A stretch of DNA of 64,000 bases from Ascidiaceihabitans donghaensis. Lineage in GTDB: Bacteria; Pseudomonadota; Alphaproteobacteria; Rhodobacterales; Rhodobacteraceae. Under the pieces are notes generated by a model, which had not been told where the DNA came from, ran no database searches, and saw nothing but the letters and a program-made list of their open reading frames with translations. How positions within the stretch are numbered: the first letter of the stretch is position 1; every line of letters starts with the position of its first letter. This document shows positions 1 to 64,000 of this stretch, one piece after another. Location: positions 2,946,729 through 3,010,728 of the forward strand of contig NZ_OMOR01000001.1 of NCBI RefSeq assembly GCF_900302465.1, in the 5' to 3' direction. The position numbers and the translations under genes were made by a program.

Positions 1-419
1 TCAGCGCCCGCCCAGTCCTGCCAAACGGCCGCAAACATCAAGGGCGCCTCATCACGGCGGGTGATGTACCAAGGATCGCGCGCACCGTCCGCTCCTTTTG
101 TCCACTCATAGAACCCCGTCGCCACAATGATGCCCCGCCTTTCGCGACAGGCCGTGCGAAAGGCGGGTTTGTCCGCGATTGTTTCCCCGCGTGCGTTGAT
201 CAATAGCGGGCCCTCGTTTGGGTTTTTGTACCAGTTTGGAATAAGCCCCCACCGCATGGCTTCCAATCGACGCTGTTCCATCTGGGACGTAATCACATGG
301 ACCAGCGTTGTCGGGCACACATTGAAGTTGGGCACATCCGGCAGATCGTTAGACGGCGCCGCCGCAAACAATTGTGCCATCGCATCATTTGGTAAGGTTA
401 TGGCAAAGCGTCCACACAT
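1..419 (-). CDS. SOS response-associated peptidase (SRAP/YedK family), 3' part cut by window edge
   Basis: The reading frame starts at an ATG at 419 and runs off the left edge without a stop. It begins Met-Cys-Gly-Arg, which puts the catalytic Cys2 of SRAP proteins at the N-terminus once Met is removed. Further family marks are an N-A-R-G-E-T segment containing the conserved Asn, and G-F-Y-E-W containing the catalytic Glu. SRAP proteins (YedK, HMCES) form a covalent thiazolidine link to abasic sites in single-stranded DNA and so protect them. The C-terminal part with the conserved His lies outside the window. A palindromic repeat sits about 50 bases upstream. The family assignment is firm; I see no clear LexA box in front of the gene. 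Confidence 0.9.
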   Translation of the reverse strand, partial: MCGRFAITLPNDAMAQLFAAAPSNDLPDVPNFNVCPTTLVHVITSQMEQRRLEAMRWGLIPNWYKNPNEGPLLINARGETIADKPAFRTACRERRGIIVATGFYEWTKGADGARDPWYITRRDEAPLMFAAVWQDWAGA

Positions 420-470
420 GGGATGTTTCTACTGCGAAAGCGGTGCAACCTCAACGCAACAGCGCCATGT

Positions 471-492
471 GGTGTGCCAAGGCACACCTTAC
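471..492. repeat. dispersed palindrome, family 1 (copy a)
   Basis: GGTGTGCC-AA-GGCACACC is a perfect 8-bp inverted repeat followed by TTAC. The TTA includes the stop codon of the GNAT gene at 489. The same GTAAGGTGxxCC core palindrome recurs at about 1105-1126, 11281-11302 and 24718-24739, always between genes. Confidence 0.8.
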
Positions 493-1016
493 GGCTGCGA
501 CGGACGGGACATCTCAAATACGTATTCTGTTAGGCCAACTATTTCCACGTCAGGCCCCAAAGTACCGACGCGCGGCCATCCCAAATGCTGTAACAGCGCT
601 TGGGCGCGCCGGTTACGGGCATCGGTAATTGCCACGACTTTGGCGACATCCGTTTGTGCAAAAATCCAGTTGACGACTAATTGAACTGCGGCAAACCCAA
701 GTCCACGCCCCTGACGTGTCCGCGATAGGGTGATGCCCAATTCGGCTTCAGTGCCTTGCGCGTTCACATGCAATCCGCAATCGCCAATCAGCTGATCATC
801 ATGTGTCTGAGCGATGCCAATCTGGCACCACCCCCCGGGCTTAGGCAGGGGGCCAGTTTGCATATCCGTTAGAAACCTCAAACATTGTGCGTCGGTCATA
901 TCCGTCCAACCTTGAAACTCTGCTACAACCGGGTCTTGCCGATAAGCTTGGAACGCAGCCAAGTCCCGCGGGGTAAGACGGCGCAACCTGACCTGATGGT
1001 CTTGGCAAATTGTCAT
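489..1016 (-). CDS. GNAT family N-acetyltransferase (RimJ/RimL-like)
   Basis: This 175-residue protein has the N-terminal R-L-R-R-L-T-P-R-D start typical of RimJ/RimL-type acetyltransferases. Its acetyl-CoA binding loop reads R-Q-G-R-G-L-G-F-A (Q/R-x-x-G-x-G/A), followed by a helix. A longer frame reaches back to 1124, but it would run through a palindromic repeat. I chose the ATG at 1016 because AAGGG lies 9 bases in front of it and the protein then begins right at the domain. The acceptor substrate cannot be told from sequence. It lies in the same direction as the 5'-nucleotidase upstream and SRAP downstream, separated from each by a palindrome, so a shared operon is doubtful. Confidence 0.85.
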   Translation of the reverse strand: MTICQDHQVRLRRLTPRDLAAFQAYRQDPVVAEFQGWTDMTDAQCLRFLTDMQTGPLPKPGGWCQIGIAQTHDDQLIGDCGLHVNAQGTEAELGITLSRTRQGRGLGFAAVQLVVNWIFAQTDVAKVVAITDARNRRAQALLQHLGWPRVGTLGPDVEIVGLTEYVFEMSRPSQP

Positions 1017-1104
1017 CGCGTGTGCCCTTTCCAAAGGTGCAGCTTGGGTCGCCAAAGCAAAATGCCCCACATCTACTTGAGGCGGGGCATCTATTGTTGG
1101 CGCG

Positions 1105-1126
1105 TAAGGTGCACCTTGGTGCACCT
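1105..1126. repeat. dispersed palindrome, family 1 (copy b)
   Basis: AGGTGCACC-TT-GGTGCACCT is a perfect 9-bp inverted repeat preceded by GTA. It lies 9 bases beyond the stop codon of the 5'-nucleotidase gene, where it could form a transcript-end hairpin. It has no T-run. Confidence 0.8.
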
Positions 1127-1134
1127 CCGATTGG

Positions 1135-2694
1135 TTACTTCACGGTGATGCGACCGTCCGTGTAAGGTGTGAAGGGTCCCTTGGCTGCCAAAAACTCGGC
1201 TGTAACATCCGCCAGATCAGGGCCGAAATCATATGCGTTTTCAGCCGTTTTGAACATGGCATAGCCATCCCCACCGTTGCGCACATAGTTGTTGGACACC
1301 ACGCCGTACAGCTTGTCCATGTCGATGGGAGCACCAGCAACCATGACGTCGCTGATACGTGCGCCAACTTCGGCTGCAGGATCAACGGCAAAAGAAATGC
1401 CAGCCACCTGAGGGAAACGCCCTTTGCCTTCGTCCATCTGGCTGACGCCGCTTTCCAGCGCTTCAACCATTACTGCGCCCGTCACTTGAAAGGTCGACAG
1501 CGTGTTCTGGAACGGCAGCACGGTCAGGACTTCGCCCATGGTGATCGGACCCGCATCGATGCTGGCGCGAATACCACCACCGTTCTGGATTGCAATTTCA
1601 ATGCCTTGATCTTTGACGCGGTCCAACATCGCATCAGCAATAAGCGACCCCATCGAACATTCCATGGCACGGCATACTGCGCGATCACCGCCAATTTCTG
1701 TGGCAGCTTCCGCCACAACCTTGTTGCGAATTTCGTCCAAGGGTGCCGCTGCTTCCGCGATACGTGCCACGGTGGCCGCGTCTTCAGCAACCGAGCCGTC
1801 CATGATCAAAGGCTCTCCGGCGGCTTCAACAATATCGCCGGCATCATTGAAGGTGACATTCAGTTCGCCCAAAAACTTACCGTATGCATAGGCCTGAACG
1901 ATAGCGGTGTTGCCGACCATCGTCGGGTATGGCCCCTGCGCGCGCTCATTCGTGTTGGACAGCAGCGTGTTGGAATGCCCGCCCACGATCACATCGATGC
2001 CCTGCACCGCAGCGGCCACCTTTTGGTCAACACTGTAGCCTGAGTGGCTCAGCACGATGATTTTGTTCACGCCAGCCTCTTGCAGTTTTGCAACTTCAGC
2101 GGCCACGGCCTTTTCCGGGTTGGAAAACGTGATGTTCGGCCCCGGGCTTGCAAGCTCATCGGTGTCTTCTGGCGTCAGACCGATCAAACCGATCTTTTGG
2201 CCGCCGCGCTCAATGATCGTTGATTTGGCCAGCTTATCCGCCAGCAACGGTTCTGCCGACACGTCGGCGTTGGACATCAGAACGGGAAAGTTCACTGCTG
2301 ACATAAAGCCCGCCAAAACTTCAGGACCGTCATCGAATTCATGGTTTCCCACGGTCATCGCATCATAGCCCAGCTTGTTCATCATTTCGGCGGTCAAAGC
2401 GCCTTTGTAATAGGTGTAGAACAGTGTGCCCTGAAACTGGTCGCCCCCATCCACAAGGATCGAGTTGTTGGACCGTGCCCGCGCATCCGCGATGGCTGTG
2501 ACAAGCCGCGCCGAACCGCCAAAGCACTTCCCTTCGGCATTGTCCTCGGATCCGCAACCGGAATCGTATTTGCTGATTGGCTCGAAGCGTGCATGAAAAT
2601 CATTGGTGTGCAAAATGGTCAAAGTATAATCCGCAGCCGCTGTACCTGCCATCAAAGCCAATGCAGCAACCGATTGTGTCAAACGCATAAACAT
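1135..2694 (-). CDS. secreted bifunctional metallophosphatase / 5'-nucleotidase (UshA-like)
   Basis: The protein is 519 residues from the chosen ATG at 2694; an alternative ATG at 2718 also has a good AAGGA site. It begins with a signal peptide ending A-G-T-A-A-A. The metallophosphatase domain shows T-N-D-F-H, G-G-D-Q-F-Q-G, G-N-H-E-F-D, a later S-H-S-G and G-G-H-S-N, which are the dimetal ligands. The C-terminal 5'-nucleotidase domain carries the Q-N-G-G-G-I-R substrate-binding motif. Such enzymes sit in the periplasm and take phosphate from nucleotides or other organic phosphate esters for scavenging. Length and both domains are complete. The exact substrate (nucleotides versus other esters) is not settled by the sequence. 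Confidence 0.9.
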   Translation of the reverse strand: MFMRLTQSVAALALMAGTAAADYTLTILHTNDFHARFEPISKYDSGCGSEDNAEGKCFGGSARLVTAIADARARSNNSILVDGGDQFQGTLFYTYYKGALTAEMMNKLGYDAMTVGNHEFDDGPEVLAGFMSAVNFPVLMSNADVSAEPLLADKLAKSTIIERGGQKIGLIGLTPEDTDELASPGPNITFSNPEKAVAAEVAKLQEAGVNKIIVLSHSGYSVDQKVAAAVQGIDVIVGGHSNTLLSNTNERAQGPYPTMVGNTAIVQAYAYGKFLGELNVTFNDAGDIVEAAGEPLIMDGSVAEDAATVARIAEAAAPLDEIRNKVVAEAATEIGGDRAVCRAMECSMGSLIADAMLDRVKDQGIEIAIQNGGGIRASIDAGPITMGEVLTVLPFQNTLSTFQVTGAVMVEALESGVSQMDEGKGRFPQVAGISFAVDPAAEVGARISDVMVAGAPIDMDKLYGVVSNNYVRNGGDGYAMFKTAENAYDFGPDLADVTAEFLAAKGPFTPYTDGRITVK

Positions 2695-2830
2695 CGCGTG
2701 CGCCCCCTGTTGGTTCATGTATGTCCTTACATTGACCCCCGCCCCGCACAGAGTCAAAGACGGTTTTGTTAACCTTGGGTCAGCATCCGACTGCTTGACC
2801 CCAAGCGCACAGAAAGGCATCACGGGACCT

Positions 2831-3169
2831 ATGCTGATTTTGAAAATTTTCCGGGCCGACGAATGGGCCGACTTGCGCGCTAACGGCGAAACCCAAGGTG
2901 CGCCCATCGATGTAGCGGATGGCTACGTTCACTTTTCAACCGCAGAACAAGCCGCCGAAACCGCCGCCAAACACTTTGCAGGTGCTGAGGATCTTTTCCT
3001 TTTGGGGGTCGAAACCGAGACACTGGGCGATGATCTAAAATGGGAAGTGTCGCGCGGCGACGCGCTTTTCCCCCATCTTTACCGTAGCTTGAAGCTGTCT
3101 GATGTGGCTTGGGCGCAGCCTTTGCCATTGGTGAACGGTGTGCACCAATTTCCAGCAGGGGTTGTCTAA
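2831..3169 (+). CDS. DUF952 family protein
   Basis: This is a 112-residue protein matching DUF952: an N-terminal I-F-x-x-x-E-W segment, the G-Y-V-H-F-S motif and a C-terminal F-P-H-L-Y-R block. The frame can be extended upstream to 2717, but that part overlaps the promoter of the divergent nucleotidase, so I start at 2831. The family's function is unknown; a distant resemblance to NAD-handling toxin folds has been proposed for it. It is the first gene of a tight group: one base separates it from the DUF1330 gene, which overlaps pyrD. Co-transcription with pyrD is likely; a role in pyrimidine synthesis is not implied. Confidence 0.85.
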   Translation: MLILKIFRADEWADLRANGETQGAPIDVADGYVHFSTAEQAAETAAKHFAGAEDLFLLGVETETLGDDLKWEVSRGDALFPHLYRSLKLSDVAWAQPLPLVNGVHQFPAGVV

Positions 3170-3170
3170 A

Positions 3171-3602
3171 ATGCCTCATCACATCGACCCCAACCGCGCA
3201 CAATTCGACGCATTCAAAGACCTGCCACGCGACCAACCTATAGAAATGTTGAACTTGGTACAGTTCAAGATCCACGCCGAATACCCCGCAGACCATCCTA
3301 TGCATGGGCAAAACCTAAGCGGCGCGGACGCGTACAAAAACTACGGTTCAGAAACAGGGCCAATTCTACAGAAAGTTGGCGGCACAATTCTGTGGCGTGG
3401 TCGCTGTGAAAGCGTTCTGATTGGTCCCGATGATGAAACGTGGGACGCATGTTTTATTGCACGCTACCCGAATTCCGGCGCTTTTCTGGCAATGGTCACG
3501 GATCCGGACTACCAAAAAGCCGTTGTGCACCGCCAAGCAGCCGTTCTGACGTCGCGCCTGATCCGGCACGGAACGACCACAGAAGGTGACACCTTCGGAT
3601 GA
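3171..3602 (+). CDS. DUF1330 family protein
   Basis: This 143-residue protein has the DUF1330 pattern, with an N-L-V-Q-F strand near residue 24 and, near the C-terminus, [10 protein letters not shown] and M-V-T-D-P-D-Y followed by a conserved H-R-x-A-A. The family has a ferredoxin-like dimeric alpha/beta barrel fold and no established reaction. The start follows the previous stop by one base, and the TGA stop overlaps the pyrD start as ATGA, so translation is probably coupled. No catalytic function is assigned. Confidence 0.85.
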
Positions 3603-4642
3603 AGCGGTTTGCAGAACAACTTGGCCTGAAAGCGCTGCGCAAAATTGACCCCGAAACGGCCCACGGCTTGGCGATCAAAGCGTTGAAAGCGGGGCTTGCC
3701 CCGACGCCGGGTCCGGTGACCTCGGATCGGCTAAAAACGTCAATCGCCGGATTAAACATGCCCAACCCGATTGGGTTGGCCGCAGGGTTCGACAAAAACG
3801 CCGAAACAGTTGCACCATTGTCCCAGGCGGGGTTCGGGTTCATCGAAGTCGGGGCAGCAACACCCATTGCCCAACCCGGCAACCCCAAACCGCGCCTGTT
3901 TCGCCTGACAGAAGACAAAGCGGCCATCAACCGTTTCGGGTTCAACAACGAAGGGGCAGAAGCCATCGCCGCACGGCTGGCAGTGCGACCAAAAGGCATT
4001 CCGGTGGGCATCAACCTTGGTGCCAACAAAACCAGCGCGAACAAAGCCGTCGACTTTGCCGAAGTGCTAAAGCTTTGTGGCCCGCATGTGGACTTTGCAA
4101 CTGTCAATGTATCATCGCCAAACACGGAAAAGCTGCGTGACCTACAAGGCCCCATGGCGCTGGCGATGCTGCTGGACGGGGTCATGCAAGTGCGCGGCAC
4201 CTGTCCGGTATTCTTGAAAATCGCACCGGACCTGACAGACCAGGATCTGGCAGACATTGCCAAAGTGGCTCAAGACGCACGTGTCTCCGCAATCATCACC
4301 ACAAACACAACGCTGGACCGTGACGGTCTGCAAAGCCCGCATGCGGCACAAGCGGGCGGGCTGTCTGGCAAACCCCTGTTTGAAAAATCGACGCAGGTGC
4401 TGGCAAAGCTAAGCCGTTTGACGGACATCCCGCTGATCGGCGTGGGGGGGATCAGCACGGCAGAAGACGCGTACACAAAAATCAAAGCGGGCGCATCGGC
4501 TGTGCAACTGTACACCGCGCTTGTTTACGGGGGCTTATCGCTTGCCGCAAACATCGCAGGCGATTTAGACCTGCTCCTAAAGAAGGACGGCTTTGAAAAC
4601 GTGGCAGAGGCAACGGGAACCGACACCCGAAGATGGCTTTAA
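3599..4642 (+). CDS. pyrD: dihydroorotate dehydrogenase (quinone), class 2
   Basis: The 347-residue enzyme oxidises dihydroorotate to orotate at the inner membrane with quinone as acceptor, the fourth step of UMP synthesis. The FMN-binding entry G-L-A-A-G-F-D-K-N is near residue 60, the N-V-S-S-P-N-T motif carries the catalytic Ser of class 2 enzymes, T-N-T-T follows, and the phosphate-binding G-V-G-G-I and G-A-S-A-V-Q-L-Y-T motifs lie near the end. The N-terminal helical extension that docks to the membrane is present. The gene starts inside the stop of the DUF1330 gene (ATGA). A GC-rich hairpin repeat follows the stop and may end transcription. Confidence 0.96.
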
Positions 4643-4650
4643 GCTTTTCG

Positions 4651-4695
4651 CTTCCTTTCGCTGAAAATACTTCGGGGTCCGGGGCAGCGCCCCGG
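4651..4695. repeat. dispersed GC-hairpin repeat, family 2 (copy A)
   Basis: An AT-rich arm (TTTCGCTGAAAATAC) leads into CGGGGT and then a perfect hairpin, CCGGGGC-AGC-GCCCCGG (4679-4695). It lies between the convergent ends of pyrD and the MATE gene, where it can act as a terminator for either strand. Related copies are at 12734, 12915, 24671 and 59209. I recognise the layout from other Rhodobacteraceae genomes. Confidence 0.8.
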
Positions 4696-4696
4696 C

Positions 4697-6037
4697 CTAC
4701 TGCACAGAACGCTCCAACGCCGGATACCGTGATCCCAGCGTGACGCCACGCGCCACAAAGCTCAAAAGCATGGCAGCCCAAAGCCCATGGTTGCCCCAAA
4801 CAGGCATCGCCAGTTCGACAAACCCGAAATAGATCACAAAGCTGATAAACATCATGTTGCGCATATCAGCGCCGCGTGTGGCGCCTATGAAAATGCCATC
4901 CAGCATCCAAGCGGCACAGCCCACCAAGGGGGCCGCAATCATCCATGGCAGATATTGTCTTGCCTCGATTTGCACAGACACATCTTTTGCCATCACCTCA
5001 ATCAACCATGGCCCAATCACAGCAAAAGCCGCAGACATGGCAACGCATGTGACCAATCCCCAGCTTGCTGTCAAAACCGCAGACCGACGGACACGTGCAA
5101 CATCGCGGCGCCCGATGGCCCGCGCGATCAAGGTTTCGGCTGCAAAGGCAAAACCGTCCATCGCATAGGCCGTGATGTACATAAACTGTATCAACACTTC
5201 GTTGGCGGCCAGTGTCACATCGCCGAAGGCCGCGCCGTAAAATACGAAGGACGTGAAAATTGCCATCAACATGGCAGAACGCAAGAAAATATCGATGTTC
5301 ACGGATGCCATATGGACAAGACGCGCATGATCGAACACGCGCGGCCAGTCTTTCCAAGCGGGATTAGCAAAAGCAGACCGACACAGCCACAGCCCGACAC
5401 ACGCCCCTAAAATCTCCGCAATGACCGTCGCAAATGCCACCCCTTCGACGCCCCATCCAAGACCAAGCACAAACCATAGATCAAGTCCGATGTTGACACC
5501 ATTCATCACGAACTGGACTACAAACACACCTGCGGTGCGCTCCATCGCCACCAGCCAGCCTGTCAGAGCAAAAACCGCAATCGCAAAAGGCGCGGACCAA
5601 ATGCGGATCGCCAAATAGTCCCGCGCAAGGCTTTCAACTTCAGCCGTTGCTGGTGAAATCCAGAACGCCCCGTAAAACAGCAGGCCCTGCAAGGCGATCA
5701 GCGTCACACCCGCACCCGCGGCGATCATCAGGGCGCGGGTCAGCAAAGCGGACACCTCCGCACTGTCCCCTGCCCCTTCGGCTTGGCCAACAAGGCCCAC
5801 CGTCCCCATGCGCAAGAACCCGAAGAACCAATACAGCGTGGTCAGAATAATTGCGCCCATTGCCACAGCACCAATAGGGGCTGCTTGTCCCATTTGCCCG
5901 ACAACGCCCACATCCACCGCCCCCAAAATGGGCACTGTGGCATTGGACAACACAATGGGCAGCGCAATCTTAAGAACACGCTTATGGGTCAGTGGCTGCG
6001 GCGCGGCAGTCAGGTCATGTTCAATCGGTTTTAACAC
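4697..6037 (-). CDS. MATE family efflux transporter (DinF-like)
   Basis: A 446-residue, very hydrophobic protein with about twelve predicted membrane segments in two homologous halves. The first begins R-V-L-K-I-A-L-P-I-V-L-S-N followed by G-A-V-D, a pattern typical of the DinF branch of MATE. MATE proteins exchange organic cations or drugs for Na+ or H+ across the inner membrane. The start at 6037 overlaps the end of the thioesterase gene by 17 bases, so it is the last gene of a three-gene operon with two PaaI-type thioesterases. The exported compound is unknown. The link with thioesterases may mean only shared expression. Confidence 0.9.
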   Translation of the reverse strand: MLKPIEHDLTAAPQPLTHKRVLKIALPIVLSNATVPILGAVDVGVVGQMGQAAPIGAVAMGAIILTTLYWFFGFLRMGTVGLVGQAEGAGDSAEVSALLTRALMIAAGAGVTLIALQGLLFYGAFWISPATAEVESLARDYLAIRIWSAPFAIAVFALTGWLVAMERTAGVFVVQFVMNGVNIGLDLWFVLGLGWGVEGVAFATVIAEILGACVGLWLCRSAFANPAWKDWPRVFDHARLVHMASVNIDIFLRSAMLMAIFTSFVFYGAAFGDVTLAANEVLIQFMYITAYAMDGFAFAAETLIARAIGRRDVARVRRSAVLTASWGLVTCVAMSAAFAVIGPWLIEVMAKDVSVQIEARQYLPWMIAAPLVGCAAWMLDGIFIGATRGADMRNMMFISFVIYFGFVELAMPVWGNHGLWAAMLLSFVARGVTLGSRYPALERSVQ

Positions 6038-6530
6038 GTAACTTTGGCATCAGAAAATGCCCCGTCGCTTGGGCAAACAACTTACTTCGATTGTCTTGCC
6101 ACCCTTCCACATGCACCGATGAATAGCGCCGTCCGGCGCGCGTGATCCGCGCACGCGCATAGGCGTCGCGCGGCAGTCCCGATCGCAAGTAATCCACTGT
6201 AAAATCGATTGTTTTAGGGAATTTCGGCAGCGGCGTTGTGCTGTCCAGTTCCAACTCACCCGCTTCCAGGTCATCCCAGATTGACGCCCATGTCAGCGCG
6301 ACAACAGATGTTATTTCCAAAAACGCCGCAGTGACGCCACCATGGATCGCAGGCAACAGCGGGTTGCCGATCAGCTTTTCCTGAAACGGCAGAATACCGG
6401 TCAATTCATCGCCTCTGCGTTCAAATTCGACGCCCAGATATTGCACATACGGGCTGCGTTCTATCAACGCTTTCAGTGCGGCATCGCGGCGCTGTTTGAC
6501 CACTTGGACGGGTTCCGGTTTCTTACGCAT
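6021..6530 (-). CDS. PaaI-type hot-dog thioesterase (second of pair)
   Basis: A 169-residue single hot-dog domain protein. The region around I-H-G-G-V-T-A-A-F-L-E is the PaaI/YbaW-type active-site helix; the usual acidic residue after H-G-G is present as the Glu some seven residues on. The C-terminal strand contains R-A-G-R-R-Y-S-S-V-H-V, the typical final beta sheet of the fold. Such enzymes hydrolyse acyl- or aryl-CoA thioesters. It follows the first thioesterase by two bases and overlaps the MATE gene, so the three are one operon on the minus strand. Substrate unknown; the two thioesterases are distant paralogues. Confidence 0.87.
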   Translation of the reverse strand: MRKKPEPVQVVKQRRDAALKALIERSPYVQYLGVEFERRGDELTGILPFQEKLIGNPLLPAIHGGVTAAFLEITSVVALTWASIWDDLEAGELELDSTTPLPKFPKTIDFTVDYLRSGLPRDAYARARITRAGRRYSSVHVEGWQDNRSKLFAQATGHFLMPKLRVKTD

Positions 6531-6532
6531 GT

Positions 6533-6955
6533 CTATTTCGCCCCCTGCACGGTGAAAGTGCCTGTCGCCATCGCCACCGGATTTTCCGTGTCCTCGTCTA
6601 CCGCCGTTGCACGCACAAAGGCGACACTTCGGGTCACATGATAACAGGTGGCCGTGGTGCTGACGGTTTGCCCGGGTGTTGCGGCCCGCATGTAGTCGAT
6701 CCGCAAATCAATGGTGGCCGTACCGCCGGGGTTGGACGGGTGGCTCATCACAGCCGCCCCGCAACAGCTGTCCATCAGGGCCGAAATCGCACCGCCATGC
6801 ATGACGCCTGTGTCCGGGTCTCCGATCAGCCGTTCATCGTAAGGCATGCGGATCGTTGCGACACCTCCGTCCAATTGCGTCAGTTCCATTCCCAAATCAC
6901 GGGCATGGGGGATGGCGGTCATGAATTGCCGCGCCATATTCACTTTATCGGACAT
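6533..6955 (-). CDS. PaaI-type hot-dog thioesterase (first of pair)
   Basis: A 140-residue hot-dog protein with V-M-H-G-G-A-I-S-A-L-M-D, where His-Gly-Gly and the downstream Asp form the catalytic site of PaaI-type thioesterases. The length is normal for the family. It heads the minus-strand operon and is read away from the MerR gene at 7065. An inverted repeat TTGAAC-N6-GTTCAA lies between the two. Members remove CoA from dead-end or toxic acyl/aryl-CoA intermediates; which CoA ester is used here is not visible. Confidence 0.88.
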   Translation of the reverse strand: MSDKVNMARQFMTAIPHARDLGMELTQLDGGVATIRMPYDERLIGDPDTGVMHGGAISALMDSCCGAAVMSHPSNPGGTATIDLRIDYMRAATPGQTVSTTATCYHVTRSVAFVRATAVDEDTENPVAMATGTFTVQGAK

Positions 6956-6980
6956 TTAGGTCTCCTGCCGTTGCGTGCAA

Positions 6981-6998
6981 TTGAACAGTCCAGTTCAA
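6981..6998. promoter_or_regulatory. inverted repeat, possible operator between thioesterase operon and MerR
   Basis: TTGAAC-AGTCCA-GTTCAA is a perfect 6+6 inverted repeat, 25 bases before the first thioesterase start and 66 bases before the MerR start. Its place in a divergent promoter region next to a regulator suggests an operator. No factor is proven. Confidence 0.5.
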
Positions 6999-7064
6999 AA
7001 AGGGCAAGTGCCCCTGTTGCGCTTGACGAATTGCAAGCCTACCTTGCCCACAGGGAGAGCGCGC

Positions 7065-7442
7065 ATGACCGAAGACCGTCTGTCGTTTAAAGAGATGTGC
7101 GCCGCGTTCGAGGTAACCCCGAGAACGCTGCGCTATTACGAGTATATTGAACTGCTGCAACCCGACCGCGAAGGTCGGTCTCGTTTTTACGGAGCCCGTG
7201 AGCGTGCCCGCATGAAACTGATCATGCGGGGCCGCAAATTCGGCTTTCAGCTGGAAGAAATACGCCAATGGTTGCTGATCTATGAAGACGAAGGCACCGA
7301 AGCGCAAATGCAGGCGTGGGTGGACATGGCCGACCGCCAACTAAAAGAACTGGCAGAACAACGCGAGCAGCTCAACGAGGCTTTCGCTGAGCTGACCGAT
7401 TTGCGTCAGAAGGTTGCCAAAGGGTTGAAAGCGAACGCATAA
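7065..7442 (+). CDS. MerR family transcriptional regulator
   Basis: A 125-residue regulator whose N-terminal winged helix reads F-E-V-T-P-R-T-L-R-Y-Y-E, the MerR DNA-binding signature, followed by a basic region and a C-terminal coiled coil. There is no cysteine-rich metal site, so it is not a metal sensor of the classical kind. Start chosen at 7065 because of AGGGAGAG 7 bases before; the frame is open further upstream into the operator region. It is a paralogue of the MerR at 9026 (same R-x-R-x-K-L-I-x-R-G-x-x-F-G-F core). It likely controls the divergent thioesterase-MATE operon. Its stop is one base from the convergent oxidoreductase stop. Confidence 0.9.
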   Translation: MTEDRLSFKEMCAAFEVTPRTLRYYEYIELLQPDREGRSRFYGARERARMKLIMRGRKFGFQLEEIRQWLLIYEDEGTEAQMQAWVDMADRQLKELAEQREQLNEAFAELTDLRQKVAKGLKANA

Positions 7443-7443
7443 A

Positions 7444-8052
7444 TCAGCGGGCGGCTTTCATTCCCAACTGCTCTGCCTGCTTGAGCCAGTTTTCGATTTT
7501 CGCCGGCTTGGCCAGTTTCACGGACCCAAGCTGCAGGATTTTTCTGGCTTTGATTCCAACAAAATCAAACACTTGATTGCGCAACACCCGTCGCCCCGGC
7601 TTGCGATATAACAGCGTGTCCAAAAGCGGGGGGGTGTCGCTGGTGATGATGGCGTCGCCGGACCTGCCCTTTAGCAATTTATTCCACCCCATACCGCGCC
7701 CTGTGTATTGGTATGCGAACCCCGACGACAAACCGCGGTCCAGCACCGCTTTGGCGCGGGCAGGCATCGACGCCCACCAGTAGGGGTGCACAATCAGAAT
7801 GTGATCTGCCCAAGCCACGTTTTGCTGCCACGCAACCAGATCAGGCTCCAAGCCTTCGGTGCCTTTCAGCGATGGTCCGTCCGTATCAAAATCCATTTCG
7901 GACAGCGCCATGTGCCGCACGTTGGCGCCTTTGGCCTTTGCCCCGCTGGCGTAACGATCCGCAAGGCTCGCGCACAGTGAATCTGCGTTCGGGTGCGCGA
8001 CCCAAATGAAGATATTGCGCCCCTGGGCATTGGCAGTTTTTGCAGATGACAT
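7444..8052 (-). CDS. NAD(P)H-dependent flavin oxidoreductase (flavodoxin-like fold)
   Basis: A 202-residue protein of the NAD(P)H quinone oxidoreductase / KefF-YwrO group. The N-terminal strand I-F-I-W-V-A-H-P-N-x-x-S binds the FMN/FAD phosphate, and V-H-P-Y-W-W-A-S-M-P-A with the following K-A-V-L-D-R-G is the flavin loop typical of these enzymes. They reduce quinones or related electrophiles by two electrons. The gene is divergent from a TetR gene, and three copies of a 15-base operator lie between them, which suggests inducible expression by a toxic small molecule. The true inducer and substrate are unknown. Confidence 0.9.
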   Translation of the reverse strand: MSSAKTANAQGRNIFIWVAHPNADSLCASLADRYASGAKAKGANVRHMALSEMDFDTDGPSLKGTEGLEPDLVAWQQNVAWADHILIVHPYWWASMPARAKAVLDRGLSSGFAYQYTGRGMGWNKLLKGRSGDAIITSDTPPLLDTLLYRKPGRRVLRNQVFDFVGIKARKILQLGSVKLAKPAKIENWLKQAEQLGMKAAR

Positions 8053-8068
8053 GTCATTTCTCCTTTAC

Positions 8069-8125
8069 TTGACACGGTGTCAATTTACACGATGTCAAGT
8101 AGGAGATAACTTTACATCATGTCAA
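8069..8125. promoter_or_regulatory. triple TetR operator between oxidoreductase and tetR genes
   Basis: Three related 15-base sites are present: TTGACACGGTGTCAA at 8069 (a perfect palindrome with one central base), TTTACACGATGTCAA at 8084, directly adjoining, and TTTACATCATGTCAA at 8111. The third covers the ATG start codon of the tetR gene (8119). The layout fits repression of both divergent genes with autoregulation. Confidence 0.75.
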
Positions 8126-8712
8126 GTAATAAAAATCGATCCACCCGCGATGTCATTCTGAAATCCGCATGGAAGGCCCTTGAAGAGACGCCAGACAAAA
8201 GTGTCCGCATGAGTGACATTGCAAAGCGTGCCGGCGTCAGCAGGCAAGCGCTGTATTTGCACTTTCCGACACGCGGTGATTTGCTGACCGCCACATCAAG
8301 GTATCTGGATGTCGTTCTGGATGTGGATGCCCGTTTGATCCCAAGCCGCACAGCCACAAACGGCCTTGATCGCTTGAACGCTTTCATCGCGTTTTGGACC
8401 GGTTACATCCCCGAAATATATGGCGTGGCCAAAGCTTTGATGGTGATGAAAGACCACGATGATGCCGCTGCCACCGCTTGGGCAGATCGCATGGGCGCCG
8501 TCCACGAAGGCTGTGTCGCAGCCGCCCAAGCCTTGTCTGACGACGGCGTATTGGCAGATGATTTAAACGTGGCAAAAGCCGCCGATTTGCTATGGGTTTT
8601 GCTGTCAGTGCGGCATTGGGAAGACGCCACAAAAAGCTGCGGGTGGTCTCAGGAAGAATATGTGTATCACATTTCTCGCGCGGCGCGATTGTCGCTTCTC
8701 AAACCCGCGTAA
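8119..8712 (+). CDS. TetR family transcriptional repressor
   Basis: A 197-residue protein with an N-terminal TetR helix-turn-helix: I-A-K-R-A-G-V-S-R-Q-A-L-Y-L-H-F followed by the R-G-D-L-L segment near residues 30-55. The C-terminal ligand-binding half is not close to any subgroup I know. The gene is divergent from the NAD(P)H oxidoreductase, with three tandem operator copies between, one overlapping its own start. It most likely represses the oxidoreductase and itself until a ligand, perhaps a quinone or aromatic electrophile, binds. Start and length are typical. Confidence 0.9.
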   Translation: MSSNKNRSTRDVILKSAWKALEETPDKSVRMSDIAKRAGVSRQALYLHFPTRGDLLTATSRYLDVVLDVDARLIPSRTATNGLDRLNAFIAFWTGYIPEIYGVAKALMVMKDHDDAAATAWADRMGAVHEGCVAAAQALSDDGVLADDLNVAKAADLLWVLLSVRHWEDATKSCGWSQEEYVYHISRAARLSLLKPA

Positions 8713-9025
8713 CGGCTGGCAAGTCTTCAATTCAATCGGCGTCCCACCAAGAGAATCAGCACCGGATTGCGCCAAAACCGGGTCCGCGGTGCGCAGCGTA
8801 GCGTTCAGTCGTGCATCACCGGATCGACGTTATGGGGTCAAATTACGCACCAAACATCATATCGCGTTTGCATTTATGGCCTCACAACAAGTTGACGTTG
8901 AGTTATCGTGCGTAAACCTTCAAAGTGACGTAACGTACAACTTACGTCAACGTAAGCCTGTATTGTAACTTCATCCTTACCTGCCCACGTCATGGCCACA
9001 TGATGCTGAAAAGAGAACCGAAACG
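8713..9025. promoter_or_regulatory. 313-base intergenic region with MerR/LiuR-like operator cluster at 8926-8956
   Basis: No gene is visible here. The right half holds CTTACGT-CA-ACGTAAG (8941-8956), a perfect 7+7 palindrome, and TGACGTAA at 8926-8933, which is inverted to the left part of that palindrome. A further half-site GTTGACGTTG is at 8891-8900. Sites of TTACGT/ACGTAA type are known for LiuR-like MerR regulators of branched-chain and fatty acid catabolism in proteobacteria, which fits the MerR gene just downstream. The left half shows nothing I can name. Confidence 0.6.
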
Positions 9026-9451
9026 ATGTCTGATTTGATGCCTGAAACGATACAAGACAAAACCCTAACGATCCGCGAGATGTGTGAAGCCTTTGGCGTT
9101 ACACCGCGCACTTTGCGATTCTACGAGGCCAAGGAACTTCTGTTTCCAGAACGCATTGGTCAAAAACGCCTGTTCACCCGTTCAGATCGCGCCCGCCTTA
9201 AGTTGATCCTGCGCGGCAAGAGATTTGGCTTTTCTTTGGAAGAAATCCGCCAACTTCTGGATCTGTATCACGTCGGCGACCAGCAACAGACCCAATTTGC
9301 CCGTGCCTATGACGTCGCCAAAGACCGTTTGTCCGACATGGAAGCACAACGCGACGAACTGACCGAAGCCATTGACGATTTGAAAAGCCAGATGAAGTGG
9401 GGCGAGAAAATTCTTGCCTCAATGTCATCCCCGAAAAAAGCGGCCGAATAA
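9026..9451 (+). CDS. MerR family regulator, LiuR-like, of the acyl-CoA degradation cluster
   Basis: A 141-residue protein with the MerR winged helix F-G-V-T-P-R-T-L-R-F-Y-E near residues 25-36, a K-R-F-G-F-S-L-E-E-I-R-Q second helix, and a long C-terminal coiled coil. It is placed directly in front of acyl-CoA dehydrogenase genes, as LiuR-type MerR proteins are in many proteobacteria, and its own upstream region carries TTACGT/ACGTAA palindromes. I infer that it controls itself and the beta-oxidation genes that follow, probably sensing an acyl-CoA. It is paralogous to the MerR at 7065. The exact name (LiuR or another family member) cannot be fixed without comparison. Confidence 0.88.
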   Translation: MSDLMPETIQDKTLTIREMCEAFGVTPRTLRFYEAKELLFPERIGQKRLFTRSDRARLKLILRGKRFGFSLEEIRQLLDLYHVGDQQQTQFARAYDVAKDRLSDMEAQRDELTEAIDDLKSQMKWGEKILASMSSPKKAAE

Positions 9452-9490
9452 GCCGCCCGTCTTAACCTTACCTCAACAAGGGACTCTACC

Positions 9491-11272
9491 ATGCCACGCT
9501 ACACAGCCCCAACCAAAGACACGCAATTCATCCTGCATGATGTGTTGAAAATCTCGGAATCCACGATCCCAGGCTACGACGAGCTGGAAGCAGATTTCAC
9601 ATCTGCCGTTCTGGAAGAAGCCGGCAAACTGGCCACAGATGTATTGGCCCCATTGAACCCAGTGGGTGACACCGAAGGCTGCCGTTTGGAAAATGGCATC
9701 GTCTACACACCGACGGGCTTTAAGGCCGCGTTCGAGCAGGTCAAAGAAGGCGGCTGGACCGGATTGGACATGCCAGAACAATACGGCGGCCAGAACATGC
9801 CAGCCGTGATCGGCTCAGCCGTGGGCGAGATGTTTTCCGCATCAAACCAAGCCTTTACCATGTATCAGGGTCTGACCCACGGTGCAGCCTCCGCCATTTT
9901 GGCGCACGGCACAGACGCACAGAAAGACAAATGGTTGCCCAAGATGGTCAGCTGCGAATGGACCGGCACCATGAACCTGACCGAACCCCATTGCGGCACC
10001 GATCTGGGCATGATGCGCACCAAAGCGGAACCCCAAGCGGATGGGTCGTATAAGATCACAGGCCAGAAGATCTTTATCTCGTCCGGCGATCACGACATGG
10101 CCGATAACATCGTCCACTTGGTTCTGGCCAAGATCGTGGGCGGCCCTGAAGGCATCAAGGGCGTGTCCTTGTTCATCGTGCCCAAGGTGATGGTCGATGA
10201 CAACGGCGACATGGGTGCGCGCAACGGTGTGTCCGTGGGCAAGATCGAAGAGAAAATGGGCATTCACGGCAATTCCACCTGCGTGATGAACTACGACGAA
10301 GCGACGGGATACCTGCTGGGCGACGAGCACAAAGGCATGCGCGCCATGTTCACCATGATGAACGAGGCCCGTTTGGGCGTCGGAATGCAGGGTCTGGCCC
10401 AAGCGGACGCCGCTTATCAGAACGCTTTGGATTACTCCAAGGACCGTTTGCAAGGCCGTGACGTGACGGGTGCGAAGAACCCAGACGGTCCAGCCGATCC
10501 ATTGATCGTACACCCCGACATTCGCCGTTCTCTGATGGAGCAAAAGTCTTTCGCAGAAGGCGCACGTGCGTTCATTCTGTGGGGCGCCACCATGATCGAT
10601 GCGGCACATCGTTCTGAAGACAAAGACGCTGACGGTTTGGTGTCCTTGCTGACCCCGGTCATCAAAGGCTTCCTGACGGACGTAGGCTACGACATGACCG
10701 TCAAAGCACAGCAGGTCTACGGCGGGCACGGCTATATCGAGGAATGGGGCATGTCCCAGTTCACCCGCGACGCCCGGATCGCCATGATCTATGAAGGCGC
10801 CAATGGCGTGCAGGCCTTGGACCTGGTTGGCCGTAAACTGGCCCAAGATGGCGGCAAGCATGTGATGGCGTTCTTTGATCTGGTGAAAACCTTTATCAAG
10901 GATAATGCCGGCAAAGACGACGCCTATGATGCGGCGTTTTTGGAGCCACTCAAAGCGGCGTCCAAAGACTTGCAAGCTGCAGGCATGTATTTCATGCAGA
11001 ACGGTATGAAGAACCCGAACAACGCTTTGTCGGGGTCCAACGACTTCATGCATATGTTCGGTCACGTCTGCCTTGGCTTGATGTGGGCACAGATGGGCAA
11101 AGCGGCAACCGAAGCCTTGGCAAACGGCGCGTCGGACACCGCGTTCTACGAGACCAAGCTGGCCACGGGGCGCTTTTATATGGCCCGCCAATTGCCAGCA
11201 ACAGCGCTGCATCTGGCCCGCATAAACACAGGTGCGGACACAGTTATGGCGTTGGACGCGGCAAACTTCTAA
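9491..11272 (+). CDS. acyl-CoA dehydrogenase with extended C-terminal domain (FadE/DmdC-like)
   Basis: A 593-residue acyl-CoA dehydrogenase of the long class, with the standard FAD-binding core (middle-domain motif [11 protein letters not shown] and Q-K-I-F-I-S-S-G) and an added C-terminal helical domain. [13 protein letters not shown] and the [12 protein letters not shown] motif, which holds the catalytic Glu, are in place. Long forms include fatty-acyl-CoA dehydrogenases and the 3-methylmercaptopropionyl-CoA dehydrogenase DmdC of marine roseobacters. I cannot decide between them from the sequence, though the thiolase and FadB genes nearby favour fatty acids. It is the first enzyme gene after the LiuR-like regulator. 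A family 1 palindrome follows. Confidence 0.9.
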
Positions 11273-11280
11273 ACTGGTGG

Positions 11281-11302
11281 GGTGCGCCAAGGCGCACCTT
11301 AC
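11281..11302. repeat. dispersed palindrome, family 1 (copy c)
   Basis: GGTGCGCC-AA-GGCGCACC followed by TTAC is a perfect 8-bp inverted repeat, 8 bases after the stop of the long acyl-CoA dehydrogenase. It ends 18 bases before the next start codon. Confidence 0.8.
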
Positions 11303-11320
11303 CCTAACTTCGGAGCCTTG

Positions 11321-11533
11321 ATGCCAAAACGCTTTCGCCTGACCCGTCGCCTTCCCATCGCCATGACCGAAGACGGTTATAGAAACCTTAAACGGTTTGC
11401 GACCGATGCAGGACTGGACGAGGGAGAGGCGCTGTCGTTTTTATTTGAAAATTTCCGCAGTGTTATCAACGAAGAAAATCTGACAGCCCGCTTGCGGTTG
11501 TTTAACGCAGAGATCGACGCGCGTAAGCGCTAG
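11321..11533 (+). CDS. small conserved protein, ribbon-helix-helix-like
   Basis: A 70-residue basic protein. The N-terminal R-R-L-P-I-A-M-T strand followed by two helices looks like a ribbon-helix-helix fold, but I do not recognise a named family. GGAG stands 5 bases before the ATG at 11321. The frame can be read back to 11282 through the palindromic repeat, which I think is not translated. It lies between two acyl-CoA dehydrogenase genes, 11 bases before the second, in one transcription unit. A DNA-binding role is only a guess. Confidence 0.65.
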
Positions 11534-11544
11534 GGAGAACCCGC

Positions 11545-12702
11545 ATGAAAGATATGGCTGGCACCGCCTCAAGCTGGATGACCGATGAGCACCAGATGAT
11601 CGCCGAAATGACGCGGGCATTCATAACCAAAGAATGGGGCCCCAAATTCGAGCGTTGGCGCAAACAGGGGCAAATGGATCGCGAGACTTGGGTTGAATCC
11701 GGCGAATTGGGTCTGCTTTGCCCTTCCATCCCCGAAGAATACGGCGGAGCTGGCGGTGACTTCGGACACGAAGCCGCTATCCTGATCGAAGCATCGCGTG
11801 CCAATCTTGCGTCATGGGGTCATGGCATCCATTCAGGCATCGTCGCGCACTACATTCTGAATTGCGGAACGGAAGAGCAAAAAGCCCGATGGTTGCCAAA
11901 AATGGTCACTGGCAAGTTGGTCGGTGCCCTGGCGATGACAGAGCCGTCGACCGGGTCCGACGTTCAATCCATCAAAACAAAAGCAATTCGCGATGGAAAC
12001 GCTTACCGTTTGTCGGGCCAAAAAACGTTTATAACCAACGGTCAGCACGCCAATCTGATCATCGTAGCTGCCAAAACCGATCCCAATGAACGCGCAAAAG
12101 GTGTGTCTCTGGTTGTGGTCGAAACGGATGAGGTCACAGGCTTTGCACGCGGTCGCAACCTGGACAAAATCGGGATGCATGCGGCCGATACGTCCGAGCT
12201 GTTTTTTGACAACGTAGAAATACCCCCCGAGAACATTTTGGGGGGCGACGAGGGGCAAGGGTTTTACCAGCTGATGAACCAGCTTCCACAAGAACGTTTG
12301 ATCATTGCATGCGCTGCGGTTGGGGCCATGGAAGGTGCTGTTGAGCGAACAGTGGCCTATGCGCGCGAACGCGAAGCGTTTGGCGGACCAATCATGCAGT
12401 TCCAGAACACGCGCTTCAAACTGGCCGAGTGTAAAACAAAGACAATGGTCAGCCGATCATTCTTTGATGAATGTATGGCCGAGCATTTGCGCGGCGCACT
12501 CACGGCGGACAAAGCGGCGATGTGCAAGTATTGGACAACAGACACCCAAGCCTGGGTTCTGGACGAATGCCTGCAACTTCATGGCGGTTATGGGTTTATG
12601 CAAGAGTACGCTATAGGCGAGATGTGGACTGATGCCCGCGTTCAGCGCATTTACGGCGGCACCAACGAGATTATGAAAGAGCTGATCGCGAGGGCACTTT
12701 GA
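11545..12702 (+). CDS. acyl-CoA dehydrogenase (short form)
   Basis: A 385-residue acyl-CoA dehydrogenase of normal length. The middle domain shows [11 protein letters not shown] and Q-K-T-F-I-T-N-G, which bind FAD and substrate; the C-terminal helix region has [12 protein letters not shown] and [16 protein letters not shown], where the Glu of G-T-N-E-I is often the catalytic base. It oxidises an acyl-CoA to the trans-2-enoyl-CoA and passes electrons to ETF. It follows the small protein closely in the beta-oxidation block. Chain-length or branched-chain preference is not visible. AGGGAGA precedes the ATG. Confidence 0.93.
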
Positions 12703-13009
12703 TGTCCTGCTCTACGGTGCAATTTGTACGTTGGGGAGCCTCCGGCGGAGGTTTATCCGGCGAGATGAAGGGGGATCTTATGCGCGATCCACTCCGCCAT
12801 CCGGAACCAGATAGTACGGGACGGCAGAGCTTCACCTCGCATATGGCTCAGCTCCTCAGCCTACCATACCGGTCCATGGTAGACGCATTAACCTTAATCC
12901 TTGGTGAACATCCCCTTGTTCATCTCGCAAAGTAAACCTCACGGGGGTCTGGGGGTGTGAAACCCCCAGTCTTGTTTAACAAAAAGCGTCCATGGGAGGA
13001 CACTGGCAC
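12703..13009. repeat. 307-base intergenic region bracketed by two inverted copies of GC-hairpin repeat family 2 (copies B and C)
   Basis: Copy B at 12734-12775 contains CCTCCG-G-CGGAGG, GTTTATCCGGCGAGATGAAG and a G-run. Copy C at 12915-12969 is in reverse orientation: CTTGTTCATCTCGCAAAGTAAACCTC followed by CGGGGGT and a perfect 8-bp hairpin, CTGGGGGT-GTGAA-ACCCCCAG (12949-12969). The two copies face each other across about 140 bases. An open frame of 78 codons crosses the region but is mostly made of repeat sequence. I see no gene here. The strong hairpin of copy C could end transcription before the GST gene. Confidence 0.7.
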
Positions 13010-13651
13010 ATGACCTTACAACTGCAATGTTTTGGCGAAAGCGGCAATTCTTACAAAGCGGCATTGGCGTTGGAGCTATCAGGCCTCGCATGGGAACCGG
13101 TCTTTGTTGATTTTTTCCAAGGGGCCGCGCGCACGCCAGAGTTCAAAGCCATCAACGCTATGGGCGAAGCACCTGTGTTGATCGACACAGATCACGATTA
13201 CTCTATCACTCAATCGGGTGCCATTCAGGACTACATCAGTCATTTAAGCGGTAAGTTCGCAGGCAATTCACCCAAGGAACGCCGCGAAGTGTTGCGGTGG
13301 GTTTTGTTTGACAATCACAAACTGAGCTCAATGGCCGGCGTTACACGGTTTTTGATGAACTTTTTGCCTGAAGACAAACGCCCCCAAGAGGCCATTGCTT
13401 TCAATCAAGGCCGCCTTCAAGGCGCTTATGCTGTGTTGAATGCTCATCTCGAAGGGCGGCAATGGATTGTGGGCAACGACATCACCAATGCCGATCTGAG
13501 TTGCTGTGGCTATCTCTACTATCCAGAGCCATTTGGGTTTGATCGGGCCGCCTTCCCAAACATCGACGCGTGGTTGACACGTTTGTCTGAAACTCCGGGG
13601 TGGAAACACCCTTACGATCTAATGCCCGGCAACCCCTCTGACCGCGCGTAA
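13010..13651 (+). CDS. glutathione S-transferase family protein
   Basis: A 213-residue two-domain GST. The N-terminal thioredoxin-like half starts Q-C-F-G-E-S-G-N-S-Y-K, with Ser at the place of the glutathione-activating residue, and includes the G-E-A-P-V-L-I-D cis-Pro motif and the Q-S-G-A-I glutathione-binding segment. The C-terminal half is helical, with the N-x-x-x-x-A-D-L capping motif. GGGAGGA stands 9 bases before the ATG at 13010. Many GSTs near catabolic genes handle electrophilic intermediates, but the substrate is not known. It lies between the acyl-CoA dehydrogenase pair and the thiolase. Confidence 0.92.
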   Translation: MTLQLQCFGESGNSYKAALALELSGLAWEPVFVDFFQGAARTPEFKAINAMGEAPVLIDTDHDYSITQSGAIQDYISHLSGKFAGNSPKERREVLRWVLFDNHKLSSMAGVTRFLMNFLPEDKRPQEAIAFNQGRLQGAYAVLNAHLEGRQWIVGNDITNADLSCCGYLYYPEPFGFDRAAFPNIDAWLTRLSETPGWKHPYDLMPGNPSDRA

Positions 13652-13741
13652 CCCTTCTTCACGACGCTGCGGCAGGCCTTGAATTGTCCCATGCCAAAGC
13701 ATCACCTGATAAAAGAACACTGCTTGAAAGGATCACCCGAT

Positions 13742-14953
13742 ATGACCGAAGCCTACATCTACGACGCCCTGCGCACACCGCGCGGCAAGGGTCGCAAAGA
13801 CGGGAGCCTGCACGAAGTGACAGCGCTGCGTCTGTCTGCCGTCACCATGAACGCGTTGAAAGAGCGCAACAATCTGGAAGGCCACGCCGTTGAGGATGTG
13901 ATCTGGGGCAATGTCACCCAAGTCATGGAACAGGGCGGGTGTTTGGCACGCTCTGCTGTTTTGGCCTCGGACCTTGATGAGCGTATTCCCGGTCTTGCCA
14001 TCAACCGTTTCTGCGCCTCTGGCATGGAGGCCGTGAACCTAGCCGCCAATCAGGTCAAAGGTGGCGCGGGCATGGCGTATATCGCAGGTGGCGTCGAAAT
14101 GATGGGCCGCGTGGCCATGGGCAGCGATGGCGCTGCGATTGCCGCGGACCCAAGCATCGCCATGGAAAGCTATTTTGTGCCGCAGGGCATCTCGGCGGAC
14201 ATTATTGCGACAGAGTACGGCTACACCCGTGATGATGCAGACATGCTGGCAATGGAATCCCAGCGCCGTGCCAAAGCGGCCTGGGACGACAACCGTTTTG
14301 CCAAGTCCGTCATTCAGGTCAAAGATCAAAACGGTCTGACGATCCTGGACCACGACGAATACATGCGCCCGCAAACCGACATGCAAAGCCTTGGGTCGCT
14401 GAACCCGGCCTTCCAAGCCATGGGTGAAATGATGCCCGGCTTTGATAAGGTCGCGTTGATGAAGTACCCGCATCTTGAGAAAATTAACCACATCCACCAC
14501 GCGGGCAACTCCTCTGGTATCGTGGACGGGTCAGCGGCTGTTTTGATCGGCAACAAAGAGTTTGGCGAGAAATACGGCCTGAAGCCGCGCGCACGCATCA
14601 AAGCCACAACAAAGATCGGCACGGACCCCACGATCATGCTGACGGGCCCGGTTCCCGCCACCAAGAAAATCCTTGAAGACAATGGCATGAATATCGGCGA
14701 CATCGACCTCTTTGAGGTCAACGAAGCCTTTGCCTCGGTCGTCATGCTGTTCATGGACAAATTCAACGTCGAGCATGAAAAAGTAAACGTCAACGGTGGG
14801 TCCATCGCCATGGGGCATCCTTTAGGCGCAACTGGTGCTATGATCATCGGAACGCTTCTGGACGAGCTTGAACGCCAAGACAAAGAAGTTGGCTTGGCCA
14901 CGCTTTGCATCGCGTCCGGCATGGGGGCGGCTACCATCATCGAACGGGTCTGA
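13742..14953 (+). CDS. acetyl-CoA C-acyltransferase (thiolase, FadA-type)
   Basis: A 403-residue thiolase. Cys91 in N-R-F-C-A-S-G-M-E is the nucleophile; G-G-S-I-A-M-G-H-P-L-G-A-T-G-A carries the active-site His, and L-C-I-A-S-G-M-G-A the second catalytic Cys near the C-terminus. The enzyme cleaves 3-ketoacyl-CoA with CoA to acetyl-CoA and a shortened acyl-CoA. It lies two genes before the FadB-type enzyme, so it is most likely the partner of that protein in beta-oxidation rather than a biosynthetic PhaA. The start at 13742 follows AAGGA; a longer reading to 13679 is less likely. Confidence 0.93.
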   Translation: MTEAYIYDALRTPRGKGRKDGSLHEVTALRLSAVTMNALKERNNLEGHAVEDVIWGNVTQVMEQGGCLARSAVLASDLDERIPGLAINRFCASGMEAVNLAANQVKGGAGMAYIAGGVEMMGRVAMGSDGAAIAADPSIAMESYFVPQGISADIIATEYGYTRDDADMLAMESQRRAKAAWDDNRFAKSVIQVKDQNGLTILDHDEYMRPQTDMQSLGSLNPAFQAMGEMMPGFDKVALMKYPHLEKINHIHHAGNSSGIVDGSAAVLIGNKEFGEKYGLKPRARIKATTKIGTDPTIMLTGPVPATKKILEDNGMNIGDIDLFEVNEAFASVVMLFMDKFNVEHEKVNVNGGSIAMGHPLGATGAMIIGTLLDELERQDKEVGLATLCIASGMGAATIIERV

Positions 14954-14973
14954 ACACGGCAATGCCAGGGAAT

Positions 14974-15468
14974 ATGAAAGAAACCAAAGACCGGGACGCC
15001 ATGGTCATCTATCAGGACCATGTTGATCGGGCTTCGGCAGCGACACTTGCCGCTGACTATGCAGCCTTTAGCGCTTGCATTTCTTTCCCCTGGCGGGTTC
15101 GCACCGTCAACTTGGACCTGTGCATTGAAGACGATGAAGAGCATCGCAGGAACTTTCGCCAGTTCGTCGACGTTTTGAAGACTGACAATGTCACAGGTCT
15201 GCACCGCTTGGTGAAGACGGCGTGGTTCGTGACACCAGATGTCATCGAAGGGACTCACATATCCCATATGATGCACAACGGAACACGACTGCGAGCCCCC
15301 TATTACAACCGTATCCGGCTGGTCCGGCACCCTGAACATGGCTGGCGCGAGACCGATTGCACCAATGCCGTAGTGAACAAAGCGGGCAACTTCGCAATCG
15401 TCGATACGATATCGACAGATGCCTTGCCGCCCGAACTGAAAGAACTTCCGGAAAGGAAACTGAAATGA
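14974..15468 (+). CDS. NTF2-like (SnoaL-type) protein of unknown function
   Basis: A protein of about 164 residues with the helix-rich N-terminus and long beta strands of the NTF2/SnoaL fold; I do not recognise a named family. The start is uncertain: ATG codons at 14962, 14974 and 15001 are all possible, and none has an ideal ribosome site. The stop overlaps the start of the FadB-type gene as ATGA, with GGAAAGGA just before, so it is translated together with that gene. This tight coupling between thiolase and FadB suggests an accessory role in fatty-acid degradation, which is inference only. Confidence 0.75.
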   Translation: MKETKDRDAMVIYQDHVDRASAATLAADYAAFSACISFPWRVRTVNLDLCIEDDEEHRRNFRQFVDVLKTDNVTGLHRLVKTAWFVTPDVIEGTHISHMMHNGTRLRAPYYNRIRLVRHPEHGWRETDCTNAVVNKAGNFAIVDTISTDALPPELKELPERKLK

Positions 15469-17666
15469 CCGATTTTACGATGCAAAAAGATGCCGAAGGC
15501 ATTGCTACCATCACATGGGATGTCGCCGACAAGACCATGAATGTGATGTCTATTGATGGCTTGGGCCAACTTGACGCGCATATTGACGACGCCTTGGCCG
15601 ATGACGCCGTCAAAGGCATCGTCATCACATCCGGCAAGGACAGCTTTGCAGGCGGCATGGACTTGAACCTGCTGGCCAAAATGAAAGCCGACGCAGGCGA
15701 CGATCCGGCCAAGGGTCTGTTTGAAGGCACCATGAGAATGCATGCGTTGCTGCGCAAGATTGAACGCGCCGGCATGGACCCAAAGACCAACAAAGGCGGC
15801 AAACCAATTGCGTCCGCCCTGCCCGGCACTGCCGCGGGCATCGGTCTGGAACTGCCACTGGCCACGCACCGCATCTTCTGCACCTCCAACCCTAAGGCCA
15901 AAGTTGGCTTGCCTGAAATCCTCGTCGGTATCTTCCCCGGCGGCGGCGGCACAGTTCGTTTGTTGTTCAAAATGGGTTTGGTCAACGCGTCGTCGCAAAT
16001 CCTTGAAGGCCGTATGAACGCGCCTGAAAAAGCGAAATCGCTAGGCATCGTAGATGAAGTGTCCGACGATCCGGTCGCTGCGGCCCGCGCTTGGGTTCTG
16101 GAGGCCAAAGACGCCGACATCGTCAAACCATGGGACGCCAAAGGCTTCAAAATGCCCGGCGGTGCGCCCTACCACCCGGCAGGCTTCATGAACTACGTCG
16201 GCGCCAATGCGATGGTCGCGGGCAAGACCAAAGGTGCGTTTCCTGCGGCAAAGGCTGTGCTGAGCGTGCTCTATGAAGCGGCTTTGGTACCATTCGACAC
16301 GGCCCTGAAAATTGAGGCGCGTTGGTTCACGAATATCCTGATGAACCCAAGCTCCTCCGCTATGATCCGGTCCTTGTTCCTGAACAAAGAAGCCTTGGAA
16401 AAAGGCGCTGTGCGTCCCAAAGGCATCGCAGACCAGCGCGTCAAGAAATTGGGCGTGTTGGGTGCAGGCATGATGGGTGCGGGCATCGCATTGGTTTCCG
16501 CACAAGCGGGCATCGAGGTCGTGTTGATCGACCGCGATCAGGAAGCCGCCGACAAGGGCAAAGCCTACACCGAGGCCTATCTCGACAAAGGCATCGCCCG
16601 CAAAAAGGGCACGCCTGAGAAGAAAGAGGCGATGCTGTCGCTGATCACTGCGACGCCTGATGTTGAAAAACTGGCAGGCTGCGACCTGATCATCGAGGCC
16701 GTGTTCGAAGACCCCGCCGTCAAGGCCGAGATCACCAAACGTGTCGAAGCGGTCATTCCTGAGGATTGCATTTTCGCCTCCAACACCTCGACCTTGCCTA
16801 TCTCTGAACTGGCCAAGGCGTCTTCGCGCCCTGAGCAGTTTATCGGCATCCACTTCTTCTCGCCCGTTGAGAAAATGTTGCTGGTTGAGATCATCAAGGG
16901 CGCGGAAACCGGCGACCGCGCAGTTGCGAAATCTTTGGACTACGTCCGCCAAATCCGCAAAACGCCGATCGTGGTCAACGACGCACGGTTCTTCTATGCC
17001 AACCGTTGCATCATTCCTTATGGAAACGAAGCCACGCGCATGGTCACAGAAGGCGTCGCACCGCAGTTGATAGACAGTGCAGCGCAGCAGTTGGGCTTCC
17101 CTGTGGGTCCGATCCAACTGGGCGACGAGACATCCATCGACCTTGGCGTGCGCATCATGAAAGCGACCAAAGCGGCGATGGGCAATGCCTATCCGGCCTC
17201 TGAAGCTGACGATTTGATCGTGTGGATGGAAGAAGAAGGCCGTCTGGGCCGCAAGGCGAACGCGGGCTACTTCGACTATGACGAAAAAGGCAAGCGCACA
17301 GGCTATTGGAAGGGCGTTCACGACAAGTATCCATTGGCCGAAGAGCAGCCTGCTTTGCGTGAAGTACAGGATCGTTTGATGTTTGCCCAAGTGCTGGAAG
17401 CGGTGCGTGCGCTGGAAGAAGGCGTGTTGGAAGACATCCGCGAGGGTGACGTTGGTGCGATCCTTGGGTGGGGCTTTGCACCTGCCACGGGTGGACCCTT
17501 CAGCTATCTGGACATTATCGGCACACCATACGCCGCTGAACGCTGTGACCAGTTGCAGGAAAAATTCGGCGATCGCTTCGAATGCCCGGCTTTGCTGCGT
17601 GAAATGGCCGCAAAGAACCAGACTTTCTATGGACGGTTTAGCAAAGAAGACGCGGCTGCGGCCTAA
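15465..17666 (+). CDS. multifunctional enoyl-CoA hydratase / 3-hydroxyacyl-CoA dehydrogenase (FadB/FadJ-type)
   Basis: A 733-residue two-part enzyme. Residues about 1-190 are a crotonase domain with the oxyanion-hole segment A-G-I-G-L-E-L-P and the G-L-P-E-I motif, which supply the two catalytic Glu residues. From about residue 325 the Rossmann fold begins with G-V-L-G-A-G-M-M-G-A-G, then the H-F-F-S-P-V-E-K-M segment with the active-site His of 3-hydroxyacyl-CoA dehydrogenase, and two C-terminal helical domains. It hydrates enoyl-CoA and oxidises the 3-hydroxyacyl-CoA with NAD+. With the thiolase (13742) it forms the likely trifunctional beta-oxidation unit. A strong terminator follows. Confidence 0.94.
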   Translation: MTDFTMQKDAEGIATITWDVADKTMNVMSIDGLGQLDAHIDDALADDAVKGIVITSGKDSFAGGMDLNLLAKMKADAGDDPAKGLFEGTMRMHALLRKIERAGMDPKTNKGGKPIASALPGTAAGIGLELPLATHRIFCTSNPKAKVGLPEILVGIFPGGGGTVRLLFKMGLVNASSQILEGRMNAPEKAKSLGIVDEVSDDPVAAARAWVLEAKDADIVKPWDAKGFKMPGGAPYHPAGFMNYVGANAMVAGKTKGAFPAAKAVLSVLYEAALVPFDTALKIEARWFTNILMNPSSSAMIRSLFLNKEALEKGAVRPKGIADQRVKKLGVLGAGMMGAGIALVSAQAGIEVVLIDRDQEAADKGKAYTEAYLDKGIARKKGTPEKKEAMLSLITATPDVEKLAGCDLIIEAVFEDPAVKAEITKRVEAVIPEDCIFASNTSTLPISELAKASSRPEQFIGIHFFSPVEKMLLVEIIKGAETGDRAVAKSLDYVRQIRKTPIVVNDARFFYANRCIIPYGNEATRMVTEGVAPQLIDSAAQQLGFPVGPIQLGDETSIDLGVRIMKATKAAMGNAYPASEADDLIVWMEEEGRLGRKANAGYFDYDEKGKRTGYWKGVHDKYPLAEEQPALREVQDRLMFAQVLEAVRALEEGVLEDIREGDVGAILGWGFAPATGGPFSYLDIIGTPYAAERCDQLQEKFGDRFECPALLREMAAKNQTFYGRFSKEDAAAA

Positions 17667-17690
17667 AATTCTTCTATTGTGATTTGACGG

Positions 17691-17724
17691 AAGGCCCTGT
17701 TTTTGCAGGGCCTTTTGTTGTTTT
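17691..17724 (+). terminator. Rho-independent terminator of the beta-oxidation block
   Basis: AAGGCCCTG-TTTTTG-CAGGGCCTT is a 9-bp perfect stem followed by TTGTTGTTTT. It starts 24 bases after the FadB-type stop. The rest of 17725-17864 is the promoter region of the desaturase; I see no further element. Confidence 0.92.
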
Positions 17725-17864
17725 ACCGACCCTCTATGGGGTGCAGGGACACGGTACCGGCAAACACTTTGATTTGAACAGCTTTTTAAGACCCTTTGTT
17801 TTATACGTTGCGGATGCGCTGTATTGCGTTAACAAGATCGCCAACAGTGGCAAGAAGCAGACAT

Positions 17865-18896
17865 ATGACCCAAAAATCAGGCGTTTCCGCGCAGACAGTC
17901 GAACCGAAAAACGCCCGTGACTGGGTGAAAGTTTTGGCAAACTATCGTGAACCAAGTGCAAAACGCAGCAGTTTCGAATTGGCGGTAACATTAGGACCCT
18001 TCATTGGGCTTTGGGCATTGGCATGGTGGTCGCTGTCAATCAGCGCTTGGCTGACCTTGGCCATATCGCTGTGCAACGCCGCGTTTTTGCTTCGATTGTT
18101 TGCCATTCAACACGATTGTGGGCACAGCGCATTTTTTAAAAACCGCGCACTCAGTGACTGGACGGGGCGCGCCATCGGTGTCCTGACCCTGACGCCCTAT
18201 GATGTTTGGCGTCGGGCACATTCCATCCACCATAGCTCTGCCGGTAATCTGGGTCGGCGGGGGCTGGGCGATATAAACACTTTGACGGTCGCCGAATACC
18301 GCGCCCGCTCTCCGATGAAACGCCTGATGTACCGCATGTATCGCCATCCGATCGTTTTGTTCGGTCTGGGGCCGGGTTATGTGTTCTTTTTGGAAAACCG
18401 CCTGCCCGTCGGATTGATGGAAAAGGGTAAATACTGGATCAGCGCTATGGGGACCAATGCAGCCATCCTGGTGGCGCTTTTGGTGATCCTTTACTTTGGC
18501 GGGCTGACCCCGATCTTGCTGATTTTTGTGCCGTCCACCTTGCTGGCAGCGACGGCCGGGGTCTGGCTGTTCTATGTCCAGCACCAATTCGAGACCACGC
18601 ATTGGGAAGAGAACGACAACTGGGATGTGCACCACGCGGCCCTGCATGGTAGTTCGCATTACGTCATGCCACGGGTTCTGCAATGGCTCAGTGCCAATAT
18701 CGGCATTCACCACGTGCACCATCTATACAGCCGCATCCCATTTTACCGCCTTCCCGAAGTGCTTAGCGATCACGCGGATCTTGCGACAGGCAATCAGATG
18801 ACCATCCGCGAAAGCATCGCAAATGCACGGCTGCATCTTTGGGATGAAAACAGCAAGCGACTGCTGTCCTTTTCAGAGGCACGCAAAGTCGCATAA
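17865..18896 (+). CDS. membrane fatty acid desaturase
   Basis: A 343-residue integral membrane protein with the three His boxes of di-iron desaturases: H-D-C-G-H, H-S-I-H-H and, after the second hydrophobic block, H-V-H-H. About four to six membrane segments lie between them. The pattern is that of the omega-6/DesA-like fatty acid desaturase family (PF00487), which inserts a double bond in acyl chains using O2 and electrons from ferredoxin or cytochrome. The start at 17865 is chosen over a reading from 17796 because it removes a non-conserved leader. It is a single gene with its own terminator. Confidence 0.9.
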   Translation: MTQKSGVSAQTVEPKNARDWVKVLANYREPSAKRSSFELAVTLGPFIGLWALAWWSLSISAWLTLAISLCNAAFLLRLFAIQHDCGHSAFFKNRALSDWTGRAIGVLTLTPYDVWRRAHSIHHSSAGNLGRRGLGDINTLTVAEYRARSPMKRLMYRMYRHPIVLFGLGPGYVFFLENRLPVGLMEKGKYWISAMGTNAAILVALLVILYFGGLTPILLIFVPSTLLAATAGVWLFYVQHQFETTHWEENDNWDVHHAALHGSSHYVMPRVLQWLSANIGIHHVHHLYSRIPFYRLPEVLSDHADLATGNQMTIRESIANARLHLWDENSKRLLSFSEARKVA

Positions 18897-18926
18897 CCGG
18901 CATTGATCGACGCCCAACATTCAACG

Positions 18927-18953
18927 CCGCGCATGGAATGCGCGGTTCTTTTC
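18927..18953 (+). terminator. Rho-independent terminator after the desaturase
   Basis: CCGCGCAT-GGA-ATGCGCGG is a perfect 8-bp stem followed by TTCTTTTC, 31 bases after the desaturase stop. Confidence 0.88.
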
Positions 18954-19001
18954 ATAGCGCTTAGGCAACTGCCTTTGCGACGATACTGCTTGGGGGAAGG
19001 G

Positions 19002-19078
19002 TGGTACCACCTCCTGGTCTCGAACCAGGGACCTCTTGATCCACAATCAAGCGCTCTAACCTACTGAGCTAAGGCGGC
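19002..19078 (-). tRNA. tRNA-His (anticodon GTG), lacking G-1, with A73
   Basis: The minus strand folds as a full cloverleaf of 77 bases with encoded CCA: acceptor GCCGCCT/AGGTGGT, D stem GCTC/GAGC, anticodon stem CTTGA/TCAAG with loop TTGTGGA, and T stem CCTGG/CCAGG. The anticodon is GTG. Unlike most bacterial tRNA-His, the base before G1 is T and the discriminator is A73, with a G1:U72 pair. This is the known alphaproteobacterial variant that is read by a divergent histidyl-tRNA synthetase; hisS is in this same window. Confidence 0.97.
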
Positions 19079-19105
19079 ACGTTGGGGTGATTTAACGCCC
19101 AAGTC

Positions 19106-19606
19106 TTACGATTGCAAGTGTGATCCGAACTGAAAAACCCATGTTTGTTCGACAAGATCGCACCCAAACGAATGAACTGGTCTGCTGTCCACCAAATCCC
19201 ATCCTGTCCGAGCATATAAAGCACAAGCCGCTGTGTGACTTTCATGTGTCCAAAGCTGCATGTTTTGATAGCCTACGCTTTGTGCAAACCCCATACATTC
19301 AGCCAATAATTTCTGCCCAAGCCCCTTCCCACGGGCCCCGGGCTTCAGAAAAAACAGGCGCAGTTTCGCAGTGGTATCATTCAATCGCACACAAAAAATC
19401 GTGCCAAGACGCTGCCCGTCTTCTTCGGCCACCCAACCACGTTCAATTTGCGAATCATGATGTGCGTTGAAGTCGGCCAAAATTGACGCGACCAACGGGC
19501 CGAATGTATCGTCAAACCCTTCCGCTTTTGCGTAGTGCGTGCCGTGCTGGGTCACAACCCAGTCTGTGTCGCTGGCTTTAAAGCGCCTGATCTGTAAGTT
19601 TTCCAT
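19106..19606 (-). CDS. GNAT family N-acetyltransferase
   Basis: A 166-residue acetyltransferase with the coenzyme A binding loop P-G-A-R-G-K-G-L-G and the C-terminal A-C-A-L-Y-A-R-T-G-W motif. The frame is open back to 19960, but only the part from the ATG at 19606 looks like a GNAT domain, and the upstream part is antisense to another gene. The substrate is unknown. It is read away from the small conserved gene at 19685; the 78 bases between hold both promoters. Confidence 0.88.
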   Translation of the reverse strand: MENLQIRRFKASDTDWVVTQHGTHYAKAEGFDDTFGPLVASILADFNAHHDSQIERGWVAEEDGQRLGTIFCVRLNDTTAKLRLFFLKPGARGKGLGQKLLAECMGFAQSVGYQNMQLWTHESHTAACALYARTGWDLVDSRPVHSFGCDLVEQTWVFQFGSHLQS

Positions 19607-19684
19607 GACATCAACATGCGACGCCCGACCTTGCCTTTCAAGACGCGGATGGCTAGCAAGACACAACAAATGAAAGGCGCACCC

Positions 19685-19870
19685 ATGGGGATCAACAGCG
19701 AAAGCGACATCCAAGCAAACCTGCAAATCGGACCAACCGATCAAGGGATGGTGCGCATTTATGTCGAGGGAAAAGGCATCGATTTGCCAATGGATTTCGA
19801 CCCCGAGGAAGCCGAAGAAATCGCTGAAGAAATCTTGGCAGCTGTCGCAGCCGCGCGCATCATCAAATAG
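19685..19870 (+). CDS. small conserved protein, DUF6324-like
   Basis: A 61-residue acidic protein starting M-G-I-N-S-E-S-D-I-Q-A-N-L-Q-I-G and ending in an E-E-A-E-E-I-A-E-E helix. I recognise this as a short protein conserved in Rhodobacterales (DUF6324 as far as I recall); no function is known. AAAGG lies 8 bases before the ATG at 19685, which is why I prefer it to the ATG at 19670. The codon use looks like that of its neighbours. A hairpin terminator follows its stop. Confidence 0.75.
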   Translation: MGINSESDIQANLQIGPTDQGMVRIYVEGKGIDLPMDFDPEEAEEIAEEILAAVAAARIIK

Positions 19871-19890
19871 AGACCTGTTAGATGTTTTCG

Positions 19891-19919
19891 GCGGGTCATC
19901 CCAAATTGGAATGACCCGC
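19891..19919. terminator. hairpin terminator between convergent genes
   Basis: GCGGGTCAT and ATGACCCGC form a 9-bp stem around an AT-rich loop. It lies between the small conserved gene and the convergent outer-membrane gene. The trailing sequence is only weakly T-rich. Confidence 0.7.
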
Positions 19920-19996
19920 GTTATAAAACAGCCAGCCCTGCATTCACTGGGTGGGGGCACGCGTGACTGACCGTCTTATTCCTGTTGTGGTCTACG

Positions 19997-20692
19997 TCAG
20001 AAATTAAAGCGCACACCGATATTCAAAGATGTGGACTCCAGATCGCCACGTACGGTCCCTGTAGAGGTGCCCGCTGGCGAAAGCCGTGTGGAAGATACGC
20101 CAAACACACGCCGATACCGCGCATCTGCTGTCAAAGTGATGCGATCACTTGCAGCATAAGATACCCCGACAATTGCTTGTGCAGCCAAGCGTGTGTCGCT
20201 GTCTTGAATGCGGACGCCAGGTCCATAAACCAGATCCTGATTGATATGGGCAATGCCCAGACCGCCACCCGCAAATGGCGTCAGTGCCCCTTGGGTTTTG
20301 AAATCAGCAATTACATTCGCAAAAAGGGCTGTCGTTCGAATACCCCCCGCGACGTTAACCTCTGCGGCAGGGCCATTGCCTGAAAACTGGATTTGGTCTG
20401 CATCACGGTCGCTAAACGACAGCTCCAGTTCCCCACGCAGGCCGATTTTATCTGTGGACCACGCCTGAAAAGTCTTGCCCACGCCCACGCCAAGGCCATA
20501 CCCCCCTTCCAGGTCGTTGTTCACAGAATTTGGCGCCCCGCCAATCGTGCCACCGTAGTTCAAATCGGCTGAAGCCGCGCTGCCTCCGTAGGCAAAGCCG
20601 TATAAATCCTGGGCAAATGCAGGTGTCGTCAGAGCAACCGTCGCCAGTGCCCCCAATATCGCGATCTGTTTCACTGAAGCTTTCCTTTGCAT
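19997..20692 (-). CDS. outer-membrane beta-barrel protein (OmpA-like/Opa-type small porin fold)
   Basis: A 231-residue protein with a clear signal peptide ending P-A-F-A. The mature part alternates hydrophobic and polar residues in about eight strands, has the glycine-rich F-A-G-G-G-L-G motif seen in small surface barrels, and ends in N-F with an aromatic final residue, the usual BAM signal. It is of the OMP_b-brl type. It is probably a structural or adhesive protein of the outer membrane; no ligand can be named. It is a single gene. Confidence 0.87.
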   Translation of the reverse strand: MQRKASVKQIAILGALATVALTTPAFAQDLYGFAYGGSAASADLNYGGTIGGAPNSVNNDLEGGYGLGVGVGKTFQAWSTDKIGLRGELELSFSDRDADQIQFSGNGPAAEVNVAGGIRTTALFANVIADFKTQGALTPFAGGGLGIAHINQDLVYGPGVRIQDSDTRLAAQAIVGVSYAASDRITLTADARYRRVFGVSSTRLSPAGTSTGTVRGDLESTSLNIGVRFNF

Positions 20693-20791
20693 ATGTGTTA
20701 CGCAATGAAAAACCCTGACGGCCTGATTTTATTTGATCACAGCAGTTGACGCTTCCGTGTGTGATTGTGAGGCCTATTTCTAGACCTGCCG

Positions 20792-21259
20792 TCAGAACCC
20801 CTGCCCTGCTCTGGGGTCTCTTAAACGATGCAACCGGCGCGCGGCATCTGTGGCAAACTTCTGGATGATTTTCTTGCGTCTCGCTGCGGCCAATTTGACC
20901 TCGTCCGGCATGCGCTGCACCTCGGCGTCATATCCGTCTGCAATGATCAATCCCGTATCGTCTGGCAAAAGCTCGGTCGGGAAATCGCCATCAACCGCCC
21001 AAAAGAACCTGTCACACCAATCCAGATACCCTTGCCATTTACTGTCAGATTGAAAGTCCACCCGACTGGATTTGCATTCAATGACCCAAATTTCGCCTTT
21101 TGGACCCAGCGCGATCACGTCTACGCGCAACCCGCGTGTGGGCACAAATTCTTCCAGACTGGCCATGCCCAAATGCCCCAGATGGCGCGACACGCCACGG
21201 GCCAGAATTTGGCCGGGTGCCATGGGTGTACCGTTCGGGACAAGGGATGAAATCTGCAT
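20792..21259 (-). CDS. mmcB: MmcB family DNA repair protein, SOS-regulated
   Basis: A 155-residue protein with a PD-(D/E)xK nuclease-like core: L-R-V-D-V-I-A-L and, some 15 residues on, V-I-E-C-K-S-S, which give the Asp and Glu-x-Lys ligands. This is the MmcB (former DUF1052) family; in Caulobacter an MmcB is induced by DNA damage and protects against mitomycin C. The start at 21259 is set by a promoter whose -10 box ends five bases before the ATG, with a perfect LexA box (GAAC-N7-GAAC) in its spacer. So the sequence itself supports SOS control. Enzymatic activity remains unshown. Confidence 0.9.
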   Translation of the reverse strand: MQISSLVPNGTPMAPGQILARGVSRHLGHLGMASLEEFVPTRGLRVDVIALGPKGEIWVIECKSSRVDFQSDSKWQGYLDWCDRFFWAVDGDFPTELLPDDTGLIIADGYDAEVQRMPDEVKLAAARRKKIIQKFATDAARRLHRLRDPRAGQGF

Positions 21260-21294
21260 ACACAAATATACGAACAAAGGATGAACAAATGCAA
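21260..21294 (-). promoter_or_regulatory. LexA-controlled, apparently leaderless promoter of mmcB
   Basis: On the minus strand TTGCAT (21294-21289) and TATATT (21270-21265) are 18 bases apart. GTTC-ATCCTTT-GTTC, a perfect alphaproteobacterial LexA box, fills the spacer (21286-21272). The ATG follows the -10 box after five bases, so transcription should start at or next to the start codon. Confidence 0.82.
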
Positions 21295-21368
21295 GCCGCC
21301 TTGGCCTTGCCACCATGGCCTCCTACATATTGCAAAGCCACGCGGCGGAATCAGGGCAAGGAACCAAC

Positions 21369-22682
21369 ATGTCAGACAAGAAACCATTGACCCAAGCAGA
21401 GGCACGCGGCGTCCGCGCCGCACGCGAATTGGAAGATCATCTGACGTGGCTAGACACGTTTTCCGGCACGGCGCTGGGGGTTCTGGCGGTCGCATCAGGC
21501 ATCTACACCTACCTTGGGGTATCGTCATTGCTGGACAGCAACGGCGCCATGTCGGTCTTTGCAGCCATTGCGTATTCGGTGGCTGTTTCGGTCGGTATTT
21601 TCGTATTCTGGTCTTACATGTTGCGTCTGTTTCCAGCGGTGCGCACGGCACAGGCCCGTATCGGTCTGATGTTGGCTATGGCCTTGGGGTCCTTGGCCAT
21701 TGTCGCCATGTCGTCTTGGTTGAATGCAGCTGCGTTGGCGGGGTCTGCCGCGGTCGAACAACATTTGGCAAAAACGGTGCAAGACTATCAAGATGCGCTG
21801 GAAAGCACCCATGAAATTGCACTGTCAGCCCAAGGTCTGGAACGCGACGTGGCGCGAGTGCGCCAGTCATTCGAAGACCTCTCGGAACAAGAAGCCACAG
21901 GCAACCTGTCCGGTTTGGCGGGGCGTGGGGCCGTGTTTCGGGTCTTGCGCCAAAAAGCGTCCGAACTGCAAGGGTTGGAAGCCCAGATCGCAAGCCAAAC
22001 GCCTTTGGTCGACAATGCATTTGATGAAGGCAACCAGATCCTAAGCCGCATGCGGGCGCTGACCGTAGAACCCGGCCCCGTCGAAGCACGATCCGTCGAG
22101 TTTTCAGAACAAGCCGTGCGACTGGCCGGTTTGATTGCCCAGATGCAGCAACTGAATGTCGCCCCCTTGGTGGAACGCGCGGCGCAGGATTTGGCGGCTT
22201 CTGTTGTGCTGCCCGAACTGGACGGACGCACAGAAGAAACCCGTTCGGATCAGGCGGCAACCATCACGTCCGTTCTGGATGTGCTGGGCCGACGCGCTGA
22301 AACGCTTGAGACTGCCGCGCAAACGGTGCAGCAGCTGGCGCCGCCAAAAGACGTGACATATACCCCGATTTCCAGCGCCGACGCGGTGATTTTATACGCG
22401 CGAAATTTTGTGCCCAGCTGGGCGGGGGCCATTGCGATCGACCTGCTGCCTGCTGTTTTGGTGTTTATTCTTGCCATAACCCAATCTGCAATCCGGCGCG
22501 GGCGCGAAGGCGCAGGCGTGGAAGACACCATGACCCTTGCCGAACTGCGCGCCGCCCTAAGCGCCATCCGCGATGTCGAACTGGCGATGAACGAGATGCC
22601 GGACGCCATGAACGCCCCCTCTCGTGCACCTCATGTGCCCCATGATCCCGTGCCAGACTTGCCTGAAAGTGACCCAAAATGA
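21369..22682 (+). CDS. membrane protein with long coiled-coil domain, partner of ClpP-like protein
   Basis: A 437-residue protein I cannot place in a named family. Three hydrophobic segments lie at about residues 30-50, 60-82 and 97-120, then a long Gln/Glu/Ala-rich stretch (about 125-340) with heptad character, then one more membrane segment near 360-378 and an acidic, Pro-rich tail of about 50 residues. So a large coiled-coil part probably stands on one side of the inner membrane. AAGGAA precedes the ATG at 21369. The stop overlaps the next start (ATGA), which makes a functional pair with the membrane-anchored protease-like protein likely. Confidence 0.8.
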   Translation: MSDKKPLTQAEARGVRAARELEDHLTWLDTFSGTALGVLAVASGIYTYLGVSSLLDSNGAMSVFAAIAYSVAVSVGIFVFWSYMLRLFPAVRTAQARIGLMLAMALGSLAIVAMSSWLNAAALAGSAAVEQHLAKTVQDYQDALESTHEIALSAQGLERDVARVRQSFEDLSEQEATGNLSGLAGRGAVFRVLRQKASELQGLEAQIASQTPLVDNAFDEGNQILSRMRALTVEPGPVEARSVEFSEQAVRLAGLIAQMQQLNVAPLVERAAQDLAASVVLPELDGRTEETRSDQAATITSVLDVLGRRAETLETAAQTVQQLAPPKDVTYTPISSADAVILYARNFVPSWAGAIAIDLLPAVLVFILAITQSAIRRGREGAGVEDTMTLAELRAALSAIRDVELAMNEMPDAMNAPSRAPHVPHDPVPDLPESDPK

Positions 22683-23413
22683 ACGGACGCAGCGTTGCGC
22701 GTATTCTATCGGGTGTTTTGATTTTCCAGTTGGGCATCGGGGCATTGTTGATCGTCGGCGACATGCAGGGTTCCTTTTCCTTGCCCCGCTTTGGGCCCGA
22801 CGCACCGGATCTTGACCAACCGGTGCGGCCAGGCGACCAGCGGCGCCAATTTGATCCGAACCGCACCCCGCGCCAGACCGGCCCTGCCCCGTCCGGTCCT
22901 CTGCCAGACCGCCTCACACTGACCCAACTGGACGGTGAAACATACAGATTGGAGGGCGGCATAACGGCTGGTGACGCAGACCGCATCAGCAAGCAGATTT
23001 TGGAAGCGACCCCGAAGGTCAAGCTGCTGGTTTTGCAATCTCCCGGTGGAACCGTGGGGGAAGCCCTTGATTTGGGACGGTTTATTCGCGCCCAAGCTAT
23101 TGACACAGAAATGCGCAATGGCGAAATATGCTATTCTGCTTGCCCTTACGTGCTGGCCGCAGGCACCACGCGCACCATTGACGACGCGGCGTCAGTGGGC
23201 GTGCATCAGCATTATTTTGGCGAAAGCACTATTTTGCCGGCGCGTTTCGCTGTTGAAGACATTCAAAGGGGCCAAGGCGAAGTCATGGTGTATTTGGACG
23301 CGATGGGCATTGACCCATTGGTTATGCAGCACGCGCTCAGTACGCCGCCAGAAGAAATATACGTCCTGCTTCCCGAGCAGTTGAAAACTTACAATTTCGT
23401 AACGCCGCAATAG
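22679..23413 (+). CDS. membrane-anchored ClpP-fold, serine protease-like periplasmic protein (COG3904-type)
   Basis: A 244-residue protein with one N-terminal membrane segment (residues 8-27), a Pro-rich linker (35-77) and a ClpP/crotonase-like domain. S-P-G-G-T-V near 121-126 looks like the oxyanion loop; C-Y-S-A-C at 151-155 holds the putative nucleophile Ser153, and G-V-H-Q-H near 174-178 the putative catalytic His. The C-x-S-x-C layout is typical of the periplasmic COG3904 group, where the cysteines could form a disulfide. It overlaps the coiled-coil protein gene by four bases. Proteolytic activity is inferred, not shown. Confidence 0.8.
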   Translation: MNGRSVARILSGVLIFQLGIGALLIVGDMQGSFSLPRFGPDAPDLDQPVRPGDQRRQFDPNRTPRQTGPAPSGPLPDRLTLTQLDGETYRLEGGITAGDADRISKQILEATPKVKLLVLQSPGGTVGEALDLGRFIRAQAIDTEMRNGEICYSACPYVLAAGTTRTIDDAASVGVHQHYFGESTILPARFAVEDIQRGQGEVMVYLDAMGIDPLVMQHALSTPPEEIYVLLPEQLKTYNFVTPQ

Positions 23414-23511
23414 CGCTGCGCCGCGCCCGCGTCTTATTTTGCAATATGGGCAAAGTGCACCAGCCCTTGTCCTGCGTGCAAACCTGCCCTATCTGATGAA
23501 GCGACGGGTTC
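23414..23511. other. left flank of the probable structured RNA, no gene seen
   Basis: The gap from 23414 to 23759 contains the candidate RNA at 23512-23685. The left flank up to 23511 shows no convincing open frame or terminator. An open frame through the gap has no domain and no ribosome site. Confidence 0.5.
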
Positions 23512-23685
23512 TGCCCTTCTTGTGTCGGGTTGCATTCCGGTGGCCTTAAGCAATTCCGAGGGAGCTGGCTCTGTTCTGGCCCTGGCCTTTTTACCTGGCG
23601 CCCACCTGTACATACAGGTCCTCGGGAATGAGAGAACCTCACGGCTGTGGTGGTTCCCGTCACCTTCACAAAATTGCACAGGGCA
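23512..23685 (-). ncRNA. candidate structured RNA, 6S-like (ssrS)
   Basis: Read on the minus strand, the ends pair as TGCCCT (23685-23680) with AGGGCA (23517-23512). Inside come CGGG/CCCG, an open region, then ATTCCCGAGG paired with CCCTCGGAAT, and a small hairpin ACCTGTA-TG-TACAGGT followed by GGGCGCC. This order resembles 6S RNA: closing stem, central bubble, upper stem, and a small hairpin followed by GGCGC, as in E. coli. The 3' side has GCTTAAGGCC and CCCGACAC where E. coli 6S has GCCUUAA and CGACGACAC. The length of 174 fits. No other known RNA matches. I infer 6S by hand alignment only. Confidence 0.5.
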
Positions 23686-23759
23686 CATGCGCTCTTGCGA
23701 GTTGATGTGCGCCAAACCGCGGTTATGGTTGGCTCCATGCAGATATGAGAAGGCAAAAG

Positions 23760-24671
23760 ATGTCGCTAAGACCCACATTGGAAACAAGGCCCGCCAAACC
23801 AACAATGGAAGGCGCAGGCGTCAAGCTGCACCGCGCCTTCGGGTTTCAGGATCCGTCGGAACTTGATCCGTTTTTGCTGTTTGACGACTTTCGCAACGAG
23901 CGCCCCGAAGACTACATCAAGGGTTTTCCATGGCATCCACACCGCGGCATCGAAACGATCACTTACGTTCTGGAAGGTACTGTGGACCACGCCGACAGCC
24001 TTGGAAACACGGGCAGCCTCGGGGCTGGCGATGTGCAATGGATGACAGCCGGATCAGGCATTTTGCATCAGGAAATGCCGCACGGAAACGCCAAAGGACA
24101 AATGCATGGATTCCAGTTGTGGGGCAATCTGCCCGCAGCCCAGAAAATGACGGCGCCGCGTTATCAGGATATGACGTCTGACGCGATCCCCGAAGTCACC
24201 GATGACGACGGCACCCATGTGCGGATCATCACAGGGACGTTCTGGGGCAAAACAGGACCCGTCGACGGCATAGCGGCAGACCCGCAGTACTTGGACATCT
24301 CGGTGCCAGCAGGCGTGCGGAAAACGTTCAAAATTGATACCTACCGACGGGCGTTTGCCTATGTGTTCCAAGGCAGCGCAGCTTTTGTGGATGCGTCAGT
24401 GCCAACAGGCGTTTTGCTGGAAAAAGAAATCGGCGGTCAGGAAATACACATCCGCGATATGTCAGGGGACCGTACGTTGATCCGGTTTGGCACCGGGGAC
24501 GAGGTGACAGTGCAGGCGGGGGAACATGGTGTGCGGTTTTTGCTGATCTCTGGCGCACCAATTGACGAACCCGTCGCTTGGCATGGTCCGATCGTGATGA
24601 ACACTCAAGCGGAGCTGCAACAAGCAATGCGCGACTTGCGAAATGGAACGTTCATCCAGCCAGCACATTAA
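23760..24671 (+). CDS. pirin family protein
   Basis: A 303-residue bicupin. The first cupin carries W-H-P-H-R-G-I-E-T, the two His ligands of the pirin iron site, then the H-A-D-S-L-G-N motif and G-I-L-H-Q-E, which adds the His and Glu ligands. The second cupin lacks metal ligands, as usual. Pirins include quercetinase-like enzymes and transcription cofactors; the role here is open. The start at 23760 follows GAAGG by six bases and drops five residues of a longer reading. A family 2 and a family 1 repeat follow in tandem. Confidence 0.92.
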   Translation: MSLRPTLETRPAKPTMEGAGVKLHRAFGFQDPSELDPFLLFDDFRNERPEDYIKGFPWHPHRGIETITYVLEGTVDHADSLGNTGSLGAGDVQWMTAGSGILHQEMPHGNAKGQMHGFQLWGNLPAAQKMTAPRYQDMTSDAIPEVTDDDGTHVRIITGTFWGKTGPVDGIAADPQYLDISVPAGVRKTFKIDTYRRAFAYVFQGSAAFVDASVPTGVLLEKEIGGQEIHIRDMSGDRTLIRFGTGDEVTVQAGEHGVRFLLISGAPIDEPVAWHGPIVMNTQAELQQAMRDLRNGTFIQPAH

Positions 24672-24739
24672 TTCTTTTCGCCAAAAATATCTCGGGGTGC
24701 GGGGCAGCGCTCCGCGTGTAAGGTGCACCTCGGTGCACC
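24671..24739. repeat. tandem of repeat family 2 (copy D) and palindrome family 1 (copy d)
   Basis: Copy D has TTTTCGCCAAAAATATC, CGGGGT and the hairpin GCGGGGC-AGC-GCTCCGC (24699-24715, one G-T wobble). Directly after it comes GTGTAA and GGTGCACC-TC-GGTGCACC (24722-24739), a perfect 8-bp inverted repeat of family 1. They fill the gap between the convergent pirin and TetR genes. Confidence 0.8.
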
Positions 24740-24742
24740 CCC

Positions 24743-25327
24743 TTAGGCGCCAACGGATTTACGTACCATGTGCCAATACTGATCCTGAACATCTGCCAAC
24801 GACAGCCGCCCACCTTCCTTGAACCAGGTGTTCACCCCAGTGAGCATTGCAATTACAGCAAAAGTGGCAATTTTGGCATCTTCTACGGCAAAATCATCCG
24901 AGGCGATGCCCCGTGCAAGAATTCCTTGCAGGCGCGCCTCATAAGAGCGGCGCAATTCTTCAATGATTTCGAAGTTATCCGGAGTCAAATTACGCAATTC
25001 CATATAGGCGATAAACACCTCTTCCGGACGGCGATGGTGAAACGCAATGTGAAACCGGACGAAGGCTTCCAGTTGTTGGGTCGGCGTCAGGTGCGGAGTA
25101 TCAGGTACTGCGGCCAACACATCTTGCATGTGGGTTTTCATCAAATCAAACAAAAGACTCTGTTTGTCAGCTGTGTAGTTATACAATGCGCCCGCCTGCA
25201 CACCCACTGCAGAAGCAATCTGGCGCATAGAAACCGCCGCAAAACCGTGTTCGGCAAACAACTGCAAGGCAGCCGTGCGCACACGAGGACCTGTAATATC
25301 AGAATGTGAACCTGCCGTACGCGCCAT
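24743..25327 (-). CDS. TetR family transcriptional regulator
   Basis: A 194-residue TetR protein. The helix-turn-helix is I-A-S-A-V-G-V-Q-A-G-A-L-Y-N-Y-T with the K-Q-S-L-L that follows it. The C-terminal part has a run of helices with M-L-T-G-V-N-T-W-F-K near the end, as in TetR regulators of acyl-CoA metabolism; this is a loose likeness. A perfect 16-base palindrome, CTGAACGCGCGTTCAG, lies 14 bases upstream of its start and is a likely operator for itself and the divergent lipoprotein gene. The ligand is not known. Confidence 0.9.
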   Translation of the reverse strand: MARTAGSHSDITGPRVRTAALQLFAEHGFAAVSMRQIASAVGVQAGALYNYTADKQSLLFDLMKTHMQDVLAAVPDTPHLTPTQQLEAFVRFHIAFHHRRPEEVFIAYMELRNLTPDNFEIIEELRRSYEARLQGILARGIASDDFAVEDAKIATFAVIAMLTGVNTWFKEGGRLSLADVQDQYWHMVRKSVGA

Positions 25328-25340
25328 AGGTCTGGCTTAA

Positions 25341-25356
25341 CTGAACGCGCGTTCAG
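25341..25356. promoter_or_regulatory. perfect 16-bp palindrome, probable TetR operator
   Basis: CTGAACGC-GCGTTCAG is fully self-complementary and sits 14 bases before the TetR start and 66 before the divergent lipoprotein gene. Confidence 0.72.
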
Positions 25357-25421
25357 AACCAAGCCTCTCTTGCGCAAATCCTCGCGCTGGTGCATCAAAC
25401 CGACAACGAAGGATGCTTTTG

Positions 25422-25706
25422 ATGCGCAGTTTTGCCCTAATTTTGGTCTTTGGCCTTTCGGCTTGCACCCAGTTCCCTGAACTGGACGGTGCAGTTACTG
25501 CACATGGCAGCGATGCAAACTACCCTGACCTTGTTCCAATCGAGCCTATTCTGGCGCAAGCGGCAAGCGGGCCCAGCGCAGATCAAACCACAGATCAGCT
25601 AAGTTCCAGAGTGGCAGCCTTAAAGGCACGCGCCAGTCGTTTGCGTGGTCGGGTTGTGGACACGTCATCGCGTGATCGAATGCGCACAGGCGTGCCGCGC
25701 GGATAA
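25422..25706 (+). CDS. small lipoprotein
   Basis: A 94-residue protein with a short signal peptide and lipobox L-S-A-C at about residues 14-17, so it should be lipidated at the Cys and held at a membrane facing the periplasm. The rest is polar, with a C-terminal Arg-rich helix (A-L-K-A-R-A-S-R-L-R-G-R). No domain is recognised. GAAGGA lies 8 bases before the ATG at 25422; an ATG at 25413 is less well placed. It may be controlled by the TetR operator upstream. Confidence 0.8.
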   Translation: MRSFALILVFGLSACTQFPELDGAVTAHGSDANYPDLVPIEPILAQAASGPSADQTTDQLSSRVAALKARASRLRGRVVDTSSRDRMRTGVPRG

Positions 25707-25781
25707 TGCCGCGTTGCGTGTCGCACGCGAACCCGATAAACGCGCGACAAATGCAATAATCCCATCTCTAGGAGCCTAAAA

Positions 25782-27068
25782 ATGTCACAGCCACTTCGCC
25801 TTGGTATTGCAGGTCTTGGCACCGTTGGTGTTGGTGTGGTCCGCATCATCCGCCAACATGCGGAATTGCTGACGGCCCGTTCGGGGCGTGACATTTCGAT
25901 ATCAGCTGTTTCCGCGCGTTCAAAAAACAAAGATCGTGGCATTCCTTTGGATGCCTATGCATGGGAAGACGATCCGGTGGCTTTGGCCACACGCGACGAT
26001 GTCGATGTTTTTGTTGAGCTTATGGGCGGATCTGATGGTCCGGCGAAGGCCGCCACAGAAGCTGCACTGGCCGCAGGCAAACATGTGATCACCGCCAACA
26101 AAGCGCTGTTGGCGTTGCACGGCCAAGCCCTTGCCGAACAAGCCGAAGCCGCAAATCTGTCCCTTCGTTACGAGGCAGCCGTCGCAGGCGGTATCCCTGT
26201 CGTGAAAGCACTGACAGAAGGATTGGCAGCAAACGAGATCACCCGCGTGATGGGTGTCATGAACGGGTCGTGCAACTACATCCTGACCCGCATGGAAGAC
26301 TCCGGCCTGAACTATCAGGACATTTTCGCTGAAGCAGACGGGTTGGGGTATCTTGAAGCGGACCCGCAATTGGACGTGGGCGGCATTGACGCCGCACATA
26401 AACTGGCGATCCTTGCATCCATCGCCTTCGGAACACGCGTTAACTTTGACGCGATTGATCTGGAAGGCATCGAACGGGTCAGCATCGAAGACATCACAGC
26501 GGCCGCCGACATGGGCTACAAGATCAAGCTGTTGGGTGTCGCGCAAATGACGGGCCGTGGTCTGGAACAACGTATGCAACCCTGCCTGGTGCCTGCGTCT
26601 TCGCCCTTGGGTCAATTGCAAGGCGGCACCAATATGGTCGTGCTGGAAGGTCATGCCGTAGAACAAGTCGTGCTGCGCGGCCCCGGTGCCGGTGAAGGAC
26701 CAACCGCCAGTGCCGTGATGGCAGACGTCATGGACATCGCACGCGGCTTTGCGCTGCCTGTGTTTGGCCAACCCGCACATACTCTGAAAGACGCGAAACA
26801 TGCGACATCCGTGTTGCCGGCGCCCTACTACCTGCGCATGGGGCTGGTCGACAAACCAGGTGCCTTGGCAAAGATCACCACAGTTTTGGGCGATGCAGGC
26901 GTCAGCATCGACCGCATGCGCCAATACGGACACGCACAAACATCGGCCCCCGTTCTGATCGTCACACATAAAGCGACACGTGCCGACATTGACGCAGCAA
27001 TTGCCGCTATGGAAGGCACAGGTGTGTTGACATCGGCCCCCGTTGCTTTGCGCATCGAAGAAGTCTAG
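25782..27068 (+). CDS. hom: homoserine dehydrogenase
   Basis: A 428-residue enzyme that reduces aspartate semialdehyde to homoserine, the branch to threonine and methionine. The NAD(P) fold starts G-I-A-G-L-G-T-V-G-V-G-V-V; the catalytic region has G-S-C-N-Y-I-L-T-R-M and the E-A-D-P-Q-L-D-V-G-G-x-D-A-A-H-K-L signature with the active-site Asp and Lys. The C-terminal 80 residues are an ACT domain (K-P-G-A-L-A-K-I-T) for allosteric control, probably by threonine. AGGAG stands before the ATG. A terminator hairpin overlaps its stop. Confidence 0.96.
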   Translation: MSQPLRLGIAGLGTVGVGVVRIIRQHAELLTARSGRDISISAVSARSKNKDRGIPLDAYAWEDDPVALATRDDVDVFVELMGGSDGPAKAATEAALAAGKHVITANKALLALHGQALAEQAEAANLSLRYEAAVAGGIPVVKALTEGLAANEITRVMGVMNGSCNYILTRMEDSGLNYQDIFAEADGLGYLEADPQLDVGGIDAAHKLAILASIAFGTRVNFDAIDLEGIERVSIEDITAAADMGYKIKLLGVAQMTGRGLEQRMQPCLVPASSPLGQLQGGTNMVVLEGHAVEQVVLRGPGAGEGPTASAVMADVMDIARGFALPVFGQPAHTLKDAKHATSVLPAPYYLRMGLVDKPGALAKITTVLGDAGVSIDRMRQYGHAQTSAPVLIVTHKATRADIDAAIAAMEGTGVLTSAPVALRIEEV

Positions 27069-27089
27069 GGCGGCCCAATCGCCCTTTTT
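27067..27089 (+). terminator. Rho-independent terminator after hom
   Basis: AGGGCG-GCCCAAT-CGCCCT followed by TTTT begins at the hom stop codon. It separates hom from glpX. Confidence 0.85.
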
Positions 27090-27155
27090 AAATTATTGTT
27101 TGTGGCGCGATTGATCGCTACACCGCTCTGAACCATCGTTTTCAAGGAACCAGCC

Positions 27156-28121
27156 ATGACCGCCTCTGCCCAATTTCACGACCGTATGCTTTCATTGGGT
27201 CTTGCCCGTGTGTCTGAGGCTGCGGCCTTAGCCTCTGCCAAGCTTGTGGGTCACGGCGACGAAAAAGCCGCAGACCAGGCCGCCGTGAACGCAATGCGCG
27301 AACAGCTGAACCTTTTGGATATTGCAGGTGTTGTTGTGATCGGTGAAGGCGAACGCGACGAGGCGCCGATGCTTTACATCGGTGAAGAAGTCGGAACCGG
27401 CAAAGGCCCCGGCGTGGACATTGCACTGGACCCGCTCGAAGGCACAACGCTGACGGCGAAAGACATGCCAAACGCCTTGACGGTCATTGCGATGGGCCCG
27501 CGTGGATCAATGCTGCATGCCCCTGATGTCTATATGGACAAGCTGGCCATTGGACCCGGGTATGACGCGGATGTTGTGACGATGGACATGACAGCGACCC
27601 AGCGTGTCGAAGCGCTGGCCAAGGCAAAAGACTGTGCCACATCCGACATCACTGTGTGTATTCTGGAACGCCCTCGGCACGAGGCGATGATCGCTGAAGT
27701 ACGTGCCACAGGTGCCGCCATTCGTCTGATCACAGATGGCGACGTGGCTGGCGTCATGCACTGCGCGGAACCCGGCACGGGTATCGACATGTACATGGGT
27801 CTGGGCGGTGCACCCGAAGGTGTTTTGGCTGCGGCCGCTTTGAAATGCATGGGCGGACAGTTCTATGGCCGCTTGACCTTCCGCAATGACGACGAACGCG
27901 GACGCGCAGCCAAAGCGGGCATCACTGACCTTGACCGCATTTACACCCGCGATGAATTGGTGACCGAAGACGTGATCTTTGCAGCGACCGGCGTCACAGG
28001 CGGTTCCTTGCTGCCAGCAGTTCAGCGCGAAGTGGGCTGGCTGACATGCGAAACGCTGTTGATGCGCTCCAAAACCGGCTCTGTTCGTCGCATGTCCTAC
28101 CGGACACCTGCGGAAGACTGA
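27156..28121 (+). CDS. glpX: class II fructose-1,6-bisphosphatase
   Basis: A 321-residue GlpX-type phosphatase that removes the 1-phosphate from fructose-1,6-bisphosphate in gluconeogenesis. V-V-I-G-E-G-E-R-D-E-A-P-M and D-P-L-E-G-T-T are the metal and phosphate sites, and the Y-T-R-D-E-L-V region is near the end. The hom-glpX-recJ order is common in Rhodobacterales. It is separated from hom by a terminator, so it likely has its own promoter in 27090-27155. Confidence 0.95.
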   Translation: MTASAQFHDRMLSLGLARVSEAAALASAKLVGHGDEKAADQAAVNAMREQLNLLDIAGVVVIGEGERDEAPMLYIGEEVGTGKGPGVDIALDPLEGTTLTAKDMPNALTVIAMGPRGSMLHAPDVYMDKLAIGPGYDADVVTMDMTATQRVEALAKAKDCATSDITVCILERPRHEAMIAEVRATGAAIRLITDGDVAGVMHCAEPGTGIDMYMGLGGAPEGVLAAAALKCMGGQFYGRLTFRNDDERGRAAKAGITDLDRIYTRDELVTEDVIFAATGVTGGSLLPAVQREVGWLTCETLLMRSKTGSVRRMSYRTPAED

Positions 28122-28185
28122 TCTGGCACCAGCGCCTGTTGCTTTGGTCGATTGCGGGTATTTTTGATCGCATAAAGGGGTGGGT

Positions 28186-29925
28186 ATGTCATTTTTAGGG
28201 ATCGAAGCGTCTTTGACGGGGCGCAACTGGGTTGGCCCATCCGTGCAGGTGGACCGCGCCGCAGAGGCTTTGACACAGCAAACGGACCTGCCCCGCCCCG
28301 TCGCGCAAGTTCTGGCACGCCGCGGTGTCGAAGCTGTCGATGCCCCTGCATTTCTTGCGCCGTCCTTGCGCGAACTGCTGCCGGACCCGCGGTCTTTGAA
28401 AGATATGGAAAAAGCCGCCCACCGTTTTTTGGGCGCTGTAAAGCAACGCCAACGCATTGCGATATTTGCAGATTATGACGTTGACGGCGGAAGTTCTGCT
28501 GCGCTGTTGATCGTGTGGTTGCGCGACCTTGGACTGACAGCCACATTGTACATTCCCGACAGAATCGACGAAGGGTACGGCCCCAACGATGAAGCCATGG
28601 CGACGTTGGCGCGCGATCACGATCTGATTATTTGTGTGGATTGCGGGACGCTGTCCCATGGGCCAGTGGCCGCAGCAAAAGGCGCAGATGTCATCATTTT
28701 GGACCACCACCTTGGTGCCGAAACACTGCCCGACGCGATGGCGGTCGTGAACCCGAACCGTCAGGATGAAGATGGTGCTTTGGCCCATTTATGCGCCGCC
28801 GGTGTCGTCTTTTTGATGTTGGTGGAAGCAGGGCGACAAATGCGCGATGACAAAGCGCAAAGTCCTGATTTGATGCCTCTTCTCGATTTGGTTGCGTTGG
28901 CCACCGTCGCGGATGTGGCACCCCTGATTGGTGTGAACCGCGCGTTTGTACGCCAGGGTTTGCGTGTCATGGCCCGGCGCGAACGCCCCGGCCTTGCGGC
29001 CTTGGCGGATGTGTCCCGCATGGACACCGCCCCCAGTTCGTATCACTTGGGGTTTCTTTTGGGACCGCGTGTCAATGCAGGCGGTCGTATCGGTCAGGCG
29101 GATCTCGGGGCGCGATTGCTGTCGTGTGACACCGAACATGAAGCCGCAGCGCTCGCGGAACGCTTGGACGTGCTGAACACGGAACGGCGCGACATTGAAG
29201 CATCCGTGCGCGCATCCGCGCTGGCACAGGCCGAAGAGCGGGGCTTTGACGCCCCTCTGGTTTGGGCCAGCGGGGACGGTTGGCACCCGGGCGTCGTGGG
29301 CATTGTGGCGTCACGTTTGAAAGAGGCTTCTAACCGTCCATCGGTGGTTATCGGATTTGAAAACGGAGTTGGCAAAGGGTCCGGACGATCCGTGTCCGGC
29401 ATTGATCTTGGTGCGCCCATCCAACGCCTCGCGGCAGAAGGGCTTTTGGTGAAAGGGGGCGGGCACAAGATGGCGGCAGGCCTGACTGTATCAGAAGACA
29501 AGCTGGAAGAGGCCATGGCAAGGCTGTCTGACTTGCTTGGCCGTCAAGGTGCAGGTGACATCGGACCGGCTGATTTGCGACTGGACGGCGTGATGATGCC
29601 GGGGGCTGCAACCATTGAGCTGGTCGAGATGCTTGAACAAGCAGGCCCATTCGGAGCGGGCGCCGCCGGCCCACGGTTCGCTTTTTCGGATATGCAGATT
29701 TTTCATGCCCGCCGCGTAGGAGAATCGCATCTTAAAGTGACATTTGGCGAGATCGGTGGCCCCCGTATGGATGCGATTTCGTTCGGGGCCTTCGATGGTG
29801 CGTTAGGGCCTGCGTTGGAAAACCATGGCGGGGCCCGGTTTCACTTGGCTGGACGCCTTGATATCAACAGTTTTCGTGGAAAACAAAGCGTTCAGCTGCG
29901 ATTGGAAGACGCGGCAAGAGCTTAG
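28186..29925 (+). CDS. recJ: single-stranded-DNA-specific exonuclease RecJ
   Basis: A 579-residue 5'-3' ssDNA exonuclease of the DHH family. F-A-D-Y-D-V-D-G-G and the later L-D-H-H-L-G carry the Mn-binding Asp and His residues, followed by the DHHA1 domain with N-A-G-G-R-I-G and the G-G-G-H-K-M-A-A-G motif, and a C-terminal OB fold. It acts in RecF-type recombination, mismatch repair and base excision. The ATG at 28186 follows AAAGGGG; a GTG two codons earlier is possible. Confidence 0.95.
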   Translation: MSFLGIEASLTGRNWVGPSVQVDRAAEALTQQTDLPRPVAQVLARRGVEAVDAPAFLAPSLRELLPDPRSLKDMEKAAHRFLGAVKQRQRIAIFADYDVDGGSSAALLIVWLRDLGLTATLYIPDRIDEGYGPNDEAMATLARDHDLIICVDCGTLSHGPVAAAKGADVIILDHHLGAETLPDAMAVVNPNRQDEDGALAHLCAAGVVFLMLVEAGRQMRDDKAQSPDLMPLLDLVALATVADVAPLIGVNRAFVRQGLRVMARRERPGLAALADVSRMDTAPSSYHLGFLLGPRVNAGGRIGQADLGARLLSCDTEHEAAALAERLDVLNTERRDIEASVRASALAQAEERGFDAPLVWASGDGWHPGVVGIVASRLKEASNRPSVVIGFENGVGKGSGRSVSGIDLGAPIQRLAAEGLLVKGGGHKMAAGLTVSEDKLEEAMARLSDLLGRQGAGDIGPADLRLDGVMMPGAATIELVEMLEQAGPFGAGAAGPRFAFSDMQIFHARRVGESHLKVTFGEIGGPRMDAISFGAFDGALGPALENHGGARFHLAGRLDINSFRGKQSVQLRLEDAARA

Positions 29926-30001
29926 AAAAAAATCCAACAATTGAGTGTTTTTTCTGCTTGCACGCTCTGCGCAGATTGCCTAGAACGCGCCCAGACTTAG
30001 T

Positions 30002-30076
30002 GTCCCGTTCGTCTATCGGTTAGGACGTCAGGTTTTCAACCTGAAAAGAGGGGTTCGATTCCCCTACGGGATGCCA
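30002..30076 (+). tRNA. tRNA-Glu (anticodon TTC)
   Basis: A 75-base cloverleaf with encoded CCA. Acceptor GTCCCGT pairs with ACGGGAT (G1:U72), the anticodon loop is TTTTCAA with anticodon TTC, the T arm is GGGGTTCGATTCCCC, and the discriminator is G73. This matches tRNA-Glu. Confidence 0.97.
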
Positions 30077-30127
30077 AGTCTTTTCCTTACATCTTTGTGG
30101 TTTGTAACGAAAAGACGGCATTTTCCG

Positions 30128-31183
30128 CTAGGATGCGTCGCGCACATCTGGCGCGAAGTCTTCTTTCCTATTTTGCGGTACCAATTGGGTGACCGAATGA
30201 CGTAATTTGGGATTGAAAAACGTCTGCCGCGCCCGCCCTGCATCTTTTGAGGCATAAAGCGCGACGTCAGCATTGCTAACCAATTGATCTGCTGTCAGTT
30301 CGCAACCGGATTCGAAAAACGCAGTCCCGATACTCGCAGAAATCTGACAATGTTCACCCTGGTACAGTATGGGAACTTCAAGCTTGCTTATGATGCGCCC
30401 TCCGATACTGCTCAGCGACGCTTCGGACTGCGCTGAAGGCAGAAGGATGATAAATTCATCGCCGCCAACACGGGCAACAGTGTCAGTTTCACGCGTTTCA
30501 TCTACCATTATGCGAGAGACCACTTGTAGGACATGATCCCCTGCGGCGTGCCCTTTTGTGTCGTTCACAGCTTTGAAAAAATCCAGATCGATTTGCATCA
30601 AAGCGAACGATCGATCTTCTTCGATATATCGCTCTAGGAAATGATCCATTGCGCGACGGTTTTTCAGGCCTGTCAACGTGTCGGTAAACGCCTGTTCCTC
30701 TGCTGCGATTTTCGCACCTTGCAAGCGCAAGTTCATCTTGCGAGAGGCTTCCATCGCTGCGGATTTTGCTTCTACCAAGTAAAGCATTTCGATGGTCAAA
30801 TCCGTGTGCGCGAAATCACCACAGTTCAAGCCGAACTCACCAACGGCATCAACGATCGAAATCCCGAAAGACAGGTTCACAACGATCTGTCCCTCGCAAA
30901 GGCTGGGCACAAGCACGCCTTTCAGTTCCGTCATTGGCGGGTCGCGCATTTGCAAATGCAGCTTCATGCCGGAAACATTCAACAGATCTGCCACACTTGC
31001 CACGGCCCGTGGGCGTTTCAGAACAAAGACTTCCAAAAACCTTTGCCCGATTAACGATGGGCCATTCGGATGCAACTTTTGCGTTGTAGGGCCTGCATGA
31101 ACAATATGACCGGTACTGTTAAGCACCACATGCATCGGACACAACGTATCCAACATACTTAGGAAATTGTCTGAAGCTTTCAT
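30128..31183 (-). CDS. diguanylate cyclase with N-terminal HNOBA domain
   Basis: A 351-residue protein with three parts. Residues about 12-145 match the HNOBA (H-NOX-associated) domain: C-P-M-H-V-V-L-N at the start, a G-x-x-F-L-E-V-F-x-L-x-R-P segment, and a G-D-F-A-H-T-D-L-T end. A coiled coil follows (about 147-178), then a GGDEF domain with G-G-D-E-F and an R-E-T-D inhibitory site five residues before. It should make c-di-GMP. This is the layout of soluble guanylate cyclase with GGDEF in place of the cyclase. The start overlaps the stop of the H-NOX-like gene (ATGA), so the pair probably forms one sensor. Confidence 0.88.
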   Translation of the reverse strand: MKASDNFLSMLDTLCPMHVVLNSTGHIVHAGPTTQKLHPNGPSLIGQRFLEVFVLKRPRAVASVADLLNVSGMKLHLQMRDPPMTELKGVLVPSLCEGQIVVNLSFGISIVDAVGEFGLNCGDFAHTDLTIEMLYLVEAKSAAMEASRKMNLRLQGAKIAAEEQAFTDTLTGLKNRRAMDHFLERYIEEDRSFALMQIDLDFFKAVNDTKGHAAGDHVLQVVSRIMVDETRETDTVARVGGDEFIILLPSAQSEASLSSIGGRIISKLEVPILYQGEHCQISASIGTAFFESGCELTADQLVSNADVALYASKDAGRARQTFFNPKLRHSVTQLVPQNRKEDFAPDVRDAS

Positions 31184-31767
31184 TCTACGCGTGCGCCAAG
31201 TTCAAACTTGCGCCCTTCTGTAAATTCAGTGACCACTAAAGAAATTGATATTGTTTCAACACCTTGGCCTGATCCCATATGCTCAAACACTGCCAACACA
31301 CCGTAATCATCTGCCATGGTACGTAAAATACCCATCATGACATGCCCAAAGCCCACGATGGGGCATGCACAAACCAAACTGAATTGCGTAGAAGAATGAT
31401 CGCGCACTTCCAAAGATGGCAATTCCAGATCAGAGACAGCCAACCGCGCACGATCCGGCAAATCATCCAGAGAATTGAGAAACTCAACAAAGGTCACGCC
31501 CCCGAACCGTAACAACCGGCGTAACGCTTCTGTATTGGGATGTGACACCAGATATGTTCCGATGTCTTCCATCACATCAGAACGCGGTTTGTCCAAGACG
31601 AAGCACACACCGACGATCGCTTTTTCCGTCAACCCGTCTTCGTAGGTCAGCATTGCTTCGAAATCCGACACATCCAAAGCGGCCCAACGCACAGCGTCAT
31701 TCCACTTTTCAATGCCATAACTGTCCGTCACGAAACGCTGTATCGCGCGATTGATTAAACCGTGCAT
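31180..31767 (-). CDS. H-NOX-like (HNOB) protein lacking the heme ligand
   Basis: A 195-residue H-NOX family protein: M-H-G-L-I-N-R-A-I at the start, then the R-F-G-G-V-T-F-V-E-F-L-N-S-L-D helix. In active H-NOX the next motif is D-x-x-H, with the heme-binding His near 102; here it reads D-D-L-P (Pro104). The Y-x-S-x-R motif that holds the heme propionates is replaced by A-x-P-x-V (134-138). So heme binding in the usual way looks impossible. AGG lies before the ATG at 31767. It is translationally coupled to the HNOBA-GGDEF protein. Function: likely a regulatory subunit with a changed or lost ligand. Confidence 0.85.
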   Translation of the reverse strand: MHGLINRAIQRFVTDSYGIEKWNDAVRWAALDVSDFEAMLTYEDGLTEKAIVGVCFVLDKPRSDVMEDIGTYLVSHPNTEALRRLLRFGGVTFVEFLNSLDDLPDRARLAVSDLELPSLEVRDHSSTQFSLVCACPIVGFGHVMMGILRTMADDYGVLAVFEHMGSGQGVETISISLVVTEFTEGRKFELGARVE

Positions 31768-31804
31768 GGTTGCCTCATACCCTATCCCAAGGTCACCATG
31801 CATC

Positions 31805-31831
31805 AAAACCTGTTAACATTCCCCAAACAGG
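31805..31831 (-). terminator. terminator downstream of mttB-family gene
   Basis: On the minus strand CCTGTT-N11-AACAGG is followed by TTTTG, 26 bases after the methyltransferase stop. It separates that gene from the H-NOX operon. Confidence 0.65.
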
Positions 31832-31856
31832 CGTTTTATGGCGCTATGAAACACCA

Positions 31857-33416
31857 TCAAAAGTCGGTGGGCGCCCCGCCTTCTTCTTTACGTTTTGCAA
31901 CAAATGCTTCCAATTCTTCCCGAATTGAGACGTCCATTGGCGGTGCCTCAAAATTCGCAATGATCTCTTTGAACATCAGATGCGCCCGCTCGGGTGTCCA
32001 AATTCCACCAGCCACTTCCCATCCTTCGTAGTTTTTCCAGTCACTTAGGAAAGGTTGGTAGAAGGCTGTCGTATATCGATCCTGTGTGTGTTGAATCCCG
32101 AAGAAATGCCCGTCATTGCCAACCGACTTGATCGCTTCAAGCGCGATTTCATCAACGCCCGTCGCCGTGATCGCGGGGTCCATATACCTTTGAATTTGCT
32201 GTAGTATTTCACAATCCATAATGAATTTCTCGGGGCTTGCAATCAGCCCGCCTTCCAGCCAGCCCGCCGCGTGATACACCATATTGGTTCCCGACTGCAC
32301 TGCCGCCCAGAGGCTGTTTGATGTCTCCCACATCGCCTGTCCATCAGGCACATTCGCAGCACACACCCCAGATGAGCGCAGAGGCAACCCGTAAAACCGC
32401 GCCATCTGCCCCGTCATTTGAGTTGCGCGCATATATTCCGGTGTCCCAAACGCAGGCGCACCGGATTTCATATCAACATTTGATGTAAAAGTGCCAATCG
32501 CGCATGCCACACCCGGATTGATGTATTGCGCCAGCACAATTGCGCATAGCCCTTCAGCTAGCGACTGGGCCACGGCCCCCGCCATCGTCACAGGCGCCAT
32601 TGCCCCCGCCAATGTAAAGGGTGTCACAACCAGCCCCTGCCCCCGACGCGCCATGCGCATCCAGCCGTCCATCATCGGATAGTCATGCTTCAAAGGCGAG
32701 GTCGAGTTGATGTTGGTGTACATTTTCGGGCTGGCGTCGAAGTCTTCGTGACTGTGACCGCCCGCGATGCGCACCATCTCCATCACATCTTCAACCCGTT
32801 CTTTGCCGAGCGAATAGGCATGCATGGCTTTGTCAGTCAGCGTCAATTTGTCGAACAAAACGTCCAGATGGCGTACCGACGCATGAATATCTACAGGTTC
32901 TACCGGATAGCCCCCGGCGAAGTGGATGCAATTGAAGTATTGGGTCAATTTCAACAAATTCTGGCACATCTCGCGCGTGCCGGCGACTTTTGTGCCAATC
33001 GACATATCCCAGTAGTTGGGCGGTGATGATACGTTTCCGAAATTCAGGTTGTTGCCACCGATGGTAATGGCACGGTCCGGGTTGCGCGGCGTGATTGTGA
33101 ACTCGCTTGGTGCTTTCGCGACCATTTCCATGACGAATTCGCGGCCCATACGAACGTTTTCACCATCAATCGTACATCCTGCTTCGCGCAAAATCTCAAG
33201 AGCTTCCGGATTTAGAAACTCGATCCCGATTTCTTCCAGAATACGCATCGCTCCGTCGTGAATGGCTTCGACACCCTCAGGGCTGAGAGGTTCGACTGGC
33301 GGGTCAATCATTTTCGGCGGGTTCCACGGCATTTGCTCAATGACAGCTGATCCCCGACGCTCGGCTGCGCCAGCACGACCTCCACCGCGGGTTCTGCGTT
33401 TGTTGCGTTCGGACAT
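31857..33416 (-). CDS. trimethylamine methyltransferase (MttB) family protein, non-pyrrolysine type
   Basis: A 519-residue member of the MttB family: an E-A-I-H-D-G-A-M-R-I-L-E-E-I-G-I-E-F start, G-N-L-N-F-G-N-V-like strands and the barrel region with A-P-A-F-G-T-P-E. The frame has no in-frame amber codon, so it is of the non-Pyl group that includes glycine betaine and related quaternary-amine methyltransferases. Such enzymes pass a methyl group to a corrinoid protein; none is encoded nearby. The N-terminus has a basic, Gly/Arg-rich leader (about 25 residues). Its substrate is unknown, but a carnitine-to-glycine-betaine cluster at 42-46 kb makes a quaternary amine plausible. Confidence 0.88.
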   Translation of the reverse strand: MSERNKRRTRGGGRAGAAERRGSAVIEQMPWNPPKMIDPPVEPLSPEGVEAIHDGAMRILEEIGIEFLNPEALEILREAGCTIDGENVRMGREFVMEMVAKAPSEFTITPRNPDRAITIGGNNLNFGNVSSPPNYWDMSIGTKVAGTREMCQNLLKLTQYFNCIHFAGGYPVEPVDIHASVRHLDVLFDKLTLTDKAMHAYSLGKERVEDVMEMVRIAGGHSHEDFDASPKMYTNINSTSPLKHDYPMMDGWMRMARRGQGLVVTPFTLAGAMAPVTMAGAVAQSLAEGLCAIVLAQYINPGVACAIGTFTSNVDMKSGAPAFGTPEYMRATQMTGQMARFYGLPLRSSGVCAANVPDGQAMWETSNSLWAAVQSGTNMVYHAAGWLEGGLIASPEKFIMDCEILQQIQRYMDPAITATGVDEIALEAIKSVGNDGHFFGIQHTQDRYTTAFYQPFLSDWKNYEGWEVAGGIWTPERAHLMFKEIIANFEAPPMDVSIREELEAFVAKRKEEGGAPTDF

Positions 33417-33514
33417 GTCTGGACCCCTTGCTTGTGTTGCAGGTATCCAAACGGCACATCACCGCACCGGCCTTTCCATTTGCGACATAAACTGTCGCAT
33501 TTATTGCGAAGCCC

Positions 33515-34225
33515 TCAGACTTGCCCGTCCAGCCAACCCGGAATGTGACCGATATCTGGAAAGATCACATCGGCAAACGGCGCCAGAACTTCGCGGTCCG
33601 CCATCCCTGTCAGCACTCCGATCGTACGCATGCCAGCCGAACGACCTGCCCGTAAATCATGCGTGCTGTCGCCGACCATAACCACATGTGCAGGGTCACA
33701 CCCCGTGGCCGCACAAAAGGCCAAAAGCTGACCAGGCGCGGGTTTTCCACCGTGGCCGCTATCGAAACCCGCAATAAAATCAAGATGATCGACAACACCG
33801 GCAGCCATAAGGTGTTTTCGCGCAGGCGCTTCTGCGTCATTTGTGGCAACTCCGGTTTTCAAGCCACGGCTGCGCAAATCCTTCAAGAAAGGGACCAAAG
33901 GCACAGCTTCGATTTGGGGGGCTGCGCCTGCTTCGTCATTGATCAGCTCAAATACTGCATCGCGCGACAGTTCGGGGCACAGTGGTGCAATCACATCAGC
34001 GATTTCCCCCGCTGTACCTGCAATTGCAATGCTATCGTTTTGAAAGCTGCGGCTGTCCAAATCAAAGCCGATTTTGGTCCCGATCTGTGCCGCACGCACG
34101 CGGTCACCGGATGTCAGTCTCAGCAACATTGCTTGCGCCCAAGCTTCCCATGTGGCGGCGAATTCAAACAATGTGCCATCTTTGTCGAAAATAAGCGCCG
34201 TGATCGGAGTGTTCTTCATGGTCAT
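33515..34225 (-). CDS. HAD family hydrolase (phosphoglycolate phosphatase-like)
   Basis: A 236-residue HAD phosphatase with all four motifs: F-D-K-D-G-T-L-F (nucleophile Asp), G-V-A-T-N-D, the Lys of G-G-K-P-A-P-G, and V-G-D-S-T-H-D-L. A helical cap lies between the first two, as in Gph-type enzymes. The ATG at 34225 overlaps the stop of the DUF3572 gene (ATGA), so I prefer it to the TTG two codons upstream. The substrate could be 2-phosphoglycolate or another small phosphate ester. Confidence 0.9.
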   Translation of the reverse strand: MTMKNTPITALIFDKDGTLFEFAATWEAWAQAMLLRLTSGDRVRAAQIGTKIGFDLDSRSFQNDSIAIAGTAGEIADVIAPLCPELSRDAVFELINDEAGAAPQIEAVPLVPFLKDLRSRGLKTGVATNDAEAPARKHLMAAGVVDHLDFIAGFDSGHGGKPAPGQLLAFCAATGCDPAHVVMVGDSTHDLRAGRSAGMRTIGVLTGMADREVLAPFADVIFPDIGHIPGWLDGQV

Positions 34226-34506
34226 GTCCAATGTGTATCTGCGCCGCCGGGCAAAGCGTAGCGGGCCTGCATTATGCGATCGTAGGGCACACCCGCAGAA
34301 TCACAAAACTGTACGACCCAAGCATCGTCCATCATCAAGAAATCCAGCAAGGCGGCCAGAAACGCAGGGTCAGAAGCGCCGGCGCGTACATCCGCTTCGC
34401 TGGCACCTGTTGCGCCAAGGAAAACAGGCAGTAATTCTTCTTGCCCGGCCAGCCAGGCCAACGCCTGCAAAGCCAATGTCTCGGCGGATTCTTGCGAATG
34501 TAACAC
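34222..34506 (-). CDS. DUF3572 family protein
   Basis: A 94-residue, mostly helical acidic protein; A-L-A-W-L-A-G-Q-E-E-L-L-P-V-F-L-G-A-T-G is the DUF3572 signature as I know it. The start is a GTG at 34506, supported by AGGAAA five bases before it. No function is known for this alphaproteobacterial family. It overlaps the HAD gene by four bases and is divergent from the PleD-like gene, an arrangement I believe is conserved in related genomes. Confidence 0.85.
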   Translation of the reverse strand: MLHSQESAETLALQALAWLAGQEELLPVFLGATGASEADVRAGASDPAFLAALLDFLMMDDAWVVQFCDSAGVPYDRIMQARYALPGGADTHWT

Positions 34507-34602
34507 TTTAGTTTCCTGTCCTGCTGGAAATCGAAACGCTTTATTAACCTAAAACGACAAACCTGAGTGCAGACAAAAACGCAACTGCTTTGGTAGGAAG
34601 AT

Positions 34603-36009
34603 ATGCACGGGAAGATCCTGGTCATAGATCCGATTTCAACGAACCGGATCGTTCTGAAGGTGAAACTGTCCACCGCACACTATAGTGTTGTGCAGGCCGG
34701 ATCCATTTCGGATGCGTTGACAGCGATCAAAAGAACTGTACCCGATGTCATTCTTACAGCGCAGGAATTGCCTGATGGTGACGCCACATCCCTGATTGAG
34801 CGCGTGAGAAAATCGCGTCAGATGCGCGACGTCCCCATGATTGCGTTCCAGAACGAAGGCAGTAACGCTGCCCGTCTGGATTTGCTTGCTGCAGGTTTTG
34901 ACGATGTCATAGCCAAACCTTTTGATGATGTTTTGCTTTTGGCCCGTGTGCGCAGTTTGGTCCGTGTTTGCAATTCTGCAGCCGAATGGAAACTGCGTGA
35001 CGACACATCCCGCGCCCTTGGTCTGGCCGAAGCTCCAACAGCTTTCGAACATGCCGCGCGCGCCACAATCATGTCCAGCAACACCACAATCGCAAAGGTC
35101 TGGACACACCAATTGTCGTCTTTGGTAGGCATCACCTTGGACATGGCCAAACCCCAAAACGGACTGGGACCAACCTGCGATACTGCCAACGGCAAAGAAC
35201 CCGATGTCTTCATTCTGGACATGGGTCGTGAAAATGCACCTGAAATGTTGCGGATGCTGGCTGAGATCAGGTCCCATTCGCGCACGCGCCACAGCGGTGT
35301 TCTGGTCGTCCAATCAAACAAGGACGCCGATTTAGCCTCTCAAGCTTTGGATCTGGGCGCCAGTGACATCATGACGGAAGGTTTCGCCGCCCAAGAAATG
35401 GCGTTGCGTATCCAGACCCTGGTCAAACGCAAGCACATCGCCGACAGGCTGCGTGCGACCGTACGTACCGGTCTGGAAGCGGCCGTCTGTGATCCGCTAA
35501 CCGGACTGCACAACCGACGCTATGCCATGCCCCATCTGGCCCGGATTGCAGAAAACGCCCAAAGGTCAGGCAAACCTTTTGCCGTGATGGTTGCGGATAT
35601 GGATTACTTCAAACACATCAATGACGTTTACGGCCACGCAACGGGTGACGTTGTTCTGGTGGAAACTGCGCAACGGCTGCGAGAAAATCTGCGGGCCGTT
35701 GATTTGGTGGCACGGATTGGCGGAGAAGAATTTCTGGTGGTGATGCCTGGGGTTGGTTTGCGTAATGCACGCCTTGCGGCAACCCGTTTGTGCGAATTGA
35801 TAGGGTGTGCACCGTTCCAACAGCCCGATGGCTCGGGTCCTTTGACAGCGACCATCAGCATTGGCTTGGCCATCGGAGACGCGTCAACTTTCGAAAGGTA
35901 CGGCGCGGGCAACGTGGCGGCAGGGCTTTTGGATCAAGCCGACAAGGCCCTGTATCACGCAAAAGAACTGGGGCGAAACCAAGTCAGGTTAAGCCGTCCT
36001 GCCGCATAA
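34603..36009 (+). CDS. PleD-like response regulator diguanylate cyclase with degenerate receivers
   Basis: A 468-residue REC-REC-GGDEF protein, the layout of Caulobacter PleD. REC1 (1-120) keeps A-K-P-F near 107-110, but the phospho-acceptor at residue 53 is Ala, and the acidic pair is reduced to one Asp. REC2 (about 150-280) has F-I-L-D-M but lacks the acidic pair, and the switch Lys is Glu (T-E-G-F). The GGDEF domain (about 300-465) is intact with G-G-E-E-F and an R-A-V-D inhibitory site. So it should make c-di-GMP but not be controlled by phosphorylation of REC1. It is read alone. Confidence 0.9.
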   Translation: MHGKILVIDPISTNRIVLKVKLSTAHYSVVQAGSISDALTAIKRTVPDVILTAQELPDGDATSLIERVRKSRQMRDVPMIAFQNEGSNAARLDLLAAGFDDVIAKPFDDVLLLARVRSLVRVCNSAAEWKLRDDTSRALGLAEAPTAFEHAARATIMSSNTTIAKVWTHQLSSLVGITLDMAKPQNGLGPTCDTANGKEPDVFILDMGRENAPEMLRMLAEIRSHSRTRHSGVLVVQSNKDADLASQALDLGASDIMTEGFAAQEMALRIQTLVKRKHIADRLRATVRTGLEAAVCDPLTGLHNRRYAMPHLARIAENAQRSGKPFAVMVADMDYFKHINDVYGHATGDVVLVETAQRLRENLRAVDLVARIGGEEFLVVMPGVGLRNARLAATRLCELIGCAPFQQPDGSGPLTATISIGLAIGDASTFERYGAGNVAAGLLDQADKALYHAKELGRNQVRLSRPAA

Positions 36010-36020
36010 ACACGACGGCG

Positions 36021-36521
36021 CTATTGTTTTGGTTTTTTGTGTTTGTGGCGGCGTTCCAATTCCTGTTGAACTTCCACAGCATAAGCTTGGCGTGCCGCAT
36101 CATCCATTTCGCTTACATGTTCGATCCAAGCCTTCTGTGCTGCAGTCATGGCTGCAACAGACGTGGTGCCTTGCTGTTTCAAAATCGCTTCCGCCGCGAC
36201 TTCATCAAAGTTGTCGGCTTCCAACACGGAGACCATCTGAAAATACAGCGCCCGACGCTGTTTTCTATCAGGCATTTGGGGCACCCCGTCACGCCGCATG
36301 CGCTTGAAAATGGCGCGGCGATCTTCGCCCGGCAAAGCTTTGACATAGGGCATCGCGTAGTTGGTAAGGCCGGCACCTCGCATAGGTCCGCCACCGCGTG
36401 CGCCCGCCCCTACAATGACGCCGATGACCAGCAGGTTGAAGGCTAAAGACAGACCCAACACAACTTTGAACAGGCGCGGAATCCGCGTGATGTGACCAGT
36501 TTCATTCATATCATTTTCCAT
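36021..36521 (-). CDS. periplasmic heavy-metal-sensor-like protein (CnrR/CpxP type)
   Basis: A 166-residue protein with one N-terminal membrane segment (about 17-40) and a helical, Met/Arg-rich periplasmic part ending in K-H-K-K-P-K-Q. R-R-A-I-F-K-R-M-R and the long hairpin of helices resemble CnrR/CpxP-like sensors, which bind metal or misfolded protein and act on an ECF system. It is the last gene of the ECF operon, four bases after the anti-sigma gene. The metal-binding residues of CnrR (His/Glu/Met) cannot be assigned with confidence. Confidence 0.82.
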   Translation of the reverse strand: MENDMNETGHITRIPRLFKVVLGLSLAFNLLVIGVIVGAGARGGGPMRGAGLTNYAMPYVKALPGEDRRAIFKRMRRDGVPQMPDRKQRRALYFQMVSVLEADNFDEVAAEAILKQQGTTSVAAMTAAQKAWIEHVSEMDDAARQAYAVEVQQELERRHKHKKPKQ

Positions 36522-36524
36522 GGG

Positions 36525-36887
36525 TTAGCTCTCTTCCAGATCCCACCCAAAGCTTCCCAGCTCTGGTTCTTGTTGTGTGAACACCGCGGCCGTGCCTGTG
36601 TCCGACCCTAAAAGGCTTATCAACCCATCAGGTAAATTTGTGGGCGGGCTGATACCAATCCACAGCCCTGCACATGTCGCTGCCACCAAACCACCCATGC
36701 CTTGCCATCCACCCAGAACAGCCAAAACCTGTTGCATCATCGTGGGCGTCTCACGCAGGGTCGGCAATGGCTGTTCTTTCAATGCGTCCTCAAGAACGCG
36801 GCCCATTAGCGCATCCGGTGCAGGCGGGTTTTTGGCACCTGCCAACAAAGCGTCCAAGTCCATCATTTCAGACTTATTCTGTGTCAT
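36525..36887 (-). CDS. membrane anti-sigma factor of the adjacent ECF sigma
   Basis: A 120-residue protein with a cytoplasmic N-terminal part (about 50 residues, D-A-L-L-A-G-A-K), one membrane segment (about 55-80) and a short periplasmic tail. No zinc-binding H-x-x-x-C-x-x-C motif is present. The start overlaps the end of the ECF sigma gene by 14 bases, so the two are made together. By position it is the anti-sigma factor; the sequence alone would not name it. Confidence 0.75.
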   Translation of the reverse strand: MTQNKSEMMDLDALLAGAKNPPAPDALMGRVLEDALKEQPLPTLRETPTMMQQVLAVLGGWQGMGGLVAATCAGLWIGISPPTNLPDGLISLLGSDTGTAAVFTQQEPELGSFGWDLEES

Positions 36888-37470
36888 CTGTGTACCCCAA
36901 TTCTGCGCGCGCCCCTGCCAATGAAGTGGCCAATGCCCGCTTGCCCCGCGCTGTTAAGCTTTCAACAGCTTCTGTGCTGATGTCCAAGATCTGCGCGATC
37001 TCCGGATTTGCCAAACCCTCGATATGACGCAAGACCACAGCCTGACGTTGCCGGTCTGGCAACGCGTTCAGTGCCATTTGTAACGCATCCATGCGGGCAC
37101 GGTCCTGCATTTTAGCTTCGACACCTGGCGTCGGGTCTTGTGGTTCTGCCACGTCGTCCAATGCGGCACCACGTGTTCGGCGCAAGCGGTCTATGCACAG
37201 GTTTGCTGTTACCCTGTACAACCACGTCGACACTTTTGCTTCGCCTTCACGCCACTGCGGTGCCGTCTTCCAAAGACGCAACATGGCCTCTTGGGCCACA
37301 TCTTCGGCTTCCGCCCCGTCGCCCAAGACCCGAAATGCCTGCGCATAAACGCGTGGTGTCAGACGCGCCGTCAACAACCGTGCCGCCGCAGCGTCGCCGC
37401 GTGCATAGCGGGCAAGCAATGCAGCATCATCTGTGGCCGGTTCTGCGTCCAATGGCATATTCATAGTCAT
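36874..37470 (-). CDS. ECF-family RNA polymerase sigma factor
   Basis: A 198-residue sigma-70 of the ECF type. Region 2 contains the A-E-D-V-A-Q-E-A-M-L-R-L-W core and the W-L-Y-R-V-T-A-N-L-C-I-D-R-L-R-R motif that meets the -10 element; region 4 is L-P-D-R-Q-R-Q-A-V-V-L-R-H-I-E-G-L with the helix-turn-helix I-A-Q-I-L-D-I-S-T-E-A-V. Several close ATG codons exist; I use 37470. The order EF-hand protein, sigma, anti-sigma, sensor on one strand points to a cell-envelope sensing circuit that probably regulates itself. Confidence 0.92.
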   Translation of the reverse strand: MTMNMPLDAEPATDDAALLARYARGDAAAARLLTARLTPRVYAQAFRVLGDGAEAEDVAQEAMLRLWKTAPQWREGEAKVSTWLYRVTANLCIDRLRRTRGAALDDVAEPQDPTPGVEAKMQDRARMDALQMALNALPDRQRQAVVLRHIEGLANPEIAQILDISTEAVESLTARGKRALATSLAGARAELGYTDDTE

Positions 37471-37525
37471 CCAAGCGTTAACTCGGGGCCACACCTGTGA
37501 CAAGCGCGGCCCCGAAACTTCTGGT

Positions 37526-37969
37526 TTAGTTCTTTTTATGACGCTTTTTCATATGAGCGCGTGCCGTATCGTATTCGTCCCGCGACACGCTGCCGTCTTC
37601 ATCCTTATCCATGCGCGACAGCATCTTGCCCGCACGGCCGCGTTTTTGCACCTCTTCGAGTGACAGTTGCCCGTCTTCGTTGGCATCCAGATGCGACATC
37701 ATACGGGCACTGCGTTTCTGAGCCCGTTTTGTGCCTGCCGCTTCCAGTTCAGCCTTCGACAAAAAGCCGTCTTTATCGGTGTCCATCCCTTCGAAACGTG
37801 CAACACCATGGGCGCGCATTTCGGCTTCGGTGATTTGGCCGTTGCCATCTACATCCAGTGTTTCGAAGCTTGGCGGACTTTTGCCTGCACCCTTCGTATT
37901 TGCAAAAGCAGGGCTGACCAACGCAAGTCCGGCGCATGCTGCCAGAACGAATTTGATTGTCTGTGTCAT
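37526..37969 (-). CDS. secreted EF-hand calcium-binding protein
   Basis: A 147-residue protein with a signal peptide ending S-P-A-F-A and four EF-hand loops: D-V-D-G-N-G-Q-I, D-T-D-K-D-G-F-L, D-A-N-E-D-G-Q-L and D-K-D-E-D-G-S-V, each with the following Glu. So it should bind calcium in the periplasm. GGAG lies before the ATG at 37969. It is the first gene of the ECF sigma operon, 55 bases before the sigma gene, and may be both a sensor part and a target. Confidence 0.9.
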   Translation of the reverse strand: MTQTIKFVLAACAGLALVSPAFANTKGAGKSPPSFETLDVDGNGQITEAEMRAHGVARFEGMDTDKDGFLSKAELEAAGTKRAQKRSARMMSHLDANEDGQLSLEEVQKRGRAGKMLSRMDKDEDGSVSRDEYDTARAHMKKRHKKN

Positions 37970-38164
37970 AGGATCGTCTCCATTATTGCCTTTCCGTCCC
38001 CTTTTGGGCCGGTCACATCTTAGAACGAGGCGCCAAATACTTTCCGTCGCATCTTTTTTAATTTTCTCTCGGCGCTTTGCGACATTGGGACGCAAGGGCA
38101 TCCTGTCACCTTTCAAAACGTCTCAAATGGGCGCATCTAACAGTTCTATAAAAGGATTAGTTGT

Positions 38165-38578
38165 ATGAGCGATTCAAACTTTGCGGACCATGACGCACTA
38201 CAAGACGGTGAAAATACACGATCCACTTGGGCTGCAATCCGCAAAGGGTGGCGCCGTAAATGTCCCAAATGCGGACGCGGCGCACTTTTGAAAAGCTATC
38301 TGAAGGTGGAAGACCGCTGCGCAGTGTGTCGTCAGGAATTGCACCACCACAAAGCGGATGATGGTCCTGCATATTTGACGATTTTGGTGGTTGGCCACCT
38401 TATGGCGCCGCTGCTGCATATCGCCTTTGTAACATGGCGTCCCGAACCATTGGTTTTGTTTACCATTTTTGCGGTTGGCTGTGTGGCACTATCGCTCTAC
38501 CTTCTGCCCAGACTGAAGGGCGCCATTGTCGGGTATCAATGGGCGCGTCAGATGGGGGGCTTCGGAACCTCGTCCTGA
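38165..38578 (+). CDS. DUF983 family membrane protein
   Basis: A 137-residue protein. The N-terminal half has C-P-K-C-G and C-A-V-C, a probable zinc ribbon, then H-H-x-K-A-D-D-G-P-A-Y, the DUF983 signature, and two membrane segments. The function is unknown. It is 48 bases before the NUDIX gene and read the same way. Confidence 0.9.
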   Translation: MSDSNFADHDALQDGENTRSTWAAIRKGWRRKCPKCGRGALLKSYLKVEDRCAVCRQELHHHKADDGPAYLTILVVGHLMAPLLHIAFVTWRPEPLVLFTIFAVGCVALSLYLLPRLKGAIVGYQWARQMGGFGTSS

Positions 38579-38626
38579 CGCAAGGCCCCTTCGTAAGATG
38601 GGGCCGGATTTGGACAAGGACCGCAC

Positions 38627-39322
38627 ATGAGCATCGACAAGACACAGATTAGACACGCAGCCACTGTGATCGTGTTGCGCGACCGCCTGACCGACCCACA
38701 TATTTTGATGGGTCAACGTGGTGCCAAAGCTGTGTTCATGCCAAACAAATTTGTGTTCCCGGGCGGCGCAGTTGACGCAGGTGACGCCGACGTTTCGCTA
38801 GGGACACCTATGGGGTCCCCTTGCGCGGACAGGCTGCTGGACGAAAGCCCCGAAGACATGACGCATGCACTGGGCGTCGCTGCAATCCGCGAGTTGTTCG
38901 AAGAAACCGGTCAGGTGTTGGGCCAGCCCGGCACTTGGGATGGCGAAGTGCCGGCCGATTGGGTGGATTTCGCGGCCACCGGCCATGTGCCACATGCAGC
39001 CCCTTTGCAGTTTGTGTTTCGTGCGATCACGCCACCGGGTCGCCCCCGTCGCTTTGATGCCCGTTTTTTCCTAATCGACGCTGACGATCTGGTAAGTGAC
39101 CCTGATGATTTCAGTGCGGCTTCAGACGAGCTATCACATCTTCAGTGGGTTTCGTTGGCTCAGGCACGTAGTTTTGACATGCCTTTCATCACAGAAGTTG
39201 TCCTAAGCGAGATACAAGCACGTGTCGGTGATACATCACCACCCGCAAGCGTGCCTTTTTTCAACAATAACGACGAAGAAAGCCTGTTCGCACGGCTACA
39301 TGGCAAGCCGCAAGACAGGTAG
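38627..39322 (+). CDS. NUDIX hydrolase
   Basis: A 231-residue protein with the NUDIX box split in the CoA/NTP pyrophosphohydrolase way: F-P-G-G-A-V-D then, after an insertion, A-A-I-R-E-L-F-E-E-T-G. Members cleave nucleoside diphosphate derivatives; the insert between the two motifs is as in the longer Rhodobacterales versions. The substrate is unknown. It converges with the EamA transporter, ten bases apart. Confidence 0.9.
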   Translation: MSIDKTQIRHAATVIVLRDRLTDPHILMGQRGAKAVFMPNKFVFPGGAVDAGDADVSLGTPMGSPCADRLLDESPEDMTHALGVAAIRELFEETGQVLGQPGTWDGEVPADWVDFAATGHVPHAAPLQFVFRAITPPGRPRRFDARFFLIDADDLVSDPDDFSAASDELSHLQWVSLAQARSFDMPFITEVVLSEIQARVGDTSPPASVPFFNNNDEESLFARLHGKPQDR

Positions 39323-39331
39323 CCTGCCAGT

Positions 39332-40234
39332 TTAGATAACACTGACCAACAAGACCACCGAAGCACCTAAGATACATACGCCTGTTATCTCTCTTGGTGT
39401 GATTTTTTCTTTGAAAAACAGAGCAGTGACCATAAGGCTCAGGATCAATTCGACCTGTCCCAATGCTTTGACGTATGCCGCGTTTTGCAAAGTAAACGCC
39501 AAAAACCAGCAGAACGATCCGGCCATCGAGAACATCCCGATCCATCCAGCCACGCGTCGGGCCTTCCAAACAGCTGTGATTTGCCCGACTTCACGCAAAC
39601 GCAACCAAACGGCCATCGCGGCCAGCTGCATGGCCGTCACCGCGGATAGGGTAATAGCCGCCCGCGCCAAAGGGTCATCCAAAGGCAATTCCAATGATGC
39701 GCCGCGGTAAGTCACACCCGAGACGGCAAATAGCGCCCCGGACAGCAGGCCCAAACCTGCGGCCTTGTTGGCCATGTCCCGTAGTCGAAACGCTTGATCC
39801 TTTGGCGCAGAGGACAGCAAAAGCAACCCGACGACGCCCAACAAGATCGCGCCGAATCCCAACCATGTGACTTTTTCGCCCAAGACCAAAACGCTCATGA
39901 CGACGATTAGAACAACTTCGCTTTTCTTGAAGGTGATCCCGACAGCGAAATTACGTTGCTTGAACAGCATCACAACACACACTGTCGCCAGGATCTGTGC
40001 CAGACCACCGACGGCGCCATACATCCAGAACGCTGTCGATAAGTCCGGGAAACTCTGACCTCGTACCGTCATATACAACGCCATCAACACAGCCACTAAG
40101 GGTGCGGAATAAAAAAAGCGCGCAAATGTCGCCCCTGACGCACTGAGAGTGGACGTCGCCATCTGCTTTTGCAGCATAAAGCGTACAGTTTGAAAGGTGG
40201 CCGCAGCCAAGGTGACATAAATCCAAAGGTCCAT
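39332..40234 (-). CDS. EamA/DMT superfamily transporter
   Basis: A 300-residue protein with about ten membrane segments in two EamA repeats; the second repeat ends V-T-A-L-F-F-K-E-K-I-T-P-R-E-I-T-G, a motif typical of the family. The ATG at 40234 follows AGGGCGG; a reading back to 40303 is less likely. These carriers move metabolites such as amino acids or nucleotide sugars; the substrate is not visible. It lies 20 bases after the desaturase on the same strand, so the two may be co-transcribed. Confidence 0.9.
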   Translation of the reverse strand: MDLWIYVTLAAATFQTVRFMLQKQMATSTLSASGATFARFFYSAPLVAVLMALYMTVRGQSFPDLSTAFWMYGAVGGLAQILATVCVVMLFKQRNFAVGITFKKSEVVLIVVMSVLVLGEKVTWLGFGAILLGVVGLLLLSSAPKDQAFRLRDMANKAAGLGLLSGALFAVSGVTYRGASLELPLDDPLARAAITLSAVTAMQLAAMAVWLRLREVGQITAVWKARRVAGWIGMFSMAGSFCWFLAFTLQNAAYVKALGQVELILSLMVTALFFKEKITPREITGVCILGASVVLLVSVI

Positions 40235-40254
40235 GCCGCCCTGATGCGCCAATC

Positions 40255-41193
40255 TTAGCGCATTGGCCAGAGCGGATGTGCCACAGGATCTTTGCGCGTC
40301 CAAAAGTAGCGCCTGAAAACCTGCATATACGACCCGTAGACGTAACCGCCATTACACGTCACATAACGGGACTTATTGCCCCAATACAGACCGCGCAAAT
40401 GGTACCACGGCACAGACGGATGCATGTGATGCACGGCGTGTAAGTTGTTGTTCAAGAATAGAAACGCAAGAATCCCTTTGTCTTCGATAATAACGCTGCG
40501 CCCGGAAGCGCGTAGGTGTGCTTGATGTTCCAAAAACGTCCTGATCTTCAAAACGGACAACGCGCAGTACGCCCCCAGGACATAAATCCAAAGTGGCATC
40601 TGAGATGTCAGCACAATGCCCAAAACCAACACGACCCCCGGCACATGCCAGATCCAAGCGGTCAGAACCGGTCTGTCAGCCTGCATAATTGCCTTCATGT
40701 CCCCACACATAAACGCCCATTGTGACACCATTGGGCCGATCAAAATGCGCCCCAGCAAAGTGTTGTTGAACCGCAAAGCCAACTGCGCACCATTGCTTAA
40801 CTGGTTCCAAACAGCGGGATCCAGATAGTTGCTTTCTGGATCATCATAGGGGTCCGTCAATCGCGCATCCATATGGTGGGCCAAATGGGTGTCCCGAAAC
40901 CGCAAATACGGAATAAAAAGCCCTGGCTGCACGATAACGCATGCCTCGTTCAGCTTTTTGGATGTAAACGGGTGCCCATGCAGAACCTCGTGGGACAATG
41001 AAGAATGCAAAACCAACGCCGGAACCAGACCCAGAAATCCAATGGCAGGATGTAGCAGGGGCAAGATAAAAACGGCGCCCCCCCACAAAGAAAAACATCC
41101 CAAGAACAAAAAGATAGTCGGCCATTCGCTGTGGCTGTGCTTTCGTGCAGATGTGGGTTGGGCAACGTGGGAAGTACAATCAGCAGTTTGCAT
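40255..41193 (-). CDS. membrane fatty acid desaturase (second copy, different subfamily)
   Basis: A 312-residue desaturase-family protein with His boxes H-E-V-L-H-G-H, H-L-A-H-H and H-A-V-H-H-M-H in the right order and three hydrophobic blocks. It differs clearly from the desaturase at 17865. Substrates in this family include fatty acyl chains, but also other lipids and carotenoids, so the product is uncertain. It is divergent from an XRE regulator with an AT-rich operator between them, which suggests dedicated control. Confidence 0.88.
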   Translation of the reverse strand: MQTADCTSHVAQPTSARKHSHSEWPTIFLFLGCFSLWGGAVFILPLLHPAIGFLGLVPALVLHSSLSHEVLHGHPFTSKKLNEACVIVQPGLFIPYLRFRDTHLAHHMDARLTDPYDDPESNYLDPAVWNQLSNGAQLALRFNNTLLGRILIGPMVSQWAFMCGDMKAIMQADRPVLTAWIWHVPGVVLVLGIVLTSQMPLWIYVLGAYCALSVLKIRTFLEHQAHLRASGRSVIIEDKGILAFLFLNNNLHAVHHMHPSVPWYHLRGLYWGNKSRYVTCNGGYVYGSYMQVFRRYFWTRKDPVAHPLWPMR

Positions 41194-41267
41194 AGAGCGC
41201 CTTTTTTGACGACCCTACGCCCCCCATACAAAGCTGAACATTACGTATCTTATTACCAAAATCTACA

Positions 41268-41290
41268 ATATGTGATTTAATATTACATAT
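41268..41290. promoter_or_regulatory. AT-rich inverted repeat in the desaturase/XRE divergent promoter
   Basis: ATATGTGATT and AATATTACATAT form an imperfect inverted repeat (ATATGT/ACATAT arms) centred 22 bases before the XRE start at 41301. It is a plausible operator for the XRE protein. Confidence 0.55.
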
Positions 41291-41300
41291 GGTGATAAAT

Positions 41301-42149
41301 ATGAACAAAATTGAACGCTCCGATCTCTTCCGCACACGTTTGGCCGCTGCAATTGCTTTGGCTGGCAGCAATCAAAGTGCCTTGGCCCGGGCCACCGGGG
41401 CAGATCGGTCCACCATCTCACAAGCCCTATCAGACACAGGGGCAAGGTTGCCGAACGCGCATTTGGTGGGAGCGTGTGCTGCGCATTTAGGCGTATCGAC
41501 CGACTGGTTGCTGGGCCTATCGGATCGGCCAGAAAGTGCCGCCTTTTTGGCATCCTCTGCTATGACTTTCACAAAAGCACCGCGTGCGCTGATCGACGAA
41601 CAAATTTTCGCATGGCACCAAGAGGCTGTCGGCTACAAAATCCGCCATGTCCCAGCCGCCTTGCCCGACATGCTGAAAACCCATGCAATGTTGGAATGGG
41701 AATACAGCCCGCATTTAGGGCGCACCACGACGCAAGCCATCAATGCTTCGCAGGACCGGCTTGACTGGATGCGCGGATCACTTTCGGACTACGAAATCAC
41801 CCTACCCATGTTCGAACTGCAAAGCTTCGCCGCTGGCACCGGCTATTACCGCGGCCTGCCAGCGGCTGTTCGCATTGAACAAATGGACCACCTGTTAAGC
41901 CTGACAGAACAGCTGTACCCGCGCCTGCGCTTGTATTTGTTTGATGCCCGCAAATTGTATTCCGCCCCCATCACCGTCTTTGGTCCACTTCTGGCAGTGG
42001 TCTATGCTGGTGGGCACTATATGGCGTTCCGTGACCGCGAACGCATTGAAACTTTAACAACACATTTCGATGATCTGGTCCGCGAGGCATCCTTTACAGC
42101 CCGCGACATTCCAGAACACCTACACATGTTACGCACCCAAATACGCTAG
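41301..42149 (+). CDS. XRE family transcriptional regulator with C-terminal ligand-like domain
   Basis: A 282-residue protein. Residues about 8-70 are an XRE helix-turn-helix (N-Q-S-A-L-A-R-A-T-G-A-D-R-S-T-I-S-Q-A-L), and the rest is a large domain of unknown type, long for an XRE regulator and perhaps a ligand-sensing part. GGTGA precedes the ATG at 41301; an ATG four codons earlier lies inside the operator. It is divergent from the desaturase and probably controls it. The stop overlaps the convergent SDR stop by four bases. Confidence 0.88.
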   Translation: MNKIERSDLFRTRLAAAIALAGSNQSALARATGADRSTISQALSDTGARLPNAHLVGACAAHLGVSTDWLLGLSDRPESAAFLASSAMTFTKAPRALIDEQIFAWHQEAVGYKIRHVPAALPDMLKTHAMLEWEYSPHLGRTTTQAINASQDRLDWMRGSLSDYEITLPMFELQSFAAGTGYYRGLPAAVRIEQMDHLLSLTEQLYPRLRLYLFDARKLYSAPITVFGPLLAVVYAGGHYMAFRDRERIETLTTHFDDLVREASFTARDIPEHLHMLRTQIR

Positions 42150-42895
42150 ATTTTCGGGTCCGGGTTTTCCGTATGACCATCCACAGAAATCACCTGTCCT
42201 GACACCATACGGGCTGCGTCCGACGCCAAAAATACTGCCATATCCGCAATATCGGCAGCTTTGACAAAAGACCGCATGGATGTGCCTTTTGCATAGCCAT
42301 CATAGACCTGATCACGGGTCATGGATTTTGCTGCAGCTTCACGTTCCAGCACGCCTTCCATGCGTGGGCCTTCCACCGCCCCCGGACAAATCGCATTGGC
42401 ACGCACCCCGAATGGTCCCGCTTCCATTGCAAATGTCTTCATCAATCCGATAATCGCCCATTTGGCGGAAGCGTAGGGTGCGCGGTTTGGGTACCCGTAA
42501 ATTCCAGCTGTGGAGGACGTCAAAATGACAGAGCCCGCGCCGGCCGCTTTCATACGCGGGGCCGCATATTTCAATGCCAGAAATGCGCCTTCCAAATTCA
42601 CACTGACGCAGCGTTGCCAATCCGCCAGTTTGATGTCTTCGATAGCAGCTGTTGGCCCGGCGATGCCCGCATTTGCGCAGACCGCGCTAAGATCGCCGTC
42701 AATCTTTGCGAAAACAACTGCCATCTGCGCCTCACTGGATGCGTCTGCGACATGTTTGGCCCAGCTTGCAGGGGCTTGATCCAACGCGTCGGAATCAACA
42801 TCAGTGACAATAACGTCATAGCCTGCCGCATCAAAAGCGTGCCCCATTGCAAGCCCGATGCCGGACCCGCCTGCTGTGACCAACACCCTTTTCAT
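42146..42895 (-). CDS. short-chain dehydrogenase/reductase in the carnitine cluster
   Basis: A 249-residue classical SDR: cofactor motif T-A-G-G-S-G-I-G near residue 8, N-A-G motif, catalytic S-S-T-A-G-I-Y-G and Y-A-S-A-K, and the I-C-P-G segment. It overlaps the fused dehydrogenase gene by four bases, so it is translated with it. It may act on a carnitine-related or betaine-related hydroxy compound, for example as a D-carnitine or side-product dehydrogenase, but this is inferred only from position. Confidence 0.88.
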   Translation of the reverse strand: MKRVLVTAGGSGIGLAMGHAFDAAGYDVIVTDVDSDALDQAPASWAKHVADASSEAQMAVVFAKIDGDLSAVCANAGIAGPTAAIEDIKLADWQRCVSVNLEGAFLALKYAAPRMKAAGAGSVILTSSTAGIYGYPNRAPYASAKWAIIGLMKTFAMEAGPFGVRANAICPGAVEGPRMEGVLEREAAAKSMTRDQVYDGYAKGTSMRSFVKAADIADMAVFLASDAARMVSGQVISVDGHTENPDPKI

Positions 42896-44367
42896 GGACG
42901 TTGGCCAACGGCGCGGCCCGCGCCTTGGGGGCTGGGCAATGCTGCATGCGCCACCGCCACACGTTCAAGCGCCGACACGATTTCGGCGCTGGGATCACAT
43001 GGTTTCCGGCTTTCCAGACTGACATGCAAAAGAAAATGTTCGCCAGTGGCCAGCAGTCTGTCTGCCTCGTACATCTCGTGCCACAGATGCATCTTTTTAC
43101 CTTGCCCCATAAGAACTTGCGTACGCACTTCGATCACTGCGCCTGCATGGGCTTCATCCACATGGCGGATATGGGTTTCAGCTGTGAAATAGCTGCCGCC
43201 TGTCGCAATGTAGGCGGCATCACATCCTATCATTTCCATAAATCGGTCAGTCGCATCGCCAAAGGCCTGCAAATACTTGGCTTCGTTCATGTGGCCGTTG
43301 TAATCCGTCCAATCCAAAGGAACCGTGCGGTGCACCGTCACCAAGGGTTGTGACACGTCTGCGATATCAGCCACACGTGCATCCAGCCCGCTTTGCGCCC
43401 GCAAGTGCTGTTCGTGGGCGTTCATCAATGCGCCCGCGCCAAAGTCTTGCGCTTTGAGGGCGCGCATCATGGCCACCAAATTGTTGTCGCGGATGCGCAA
43501 CATGTCGGCGATGCTCATGTGGCCTGACTGCGCGTCGGATTGTCCCGCGATCAAGTCTACCAATTCGTCGGTGAATTCTGGCACATCCATCAGCTTGGTC
43601 CATGGCCACTTAAGCGCAGGACCGAATTGGGCCATGAAGTGCCGCATACCCGCTTCACCACCTGCGGTACGATAGGTATCAAACAGCCCCATCTGCGCCC
43701 AGCGAATGCCAAAGCCATAACGGATTGCGTTGTCGATTTCTTCCGTGGTCGCAACGCCGTCCTTGACCAGCCAAAGGGCTTCCCGCCAAACGGCCTCTAG
43801 GAAACGATCGGCGATATGTGCGTCAATTTCCTTGCGAACCTGCAAAGGATACATGCCCAACGACGTCAGTGTTTCTTTGGCTTTTGTCACATGCGCCGCA
43901 TTTGTGGCTGGTGATGGCACAACTTCGATCAAGGGCATCAGGTACACAGGATTGAAGGGGTGGCAGACCATAATCTGACCGGGGTTCGCAGCGCCGTCTT
44001 GCAGTTCCGAGGGTTTGAACCCTGATGTAGACGATCCGATCACGGCACTGGCAAGGCAGGCTGCTTGTATTTCCGCCAGTGTTTTGTGTTTGATATCAAG
44101 GCGCTCCGGAACGCTTTCTTGTATCCACTCCGCCCCGGTCACCGCGTCTTCAATGGTCGTATGAAACGACATCACCCCTTCAGCGGGCATTGCCACATCC
44201 ACAAGGCCCGGCATCGCGCGACGGGCATTGGTCAAGGCCTCATCCATTTTGCGTTGGGCTTCGGGGTCCGGATCAAAGACGCGCACGTCCCAACCGTTCA
44301 GCAAAAAACGCGCGGCCCATCCGCCGCCGATCACGCCACCACCAACGATTGCTGCTGTTTTTGTCAT
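42892..44367 (-). CDS. lcdH: carnitine 3-dehydrogenase fused to betainyl-CoA-type thioesterase
   Basis: A 491-residue fusion. Residues 1 to about 320 form an L-carnitine dehydrogenase of the 3-hydroxyacyl-CoA dehydrogenase fold: I-V-G-G-G-V-I-G-G-G-W at the NAD site, S-S-T-S-G-F and C-H-P-F-N-P at the active site. Residues about 345-480 are a hot-dog thioesterase with D-Y-N-G-H-M-N. In Pseudomonas these are separate proteins (CdhA, CdhB); the fusion is known in alphaproteobacteria. The first half makes 3-dehydrocarnitine; the second should hydrolyse betainyl-CoA to glycine betaine after the BKACE step encoded upstream. Confidence 0.92.
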   Translation of the reverse strand: MTKTAAIVGGGVIGGGWAARFLLNGWDVRVFDPDPEAQRKMDEALTNARRAMPGLVDVAMPAEGVMSFHTTIEDAVTGAEWIQESVPERLDIKHKTLAEIQAACLASAVIGSSTSGFKPSELQDGAANPGQIMVCHPFNPVYLMPLIEVVPSPATNAAHVTKAKETLTSLGMYPLQVRKEIDAHIADRFLEAVWREALWLVKDGVATTEEIDNAIRYGFGIRWAQMGLFDTYRTAGGEAGMRHFMAQFGPALKWPWTKLMDVPEFTDELVDLIAGQSDAQSGHMSIADMLRIRDNNLVAMMRALKAQDFGAGALMNAHEQHLRAQSGLDARVADIADVSQPLVTVHRTVPLDWTDYNGHMNEAKYLQAFGDATDRFMEMIGCDAAYIATGGSYFTAETHIRHVDEAHAGAVIEVRTQVLMGQGKKMHLWHEMYEADRLLATGEHFLLHVSLESRKPCDPSAEIVSALERVAVAHAALPSPQGAGRAVGQRP

Positions 44368-44849
44368 GTCTTCACCTCAATCAATTTGCTGGTGTCCCAG
44401 CCGTAAAATTCCAGAATTTCTGTGGCTGCCTTCAAGCGATCATTCGAAATGGCGGCACCACGGTTGATGATCGCACCAAATGTCCCGTCGCTGGTGCCAA
44501 TCGCAGCTGTGCGAAAATCGGCATCCACCCACATCACAACCAGTTTCGCGGCGTTTGGATCGTTTGGTGCCAGAACGCCTGGGCGCGGGATCGTATAGGT
44601 TTTGCCACCATGCGTGATACGTTGACGCAACGGATCATAGGCGAAGTCCAGCGTGCCCTTCGGGGCCGCAAGGGCGTCGTTTGCAAACGCCGCCTCAATG
44701 CTCCACCGTCCGCTGAATGCGGCCGGATCAAAGCGTGTTGTGGCACTTATCGGCGTGCCGGGATCACGGAAGCTATCAGCAGGCATGACATCACAGGCTG
44801 CGATCAGCGCCAAAACGAATGCAGCGCTGATTGCACGTAGCAACGTCAT
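44364..44849 (-). CDS. lipocalin-like lipoprotein in the carnitine cluster
   Basis: A 161-residue protein with a lipobox (L-I-A-A-C near residue 19) and a lipocalin-like body: F-S-G-R-W-S-I near residue 45, the G-x-W signature, followed by eight short strands. It is membrane-bound on the periplasmic side. It overlaps both neighbours by four bases (ATGA at each end), so it is made together with carnitine dehydrogenase and BKACE. A role in binding a hydrophobic or quaternary-amine compound is possible, not shown. Confidence 0.83.
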   Translation of the reverse strand: MTLLRAISAAFVLALIAACDVMPADSFRDPGTPISATTRFDPAAFSGRWSIEAAFANDALAAPKGTLDFAYDPLRQRITHGGKTYTIPRPGVLAPNDPNAAKLVVMWVDADFRTAAIGTSDGTFGAIINRGAAISNDRLKAATEILEFYGWDTSKLIEVKT

Positions 44850-45757
44850 TTTGGCGCTCTTTTGACCAAACCCAGTTTATCACGCACGTCCTGAGCCGTG
44901 ATCACACGTGCACCCATGTTTTCGATGATCGTGCCTGCACGCTCCACCAGTTGGTAGTTCTCCGCCAGGACCCCTTTGTCCAGCCAAAGGTTGTCTTCCA
45001 AGCCGACACGCACATTACCCCCTGCCAAGACCGCCGCGGCAACATAAGCCATTTGATTGCGGCCCAGCGCAAAGGCCGAGAAGGTCCAATCGTCTGGCAC
45101 ATTGTTCACCATCGCCATGAAAGTGTTCAAATCATCAGGTGCGCCCCATGGCACGCCCATGCACAGCTGGACCAAAGCGGGGCTGTCTAACACACCATCG
45201 GCAACCAGTTGTTTTGCATACCATAAATGGCCGGTGTCAAAGGCTTCGATCTCGGGCTTCACACCCATCTGCGTCATCATCGTGCCCATGGCCGTCAGCA
45301 TTCCAGGGGTGTTCGTCATGACGTAATCGGCTTCGGCAAAGTTCATTGTGCCGCAATCCAACGTGCAAATCTCGGGCAGGCACTCCGCCACATGGGCGAC
45401 GCGTTCCGCGGCACCAATCATATCGGTGCCTGCCTCATTCAAAGGGAACGGCGCGTCAGGCGTGCCAAACACCATGTCCCCGCCCATACCTGCGGTCAGG
45501 TTCAAAACCACATCGACGTCGGCGTCGCGGATGCGGTCTGTGACTTCGCGGTAGTATTGCAAATCACGGCTGGGTGCGCCGGTTTCAGGGTCACGGACAT
45601 GGCAATGCACAACAGCCGCGCCCGCCTTTCCCGCTGCAATCGCGCTGTCCGCGATCTGCTTGGGCGATCTGGGAACATGAGGGCTGCGATCCTGAGTGCC
45701 GCCGGACCCGGTCACGGCGCATGTGATGAAAACCTCTTTGTTCATGGTCAGTGGCAT
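44846..45757 (-). CDS. BKACE enzyme (3-keto acid cleavage, dehydrocarnitine type)
   Basis: A 303-residue member of the BKACE (DUF849) family: I-T-C-A-V-T-G near the start, V-V-H-C-H-V-R-D-P with the zinc-binding His residues, N-L-T-A-G, and the T-L-D-C-G-T segment. It transfers the acetyl part of dehydrocarnitine to acetyl-CoA, giving acetoacetate and betainyl-CoA; in Pseudomonas this is CdhC. The substrate is inferred from the cluster. The ATG at 45757 follows AAGGGA; shorter (45745) and longer readings exist. It is the first gene of the carnitine operon. Confidence 0.9.
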   Translation of the reverse strand: MPLTMNKEVFITCAVTGSGGTQDRSPHVPRSPKQIADSAIAAGKAGAAVVHCHVRDPETGAPSRDLQYYREVTDRIRDADVDVVLNLTAGMGGDMVFGTPDAPFPLNEAGTDMIGAAERVAHVAECLPEICTLDCGTMNFAEADYVMTNTPGMLTAMGTMMTQMGVKPEIEAFDTGHLWYAKQLVADGVLDSPALVQLCMGVPWGAPDDLNTFMAMVNNVPDDWTFSAFALGRNQMAYVAAAVLAGGNVRVGLEDNLWLDKGVLAENYQLVERAGTIIENMGARVITAQDVRDKLGLVKRAPK

Positions 45758-45791
45758 CGTGCATCCCTTTCTTGCATTTCCGCCAAGTTTG

Positions 45792-46799
45792 GTGTGGGTT
45801 TCGATCAACAACTTGTCAAAAAGCGAAATTTTTTTGCCTTTAAGCGCGAAAATCACACAAGCGACGGTCCTTGTTTTGGATCAGTGCAACACGCTGAGCT
45901 TTGCAGCCGCGGTTGACCCAATGCGTGCAGCCAACCGTCAAGCCGGACGCACCCTTTTTGAATGGACCTTTGCAACACCGACAGATGCCGCGATTACCTT
46001 GACATCGGGTCTGAGTGTCCAAGCGGCCCCTGTGGCCCGTGTGCAAAGATGCGACGTGCTTATTGTCGTCGCAGGCTTTGAGGTCGAGGCACAAGCCACC
46101 CCAGCACTCTGCGCCAGTCTGGCCCGCCTAGGAACGACAGCACGCAGTGTGATCGGTATTGACGGGGGCCCTTGGGTTATGGCGAAAAGCGGCCTTTTGG
46201 ATGGTCTCTCTGCCACAACGCATTGGGAAGATTTGGAAGAATTTTCCCGGCATTTTCCCGACGTTCACACTGTGAATGCACGGTATCAGATCGCTGAAGC
46301 CCGAATGACAAGTGCGGGGGCTGCGCCAACCATCGATATGATGCTGGCTTTCATCGAAACAGAACATGGGGCTGCTTTGGCGGGCAAGGTCGCAGCCAGT
46401 TTTGTTCTTGATCACCAACCTGATCCACGCCGTCCGCAGTGGCGCAGGCCTTTGGGCAGGTTCGGGTCGCGGGTCACCACGCGTGCGCATGAAATGATGG
46501 AAAACAACCTGGATCAGCCTTTGTCTTTGACCCAGATTGCAAAATCATCGGGCGTCAGCACAAGGGTTCTGCAATCGCATTTTCGCACCCATCTGCGCAC
46601 AACCGCGCAAGCGCATTATTTAGCCTTGCGACTGACGGAAGCCCAGCGCTTGGTGACCCAATCCCATATGTCGTTGCATGAAATTGGGTTGGCCACGGGG
46701 TTCGCATCACAGTCTTCTTTTGCCCGGGCTTATCGCCGTGCGCATGGTGCAAGTGCACGGGCGCAACGCAAAGCCGGCCTGCCGCGTGACCAGATTTGA
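45792..46799 (+). CDS. AraC-family regulator with GATase1-like domain (CdhR-like)
   Basis: A regulator of about 335 residues. Residues 25-200 are a DJ-1/GATase1-like ligand domain (V-L-V-L-D-Q-C-N then F-A-A-A-V-D-P-M-R-A-A-N), and the C-terminal 100 are the AraC double helix-turn-helix (L-S-L-T-Q-I-A-K-S-S-G-V-S, and later I-G-L-A-T-G-F-A-S-Q-S-S-F-A-R-A-Y-R). CdhR and GbdR of Pseudomonas have this layout and respond to carnitine and glycine betaine. It is divergent from the carnitine operon. The start is unclear: no good ATG fits, and GTG at 45792 or TTG at 45813 are possible. Confidence 0.87.
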   Translation: MWVSINNLSKSEIFLPLSAKITQATVLVLDQCNTLSFAAAVDPMRAANRQAGRTLFEWTFATPTDAAITLTSGLSVQAAPVARVQRCDVLIVVAGFEVEAQATPALCASLARLGTTARSVIGIDGGPWVMAKSGLLDGLSATTHWEDLEEFSRHFPDVHTVNARYQIAEARMTSAGAAPTIDMMLAFIETEHGAALAGKVAASFVLDHQPDPRRPQWRRPLGRFGSRVTTRAHEMMENNLDQPLSLTQIAKSSGVSTRVLQSHFRTHLRTTAQAHYLALRLTEAQRLVTQSHMSLHEIGLATGFASQSSFARAYRRAHGASARAQRKAGLPRDQI

Positions 46800-46811
46800 G
46801 CCATCAAACCC

Positions 46812-47855
46812 CTAAAACGGCATCGGGCAAAGCTGGTTTGCCACGTCCAGCTCCTTTAGCACCTCATCGCTAAGCGTCACATCCGCAGCCCCCAAAGCGA
46901 TCTTCAATTGCCCTTTTGCACGCGCCCCAAAAATCACACTGCCCATGAAAGGTCGCGTCAAACACCAAGCCAAAGCCATTTGTGTGGGGTCCAGCCCATG
47001 TTTCTTTGCTATTTTCAGATACAAATCCACAGCTTCAAAAGCGCGTTGCGTTTTGCGCCCTCCGAGATCCCCGTTCAAGGACATCCGTGATTTTTCAGGG
47101 ATGGCATCGTTTTGGTATTTGCCGGTCAAAAGACCCGTCGCCAAGGGCGAGAAGGCAAGCAAACCAACATCTTCGTTCACACAAAGCTCTGCCATATCGG
47201 TGTCAAACATCCGGCACATCAAAGAATACTCGTTTTGGACACTCAAAACTCTGGGGCCGCCCATCCGATCTGCCGCGGCCAACCATTGCGCCGTACCCCA
47301 CGCACTTTCATTGCTAAGACCAAAGCCACGAACTGTGCCGCGTTTCACTTCTTTTTGCAAAGCGTCCAAAGTTTCTTCGATGTGCGCGATTGTGTCTTGG
47401 CGGTTTTGGCCGGATGGATCATATGTCCAGTTTTTACGGAACATATAGCTGCCACGATTGGGCCAATGAAATTGGTACAAATCGATGTATTCTGTTTTCA
47501 AACGACGCAGCGACCCTTCCACGGCTTCGGGAATCGTTTTGGCGGAAATAGGTGCACCATCGCGCACGATCCCCAACCCTTGCCCTGAATGCTTGGTTGC
47601 CAACACCACATCGGACCGTCGGGACGTCTTTTCGAACCACAACCCGATGATACGTTCCGTTCGCCCAACTGTGCGTTCCGCGACCGGGTTTACAGGATAC
47701 ATTTCAGCCGTATCAATGAAATTAACGCCATGTTCCAAAGCCAAATCAATCTGATCATGCGCTTCCTCGGCCGTGTTTTGCGTGCCCCACGTCATAGAGC
47801 CCAAGCACAGTTCGGAAACTTCGATATCAGAGCGTCCCAGCTGTTTCATTTTCAT
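46812..47855 (-). CDS. aldo/keto reductase
   Basis: A 347-residue NADP(H)-dependent reductase of the Tas/YajO-like AKR group. The catalytic set is D-T-A-E-M-Y (Asp, Tyr), A-T-K-H (Lys) and Q-F-H-W (His) in order; the C-terminal G-A-R and the L-x-x-A-L-G-A region bind NADP. AAGGA lies before the ATG at 47855. It converges with the CdhR-like gene and has no clear link with the carnitine genes. The substrate is unknown. Confidence 0.92.
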   Translation of the reverse strand: MKMKQLGRSDIEVSELCLGSMTWGTQNTAEEAHDQIDLALEHGVNFIDTAEMYPVNPVAERTVGRTERIIGLWFEKTSRRSDVVLATKHSGQGLGIVRDGAPISAKTIPEAVEGSLRRLKTEYIDLYQFHWPNRGSYMFRKNWTYDPSGQNRQDTIAHIEETLDALQKEVKRGTVRGFGLSNESAWGTAQWLAAADRMGGPRVLSVQNEYSLMCRMFDTDMAELCVNEDVGLLAFSPLATGLLTGKYQNDAIPEKSRMSLNGDLGGRKTQRAFEAVDLYLKIAKKHGLDPTQMALAWCLTRPFMGSVIFGARAKGQLKIALGAADVTLSDEVLKELDVANQLCPMPF

Positions 47856-47931
47856 GGCAGTGTCCTTTTGTCGGTTTTCCAAACCCTAGCGTTCAACAGC
47901 TTTAGCGCAAGCAAGTTCCCAAAGAATAAAC

Positions 47932-47967
47932 TTGAGAACAAAGCATGAATATCTATATAATCGCGTC
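47932..47967 (+). promoter_or_regulatory. LexA-type, apparently leaderless promoter of the imuA-like gene
   Basis: TTGAGA (47932-47937), 18 bases, TATAAT (47956-47961), then six bases to the ATG at 47968. GAAC-AAAGCAT-GAAT (47936-47950) is a LexA box with one mismatch in the last base and nearly the same middle as the mmcB box. Transcription should start at the start codon. Confidence 0.75.
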
Positions 47968-48588
47968 ATGGTATCTGCGTCTTCTTTACATTCAAACGCT
48001 GCGACGCCCGCGCCTTGCGGGCTGCAACTATTGGCGGCGGCCACGGATATGTCGTTGCCCTATGGTCGCCTGCACGAAGCCTGCGGCACAGCACGGCAAA
48101 GATTCGGTTTGTGGCTTGCAGCCCGAACCAAGGGTCCTGTCCTTTGGATTACACCTGAATGGAACACAGATCGCCTGCATGCCTGCGGTGTTGCGGACAT
48201 CGTGAACCCCGCGCGTCTGATCTTTGTGACGCCCCGCCGCCCCGAGGACATCTTATGGAGCATGGAAGAAGCCATGCGGTCCGGTGCTGTTGATTTGGCG
48301 ATTGCCGATGTGCCGGGGCTGCCCGGTCTTACACAAGTGCGGCGCATCCATCTTGCTGCCGAAACAGGCGGGCAAAACAGAACACACGCCCCGCTTGGGT
48401 TGCTTCTGACCCCCGGAGAGGGGGGCGCACAGGGTGTTGAAACGCGCTGGGCGTTGACAGCGCAACATGCAGCCCCTTTGCAGTCCTGGCGCTTGGACCG
48501 TTTGCGTGCCCGTCGTGCCCCCCAGAAAAGCTGGACAATCACCCAAGGTCCGAAACAGGCCACCCCCACCAGTATCCAAGCCGCATAA
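47968..48588 (+). CDS. ImuA-like (RecA-fold) SOS protein
   Basis: A 206-residue protein of the ImuA group: L-P-Y-G-R-L-H-E-A-C-G at residues about 30-40 in place of the Walker A region, V-L-W-I-T-P-E-W, and R-R-P-E-D-I-L-W-S-M-E-E, all typical of ImuA, the RecA-like partner of ImuB and DnaE2 in mutagenic repair. No imuB or dnaE2 follows here, so it is either a solitary copy or its partners lie elsewhere. The LexA-like promoter supports an SOS role. Assignment is by motif reading and not fully certain. Confidence 0.75.
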   Translation: MVSASSLHSNAATPAPCGLQLLAAATDMSLPYGRLHEACGTARQRFGLWLAARTKGPVLWITPEWNTDRLHACGVADIVNPARLIFVTPRRPEDILWSMEEAMRSGAVDLAIADVPGLPGLTQVRRIHLAAETGGQNRTHAPLGLLLTPGEGGAQGVETRWALTAQHAAPLQSWRLDRLRARRAPQKSWTITQGPKQATPTSIQAA

Positions 48589-48690
48589 CGCGCCATTCGG
48601 TGCGTTGACGCCAAAACAACAGTTTGTGAAGACTGTCCCGATACGCGTTGTCCCATGCTAGGTTCTGTATGAAACCCAAAGGGATGACAC

Positions 48691-49293
48691 ATGCAACGTC
48701 GCACATTTTTGAAAACCGCTATAGCAGGTCTTTTTCCTGCGCCGTTTATCGCAACCCGGGCTTGGGCGGCCCCAAAGCCATATGTGATCGGCCCCAAGGG
48801 CGCAAAGATCACCTACAGCTTTTTACTGTCCGGTACCGAACACCGTGGCACTGTTCCCGTCAACGCCAGTCAAATCAGCATCGATCCTGACAATCTAGCG
48901 GCGTCGCGCGTTGAAGTTTCTGCGAATGTGCGTCGTGCAAAAACCGGGCTTATCTTTGCAACAGAGGCGCTTAAAAGCGCATCAATGCTGCATGCAAAGG
49001 CCCATCCCAATGCCCGATTTGTCACAACTTCTGTGCGGTTGGGGCCACAAGGCAGCATATCAAAAGGCGCAGTCATAACCGGCGACTTGACCCTGCGTGG
49101 CGTGACACACAGCATCCGCTTTGACACATCCGTCTTTCGCCCCGAAGGGAGTGCCGCGCATGATCTAAGCGCGTTGACCATTCGCATGCGCGGATCGCTA
49201 AGCCGCAAAACGTTCGGCATCAACGGCTACCAAGACCTTGTTGCGGACACCGTACGCATGGACATTGACGCGGAAATCCGCGCGGCATCCTGA
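48691..49293 (+). CDS. YceI family periplasmic lipid-binding protein
   Basis: A 200-residue protein. It opens with a Tat-like signal, R-R-T-F-L-K, and a hydrophobic stretch ending A-W-A, and continues with the YceI beta-barrel: S-x-x-x-x-L-x-x-R-V-E-V-S-A-N, the G-D-L-T-L-R-G-V-T-H motif, and a G-I-N-G-Y end. YceI proteins bind isoprenoid lipids such as polyprenyl chains. The Tat signal is unusual for such a small apoprotein. A hairpin lies after the stop. Confidence 0.88.
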   Translation: MQRRTFLKTAIAGLFPAPFIATRAWAAPKPYVIGPKGAKITYSFLLSGTEHRGTVPVNASQISIDPDNLAASRVEVSANVRRAKTGLIFATEALKSASMLHAKAHPNARFVTTSVRLGPQGSISKGAVITGDLTLRGVTHSIRFDTSVFRPEGSAAHDLSALTIRMRGSLSRKTFGINGYQDLVADTVRMDIDAEIRAAS

Positions 49294-49307
49294 AAAAAAC
49301 CACCCCC

Positions 49308-49330
49308 GTTTTTGCAGTTGTTGCAAAAAC
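49308..49330. terminator. hairpin after yceI-like gene
   Basis: GTTTTTGCA-GTTGT-TGCAAAAAC is a perfect 9-bp stem 15 bases past the stop. The T-run lies within the stem, so it is a weaker terminator than usual. Confidence 0.6.
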
Positions 49331-49392
49331 GACGCCACAACGTCGAATTCCCAATAGGCGAATGACGCCGCAAGGCCCATGGTAGGGATATC

Positions 49393-50622
49393 ATGCGTTT
49401 GATCATTTCCTTTGCTGCCCTATTTTTTTCCGCGGTTCTGCTGCAACTGAGTTCCGGTGGTGTTGGCCCGCTGGACGCGTTGTCAGGCAGCGTATTGGGG
49501 TATTCGACCCAAGAAATCGGCATGTTGGGGTCGGCGCATTTTCTGGGATTTTTCATCGGGTGCTGGTGGGCACCCCGATTGATGGGCAGCGTGGGGCACA
49601 GCCGTGCGTTTGCGGCCTTTACCGCCACGGGTGCCATCGGGCTGTTGGCGCATATGCTGGTCGTGAACCCCTATGCCTGGGCTATCATGCGCATCGCATC
49701 AGGTCTTTGTGTGGCGGGGTGTTACACCGTCATCGAAGCATGGCTGCAGGCCAAAGTCACCAATGAAACACGGGGTCGTGCCATGGGCACATACCGTGTG
49801 ATCGACATGAGTGGATCGTTGGTGGCGCAGTTGATGATCGGCGTCCTAAGTCCCGCCAGCTACGTGTCATACAATATCCTCGCCATTTTCTGCTGCGCCG
49901 CCCTTTTGCCACTGACGCTGACCAAAGTGCCCCAACCCGACACGCCATCGGCCCCGCGATTGCGCCCGAAACTGGCCTTTCAGCGTTCCCCCTTGGCGGC
50001 AGCCGGTGTTGTTGTGGCCGCCTTATCCAGCGCATCCTTTCGCATGGTGGGTCCGCTCTACGGTCAGGAAGTCGGCCTCAGCGCCGGGCAAATCGGCTAT
50101 TTTCTCGCCGCTTTCGTTCTGGGGGGTGCTGTGGCCCAATATCCGGTGGGTTGGCTTGCAGACAAATATGATCGTCGCTGGGTGTTGATTTGGTTGTCGG
50201 TTGCCGCAATTGCCAGCTGCGCCGTGACCGCCTTCGCCACCGGGCTTGGAACGTCCGGAATTATGATGACGGCGTTTTTCTTTGGACTTACATCTTTCCC
50301 GATCTATTCTGTGGCCGCAGCCCATGCCCACGATTTCGCAAGCGATTCCGAACGGGTCGAATTGTCCGCGGCTTTGATGTTCTATTTTGCACTGGGAGCA
50401 ATTGCAGCGCCCTATGCTGCTTCTGTGTTGATCAACAGTTTCGGACCACCTGCCTTGTTCATTATGATTGCCTCGGGTCACGCCATTTTGGTGCTTTACG
50501 GGCTGACACGGATGCGGGCCCGGCCAACGCCGGACACACGCACGCGCTATATCTACGCACCGCGCACCTCATTTCTGGTTGGGCGATTAACAAAACTGAT
50601 CCGCAAGCCACACGATGACTAG
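49393..50622 (+). CDS. MFS transporter
   Basis: A 409-residue protein with about twelve membrane segments. The loop after segment 2 (W-W-A-P-R-L-M-G-S-V-G-H-S-R) is the MFS signature region, and the second half repeats the pattern with Q-Y-P-V-G-W-L-A-D-K-Y-D-R-R. It resembles the YcaD/MFS_1 group. The solute is unknown. It is the last gene before metG and is not clearly co-transcribed with it. Confidence 0.9.
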   Translation: MRLIISFAALFFSAVLLQLSSGGVGPLDALSGSVLGYSTQEIGMLGSAHFLGFFIGCWWAPRLMGSVGHSRAFAAFTATGAIGLLAHMLVVNPYAWAIMRIASGLCVAGCYTVIEAWLQAKVTNETRGRAMGTYRVIDMSGSLVAQLMIGVLSPASYVSYNILAIFCCAALLPLTLTKVPQPDTPSAPRLRPKLAFQRSPLAAAGVVVAALSSASFRMVGPLYGQEVGLSAGQIGYFLAAFVLGGAVAQYPVGWLADKYDRRWVLIWLSVAAIASCAVTAFATGLGTSGIMMTAFFFGLTSFPIYSVAAAHAHDFASDSERVELSAALMFYFALGAIAAPYAASVLINSFGPPALFIMIASGHAILVLYGLTRMRARPTPDTRTRYIYAPRTSFLVGRLTKLIRKPHDD

Positions 50623-50712
50623 GTGAAGGATAGCTTCTTGTGGCCCTAGGCACTGTACTCTGACCGCAATGCCCTGATAAAGCATCGCCAACGCGCACAA
50701 AAGGCAACGGCT

Positions 50713-52431
50713 ATGACACGGCATCTCATCACCTCGGCAATCCCCTACATCAACGGGATCAAACATCTGGGCAACCTGATTGGCAGCCAACTGCCCGCAG
50801 ACCTGTTCGCACGCTACCAACGTGCACGCGGGGCCGAAGTGCTGTTTTTATGCGCAACGGATGAACATGGCACGCCAGCGGAATTGGCAGCCGCGAAAGC
50901 AGGTAAACCCGTCGAGGACTATTGTGCAGAAATGCACGACGTGCAGGCTGCAATCGCCAAGGGTTTCCGCCTGTCCTTTGATCACTTCGGGCGGTCGTCG
51001 TCCCCACAGAACCACACATTGACCCAGCATTTTGCAGGTGCGCTGCAAGCCAATGGGCTGATCAAAGAAGTCAGCGAAAAGCAGGTCTATTCCAATGCAG
51101 ACGGGCGGTTCTTGCCGGATCGCTACATCGAAGGCACATGCCCGAACTGTGGCTATGACAAGGCGCGGGGAGACCAATGTGAAAACTGCACCAAGCAGCT
51201 GGACCCTACCGACCTGATCGAACCGCGTTCTGCCATTTCAGGATCCACCGACCTTGAGGTACGCGAAACCAAACACCTGTTTTTGCGTCAATCCGCGTTG
51301 AAGGACGATCTGGATGCTTGGATCGACAGCAAAACCGACTGGCCTGTTCTGACGACGTCCATTGCCAAGAAATGGCTGCATGACGGTGACGGCCTGCGCG
51401 ACCGTGGCATCACGCGCGATTTGCATTGGGGCATTCCGGTGAAAAACGGTGATCAGGATTGGCCCGGCATGGAAGACAAAGTCTTTTATGTCTGGTTCGA
51501 CGCCCCCATCGAATACATCGCTTGTGCTGGTGAATGGGCCGACGCCCAAGGGTTGGCGCAAGCCGATTGGGAACGCTGGTGGCGCACCGACAAAGGCGCC
51601 GACGACGTGCGCTATACGCAGTTCATGGGCAAAGACAACGTTCCGTTCCACACGCTGAGCTTCCCGGCCACAATCCTAGGGTCGAAAGAGCCGTGGAAGA
51701 TGGTCGACCACCTGAAATCATTTAATTTTCTCAACTATGACGGCGGGCAATTTTCCACCAGCCAAGGGCGCGGGATCTTCATGGATCAAGCGCTCGAACT
51801 GTTGCCTGCCGACTATTGGCGTTGGTATTTGCTCAGCAACGCGCCAGAAAGCTCTGACAGCGAATTCACGTGGGAAACGTTCCAACAGACCGCGAACAAA
51901 GACCTGGCCGACGTTTTGGGCAACTTCGTGTCCCGAGTCACGAAATTCTGCCGTTCCAAATTTGACGAAACTGTTCCTGCGGGCGGAGCCTACGGCGATG
52001 TTGAAGCCGCACTGATTGCGGATCTGCAAAAACGACTGGCGCAGTATCAGTCCCACATGGACGCCATAGAAGTGCGTAAAGCAGCCGCTGAATTGCGCGC
52101 AATGTGGGCTGCAGGCAACGAATACCTCCAAACGGTTGCCCCTTGGTCAACATTCAAAGAAGACCCCGACCAAGCCGCAGCACAAATCCGACTGGCTTTG
52201 AACCTGATCCGCTTTTACGCCGTTTTGTCGCAGCCTTTTATCCCCGATGCCGGTGCAGATCTGTTGGCGACGATGAACGCGACAGACGCGGCATGGCCCA
52301 CAGATGTCGCTGAAGCGCTCAATGCTCTGGGTGTCGGCCATGCGTTTACCGTCCCGGACGTCAGTTTTGCCAAAATCAGCGACGAAGACCGCGAAACCTG
52401 GCAGGCGCGTTTCTCTGGGGTTCGAACGTAA
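50713..52431 (+). CDS. metG: methionyl-tRNA synthetase
   Basis: A 572-residue class I enzyme that charges tRNA-Met. The HIGH-type motif is I-K-H-L-G-N, the zinc ribbon is C-P-N-C-G and C-E-N-C, and the KMSKS site reads F-S-T-S-Q-G-R-G, a form seen in one MetRS branch. The anticodon-binding helical domain follows; there is no C-terminal EMAP domain. Length and order are normal. Confidence 0.96.
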
Positions 52432-52503
52432 AAACTGATCAAAAATTCTTGATCGAACTGACAAAATGTCGCAGGATACCCTCATAGATTGAGGAATTTT
52501 GCC

Positions 52504-55500
52504 ATGAAGCGTTTTATAGCTGTCACAGCCACAGTATTTTTGTGTTCGGTCGTTTTTGCCTTTGCCCCGCTGCGCGCCCAAGCTGATTCGTCAGCTTCTG
52601 GTTTGCCCTTGCCATCTGCTTTGCCTTTGCTGGACTACGAAGCGCAGCTTTATCCGTTTATCGCAAATCGCGACTTCGCGGAGCTAAAGTGGGTGCGCGA
52701 CAAATCATGGCGCGATACGGGTCCCTTTGTTCTTGATACAAATTACGGCGTCCATCCCGCTGTGCGCATGTACTATTCGCCAGAGATCATCGATTGGCTT
52801 GAGGGCGGACGCAAAGGCACGGTCAAAGACGGCGCGATCGTGATCAAAGAAATGGCAACGCCCCCGTCTGCAATCTACAACGAATACCGCGACATGCTGA
52901 CGTACTTGCATCCCGACGATCCGGACACGGTTGAAGCGGAAATGTTGAAGTATATCCGCAAAGACGGCGGGTTGAACTGGACGGTGATGGTCAAAGACAG
53001 CGCTGTGTCCCACGGCGGCTGGTTTTTTGCCTCCGTCGACCAAGACGCCACCATCGACGACTTTAGCAAGTATCCCTACACCCCACCAACGGGGTCTGCG
53101 GGCGACGGCACGTGCATGCGGTGCCATGCCTCAGCCGCGGAAGAACTGATATTTTCCGCTTTGGACAACGTCGAAGGCTATCCCGGTCAGCCTTTCATCT
53201 TCCGCGTCGATGAAAGCTGGCGCAAACTGAAAAACTTCCCCGAAGGTCCATTCAACTTGCCCAAATGGCAACGCCCTGCGGGTGGCGCAGGCGAAACGGC
53301 CCTGATCGAGGACTATTTCCACAGTGAAAAGTCCGCCCAAAAAAGTGCCAAGACAGCGCCGGTTTCACCAACCGAACAAAATCCGACATTTTTGGCTATG
53401 TTCAAACCGACAGGCGGGGTGAACATCAACCCTGACAACGTGCAGCGCTTGCCCAGCCAATGGTTGGACCATGTGCCTGCAAGGCCCAACGACTCGCAAC
53501 ACTTCTTAACGTCGGACAATTGCGTCGGCTGTCACGGCGGCCTTGGCGGTGCGCCTTACGGCAACACTATGTTTATTCAAACCGGCCCCGACTATGGGAC
53601 AGGTTACAACATTTCCGAATATGGCGAATGGCGTTGGTCCCCGATGGGTTTGGCCGGGCGTGACCCGATTTTCTACGCACAGCTTGAAAGCGAATTCGCG
53701 CTTCTGGAAAAGGCCGGTGTGGGCGACCTGTCCTCCAATCTTGGGACGACTTGCCTGTCATGCCACGCAGCAATGGGCCAACGACAGCTTAGCATCGACG
53801 CCCACGAAAACCCCGATAAGGGTTTGAATGCCAACGATTTCAAAGTGGCCTATACGTTGCTGCATGATCCACTGACAGCTTCCGAGGAACAAAAGCAGAA
53901 GGATGCAGGCGTCTTCGATTACCATCAATACGGTAACCTGGGCCGTGAAGGTATTTCATGTGCTGTCTGCCACCATATCGCGCCGCCCGAACAAGCCGCA
54001 GGGCAGCCCGATTACAACACCCTCGACACCTATCTCATGAATGGCACGACAGGCGTCTTCCGCTTAACGGACGCTGACGAATTGGGCGGACCGTTCAAGG
54101 ATGTCGCTGTCAAACCAATGCAAAATGCGATGGGGATCACCCCTGTCTTTAACGAGTATGTTAAAGACAGCCAGATGTGTGGGGCATGCCATACAATCAA
54201 TTTGCCCAATGTTGATGCTGACAAAACCAAACCATTGGAAGGGTATTCGGAAGCCGATCAAAAGGTATTCAACGATGCTGCAAAGAACGGTGCAGCCTTT
54301 TTGAAAGACGAATACGGCACCACGTTTGCAGAAGGACTGCTGGATTTCCAACACTCTGTCGAACAGGCGACATACATCGAATGGGTGAACTCTGTCTTTA
54401 ATGAAGAGGGCACCGGGCAGTCCTGTCAGGATTGCCATATGAAAGGGAACTTCGAAACCGTTGACGGCGAGATCAAGATCGACAGCATCACCACCCAAAT
54501 CGCCTCAATTCAGGACAGCAACCTGCCAGACGTCGACAATCTGTTGCCGACAAAGGACATCACGGTTCCTTTCCGCGAAGACTACAAACGCCACAACTTT
54601 GTCGGTTTAAACGCCTACATGGTTTCGATGCTAAGTCAGTTCAGCGAAGAATTGGGCATGGGCTATACTGACCCCATGACATCGGCCACGAACGGCGCAC
54701 AGTTGTCGTTGGACACAATAGCGCTGCAAGCGCGCGATGAAACGGCCGACGTCGGGATCGAGGTCGAAATGGGCGATGGCGGTGTTGTGGCCCATGTCAA
54801 CGTGACCAACAAAACAGGGCACCGTTTGCCGTCAGGTGTCGGCTTCCGTCGTGCTTTCCTTGAGGTAAAAGCAACCTCAAAGGATGGCAAAGTGATCTGG
54901 TGTTCGGGCTGCTCGAATGACGCAGGTGTGATATTGGGTGCGGATAAGAAGCCCTTGAAAACAGAGTTTCTGGATCACGTTCCTGCTGGTGCAAAAGAAG
55001 CATTGTTCCAGCCGCATTACACCGTGATCGACGATCAGGACCAAGTGCAAATCTACGAGGAACTGACCCAGAATGCAGAGCTCGAATTCACCACAAGCTT
55101 TGTGCACCGTGTCTACCACCCCAAAGACAATCGACTGCCACCAAAGGGCGCGTTGAAGCCGGGAACACCTGAATTCATTGCGAAATTTGGAGACAGCGAA
55201 GTCACAGCGGCCTTTATGAAAGCGACCCTTCCCGAAGGGAAAGCTAAAATGGATGCCGATTTCGGGGACGGTTCTGACCGCACGACCTACCAGATCAAGG
55301 TGCCAAAAGGCGTGAATGCAAAGGAGGTCACAGTGACGGCGACCCTCTATTCGCAAGCGATCCCGCCTTACTATCTAAAGCAACGCTTTGAGACCGCGCC
55401 AAACCAGCCCGCAACGCAGCGCCTTTACTATCTGGCGAGCCGATTGAAAACGGAAGGCACGATCATCGAAGGTTGGAAGCTGAAGGTGCAATCCGCCAGC

Positions 55501-55521
55501 GGATCAGCAAAATCGCAATAA
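52504..55521 (+). CDS. secreted hexaheme cytochrome c with P460-like N-terminal domain
   Basis: A 1005-residue secreted protein (signal peptide about 1-27). Six C-x-x-C-H heme sites stand at residues 204, 340, 417, 486, 559 and 641; a seventh C-x-x-C (800) ends in Ser and is not a normal heme site. The N-terminal part resembles cytochrome P460/c'-beta proteins: G-A-I-V-I-K-E, then W-T-V-M-V-K and G-G-W-F-F, then C-M-R-C-H-A. After the hemes comes N-K-T-G-H-R-L-P-S-G-V-G-F-R-R, a motif of the beta domain that follows multiheme oxidoreductases. It stands alone; the substrate and redox partner are unknown. GAGGAA precedes the ATG. Confidence 0.85.
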   Translation: MKRFIAVTATVFLCSVVFAFAPLRAQADSSASGLPLPSALPLLDYEAQLYPFIANRDFAELKWVRDKSWRDTGPFVLDTNYGVHPAVRMYYSPEIIDWLEGGRKGTVKDGAIVIKEMATPPSAIYNEYRDMLTYLHPDDPDTVEAEMLKYIRKDGGLNWTVMVKDSAVSHGGWFFASVDQDATIDDFSKYPYTPPTGSAGDGTCMRCHASAAEELIFSALDNVEGYPGQPFIFRVDESWRKLKNFPEGPFNLPKWQRPAGGAGETALIEDYFHSEKSAQKSAKTAPVSPTEQNPTFLAMFKPTGGVNINPDNVQRLPSQWLDHVPARPNDSQHFLTSDNCVGCHGGLGGAPYGNTMFIQTGPDYGTGYNISEYGEWRWSPMGLAGRDPIFYAQLESEFALLEKAGVGDLSSNLGTTCLSCHAAMGQRQLSIDAHENPDKGLNANDFKVAYTLLHDPLTASEEQKQKDAGVFDYHQYGNLGREGISCAVCHHIAPPEQAAGQPDYNTLDTYLMNGTTGVFRLTDADELGGPFKDVAVKPMQNAMGITPVFNEYVKDSQMCGACHTINLPNVDADKTKPLEGYSEADQKVFNDAAKNGAAFLKDEYGTTFAEGLLDFQHSVEQATYIEWVNSVFNEEGTGQSCQDCHMKGNFETVDGEIKIDSITTQIASIQDSNLPDVDNLLPTKDITVPFREDYKRHNFVGLNAYMVSMLSQFSEELGMGYTDPMTSATNGAQLSLDTIALQARDETADVGIEVEMGDGGVVAHVNVTNKTGHRLPSGVGFRRAFLEVKATSKDGKVIWCSGCSNDAGVILGADKKPLKTEFLDHVPAGAKEALFQPHYTVIDDQDQVQIYEELTQNAELEFTTSFVHRVYHPKDNRLPPKGALKPGTPEFIAKFGDSEVTAAFMKATLPEGKAKMDADFGDGSDRTTYQIKVPKGVNAKEVTVTATLYSQAIPPYYLKQRFETAPNQPATQRLYYLASRLKTEGTIIEGWKLKVQSASGSAKSQ

Positions 55522-55528
55522 ATGGACA

Positions 55529-55556
55529 GGTGGGCCGCCAACGATGCCGGCCCACC
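55529..55556. terminator. hairpin between convergent cytochrome and hisG genes
   Basis: GGTGGGCC and GGCCCACC form an 8-bp stem in the short gap. No T-run follows on either strand. Confidence 0.6.
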
Positions 55557-55573
55557 CCAATCAAAGACGCCTG

Positions 55574-56281
55574 TTAAACGTGATCGTCAAATCCGGCGCT
55601 GACCGTTTCCAGAAACGCCGCTAAAACAGCACGATCGGCTTCGTCAACATGTGCGACACGCGATTTCCACAGCGTCGCTTGGGACGCCAACACCAATCCG
55701 TCTGACAGTATTTTCAAATGGTTGGCGCGCAGTGTTTCACCAGAACTGGTGATGTCCGCGATCATTTCAGCCGTCTCATTGGCAACCGTGCCTTCAGTGG
55801 CCCCTTGGCTGTCGACCAACGCGTAATCTGCGACGCCTGCATTGCGCAGAAAATCGCGCACAAGGCGATGGTACTTGGTGGCGATCCGCAGGCGCATGCC
55901 ATGGGTCGCACGAAACGCAGAGGCGGCGGCATCCAGATCGTCCAGAGTGTCCACGTCGACCCAACATTGTGGCACTGCCATGATCAAATCTGCATGGCCA
56001 AACCCCATCTCTTCAACGGGGGCCACTTGCTGTTCCCAGAGCGGCAGTTTTTCCTGCACAAGATCCGTGCCTGTGACGCCAAAATGGATATTTCCCGATG
56101 CAAGTTCCCGTGGCACTTCGCCCGCAGACAACAAAACCAAAGCCACACCATCAATGCCTTCGACACGACCGGCATATTCACGGTCCGATCCAGTACGGCT
56201 TAAGACGATGCCGCGTTCGGAAAACCAGTCAAAGGTTTTTTCCATCAACCGGCCTTTGGATGGCACGCCCAACTTAATCAT
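55574..56281 (-). CDS. hisG: ATP phosphoribosyltransferase catalytic subunit, short form
   Basis: A 235-residue HisG of the short type, which needs HisZ. It joins PRPP and ATP in the first step of histidine synthesis. G-V-P-S-K-G-R-L-M is the N-terminal nucleotide site, F-G-V-T-G-T-D-L follows, and the PRPP loop region around I-A-D-I-T-S-S-G-E-T-L is in place. There is no C-terminal regulatory domain. It overlaps hisZ by four bases (ATGA). Confidence 0.95.
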   Translation of the reverse strand: MIKLGVPSKGRLMEKTFDWFSERGIVLSRTGSDREYAGRVEGIDGVALVLLSAGEVPRELASGNIHFGVTGTDLVQEKLPLWEQQVAPVEEMGFGHADLIMAVPQCWVDVDTLDDLDAAASAFRATHGMRLRIATKYHRLVRDFLRNAGVADYALVDSQGATEGTVANETAEMIADITSSGETLRANHLKILSDGLVLASQATLWKSRVAHVDEADRAVLAAFLETVSAGFDDHV

Positions 56282-57348
56282 GCCGCATCCTCCAGTTCCG
56301 CGATCAATCCGGGGCGCAACACGGCACCGACCGCCGGAATTTCAGCCCCCTGCCCCAGCCGCCGGGTCAAAGCATCATAGCGCCCACCACTGGCCAAAGT
56401 CGGCAGTTCAGGGTGCCCGTCTGCATAGATCCCGAACACAAATCCGTCGTAATATTCCATCGACGTGCGCCCATAGCTGGCCTCGAAGGGCAAGTTATCT
56501 ACGTCCACTCCGCGTGACGCCATCGCAGTGGACCGCGCATCCAATCCGGTCACAGCTGACGAAATCGCAGGCATATCAACGGCCAAATCGCGCAATTGTT
56601 GCAATGCGTAAGGTACTGTTTCGCGAACCTTCAACAACGCATCAATGACTTCCATCTCCGCCTGAGAAATCGGTGCGGCGGCGGCGTCTTGGTGCAAAGC
56701 GGCAATGCGTGCTTCAATCTCGGCGGCACTGCGCAGACCAATGTTTGGTGCATCCACCGTCCCCTCGCCGCGCAACAAAGCAACGCGCGACGCGGGCACC
56801 GAAACACGCCCCGAAAAGCGGTCCAGCAGGGCGCGAAACCGGCGCGGGCGCCAGATGTGCCGCATCAACGCATCTTTGCGGGCGCGGGTGGTGTTCAAAC
56901 CTTGCACGGCTGCCATCAAAATGCCGATGTCGCCAGTTGCCACATGTGTATTCAAATGCGCAACACTTTGAGATATCAACGAAAAGACTTCTGCGTCGGC
57001 GGCGGCGGGGTCCGTTCGGTCAAAGACCTCGTAGCCCACTTGCATGTATTCACTGCTGCGTTCCGGATCATGTTCCTGACGGCGAAACACTTCACCCGCA
57101 TAGGTGTAACGCGCGGGCTCTGCACCGTCAGACATATGCATCTGCACGACAGGCACCGTGAAATCAGGGCGCAGCATCTGTTCGCCTTTTAGCGCATCCG
57201 ACGTGACATAGGCCCGCGCACGAATGTCCTCGCCATACAGGTCCAAAAGCGTTTCGGCAGGTTGCAACACAGGAGGTTCGACCACAGTCGCCCCCTGCAT
57301 TTCGAAAGTTGCACGCAGTTCCATCGCGCGCATACGGACGTTACGCAT
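56278..57348 (-). CDS. hisZ: ATP phosphoribosyltransferase regulatory subunit HisZ
   Basis: A 356-residue HisRS paralogue without aminoacylation activity that pairs with short HisG and makes the enzyme sensitive to histidine. It has the class II core R-P-D-F-T-V-P-V (motif 2 region) and F-R-R-Q-E, and A-S-G-G-R-Y-D-A-L near the end. Its start overlaps the hisS stop by eight bases. Alternative ATG codons occur at 57333 and 57324. Confidence 0.93.
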
Positions 57349-58849
57349 TGTTCAGAATCTCTTGGACTTTGGCCAGCATCTGGGCCCGTGGCACTTCGAA
57401 TTGGCTGGGGCGGTCTTTCCATTCTTCATGGGTCGCCGTTTCCGCGATCTTGGCGCCAAGGATCAAGTCCTTGATTTGCACAACGCCGCGCTCCTTTTCG
57501 TCGCCCCCTTCGATGATGGCCACGGGTGACGCGCGTTTGTCTGCGTATTTCAACTGGTTTCCAAAGTTCTTTGGATTGCCAAGATAGACCTCGGCGCGGA
57601 TGCCCGCCTGACGCAGTTCCGCAACCATTGCCTGATAGTCCGCCATCCTGTCACGGTCCATAACCGTCACAACAACAGGGCCGGGATTGGTCGATTGCAT
57701 GCGCCCCTTGGCTTGCAAAGCGGCAAGCAACCGGTCAACGCCTATGGAGACCCCCGTTGCAGGAACCTCTTGACCGGTGAAGCGCTTGACCAAATCGTCG
57801 TATCGCCCGCCGCCAGCAACGGACCCGAAGTTGCGCTTGCGGCCCTTTTCGTCAAGAATTTCAAAGGTTAGTTCAGCCTCGTACACAGGACCTGTGTAGT
57901 ACCCCAAGCCGCGCACAACCGACGGATCAATTTCGATCCGGTCCGCATGGTAGCCGCCTGCATCCAACAAGCTTGCCATCGTTTCCAATTCACCCACACC
58001 CGCTTTGCCAGTCTCGGACCCTTCAACCAGCTCATAGAGACGGGCCACGGTGGCAGCCCCTGTGTCGCGTTTTGCCTGCATGAACCCCATGACCGTGTCG
58101 GCCTGCGCGTCCGTGAGACCCGCACCATCGGTAAAGTCGCCGCTGTCATCTTTGCGACCTTCGCCAAGAAGTGCGCGCACCCCTTCCATCCCCAAACGGT
58201 CAAGTTTATCGATGGCCCGCAAAACAATGCCGCGTTCATGGGCGAATTTATCCGGATCAGACGGATCCAGAACGCCGGCCACTTCCATGACGCCGTTCAA
58301 CACCTTGCGGTTGTTGATGCGTACGATGTAGTCCCCGCGCGGAATGCCGACTTCTTCCAACGTATCCGACAACATCGCGCAAATCTCTGCATCTGCAGCC
58401 ATGGACGCTGTGCCGACGGTGTCTGCATCACACTGATAAAACTGACGGAAACGGCCTGGGCCGGGCTTTTCATTGCGCCAAACCGGCCCCATCGTGTATC
58501 GACGGTAAGGGTTGGGCAGGTCATTGCGGTGCTGCGCGTAAACACGCGCCAAAGGGGCCGTCATGTCGTACCGCAGCGCCAACCAATCGCCGGGCTTTTC
58601 GCCTTCGCCATCCTCTTGCCACGCAAACACACCCGCGTTGGGACGATCCACGTCAGGCAAGAATTTGCCCAAAGCTTCCACAGTTTCAACTGCGCTGCTT
58701 TCCAATGCGTCAAAGCCGTACCGATGATACACTCCGGCAATCGCTTGCAGCATTTCTGCGCGCTGAGTGACCTCAGTGCCGAAATAGTCGCGAAAGCCCT
58801 TTGGCGTTTCTGCCTTGGGGCGCGGGGTTTTCTTGGGCTTTGCCATCAT
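57341..58849 (-). CDS. hisS: histidyl-tRNA synthetase, divergent alphaproteobacterial type
   Basis: A 502-residue class II synthetase. Motif 1 lies near the N-terminus, and the motif 2 loop is [15 protein letters not shown] instead of the R-H-E-R-P-x-x-G-R-Y-R-Q-F-H-Q of E. coli. The histidine A motif R-G-L-G-Y-Y-T-G and motif 3 (G-V-S-I-G-V-D-R-L) are present. The protein is longer than the usual 420-430. The changed loop fits the tRNA-His in this window, which has A73 and no G-1. First gene of the hisS-hisZ-hisG operon. Confidence 0.95.
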
Positions 58850-58986
58850 TGGTTCCTGTCCGTTGACACGGGTCAGGCTCTACCGCAGGCGGTGTTCAGG
58901 GGCAACTGTGAAGCGCCGGTTCAGGTTGCTGTTCTACGAGACTATGCGATAAGCGACACAACCGTGTAGCGCTGAAAGACCAATCC

Positions 58987-59181
58987 ATGAACAAACTTGA
59001 AGAAGACATGGCCCACCTGACGCGGATGGTCGAAGACCTTTCGGACATCGTGGCCCAACAGGCTGAAGAAATCGTGACACTCAACCGTCGGGTGCACATG
59101 CTGATGCAGCGTGAAGGGGAACGGGACGCTTCGCAAAGTGGCGGCGTTGTCGTCGGGGATGAACGTCCGCCACATTACTGA
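58987..59181 (+). CDS. slyX: SlyX family protein
   Basis: A 64-residue protein, almost entirely one coiled coil (L-E-E-D-M-A-H-L-T-R-M-V-E-D-L-S-D-I-V), with the C-terminal P-P-H-Y that marks SlyX. The function is not known. It is monocistronic between hisS and the lipoprotein. Confidence 0.87.
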   Translation: MNKLEEDMAHLTRMVEDLSDIVAQQAEEIVTLNRRVHMLMQREGERDASQSGGVVVGDERPPHY

Positions 59182-59208
59182 GACCAGCATCAAGACATGC
59201 AGGCGGAA

Positions 59209-59240
59209 GCCTCCGGCGGGGATTATCATGTCATGGGGAT
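59209..59240. repeat. dispersed GC-hairpin repeat, family 2 (copy E)
   Basis: GCCTCCGGCGGGGATTATCATGTCATGGGG matches the CCTCCGGCGGAG and ATGAAG core of copy B. It lies between the convergent ends of slyX and the lipoprotein gene. Confidence 0.65.
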
Positions 59241-60475
59241 TTGATCGATTTGGCCAGCACAACACCGTCATGGATCAAAATATCTGCCCAGCGCGCGTTG
59301 CCTTCAAAACGCTCATAAGTACTGATAAACACCGTATTGCGTTCCACTTGACTGATTTTGCTACCACAAGGCTTGCGTTTCGCTACACCGCAAACGGATG
59401 ATTTAACCTTTTCGTATGCTTTGTCAGTGGCGCTATACGGGTATTCGGAACTGGGACGTCCATAGCGCAATTGTTCGTGCATTGAAGGCGCGCCGAAAAC
59501 AGCAAGTGATGCTGTAAACTGGCGGGGGCATCCGTCAGCAAATCCGGTGATGTAGAATGTACGCTGTCCGCCTGCATCCGGGTTGCTGTCGAACAATGCG
59601 TACCCTTTTCCTCTTGCTGGCGCTTTATCGAGTTTACGCCCCATAGGCTTGCGCTGCGCATCACAAACTCGTGCGACTTGTCCATAAGGCAACACAGTTC
59701 CGTAGGGAACGTCCACAGAATCCACGCCACTGCGTGATGCGGCGACAGCTCCTCCTGCGAAAAGACCGCGGCGCTTTGTTGGTTCTGCACGTTCAACAGG
59801 TGCGTCGCCCAAAGGCTCAGGCGACAGCGACGCTGTGCGCACTGTTTCGGTATTTTCCGCATCATTGGTCCGGCCCAGACCGAACAAGCCGCGGCGCTTT
59901 TTAGGTTCTACCAAATCTGTGGTTGCACCATCCGCATCATTTAATGTGGTCACGGCATCATCGAAAGTGGTCGCAGGTTCAGCGTTCTGTGCAGGGTCGA
60001 TTTCGGATACGGCTTCGCTTGCTGCGATAGATCCGGTATCTTCGTCAGCGGCTTTTGGTTGCAGCCAACCCAAAAGGCCCTTCTTGGGCGGGGTTTGCTG
60101 TTCTGCTTGTGTTTCCAAATTTGCTAGCGGCGCAGCCTCTGCTTCAGTTCCCAAACCCGCTATCTCAGCCGGCTCAGACGCAGGCTGTGGTTCAATAAGA
60201 TCCTCTGTTTCAGCATCTTCAGGAACGCCATCCGCGCCCAAGTCCACCGCTTGTTCGGCACTTGATACTGCGGCTTCGACTTCAGCTTGGTCGGTGTCAC
60301 GGCGTAAAATACGCGAAAAGAAACCACCTTCGCGGTCCAGTTCTTCTTGGCTGGGCAAGGCTTGAGCCGACGTTTCTTCGACCAATTCGACATCGGAAAT
60401 GCGTTCGACCTGTGCAAGCGGATCACCACAGGCGGATAGAACGACCAGCACAGCAAATGCATAGGAAAAACGCAA
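59231..60475 (-). CDS. large lipoprotein with repeated K-R-R-G-L-F motifs
   Basis: A 414-residue lipoprotein (lipobox L-S-A-C). The first 260 residues are acidic and of low complexity and carry spaced short motifs: G-G-F-F-S-R-I-L, K-K-G-L-L-G-W-L, K-K-R-R-G-L-F-G-L-G, K-R-R-G-L-F-A-G-G. The last 160 residues form a folded domain with two Cys pairs (C-D-A-Q-R, D-G-C-P-R, V-C-G-V, P-C-G-S). I do not recognise the family. It may have a role at the cell envelope. It is read toward slyX and stands upstream of dnaE on the same strand only in the sense of following it. Confidence 0.8.
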   Translation of the reverse strand: MRFSYAFAVLVVLSACGDPLAQVERISDVELVEETSAQALPSQEELDREGGFFSRILRRDTDQAEVEAAVSSAEQAVDLGADGVPEDAETEDLIEPQPASEPAEIAGLGTEAEAAPLANLETQAEQQTPPKKGLLGWLQPKAADEDTGSIAASEAVSEIDPAQNAEPATTFDDAVTTLNDADGATTDLVEPKKRRGLFGLGRTNDAENTETVRTASLSPEPLGDAPVERAEPTKRRGLFAGGAVAASRSGVDSVDVPYGTVLPYGQVARVCDAQRKPMGRKLDKAPARGKGYALFDSNPDAGGQRTFYITGFADGCPRQFTASLAVFGAPSMHEQLRYGRPSSEYPYSATDKAYEKVKSSVCGVAKRKPCGSKISQVERNTVFISTYERFEGNARWADILIHDGVVLAKSIKSP

Positions 60476-60567
60476 AATATCCCACCCCGGTTCTATGGTT
60501 ACGAAAGTCTTAACCTAGGCATTGTCCGTCTGTCCACCACATCAACAGTATCGTGGTAAATGTCCGC

Positions 60568-63500
60568 TTACAGATCCTCGACCTCAAGCACACCCATCAG
60601 CGATTTTATGGCGCCTTTGATTTGAGGATTCATCGGATAGTCTTGCCCCAAATCAATTTCGACCTCACCGGGCAAGCCCGCGTCCATAAGGCAAAACTGG
60701 ATCGGGCCACGCCCTGCGGTCTTGGCGCCTGTTTTCGCGCCCTCCAAAACAGACGCCACTGACGCGATCGCACCGGATTCTTCAACAAATATCTTCAACC
60801 CGATGCCTCCAACGTCTGCTACAACAGTGTCGATCGGCGAAACGGACCGTGCCAAAAGCTTTAGTTGATCACTTTCCATAGTTGCTTCCACTCCAACGAT
60901 GACTTTGGCACCTGTCACCAGATGGTCCTGCGCTTTTTCCAAAGTGTCCGAGAAAATCGTGATTTCATAGCCGCCTGTCGTGTCGGACAATTGCGCAAAG
61001 GCAAAACGATTTCCGCGCGCGGATTTGCGGATTTGAACACCTGCAACAACACCAGCGATCTTGGCGTTTTTTGCGCCTTTACGTTCGACCGCGGCATGCA
61101 CCTGATCCAGAGTTTCTACGTTCTTGCGCTTTAACGCGCCCATGTAGTCGTCCAAAGGATGGCCCGACAAGTAAAAGCCCACGGCCTTGAACTCTTCGCC
61201 CAACCGTTCGGCCGGCATCCAATCATCGACCGGCATCATGCGAGGTTCCGGCAGATCGTCGCCTGCTTCACCGAACAATGACACCTGATTGGAGTTCTTT
61301 TGTTCATGAATTGCCGCGGAATAGTTAACAAGCGGGTCAAGCGCGTCAAACACGCGGCGCCGGTTTTTATCAAGCGCATCAAATGCACCAGAGCGGGCCA
61401 GCATTTCCAATGGTCTTTTGCCGACGCGCTTTAAGTCAACGCGTCGGGCCAAATCAAACAAGGTCGCAAATGGTTTGCCGTCACGGCCTTCCACGATCAG
61501 TTTCATGGCCTCGACGCCAACGTTTTTCAACGCCCCCAGCGCATAGACCAACGCGCCATCAACGACCTTAAAGGTCGCGTCAGAACGGTTCACGCAAGGC
61601 GGCACCCAAGGCAATTCCAAACGCTTGCGCACTTCTTCAAAATACACCGCCAATTTGTCCGTCAGATGAATATCGCAGTTCATCACGCCAGCCATAAATT
61701 CAACCGGATGGTTCGCTTTCAGCCAAGCCGTTTGATAGCTGACCACGGCATAAGCCGCCGCGTGGGATTTGTTGAACCCGTAGTTGGCAAATTTCTCAAG
61801 AAGGTCGAAAACCTCTGTGGCCTTTTTCTGGTCCACTCCATTTTCCATCGCCCCCTTTTCAAACTTGGGGCGCTCTTTCGCCATTTCCTCGGCGATCTTT
61901 TTACCCATAGCGCGTCGCAGCAGGTCAGCCCCGCCAAGCGAATAACCCGCCATGACCTGCGCAATTTGCATAACCTGTTCTTGGTAAACGATAATTCCCT
62001 GTGTTTCTTCAAGGATATGATCAATCAAAGGATGGACAGATTCGCGTTCCTTTAACCCGTTTTTCACCTCGCAATAGGTGGGAATATTTTCCATCGGACC
62101 GGGACGATAAAGGGCCACCAAAGCCACAATATCTTCGATACATGTCGGCTTCATGCGTTTTAGCGCGTCCATCATGCCGCTGGATTCAACCTGAAACACA
62201 GCGACAGTTTTCGCACTGGCATACAGTTTGTAAGATGCCTCGTCATCCAACGGAATCGCGGCAATATCGTCGATCAATCCCTCGGGCGGTTCATAAAGTT
62301 CGGTCCCGTCTGCCGCGATATGCAAGTGCCTTCCGCCTGCACGGATCTGGTCCACGGCATTCTGAATGACGGTCAAGGTTTTGAGGCCCAAAAAGTCGAA
62401 CTTGACCAGACCCGCCTGCTCAACCCATTTCATGTTGAACTGCGTGGCTGGCATGTCGGATCGTGGATCTTGGTACAGCGGAACAAGCGCGTCCAAAGGA
62501 CGGTCCCCAATCACAACGCCCGCCGCGTGTGTCGATGCATTCCGCAACAAGCCTTCAACTTGTTGGCCGTACTCCAAAAGCCGCGCGACCACCTCCTCGT
62601 TGCGGGCTTCCTCGCGCAGGCGCGGTTCATCCACCAGTGCTTTTTCGATCGAAACAGGCTTAACGCCTTCGACGGGAATTAACTTTGATAAACGATCAAC
62701 CTGACCATAGGGCATTTGTAAAACGCGGCCAATATCGCGCACAGCGGCCTTCGACAGCAAAGCACCAAAAGTAATAATCTGGCCCACTTTATCGCGGCCA
62801 TATTTCTCCTGAACGTAGCGAATGACTTCTTCGCGGCGGTCCATACAAAAATCGATGTCGAAATCCGGCATGGATACACGTTCAGGGTTCAAAAACCGTT
62901 CAAAAAGAAGCTGATAGCGCAAAGGGTCAAGGTCCGTGATCAACAGCGCATAAGCCACCAAGGACCCCGCACCCGACCCACGGCCAGGACCGACCGGGAT
63001 GCCGTTGTCTTTGGCCCATTTGATAAAATCGGCAACAATCAGAAAGTAGCCGGGGAACCCCATGCCCTCGATAATCTTCAGTTCGAAATCAAGACGGGCC
63101 TCGTAATCGGCCACATCCACAGCATGAGGAATGACTGCCAGACGTTTACGAAGTCCCTCTTCGGACTGGCGGCGCAATTCAGACACCTCGTCGTCGGCAA
63201 ATTTTGGCAAAATCGGATCCCGACGATAGGCCTGAAACGCACAGCGTTTTGCGATCTCGACTGTGTTTTCCAACGCCTCCGGCAAGTCGGCAAACAAGGT
63301 CGCCATTTCGGACGGAGATTTGAAATAATGCTGTGCGGTAAGACGCCTGCGGCCATCTTGTTGATCAACATAAGCCCCCTCAGAGATGCAAATCAGCGCA
63401 TCATGTGCCTCATACATTTTGGCATCTGGAAAATAGACATCATTTGTCGCAACCAACGGCACATTCATCGCATAGGCCATTTCGACAAAACCACGTTCCG

Positions 63501-64000
63501 TCAAACGCTCTGCTTCAGGTTGGCCATCCCCGGGGTGGCGTTGCAGTTCAACATAAAGGCGGTCGCCGTAGATGCCATGCAAACGGTCCATCAACTCTTG
63601 CGCTGCGGGCAGTTGTCCACCCTGCAACAAATGCCCCACCGGTCCTTCCGGTCCGCCTGTCAAACAGATCAAACCAGCCCCATATTGCGCCAATTCATCC
63701 ACAGTCACTTGTGGAATTTGCTCCGAATTGCCGATGTACAGACACGAATTCAGCTTCATCAGATTTTCGTAGCCCGTCTCATTCTGGGCCAGCAACACAA
63801 CAGGCGCAGGGGCGCGGGGTTTTTCACCGGGGCGGGTGGCCAAATACGTCACATCGACCTGACAGCCGATGATGGGCTGCACCCCCTTGCTTGACATTGC
63901 AATGGAATATTCCAATGCGGCAAACATATTGTTGGTATCGGTCAGCGCCATGGCTGGCATTCCGTGTTTCGCACACAGATCAGGCAGCTTTTTCAGCCGC
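60568..64000 (-). CDS. dnaE: DNA polymerase III alpha subunit, 5' end cut by window edge
   Basis: The frame is open to the right edge, so the N-terminal part of the PHP domain is missing; about 1143 residues are seen. The polymerase active site has P-D-F-D-I-D-F-C, followed by R-R-E-E-V-I-R-Y-V, and a further Asp in the palm. Near the C-terminus is an OB fold, and the last residues are E-V-E-D-L. It is the replicative DnaE1, not the mutagenic DnaE2. It is a single-gene unit here. Confidence 0.96.
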   Translation of the reverse strand, partial: RLKKLPDLCAKHGMPAMALTDTNNMFAALEYSIAMSSKGVQPIIGCQVDVTYLATRPGEKPRAPAPVVLLAQNETGYENLMKLNSCLYIGNSEQIPQVTVDELAQYGAGLICLTGGPEGPVGHLLQGGQLPAAQELMDRLHGIYGDRLYVELQRHPGDGQPEAERLTERGFVEMAYAMNVPLVATNDVYFPDAKMYEAHDALICISEGAYVDQQDGRRRLTAQHYFKSPSEMATLFADLPEALENTVEIAKRCAFQAYRRDPILPKFADDEVSELRRQSEEGLRKRLAVIPHAVDVADYEARLDFELKIIEGMGFPGYFLIVADFIKWAKDNGIPVGPGRGSGAGSLVAYALLITDLDPLRYQLLFERFLNPERVSMPDFDIDFCMDRREEVIRYVQEKYGRDKVGQIITFGALLSKAAVRDIGRVLQMPYGQVDRLSKLIPVEGVKPVSIEKALVDEPRLREEARNEEVVARLLEYGQQVEGLLRNASTHAAGVVIGDRPLDALVPLYQDPRSDMPATQFNMKWVEQAGLVKFDFLGLKTLTVIQNAVDQIRAGGRHLHIAADGTELYEPPEGLIDDIAAIPLDDEASYKLYASAKTVAVFQVESSGMMDALKRMKPTCIEDIVALVALYRPGPMENIPTYCEVKNGLKERESVHPLIDHILEETQGIIVYQEQVMQIAQVMAGYSLGGADLLRRAMGKKIAEEMAKERPKFEKGAMENGVDQKKATEVFDLLEKFANYGFNKSHAAAYAVVSYQTAWLKANHPVEFMAGVMNCDIHLTDKLAVYFEEVRKRLELPWVPPCVNRSDATFKVVDGALVYALGALKNVGVEAMKLIVEGRDGKPFATLFDLARRVDLKRVGKRPLEMLARSGAFDALDKNRRRVFDALDPLVNYSAAIHEQKNSNQVSLFGEAGDDLPEPRMMPVDDWMPAERLGEEFKAVGFYLSGHPLDDYMGALKRKNVETLDQVHAAVERKGAKNAKIAGVVAGVQIRKSARGNRFAFAQLSDTTGGYEITIFSDTLEKAQDHLVTGAKVIVGVEATMESDQLKLLARSVSPIDTVVADVGGIGLKIFVEESGAIASVASVLEGAKTGAKTAGRGPIQFCLMDAGLPGEVEIDLGQDYPMNPQIKGAIKSLMGVLEVEDL

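Follow-up and report, generated by a model that had tools for sequence, protein, structure and literature searches.

The DNA analysed here is a window of 64,000 nucleotides from the marine bacterium Ascidiaceihabitans donghaensis. It carries an operon of two overlapping genes, one for an H-NOX-like protein (hnox) and one for a predicted diguanylate cyclase (dgc). The features of the operon, in coordinates of the window, are as follows.

31180..31767, minus strand: hnox-like gene, 195 aa, Pfam HNOB
30128..31183, minus strand: dgc gene, 351 aa, HNOBA and GGDEF
31180..31183, minus strand: ATGA overlap of the hnox stop and the dgc start
31456..31458, minus strand: hnox codon 104, Pro (CCG), at the site of the heme-ligating His in alignments to Nostoc H-NOX
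31357..31371, minus strand: hnox residues 133-137 (C-A-C-P-I), replacing Y-x-S-x-R in alignments to Nostoc H-NOX
30929..31159, minus strand: HNOBA (PAS-like) match, dgc residues 9-85, 28.9 bits, partial model
30230..30691, minus strand: GGDEF domain, dgc residues 165-318, Pfam match
30452..30466, minus strand: GGDEF active-site motif, dgc residues 240-244
30482..30493, minus strand: RxxD inhibitory-site motif, dgc residues 231-234
31812..31817, strand not assigned: GTTAAC, CtrA-like half-site, about 50 bases upstream of hnox

With 81.4 bits against the HNOB model (cut-off 25.5) the first protein falls in the H-NOX family. Its ATG start yields an M-H-G-L N-terminus that is common in the clade (a loose M-H-G-L-like pattern is found in 171 of 183 members), and the protein starts at the H-NOX core, without an N-terminal extension. 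The dgc product matches HNOBA with 28.9 bits (cut-off 23.4) over 76 of the 216 model positions and GGDEF with 140.8 bits; the best solved relative of its GGDEF domain, by sequence, is 5m3c. It carries both the GGDEF motif and RxxD and is predicted to resemble product-inhibited diguanylate cyclases in this respect; the output domain is a GGDEF domain and not the class III cyclase of soluble guanylate cyclase.

Genes for an MTTB-type methyltransferase and a HAD hydrolase lie 5' of hnox on the same strand, and recJ and tRNA-Glu (30002-30076) flank the operon on the other side. Across the clade MTTB recurs in 66 and HAD in 61 of the 81 flanks searched, with the GGDEF gene adjacent; a figure legend in an earlier survey names GGDEF, MTTB and HAD among the neighbours of all H-NOX groups, not split by group (Lee-Lopez and Yukl 2022, PMC8738867). 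About 3 kb from the operon, at 34603-36009 on the plus strand, lies a gene for another GGDEF protein, which has a receiver domain (PleD-like). Both the single HNOB match and the single HNOBA match of the host genome belong to the operon; no second HNOB match was found genome-wide, and for this reason a second host H-NOX able to sense NO was rejected.

In 106 of 179 loci, which are related and not independent, TTAAC or GTTAA occurs between 60 and 30 bases ahead of hnox, compared with a mean of 8.1 and a maximum of 14 in 50 shuffles and with 4 of 179 in a control stretch. We take TTAAC to be the CtrA half-site. In D. shibae and P. inhibens the expression of hnox and its dgc falls when the CtrA relay is removed (PMC12363192). 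We infer that CtrA controls the window operon as well, with GTTAAC as its site.

Loss of the heme ligand and the propionate motif

A histidine normally holds the heme in H-NOX proteins. In the window protein Pro104 lies opposite the heme ligand His105 of Nostoc H-NOX, whether the protein is aligned alone or within a 31-row profile, and in both alignments Cys133, Cys135 and Ile137 stand opposite Nostoc Tyr134, Ser136 and Arg138; neither of the marks of a heme-binding H-NOX, the proximal His and Y-x-S-x-R, is present. Nostoc Trp74 corresponds to Leu73, and Leu occupies this site in 176 of 181 distinct members of the clade (164 of the 169 His-less ones). G70, G146 and Pro117 are invariant in all 181. 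Pro117 is presumably the heme-bending Pro of the H-NOX fold, and the alignment suggests that G70 and G146 are the hinge glycines; the glycine hinge of H-NOX proteins sits in helices D and G (PMC8196705).

The motif Tyr (133) is replaced by Cys in 125 of the 181 members and Cys is thus not universal there; the window protein has a second Cys at 135 and none after that residue. The most widely kept His of the clade is His2 (163/181). It would sit near the heme propionates and not near the iron, judging from a simulation in which Tyr2 binds the carboxylates of propionate-mimicking drugs (PMC6225106). Among His-less members Pro104 is conserved above most sites (entropy rank 73 of 195), a hint that the Pro itself may have a role.

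These results bear out much of an initial annotation of the locus. The ATGA overlap, the HNOBA and GGDEF domains of the second gene and the replacement of the heme His by Pro104 were all found as it had described them, and the domain matches support its picture of a soluble guanylate cyclase-like layout that is split in two, with GGDEF in place of the cyclase. It had also read the propionate motif as A-x-P-x-V: the loss stands, while the letters, one residue out of register, become C133-x-C135-x-I137.

A predominantly His-less clade in the Rhodobacteraceae

In a sample of 394 Rhodobacteraceae genomes, close to one for each genus, 296 have an HNOB match, and the matches listed fall into a high-scoring and a low-scoring class. 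A profile built from the low-scoring class was run on 130 genera and matched in 93, of which 91 orthologs were read; the two left out are G004, of the canonical type, and G030, a 70-residue fragment at a contig end. Site 104 is Pro in 68 of the orthologs (67 by script, L235 by eye), His in 7 and another residue in 16 (Asn 3, Gln 3, Thr 2, Arg 2, Ala 2, Gly 2, Lys 1, Glu 1). At the motif, with one or two gaps per column, no ortholog has Tyr at 133, 16 have Ser at 135 and 3 have Arg at 137, and the full Y-x-S-x-R is missing from all 12 distinct His-bearing members as well. The lack of the heme ligand, in 84 of 91 census orthologs, is the usual state in the family.

The 91 orthologs represent an even sample, whereas the 181 distinct members combine the 80 nearest named relatives with the family samples and are uneven. 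Identical sequences were counted once, and the divergent L244 and L245 were left out of the trees together with L235 and L243, which are short after trimming. In L243 (genome G036) hnox is split between two frames, by an assembly error or a real break. Pro104 is also found in Cereibacter sphaeroides 2.4.1 (L200, in the census; genome G051, assigned by a plasmid stretch) and in a Ruegeria pomeroyi strain (L124, outside the census). A class-level search matched 11 of 387 genomes. Six belong to the Rhodobacteraceae; the five outside the family (L256-L260) score 33 to 121 bits and all have the proximal His, as read by eye.

Two canonical-type proteins were encountered in the same family. The first (L062:3036-3578) has Gln at the proximal site, as read by eye, and an intact Y-x-S-x-R; its genome (G086) also carries a Pro-type H-NOX, L199. 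The second (L003, genome G294) has His and motif intact and stands beside a gene that matches positions 3-308 of the dgc profile, an arrangement that is a possible ancestral form of the pair. Because a canonical H-NOX here adjoins a dgc-like gene within the family, the H-NOX/dgc pairing probably predates the loss of the heme ligand.

His-less H-NOX proteins have been described before. In 'Group 5' of Lee-Lopez and Yukl (2022, PMC8738867) fewer than 10% of the members have His, most have Pro and the hinge glycines are kept; the paper describes the group as large, including the P. denitrificans protein and being without a conserved Cys, and asks how its members sense anything. The counts of 68 Pro and 7 His among 91 orthologs, and Pro in the window protein, agree with these proportions, and no essential difference between Group 5 and the window protein was found, membership being judged by traits and not by network placement. 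In the P. denitrificans pair H-NOX/DgcA (Pden_3719/3720), too, the GGDEF gene overlaps hnox. That the H-NOX proteins of P. denitrificans and R. sphaeroides are without the axial His is stated in PMC5588039, which credits Iyer (2003) and Plate and Marletta (2013).

The census settles further points raised by the initial annotation. Pro does mark a conserved subclass (68 of 91), and the view that the losses go beyond random error gains from the non-His state of 84 orthologs and from strong purifying selection among close relatives; on the same two grounds, chance or a frame error behind Pro104 was rejected. Novelty had been placed in the missing ligand, and this claim is not supported, as the ligand's absence already stands in PMC8738867 and PMC5588039: the window locus adds one more member to a kind already known.

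Constant pairing and purifying selection

In all 181 distinct members dgc adjoins hnox on the same strand, with a median gap of 4 bases. The 4-base overlap of the window recurs in 57 of the 181 pairs with script-chosen start codons, and with the starts chosen L224 and L229 overlap by 76 and 122 bases. The GGDEF motif is intact in 181 of 181 partners and RxxD in 179. For hnox the median omega is 0.06 (range 0.016-0.234; 34 close pairs sharing sequences), no higher than the 0.0755 of dgc (26 pairs). For the window hnox itself, five of the eight relatives compared give a dS that is saturated or cannot be computed, and the other three give rough omega values of 0.05 to 0.17.

Residues that at least 93% of the clade shares but three canonical proteins lack include E67, D68, R83, R106, R149, D154 and Y155; R186, F188 and L190, in a C-terminal tail that the three are without, are conserved to the same degree. 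The clade-specific residues and the tail may form contacts with the partner.

Coupled changes at sites 104 and 135

Where the lost motif had its Ser, at residue 135, Trp or His stands in 10 of 12 His104 members versus 12 of 169 others, a grouping that was picked after looking at the data. In a scan that allowed equal freedom of grouping over 170 usable columns (24 were skipped; those with a Fisher p above 0.02 were scored as zero, with no fit), 135 was the residue most coupled to His104 (LR 30.8, next 20.2). By a plain majority rule there is no coupling between the two sites (LR 2.5), and sign tests on independent pairs are not significant. That His104 and residue 135 change together suggests that the His-bearing members may keep a pocket function.

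The fewest changes at site 104 number 11 on the hnox tree, weakly supported when taken alone, and 8 on the joint hnox and dgc tree, both trees being quick searches; 28 losses are needed if His is never regained. The log-likelihood of a two-state model is -34.5 with regain versus -41.5 with loss only from a His root, and that of a four-state model -72.3 versus -78.2 without gain, so that some regain of His104 is preferred by the models. L117, with His, is nested in a well supported and otherwise His-less group.

A link between the retention of His and denitrification was rejected. In the 80 of 95 genomes covered by the screen, nirK was over the cut-off in 15 and a nirS-type gene reached at least 370 bits, a threshold set by eye, in 17; nirK or nirS was present in 6 of 11 His genomes versus 26 of 69 others (Fisher p 0.33, hand count).

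Relation to characterised systems

The H-NOX/Dgc1 pair of D. shibae (L071/L183) belongs to the same orthologous clade as the window pair, with an HNOBA-GGDEF partner, a 4-base overlap and MTTB and HAD upstream on the same strand, about 1.9 kb separating hnox from MTTB. Its genome (G035) has a plasmid stretch identical to the DFL 12 record NC_009958 and one HNOB match. Unlike the window protein, the D. shibae H-NOX keeps the proximal His and the motif Arg (C-x-W-x-R), and it is reported to bind NO and to inhibit Dgc1 (Bedrunka 2018, cited in PMC7232146 and PMC8846402). Some papers, such as PMC7232146 on R. capsulatus, regard the gene as an NO sensor because of its homology to that of D. shibae.

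In P. denitrificans the hnoX mutant is partly biofilm-deficient and a dgcAB mutant overproduces biofilm; on these phenotypes the authors base their proposal that DgcA is inhibited by H-NOX (PMC5588039). Inhibition of the cyclase is a proposal from phenotypes because c-di-GMP is below detection in this organism (PMC12582929).

The pseudo-H-NOX of the soluble guanylate cyclase (sGC) alpha subunit is, like the window protein, without the heme residues and works with a PAS-like domain and a cyclase. The window protein differs in being a separate protein, in serving a GGDEF and not a class III cyclase, and in having no pocket-filling N-terminal extension. In sGC alpha such an extension blocks the pocket, and since a plug of this type is absent from the window protein its pocket may be open. 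Precedent for signalling without heme also comes from V. cholerae, whose H-NOX can signal by Cys oxidation (PMC7108781); that protein keeps His and uses a zinc-Cys site, and the window protein has neither.

Function of an H-NOX protein without its heme ligand

Judged from sequence, the window protein is a member of the H-NOX fold family that has lost the His and the propionate motif and is kept, under purifying selection and in constant pairing, with a partner whose GGDEF is intact; the locus is the host's copy of an H-NOX/Dgc operon that is widespread in the Rhodobacteraceae. The account that we think probable is that it is a pseudo-H-NOX, which has no Fe-His bond and still regulates its diguanylate cyclase, probably by restraining it. 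The H-NOX protein would be a dedicated regulatory subunit that holds the cyclase, most likely restraining it through the HNOBA/PAS and helix region, and would move about the retained glycine hinge. Its trigger may be redox, another ligand, or no more than expression and complex formation. Being without the Fe-His bond, the protein would not sense NO in the classical way. In favour of this account we count Pro104 and the lost motif, the invariant G70, G146 and Pro117, the census counts at site 104 and the motif, the unbroken pairing, the GGDEF and RxxD motifs of the partners, the low omega, the single HNOB match of the host and the opposite biofilm phenotypes in P. denitrificans, whose ortholog is His-less (PMC5588039). 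Against it count the conservation of Pro104, the roughness of the window protein's own omega, a pocket that may be open for want of the sGC alpha plug, the suggestion of Kumar and Spiro that NO acts via the P. denitrificans H-NOX (PMC5588039) and the undetectable c-di-GMP of that organism (PMC12582929).

The main alternative, tentative and in our view rather improbable, gives the pocket another input, either a small molecule other than heme or oxidants that act via Cys133, and with it the cyclase a new signal. The absence of an sGC alpha-type plug fits such a reading, as do the mostly hydrophobic character of the gas-tunnel-lining positions (as listed for Nostoc in PMC7356049), the frequent Cys in place of the motif Tyr, joined in the window by that at 135, and the Cys-based signalling of the V. 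cholerae protein (PMC7108781). However, Cys133 is not universal and Group 5 is said to be without a conserved Cys (PMC8738867), the zinc-Cys site of V. cholerae has no counterpart in a protein that has its last Cys at 135, and no ligand is known.

We consider it unlikely that the protein still senses NO through heme, held by another ligand or by none. The D. shibae ortholog is reported to bind NO and inhibit Dgc1 despite its C-x-W-x-R (PMC7232146, PMC8846402), but it keeps His. His2 is common and NO stimulates biofilm in P. denitrificans (PMC5588039), yet NirS-derived NO did so in hnoX mutants too (PMC5588039). Members without His are also without the motif Tyr, rarely have the Arg and mostly have Leu for Trp74; among the residues that they have at site 104 are Pro, Ala and Gly, none of them able to ligate iron; and nirK or nirS shows no association with keeping His. 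Decay of a gene without function, to which the lost cofactor residues and the two-frame gene of G036 might point, was rejected as negligibly probable, being contradicted by an hnox omega no higher than that of dgc, the retention of both genes at all 181 loci and the nearly fixed clade-specific residues.

Implications for the Rhodobacteraceae

The additions made here to what was known are the constant pairing in 181 of 181 members, the invariant GGDEF and hinge glycines, the omega of 0.06, the loss of the motif even where His is present and the coupling of sites 104 and 135. In a more speculative reading, which we regard as improbable as a whole, one operon type would serve two inputs. The rare lineages that combine His104 with Trp or His at 135 would use heme and NO, and most members some other ligand in the pocket; coupled changes at both sites would turn the heme ligand off, and perhaps on again, while the output stays fixed. 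NO sensing in D. shibae would then be the exception and not the rule. Because few orthologs share the His of the D. shibae protein, the NO sensing reported for it should not be carried over to the other members, and with 84 of 91 orthologs lacking the ligand, any control by NO over c-di-GMP, motility and gene transfer in the family is to be tested and not assumed. The natural pairs of His and non-His proteins, together with the coupled site 135, offer a way to ask what an H-NOX protein does without heme, the question that was left standing in PMC8738867.
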